Assembly: GCA_046759145.1 (NCBI GenBank)
Contig: JBHIBR010000151.1
Span: 1-5,305, forward strand
From: JBHIBR01 sp046759145 [NCBI: Nitrospinota bacterium]
GTDB lineage: Bacteria > UBA8248
DNA length: 5,305 bases
Reading direction: 5' to 3'
Shown here: positions 1 through 5,305 of the stretch, in pieces
Position numbering within the stretch: the first letter of the stretch is position 1
Layout of the letters: the number at the start of each line of letters is the position of its first letter
Position numbers and translations under genes: made by a program
Notes under the pieces: generated by a model
The model's database searches: none
What the model saw: the letters and a program-made list of their open reading frames with translations, nothing else
Told to the model about the DNA's origin: nothing

Positions 1-1
1 G

Positions 2-1186
2 ATGTTCGTCCACGACGACTGCCGCCACTACCTGGGAGATAGGCCCTGTCGCTTCGGGCGCCCCTGCGTGGGGTGCCCCCACTACGACCCCATGGGAACC
101 CGCATCCTGATCATCAAGACCGCCGCCCTCGGGGATGTGCTCCGGACCACCGCGCTCCTGCCCGGACTCAAGTGGCACTACCCCCAGAGCCACATCACCT
201 GGCTCACGGGCGCGGGCTCGGCGATGGAGCTGCTCCGCGACAACCCCCTGGTGGACGTGCTCCTTCCCTTCGGGGAAGCTTCCCTCATCGCCCTCTCGGC
301 CCAGCGCTTCGACCTCCTTGTGAGCCTGGACAAGGAAGCCCCCCCGGCGGCCGCCGCGGTGCGGGTTGAGGCGAGCCGGAAGGTGGGCTTCCGCCTCACC
401 CCCCACGGCACCCTCGGCATCTTCAACCCCGAGAGCGCCTACGCCCTCGCCCTGGGGCTCGACAATGAGCTCAAATTCTTCCGGAACCAGAAGACCTACC
501 AGGGGATCATCTACGAGATGGTGGGCCTCGAATACAGGGGGGAGGAATACATCTTCGGCTACCCCGAGGCGGACGGCGAAAGGGCGCGGGCCCGGCTCGC
601 CGCTCAGGGCGCCGCCGAGGGAGACCAGCTCGTCGCCCTCTGCCCGGGGGCGGGGAGCACTTTCGCCAACAAGAACTGGACTCCCGAGGGATACTCCCAG
701 CTCATCGGCTGGCTTCGGTCGGTCCACCGAACGTCGGTCCACCGAACGAGGGCGCCGGGCGTCCAGGTGCTCCTGGGCGGGGGGCCCGAGGATGCTCCTC
801 TCCTTGATCGCATCGCTCAGAGGGTTGGGCCGCCTCTCCTGCTTTCAGGCACCGACAACGCCATCCCCCAGTTCGCCGCCCTCCTGGACCGGTGCGCGCT
901 CGTGGTGGCGGGCGACTCGCTCCCCATGCACCTGGCCATCGCCCTGCGGAAGCCCGTGGTGGCCATCTTCGGCCCCACCTGCGCCCAGGAGGTGGAGCTC
1001 TACGGCCGGGGAGAGAAGGTGGTCACCGGGATCGAGTGCTCCCCCTGCTACAAGCGCCGCTGCGACTTCGCCGTCACCTGCATGACCGCCATCGGCTGGG
1101 AGCGGGTCGCCCGGGCGGTGGAGGCGCAACTCCGTTCGGTGGACCGACGTTCGGTGGACCGACAGCTCTCCCGCGCGCAGGGCTGA
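2..1186 (+). CDS. GT9-family glycosyltransferase (ADP-heptose:LPS heptosyltransferase-like)
   Basis: This is probably a cytoplasmic-face enzyme that moves a heptose or similar sugar from a nucleotide donor to the lipopolysaccharide core. An N-terminal Rossmann half opens with ILIIKTAALGDVLRTT (35-50). The C-terminal GT-B half has CPGAGSTFANKNW (214-226), a glycine-rich strand-turn VLLGGGPED (256-264), and GDSLPMHLA (304-312) followed by AIFGPT (321-326), all typical of GT9. A Cys-rich N-terminal extension (Cys7, 16, 22, 25) and a Cys cluster near the end (Cys346, 349, 354, 360) could bind metal or form disulfides; that is inference. The first ATG sits at base 2, so the true start may lie outside the window; Met31 just before the Rossmann strand is an alternative. 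Two 15-bp tandem-repeat pairs are embedded in frame: residues 240-249 (SVHRTSVHRT), in the turn between a helix and a beta strand, and 379-387 (SVDRRSVDR), in the C-terminal tail. The acceptor sugar cannot be told from sequence. Confidence 0.9.
   Translation: MFVHDDCRHYLGDRPCRFGRPCVGCPHYDPMGTRILIIKTAALGDVLRTTALLPGLKWHYPQSHITWLTGAGSAMELLRDNPLVDVLLPFGEASLIALSAQRFDLLVSLDKEAPPAAAAVRVEASRKVGFRLTPHGTLGIFNPESAYALALGLDNELKFFRNQKTYQGIIYEMVGLEYRGEEYIFGYPEADGERARARLAAQGAAEGDQLVALCPGAGSTFANKNWTPEGYSQLIGWLRSVHRTSVHRTRAPGVQVLLGGGPEDAPLLDRIAQRVGPPLLLSGTDNAIPQFAALLDRCALVVAGDSLPMHLAIALRKPVVAIFGPTCAQEVELYGRGEKVVTGIECSPCYKRRCDFAVTCMTAIGWERVARAVEAQLRSVDRRSVDRQLSRAQG
718..747 (-). repeat. 15-bp palindromic unit, perfect tandem pair (locus A), inside GT9 gene
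   Basis: Two identical tandem copies of GTCGGTCCACCGAAC, the complement of the unit seen at loci B and C. Each unit has the short dyad TCGG/CCGA around a 4-base centre. Read by the GT9 gene it gives SVHRT twice. The bases just upstream (TTCGGT at 714-719) look like part of a further unit and form an extra inverted match with ACCGAA at 726-731. Confidence 0.9.
1134..1163 (+). repeat. 15-bp palindromic unit, perfect tandem pair (locus B), 3' end of GT9 gene
   Basis: Two identical tandem copies of GTTCGGTGGACCGAC. They fall eight codons before the GT9 stop and are read as SVDRRSVDR, just beyond the last conserved helix of the enzyme (ERVARAVEAQL). All 30 bases match locus C and the complement of locus A. 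Confidence 0.9.
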
Positions 1187-1201
1187 CCTCCGCGGGATGG
1201 C

Positions 1202-1238
1202 TGGGAAGGTCCCAAGCTACTGAGGGCGCCGCCCCTCA
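1202..1238. terminator. two hairpins between convergent genes (possible bidirectional terminator)
   Basis: The 54 bases between the GT9 stop (1186) and the acpS stop (1241) hold two inverted repeats. TGGGA-AGG-TCCCA spans 1202-1214. TGAGGG-CGCCGC-CCCTCA spans 1221-1238. Because the genes converge, symmetric hairpins here could end transcription from both sides. Neither has a following T-run on either strand, so classical intrinsic termination is not shown. Confidence 0.4.
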
Positions 1239-1240
1239 CG

Positions 1241-1699
1241 TCAGTTCGGTGGACCGACGTTCGGTGGACCGACGGCCTCCCCCTCCAGGATCACCTGGGC
1301 GAGAGCGTGGGTGGGAGTGTGAGAGAGGGAGAGGTGGAGGCGGTGCACACCCCGCTCCCTCGCCAGCTCGGCCGCCCGCTGGCTGAGCCGCAGCCTCGGT
1401 CCACTGAACGCCGGCTGGCCGCTCTCGCCCGTTCGGTGGACCGGCGTTCGGCGAACCGACCGTTCGACCTCCACGTCCTTCCACCGGAGGCCCTCCGCAA
1501 GCCCCACGCCCAGGGCCTTGAAGGCGGCTTCCTTGGCCGCGAAGCGAGCGGCGTAGCAGGGGATGCGCTCCCGCCTCCCCTCGCAGTACTCCCTCTCCGC
1601 GTCGGTGAACAGGCGGCCGAGCAGCCGCTCCCCCCAGCGCTCGAGCGCCCGGCGCATCCGGGCCGCCTCGACCAGGTCCACCCCGACGCCCAGGATCAT
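1241..1699 (-). CDS. acpS: holo-[acyl-carrier-protein] synthase (4'-phosphopantetheinyl transferase)
   Basis: AcpS moves the 4'-phosphopantetheine arm of CoA to a serine of apo-ACP, activating fatty-acid synthesis in the cytoplasm. Family landmarks are present: MILGVGVDLVE at the N-terminus with the metal ligand Asp8, FTDAEREYC (31-39), ARFAAKEAAFKALG (51-64) with Glu57 and Lys61, GLRWKDVEV (70-78), and the C-terminal strand LHLSLSHTPTHALAQVILE (121-139). The 152 residues exceed the usual 120-135. The excess matches 15-bp repeat copies: residues 81-90 (SVRRTPVHRT), residues about 98-102 (FSGPR), and a C-terminal tail VGPPNVGPPN (143-152) that runs straight into the stop. The core looks intact, and the additions fall in a loop and the tail, so the enzyme is probably active. 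The ATG overlaps the TGA of the upstream acetyltransferase gene (ATGA at 1699-1696), which indicates translational coupling. Confidence 0.93.
   Translation of the reverse strand: MILGVGVDLVEAARMRRALERWGERLLGRLFTDAEREYCEGRRERIPCYAARFAAKEAAFKALGVGLAEGLRWKDVEVERSVRRTPVHRTGESGQPAFSGPRLRLSQRAAELARERGVHRLHLSLSHTPTHALAQVILEGEAVGPPNVGPPN
1244..1273 (+). repeat. 15-bp palindromic unit, perfect tandem pair (locus C), 3' end of acpS
   Basis: Two identical tandem copies of GTTCGGTGGACCGAC directly abut the acpS stop codon. The gene reads the complement, so the last ten residues of AcpS (VGPPNVGPPN) are made only of repeat. Loci B and C are direct repeats 80 bases apart that bracket the convergent intergenic gap. 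Confidence 0.9.
1395..1409 (-). repeat. single degenerate 15-bp unit (locus D) inside acpS
   Basis: CTCGGTCCACTGAAC differs from GTCGGTCCACCGAAC at two positions. acpS reads it from the other strand as part of FSGPR, in the loop just before the LRLS strand. With two mismatches and no tandem partner it could be a decayed copy. Chance resemblance is less likely given four other copies within 300 bases. Confidence 0.6.
1431..1460 (+). repeat. diverged tandem pair of the 15-bp unit (locus E) inside acpS
   Basis: The first unit, GTTCGGTGGACCGGC (1431-1445), has one mismatch to the consensus. The second, GTTCGGCGAACCGAC (1446-1460), has two. The 15-base period and tandem pairing are kept. acpS reads the pair as SVRRTPVHRT, placed between the GLRWKDVEVE strand and the next conserved strand, where AcpS family members vary in length. 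Confidence 0.82.
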
Positions 1700-2484
1700 C
1701 GCCCCGCTACCACCCAGAAGGCCTCCGCCAGGCGGCGGAAGCCGAGGCTCTCGAACACCCGAATGGAGGGGGTGTTCCCCTGGACGACATAGCAGTAGGG
1801 GGTCCTGCCGCGGGCCAACTGGGCACGGACGAGCGCCGAGACCACCGAGCGGGCGAGGCCTCGCCCCCGGTGGCTCTCAAGGGTGTGGAGGCTCCCGATG
1901 CTCCCGTCGCCGTGGACGATCATCCAGCTCACCGCACTCCCCCTCTCCCGGACTGCCGCGCTCGGCGCCCGGCGTATGCGCTCGAGGACGTAGCCCACCT
2001 CGTCGCCGTAGGGCCAGTGGCTCGCCACGAGGAGGGCATCCTCTTCCCGGAGGGGCTCGGTCGGGTGGGCGTCGCGGGGTCGAAACTCCTTCGGGTCGAG
2101 CTGGTAGAGGGAGCAGGCGTTCGCACGCAGGAGGGGCCTCCGGCGGGCGAGGGCCGCGTGCACCGCGGGCGCAACGCCCCCCAGGCGCAGCTCCCCCTGC
2201 TCCATTCCCACCTCGCGCGCCAGGGCATCGAGGGCCGGCAAGGCGCGCTCGACCTCGCCCCGTTCGGTGGACCGAGGCCCCGCGCACAGGGCGAACCAAC
2301 CCCGCCGGGAGTGAACCACCCAGGAGGGCTCGCCGGGGTCGTCCGCGAAGAAGTCTCCGATGGACTCCGGCTCTTCCTCCAGGGCGCCCAGGAGCTTCAG
2401 GGCGTGGGGGAGCCCCCCCTCGAGGAAGCGCGCAATGGACCCCCGGTGGGCCTTGCTGCACCTCTGAAACGGCCTCGACGCCAT
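1696..2484 (-). CDS. GNAT-family N-acyltransferase (FR47/GLYAT-like C-terminal domain)
   Basis: A 262-residue protein expected to transfer an acyl group from an acyl-CoA to an amine; the substrate is unknown. The N-terminal half (1-130) is poorly conserved. The C-terminal half is a GNAT fold: a strand around VSWMIVHGDGSIGSLHTL (185-202), the acyl-CoA pyrophosphate loop HRGRGLA (205-211; pattern R-x-x-G-x-A), a helix, then YVVQGNTPSIRVFESLGFR (232-250), the hallmark of FR47-like enzymes. The start at 2484 was chosen because GGAGG lies five bases upstream (2494-2490). The frame stays open upstream to 2709, but that stretch crosses the divergent promoter and the dehydrogenase-like start and has no plausible coding content. 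One 15-bp repeat unit is embedded at residues 71-75 (RSTER). The stop overlaps the acpS start (ATGA), so the two genes form an operon. Confidence 0.85.
   Translation of the reverse strand: MASRPFQRCSKAHRGSIARFLEGGLPHALKLLGALEEEPESIGDFFADDPGEPSWVVHSRRGWFALCAGPRSTERGEVERALPALDALAREVGMEQGELRLGGVAPAVHAALARRRPLLRANACSLYQLDPKEFRPRDAHPTEPLREEDALLVASHWPYGDEVGYVLERIRRAPSAAVRERGSAVSWMIVHGDGSIGSLHTLESHRGRGLARSVVSALVRAQLARGRTPYCYVVQGNTPSIRVFESLGFRRLAEAFWVVAGR
2262..2276 (+). repeat. single 15-bp unit (locus F) inside the GNAT gene
   Basis: GTTCGGTGGACCGAG matches the consensus at 14 of 15 bases. The GNAT gene reads its complement as RSTER, between a predicted strand (GWFALCAGP) and the following Glu-rich helix. 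It is the rightmost copy in the window; none was found in the remaining 3 kb. Confidence 0.75.
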
Positions 2485-2521
2485 CGCCCCCTCCGTCCTT
2501 TGCGGGCCGCTCCGCCCCGTC

Positions 2522-2529
2522 ATTATACT
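2522..2529. promoter_or_regulatory. overlapping divergent -10 elements
   Basis: In very GC-rich surroundings, ATTATACT contains a perfect TATAAT on the minus strand (2527-2522) and TATACT on the plus strand (2524-2529). The minus-strand box lies 38 bases before the GNAT start codon. The plus-strand box lies 52 bases before the GTG at 2581. The -35 regions are poor on both strands; TTGCGG at 2500-2505, with an 18-base spacer, is the best plus-strand candidate. The position between two divergent starts supports a shared promoter in which the two polymerases would exclude each other. This is inference from the motif alone. Confidence 0.5.
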
Positions 2530-2580
2530 CGCCGCAGCGTCCGGCCCCCTCGCAGGACGCATCCCCCGGGAGGACGGCCG

Positions 2581-2742
2581 GTGCGGACCCACAGAGTGGT
2601 GCTCATCCCCGACGCCGGAATCGGGCCCGAGCTGGTGGCTGCCGCCGCCGCCCGGATGAGAGGGCAGGCTACCCGAAAACCGCACCGGCGTGTTGAGAGC
2701 TGCCCTCAAATTCTGTATGGTTGTGAAGCCAGAGTGTCGTAA
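2581..2742 (+). pseudogene. truncated isocitrate/3-isopropylmalate dehydrogenase-like N-terminus
   Basis: A GTG start with the strong ribosome-binding site GGGAGGA (2568-2574, six-base spacer) opens VRTHRVVLIPDAGIGPELV. This resembles the first strand and helix of the isocitrate/isopropylmalate dehydrogenase family, whose usual motif is IPGDGIGPE. Here GDG has become DAG, so either the fragment has decayed or this is a divergent member. After AAAAARM (to about 2658) the family resemblance is lost, base composition changes, and the frame runs through unrelated residues to a TAA at 2740-2742. Family members are about 330-400 residues; this frame has 53. The fragment is divergent to the GNAT gene and shares its promoter region. 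The likely cause is a recombination or insertion breakpoint near 2657-2660, though an assembly join would look the same. Confidence 0.6.
2660..2707. other. stem-loop at the junction of the two sequence types
   Basis: GAGGGCAG (2660-2667) and CTGCCCTC (2700-2707) form a perfect 8-bp inverted repeat around 32 bases. CT/AG can extend it by two pairs past a one-base bulge. A smaller inverted repeat, CAC-CGGC-GTG (2683-2692), lies in the loop. It begins exactly where the dehydrogenase similarity ends, so it may be the end of a mobile element. No T-run follows and I do not recognise a known element terminus. Confidence 0.4.
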
Positions 2743-3030
2743 AAACTAGGACCGCAAGGGATTGCGAGCGAGGTCCCTGGTGAAGACAGATTAAAGGGCA
2801 TCGCCTGTCTGCTCACCCGCTTCGGGACCAGGGGGCGGAACTCGGCGGAGGTCCGAATCGCCCGCAGGAACTGCCGCCTCTGGTAGAACCGTCCCACCTG
2901 GTCCAAGCAGGTCTATAAGGGACTCTGGCGGAGGTCTCAGCCCGAGCCCGGGCGGTCCATCATTGCAGCACGCTGTAAGATTGCCAGCGCTGCGAGTGAA
3001 ACGAGAACCCTAGAGGAGGAGAAGAACCTG
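2743..3030. other. 288-base non-coding stretch upstream of the EEP gene
   Basis: No convincing gene was seen. It contains a hairpin-forming segment at 2749-2776: GGACC, GCAA, loop GGGA, TTGC, six unpaired bases, GGTCC. The 10-base sequence GGCGGAGGTC occurs twice, at 2844-2853 and 2927-2936. GCAGC (2965-2969) and GCTGC (2989-2993) form a weak inverted repeat. TATAAG at 2914-2919 is a possible -10 without a clear -35. The frame of the downstream gene is open back to a TAG at 2884-2886, but those residues match nothing I know. The stretch could hold a structured leader, an IS remnant, or debris from the recombination that cut the dehydrogenase-like gene. Confidence 0.4.
3012..3021 (+). promoter_or_regulatory. 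strong ribosome-binding site for the EEP gene
   Basis: AGAGGAGGAG contains a full anti-16S match, AGGAGG (3014-3019), 11 bases before the ATG at 3031. It fixes that start, since the frame stays open further upstream. Confidence 0.7.
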
Positions 3031-4029
3031 ATGGCTCTGAGGATTTGCACCTACAACGTCGAATGGTTCGACCACCTGTTCAATGACGACAACACCATGA
3101 AGACCGGCGCCAACGAGCAGAGGAGATTCCACGCGATCCGCGACGTGCTTCAAGCCATAGGAGCCGACCTCATCGGGGTGGTCGAAGCCCCGAACACCAG
3201 TGCGGACCGTACACAATCGACGGTGGTCCGGCTCGAGACGTTCGCGAACTGGGCCGGCATTTCAACCACCAAGGCGATCGTCGGCACCATCTCCGCCGGC
3301 GGCCAGGAGCTCGCCCTACTCTGGGACCCGGCGAAATTCGACATCACCCACCAACCGGGGGGCAAGACGGGGAGCCGATCCAATCCACCTTTCACAGGGG
3401 AGTTCTACTTCGACACCGATGACGATCGCATCTTCGAAGCATACAAATTCTACCGGCCGCCGCTAGAGGCTCAGGTCACGGTAAAGGGGGCCAATCAGCA
3501 ATTCTACTTAATGCTAGTCCACACCAAGTCCAAGGGCATCTTCAACTCAGTGGACCTGCTGCATTGGCAGCGGGAATCGCTCCGAAACCGACGGAAGCTA
3601 TACGCGGAGTGCACCTGGACCCGAAGGCGTGTCGACGAGTGGCTGGACGAGCAAAGAGATGTCATCGTGATGGGCGATATCAACGATGGTCCCGAAATGG
3701 ACTACTATGAGTTCCAGTTCGGCCGTAGCGCAGTCGAGATCATCATGGGAAGCATCTTCGACCCCGACCGAGTTCTGCGGAACTATGCCGGCCAACCAAA
3801 GTGGACCCGCTACGGTTGGAGCCCGTCCTCCACCCGATTCGAAGACCAGATGACCGGGAAGAATGTCAACGTCCTCATCGACCACATCCTGATATCCAAA
3901 AAGATTCAAGTGAAAGCGGGTAAACCTCACAAGATCTGGAACCCCTATGAGGATGACGACGCAAAGCCGCTTAAGGCTGCGCTGTTAGAAGCCTCCGATC
4001 ACTTTCCGGTGACTTTGGACTTAGCGTGA
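3031..4029 (+). CDS. endonuclease/exonuclease/phosphatase (DNase I-like) family protein
   Basis: A 332-residue metal-dependent phosphoesterase of the EEP fold. Family members cut nucleic acids, inositol phosphates or sphingolipid headgroups; the substrate here cannot be assigned. Catalytic landmarks appear in the usual order: TYNVEWF with Asn9, GVVEAPN with the Mg ligand Glu52, LVHTKSKG (162-169) with His164, VMGDINDGP (213-221) with Asp216 and Asn218, IDHILIS (283-289), and the C-terminal ASDHFPV (321-327) with Asp323 and His324. All needed acids and histidines are present, so the enzyme should be active. No signal peptide or membrane segment is seen, so it is probably cytoplasmic, unlike secreted DNases. 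It has its own strong SD. Lower GC and codons such as TTA and CTA set it apart from the genes at 1-2500. The next gene is 227 bases downstream on the same strand, too far to assume an operon. Confidence 0.88.
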   Translation: MALRICTYNVEWFDHLFNDDNTMKTGANEQRRFHAIRDVLQAIGADLIGVVEAPNTSADRTQSTVVRLETFANWAGISTTKAIVGTISAGGQELALLWDPAKFDITHQPGGKTGSRSNPPFTGEFYFDTDDDRIFEAYKFYRPPLEAQVTVKGANQQFYLMLVHTKSKGIFNSVDLLHWQRESLRNRRKLYAECTWTRRRVDEWLDEQRDVIVMGDINDGPEMDYYEFQFGRSAVEIIMGSIFDPDRVLRNYAGQPKWTRYGWSPSSTRFEDQMTGKNVNVLIDHILISKKIQVKAGKPHKIWNPYEDDDAKPLKAALLEASDHFPVTLDLA

Positions 4030-4256
4030 TCCTCGGGCAGCCGTCTTCAGAACCGCCAACGAGAGCGCGGAGGCTGTCCGGGACTTGTGGGAGTCCGAGG
4101 GGGTGGCGGCCTGCATTTAAGGAACCCGAGTGCGCCCGCCCATCGGGATGCTCCGCGCTCAGACTCGAAGGGCCTTACACCTGATGGCACGCCAATTTTG
4201 AGCTACCATTCAGCGGCGATGGCGATCCGCCTGGGAAACCTTGGAAAACAAGGCCG
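4030..4256 (+). other. 227-base intergenic stretch
   Basis: No supported gene, RNA or clear promoter was found. A short open frame ending in TAA near 4120 has no start or recognisable product. GGACT/AGTCC around 4081-4097 is a weak hairpin without a T-run, so termination after the EEP gene is not demonstrated. Confidence 0.35.
4239..4253 (+). promoter_or_regulatory. small hairpin over the ribosome-binding region of the hydrolase gene
   Basis: CCTTG-GAAAA-CAAGG ends three bases before the ATG at 4257. The only SD-like bases (AAGG, 4250-4253) lie in its 3' arm. In mRNA it could lower initiation of the hydrolase. With five pairs and an A-rich loop it is only a moderate structure. Confidence 0.35.
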
Positions 4257-5210
4257 ATGAAAGCCCTCCTAGTTTTTGTCGCCGTTCTGGTGATCCTGGC
4301 CGGCGTGGGCACCCTCGGCTGGTACGGATGCGAGCTGGGCATCCACCCAGTGAGAGAGGAAGAGAGGTGGCCATCTGGCGAGTTTCCAAGGTATAGGCTC
4401 GACCAATTTAACCTGCCCCCCCCGGAGGAGGTGCACTTCGAGAGCCGTGATGGTCTGACGCTGGCCGGTTGGTTTTTTCGGGTCGCCGACGGCCCAACTG
4501 TAATCCTGGCCCACGGCAAGGATGGCAGCCGCTTCGAGATGCTTCCCCACGCCGATTACCTGCACAGGGGTGGCTTCTCCGTACTGATGTTCGACTCCCG
4601 CCATCGTGGCAGAAGCGAGGGCCACGAGGTGACCCTCGGGGCCAAGGAGCCGTGGGACATCGAAGGTGCGGTGGACTATCTCAGGAAGCGGCCCGACGTA
4701 GATCCAGAGCGTATCGGCGTACAAGGTATCTCGTTGGGCGCCGCGTCGGGCATTATGGCGGCGGCGGAAACACCGAATATAAAGGGAGTGGTGGCTGAAA
4801 GCGCCTTCAAGACCATAAGCAGCGTCATAGATCATAGCTTCACTTACGTCGTCGGCCCGCCCAGATTTCCCTTCGCGCTCGTCAGCAAGTTCATCTGCGA
4901 GCTCCGCCTGGGTGTCGACCTCGACGAGGTGGCGCCTGTTAAAGTCATCCGTGAGATCAGCCCACGCCCTGTCTTTCTCATACACGACCGCGAAGACGAA
5001 CTGTTACCCAGCGACTCAGGCAAAGCGCTTTATAAGGCGGCCCGCGAGCCCAAGGTGCTGTGGCAAATACCGGAGGCCCTGCATGGCAAAGGCTGGCAGA
5101 CAGCCCCCAAGGAGTACGAGCGTCGGGTTCTGGCTTTCTGGCGACAGACCTTCGGGATAAATCGGCCTGAAAGGACAAAGGGAAGCAAACCTAAGCCCCT
5201 GGGGATTTAG
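4257..5210 (+). CDS. membrane-anchored alpha/beta-hydrolase (serine hydrolase)
   Basis: A 317-residue protein of the BEM46-like/dienelactone-type alpha/beta-hydrolase group; the substrate (ester, thioester or amide) is unknown. MKALLVFVAVLVILAGVG (1-18) continuing to about residue 23 is a hydrophobic signal anchor after one lysine. No lipobox fits Cys25. The hydrolase domain should therefore face the periplasm or outer side. Motifs in order: AHGKDGSR (85-92), the oxyanion region; MFDSRHRGRSEG (111-122); the nucleophile elbow GISLGA (157-162) with Ser159; LIHDREDELLP (241-251) with Asp247 in the acid position; and ALHGKGW (274-280) with His276. The triad is complete and the length is normal. 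The ATG was chosen because the anchor starts there, but the SD is weak and partly inside a hairpin. The last 14 residues are basic and proline-rich. Composition matches the EEP gene, so the two may have arrived together; a functional link is not shown. Confidence 0.87.
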   Translation: MKALLVFVAVLVILAGVGTLGWYGCELGIHPVREEERWPSGEFPRYRLDQFNLPPPEEVHFESRDGLTLAGWFFRVADGPTVILAHGKDGSRFEMLPHADYLHRGGFSVLMFDSRHRGRSEGHEVTLGAKEPWDIEGAVDYLRKRPDVDPERIGVQGISLGAASGIMAAAETPNIKGVVAESAFKTISSVIDHSFTYVVGPPRFPFALVSKFICELRLGVDLDEVAPVKVIREISPRPVFLIHDREDELLPSDSGKALYKAAREPKVLWQIPEALHGKGWQTAPKEYERRVLAFWRQTFGINRPERTKGSKPKPLGI

Positions 5211-5214
5211 GTTT
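5187..5214. terminator. strong hairpin across the hydrolase stop codon
   Basis: AAACCTAA (5187-5194) and TTAGGTTT (5207-5214) form a perfect 8-bp stem, and CCC/GGG inside (around 5196-5204) extends it. The stop codon TAG (5208-5210) lies in the 3' arm. The next bases are GGGGGC, not a T-run, so it may be an mRNA 3'-end stabiliser, a weak terminator for either direction, or an inverted repeat linked to the neighbouring IS. Confidence 0.45.
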
Positions 5215-5259
5215 GGGGGCAAGTTCCCAATGAGGGAAATAAACTAGCCTCCCTAGAAG

Positions 5260-5305
5260 TCATCCCAAAACCCTTTTCAGCACGGTGAGGGCGCAGGCGA
5301 GATGG
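5260..5305 (-). CDS. C-terminal end of a probable IS5-type transposase (partial)
   Basis: The minus strand from the window edge reads HLACALTVLKRVLG and then TGA (5262-5260). The HLACA-x-x-x-L+R ending is characteristic of the C-terminus of IS5-family (IS427/ISL2-like) DDE transposases, from memory of that family. Only 14 codons are visible, so the catalytic region lies beyond the window. If correct, one end of an insertion sequence lies between about 5211 and 5260. The bases there (including CTAG-CCTCC-CTAG at 5244-5256) hold no terminal repeat I can name. The call rests on a short match. Confidence 0.5.
   Translation of the reverse strand, partial: HLACALTVLKRVLG

Follow-up and report, generated by a model that had tools for sequence, protein, structure and literature searches.

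Ten copies of a 15-bp palindromic unit, GTTCGGTGGACCGAC, lie at six sites between positions 718 and 2276 of the window (the whole 5,305-bp stretch of DNA analysed), and all six sites are inside protein-coding genes. The copies probably belong to a short palindromic repeat family that has spread in the DNA of this bacterium by inserting into genes. We read the repeat as a non-autonomous REP/RPE-like element of unusually small size.

The repeat unit and its sites

The core of the unit is TCGGT-GG-ACCGA. The copies carry 0-2 mismatches: six are exact, two have one mismatch and two have two. This mixture of identical units and units off by 1-2 bases fits a family of mixed ages. A two-unit form (30 bp) is present at four of the six sites and a single 15-bp unit at the rest. 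The four pairs are all head-to-tail, and copies are found on both strands. The original prediction had listed ten units with their coordinates and strands, and all ten were recovered. None of 200 dinucleotide-preserving shuffles of the window reached ten matches (mean 0.25, maximum 3), and the objection that counts might be no higher than chance is thereby excluded for the window.

Three genes carry the sites: a heptosyltransferase-like glycosyltransferase family 9 (GT9) gene on the forward strand (2..1186; Pfam PF01075, E 1.2e-20); acpS on the reverse strand (1241..1699), encoding a holo-ACP synthase of 152 residues (Pfam PF01648; NCBIfam TIGR00516 above cut-off); and a GNAT-type acetyltransferase gene, also on the reverse strand (1696..2484; Pfam PF08445, E 1.9e-20), for which the start codon was chosen at 2484 in a frame that stays open farther upstream. 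Within GT9, two exact tandem units at 718..747 (minus strand, antisense to the gene) encode SVHRTSVHRT at residues about 239-249, and two more near the 3' end at 1134..1163 (plus strand, sense) encode RSVDRRSVDR. Two exact tandem units at 1244..1273 (plus strand, antisense) stand directly before the acpS stop codon and encode VGPPNVGPPN. Inside acpS are one unit with two mismatches at 1395..1409 (minus strand, sense; AFSGP) and two units with one and two mismatches at 1431..1460 (plus strand, antisense; RSVRRTPVHRT). The GNAT gene contains one unit with one mismatch at 2262..2276 (plus strand, antisense; RSTER).

ORF and domain searches agree that every unit is within one of these three reading frames. 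The further argument that genes were invaded despite free intergenic space was dropped: the coding fraction of 1-2520 is 0.964, the chance of finding six of six sites in genes is then 0.80, and the location of all copies in genes carries no weight in DNA that is 96% coding. The translations at the six sites bear out the claim that copies are read in five of six frames, namely SVHRT (two sites), SVDRR, VGPPN, the FGGPT frame (as FSGPR) and RSTER, with VRWTD unused. The reading frames stay open across all six sites. The statement that tandem units are stop-free in six frames is true for the consensus; as an argument it does not hold, since 30,538 of 50,000 random 15-mers (61%) of the same base composition were likewise stop-free in all six frames when arrayed in tandem. 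The openness of the unit is thus largely due to high GC.

Hairpin folding and element boundaries

The 30-bp pair folds as a 27-base hairpin on either strand, with 5+5 base pairs, a GG/GG internal loop and a loop of 3. The predicted fold energy is -8.4 kcal/mol with DNA parameters and -12.6 kcal/mol with RNA parameters; four pairs are predicted for the single unit. The three exact pairs share one boundary phase, and the neighbouring 15-mers in register differ from the unit at 7-13 positions, favouring a defined element. Immediately following the 1431 pair, the flanking bases cgttcg echo the start of the unit out of register, so this site may contain a part-unit. The flanks showed no consistent target duplication (repeats of 1, 0, 0, 2, 1 and 5 bases at the six sites). 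No transposase was found among the five genes searched in the window, and Rfam covariance models gave 0 matches to the window at E up to 0.5.

Comparison of the host proteins with homologs

Exactly 15 residues of the query are missing in all five aligned AcpS homologs, at the inner repeat sites. In five structure alignments (of 35 chains listed), the gap is split 10 + 5 in three and 11 + 4 in two, the gap of 10 or 11 residues falling at 1431..1460 and that of 5 or 4 residues at 1395..1409. When one stretch of 1-20 residues was removed from AcpS, the profile score was highest at length 15 (128.1), followed by length 10 (126.3). Both best removals fall at repeat sites, and lesser local maxima were seen at 3, 5 and 8. 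Among 19,182 double removals of 10+5 residues, the best profile score was 135.2 bits compared with 115.7 for the intact protein. The top score was shared by starts 81-82 and 96-97, and the combination of 81 and 97 removes the repeat-encoded residues. At the level of sequence comparison, a clean addition at both inner acpS sites is well supported.

The inner GT9 site at 718..747 corresponds to a gap of 11 residues, not 10, in all three GT9 homologs, and the best removals in the GT9 scan were 10-11 residues long with starts at 236-243. A clean addition at this site, within one residue, is likewise well supported by the alignments. Orthologs carrying these residues at matching positions, which would argue against insertion, are absent at the inner sites among the five AcpS and three GT9 homologs. 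A pattern search for GT9 relatives in genome contigs returned 40 matches, none of which was confirmed.

Near the C-termini, two GT9 homologs with a known annotated gene end stop at the edge of 1134..1163, and for the C-terminal acpS site at 1244..1273 the solved AcpS chain 2jbz stops at query residue 140. Three AcpS homologs have C-terminal tails of their own with varying length, which makes the C-terminal sites weak tests of insertion. The proposal of RPE-like insertion in unrelated genes is well supported at the inner sites of acpS and GT9, and the two C-terminal sites are only compatible with it. For the GNAT site at 2262..2276, no homolog listed covers that part of the protein. The single-sequence AlphaFold models (mean pLDDT 43.8 and 32.7) are too poor to place the sites, and the placement of tolerated inserts at turns rests on alignments and the known AcpS fold.

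Searches for copies elsewhere

The exact 30-mer was not found in genome_contigs or viral_contigs; genome_contigs was searched by this exact pattern only, so diverged relatives may be missed. A three-unit blastn query had no match among plasmids, and no plasmid DNA resembling the window was found. The same query matched 11 phage records with listed E-values all about 9, and these matches were rejected as chance-like. The exact single unit is present in 22 viral stretches, with one exact copy apiece and no adjoining second unit. Three of the 22 carry further matches elsewhere with 2-3 mismatches, and six have one identical flanking sequence. These matches were also taken as chance-like. Three looser paired patterns gave nothing in viral contigs, and a search for viral relatives of two downstream genes gave nothing of use. 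Neither a 15-bp in-gene palindrome (titles and abstract openings) nor the letters of the unit were found in open-licence PMC papers.

Alternative explanations

Local expansion, in which the repeats spread within this gene cluster only by slippage and conversion among neighbours, is an unlikely source of the pattern, though it survives best among the alternatives. It draws on the crowding of six sites into about 1.6 kb of the 5,305-bp window (P 0.010 for uniform sites, a post hoc statistic), on the tandem units of the pairs and on the possible part-unit after the 1431 pair. However, copies occur on both strands, the three host genes are unrelated, the exact pairs all share their boundaries, and slippage alone cannot carry a unit to a new location. 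In addition, GC3 is 0.71-0.75 in the copy-free half of the window versus 0.88-0.90, and the copy-free half may be acquired DNA.

Slightly less likely still is a REP-like function, by which hairpins at the facing 3' ends would guard mRNA ends, end transcription or bind a protein, with the other copies as spill-over. Two of the four pairs lie no more than 23 bases from the ends of the convergent GT9 and acpS genes, a favoured REP place according to the excerpt of PMC3733652, and the RNA-parameter hairpin of the pair reaches -12.6 kcal/mol. However, no site resembling a terminator and carrying a T run came out of a consensus scan of 1-2700, the remaining four sites lie within genes and away from the 3' ends, and both 3'-end pairs are in coding sequence despite a 54-base spacer between GT9 and acpS.

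An assembly or library artefact, with an adapter or linker inserted in reads, is very improbable. A GC-rich 15-mer present in six identical copies, and the marked GC change near 2,520-2,700 as a possible sign of a chimeric contig, would suit it, but four units have diverged, the added length is 15 or 30 bases at every site and the frames are open throughout. Vertically inherited functional protein sequence, or DNA likeness by coincidence or codon bias, is slightly less probable still: the AcpS tail varies in length and the GNAT site lacks a covering homolog among those listed, but no shuffle out of 200 reached the count, the inner acpS and GT9 residues are missing in homologs, and repeat DNA read in five frames encodes different amino acids.

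Proposed mode of insertion

In the preferred reading, a repeat family inserting into genes, the element would arrive either as a single unit (15 bp) or as a head-to-tail pair (30 bp). Insertions of 15 or 30 bases with a stop-free consensus give proteins 5 or 10 additional residues. The protein would survive where the insertion site tolerates them, and the copies left after selection would be those in tolerant positions, for instance turns and C-termini. The repeat is presumably selfish and non-autonomous, with copies genome-wide, and the insert-bearing proteins probably still work. Movement might proceed as a single-stranded hairpin, driven by a trans-acting transposase or by template switching during replication or repair.

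In-frame palindromic insertions as such have already been described in Rickettsia and in certain genomes rich in REPs. More tentatively, these copies could represent an undescribed class of ultra-short mobile palindromes, normally inserting as a 30-bp head-to-tail hairpin with no target duplication, in nearly all phases and in a large share of the genes of an uncultured lineage. If so, such a genome would be a natural catalogue of positions where proteins accept inserts of 5 or 10 residues. A genome filled with such copies would reveal directly at which positions proteins tolerate insertion, and whether DNA of this kind gives rise to new protein sequence.

Comparison with known repeat families

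The excerpts of PMC10969869 and PMC6649704 describe RPE as palindromic elements of about 150 bp, in-frame in unrelated protein genes, and enzymes bearing such inserts are reported to retain activity. The present repeat is similarly in-frame inside unrelated coding genes, best seen at the inner acpS and GT9 sites, a likeness drawn from published descriptions of RPE. Unlike RPE, the unit is ten times shorter at 15 bp (30 bp for the pair), and the sequence context is high-GC (71% in 1-2520). Shorter elements do occur among RPE, as the excerpt of PMC3733652 equates RPE-4 and RPE-6 with CGTC REPs.

The same excerpt describes intragenic GTAG/CGTC REPs in Opitutus terrae, R. conorii and Thauera as hairpins of 20-40 bp, over half of them dimers or grouped, with some genes struck twice. 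The present repeat is similar in its 30-bp paired hairpin and in having more than one site in some genes. REP dimers or groups add 20-30 residues there (PMC3733652), whereas the present inserts add 5-10. The REP tetranucleotide is at one end and is not base-paired, and CGTC is often TGTC or CCTC (PMC3733652, excerpt). The present unit contains no GTAG. On the reverse strand it starts with GTC (CTC in two copies), preceded by g, t, c, c, g and c; CGTC, TGTC or CCTC thus fits four of six sites, yet the last two bases are paired in the predicted stem. CGTC REPs are described with a stem of 8-9 pairs starting with A-T, a loop of 4-5 and a short unpaired tail that is mostly CCA (PMC3733652, excerpt), in contrast to the 5+5 stem with its internal loop and loop of 3 here, and no CCA was seen in the examined flanks. 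In the descriptions drawn on, head-head dimers predominate among GTAG/CGTC REPs, unlike the four head-to-tail pairs here, and GTAG-type REPs are associated with a transposase gene. These REPs are mostly intergenic; none of the six sites here is, but only 4% of 1-2520 is non-coding.

PARCELs are, like this repeat, palindromic and protein-coding, and the excerpt of PMC2996958 gives them as a 25-residue motif repeated in tandem within ORFs without assigned function, in contrast to short inserts in housekeeping enzymes. MITEs are 70-300 bp in size (PMC3733652, excerpt), unlike an element of 15 or 30 bp without consistent target site duplication. Short tandem direct units are also a feature shared with the cyanobacterial STRR, and the present unit differs from these in being 15-base and palindromic. 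The STRR are short tandem direct repeats scattered in the genome, with heptamer (7-base) units and no palindrome. To our knowledge, the 15/30-bp form, with six sites in 1.6 kb and three of them in an AcpS of 152 residues, would be the shortest and densest known case.

Occurrence of the repeat and its placement in genes

Ten units of a 15-bp near-palindromic repeat were found at six sites (718-747, 1134-1163, 1244-1273, 1395-1409, 1431-1460 and 2262-2276), as originally noted. Six units are exact, two carry one mismatch and two carry two. Shuffled windows (n=200) gave a mean of 0.25 matches and a maximum of 3, and none reached ten. Four sites are head-to-tail pairs (718, 1134, 1244 and 1431), and two are lone units (1395 and 2262). 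All other 15-mers within 1-2520 have at least four mismatches to the unit. The pairs at 718 and 1134 lie in a family 9 glycosyltransferase gene (GT9; 2-1186, plus strand), the units at 1244, 1395 and 1431 in acpS (holo-ACP synthase; 1241-1699, minus strand), and the 2262 unit in a GNAT acetyltransferase gene (1696-2484, minus strand).

The location of all six sites within genes had been offered as evidence, but it is expected by chance (probability 0.80), the coding share of 1-2520 being 0.964. Similarly, the six-frame openness of tandem arrays is no evidence, since it is shared by 30,538 of 50,000 random 15-mers of the same composition. This openness helps account for the survival of the inserts and is no sign of design.

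Insertion test in AcpS

The claim of clean insertion was borne out at the two inner sites of acpS. Within the stretch containing the 1431 and 1395 sites, exactly 15 residues are missing from all five aligned plasmid-record AcpS homologs; a sixth, L026, which contains a stop codon, was left out. Among the five structure alignments shown, of 35 chains listed, three (3qmn, 5vbx and 5xuh) have a gap of 10 residues at the 1431 pair and of 5 at the 1395 unit, and the other two (2jbz and 2wdy) have gaps of 11 and 4.

Every stretch of 1 to 20 residues was then removed from AcpS, and the remainder was scored against a profile built from the five homologs. The intact protein scored 115.7 bits. The best removal lengths were 15 (128.1 bits) and 10 (126.3 bits), both at repeat sites, with lesser local maxima at 3, 5 and 8; among removals of 5 residues, a start at 96-97, where the single unit lies, scored highest. 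When 10 and 5 residues were removed together (19,182 combinations), starts of 81-82 and 96-97 tied at the top with 135.2 bits. Because the repeat DNA begins inside codons 80 and 97, the matching removals start at 80/81 and 97/98; these four scored 134.2, 133.9, 135.2 and 134.9 bits, ranking 9, 11, 3 (tied first) and 5.

The 1244 pair lies immediately ahead of the stop codon, and the chain of 2jbz ends three residues ahead of this insert. Since three rhizobial homologs carry C-terminal tails of their own, the sequence comparison at this site is at most compatible with insertion. Directly past the 1431 pair, cgttcg (1461-1466) is an out-of-register echo of the unit start, possibly a part-unit remaining from a third copy.

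Insertion test in GT9, and the GNAT site

In GT9, clean insertion at the inner site held to within one residue: a gap falls at the 718 pair in all three homologs (29-30% identical), and it spans 11 residues, not 10. The additional residue may simply reflect normal variation in the loop. The top removals were 11 residues from 236, 241 or 242 (222.6 bits) and 10 from 243 (221.3 bits), compared with 208.9 bits for the intact protein. Among five solved relatives listed, the best two are unaligned across the site, and the remaining three, near-identical in sequence to one another, also have a gap of 11. The 1134 pair ends 23 bases short of the gene end. The gene end is known for two homologs, and both finish at the edge of this pair; the third was trimmed to its matched part and is uninformative here. 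The GT9 start (2-100, plus strand) encodes a cysteine-rich stretch, CRHY...CPHYDP, upstream of the catalytic domain, common in part to two plasmid-borne homologs from Flammeovirga and Streptomyces.

The 2262 unit lies in the N-terminal part of the GNAT protein, outside the coverage of every homolog listed. A 5-base direct repeat, GCCCC, borders this unit on both sides (2257-2281 in all), and no other site has more than two bases repeated; the surrounding DNA is C-rich, and this repeat may be due to chance.

Anatomy of the repeat and comparison with known families

At its core the unit reads TCGGT-GG-ACCGA. On its own, one unit folds into a weak hairpin (-2.2 kcal/mol, DNA parameters), and a pair folds into a 27-base hairpin with two 5-bp stems and a GG/GG internal loop (-8.4 kcal/mol for DNA, -12.6 for RNA). 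The boundaries of the three exact pairs share one phase. Flank duplications at the six sites are 1, 0, 0, 2, 1 and 5 bases; therefore, there is no fixed target duplication.

A fixed unit adds 15 or 30 bp per site, on both strands and in five frames. It is probably a selfish, non-autonomous element that spread through its hairpin, with selection retaining frame-preserving copies at tolerant places. In the way it works, the repeat resembles Rickettsia palindromic elements (RPEs) and the intragenic REPs (short hairpin repeats of GTAG/CGTC type) described in PMC3733652 for Opitutus terrae and R. conorii. The proposed likeness to RPEs stands for the mode of action, and the repeat is shorter than the usual RPE. 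The repeat also differs from REPs in stem plan and dimer type, and from MITEs in length and target duplication. PMC3733652 allows TGTC and CCTC as variants of the CGTC tag; with these included, four of the six sites fit by sequence, but the tag bases are paired in the stem, which speaks the other way. A distant, tag-degenerate REP is possible.

Distribution and the two halves of the window

The exact 30-mer was not found in genome_contigs or viral_contigs, and three looser paired patterns had no matches in viral contigs. With three units as the query, blastn gave no match in plasmids and, in phages, just matches at E of about 9. The single unit is present in 22 viral stretches, in none of them in tandem.

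All six sites lie in the high-GC half of the window (span P 0.010, with the statistic picked post hoc). GC is 71% across 1-2520 and drops to 57-60% for the two genes downstream, and GC3 is 0.88-0.90 in the repeat-bearing half versus 0.71-0.75 in the other. No unit lies in 2521-5305, which includes an endonuclease/exonuclease/phosphatase family gene (3031-4029) and an alpha/beta hydrolase gene (4257-5210). The low-GC half may have been gained once the repeat had already spread; otherwise the contig is chimeric or the repeat family local. At 2581-2670 (plus strand), the translation opens with VRTHRVVLIPDAGIGPELV, a start that resembles an isocitrate/isopropylmalate dehydrogenase N-terminus before the likeness is lost. 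A Pfam search of the 53 residues gave no match at E up to 1. The junction between the halves may have truncated a gene here.
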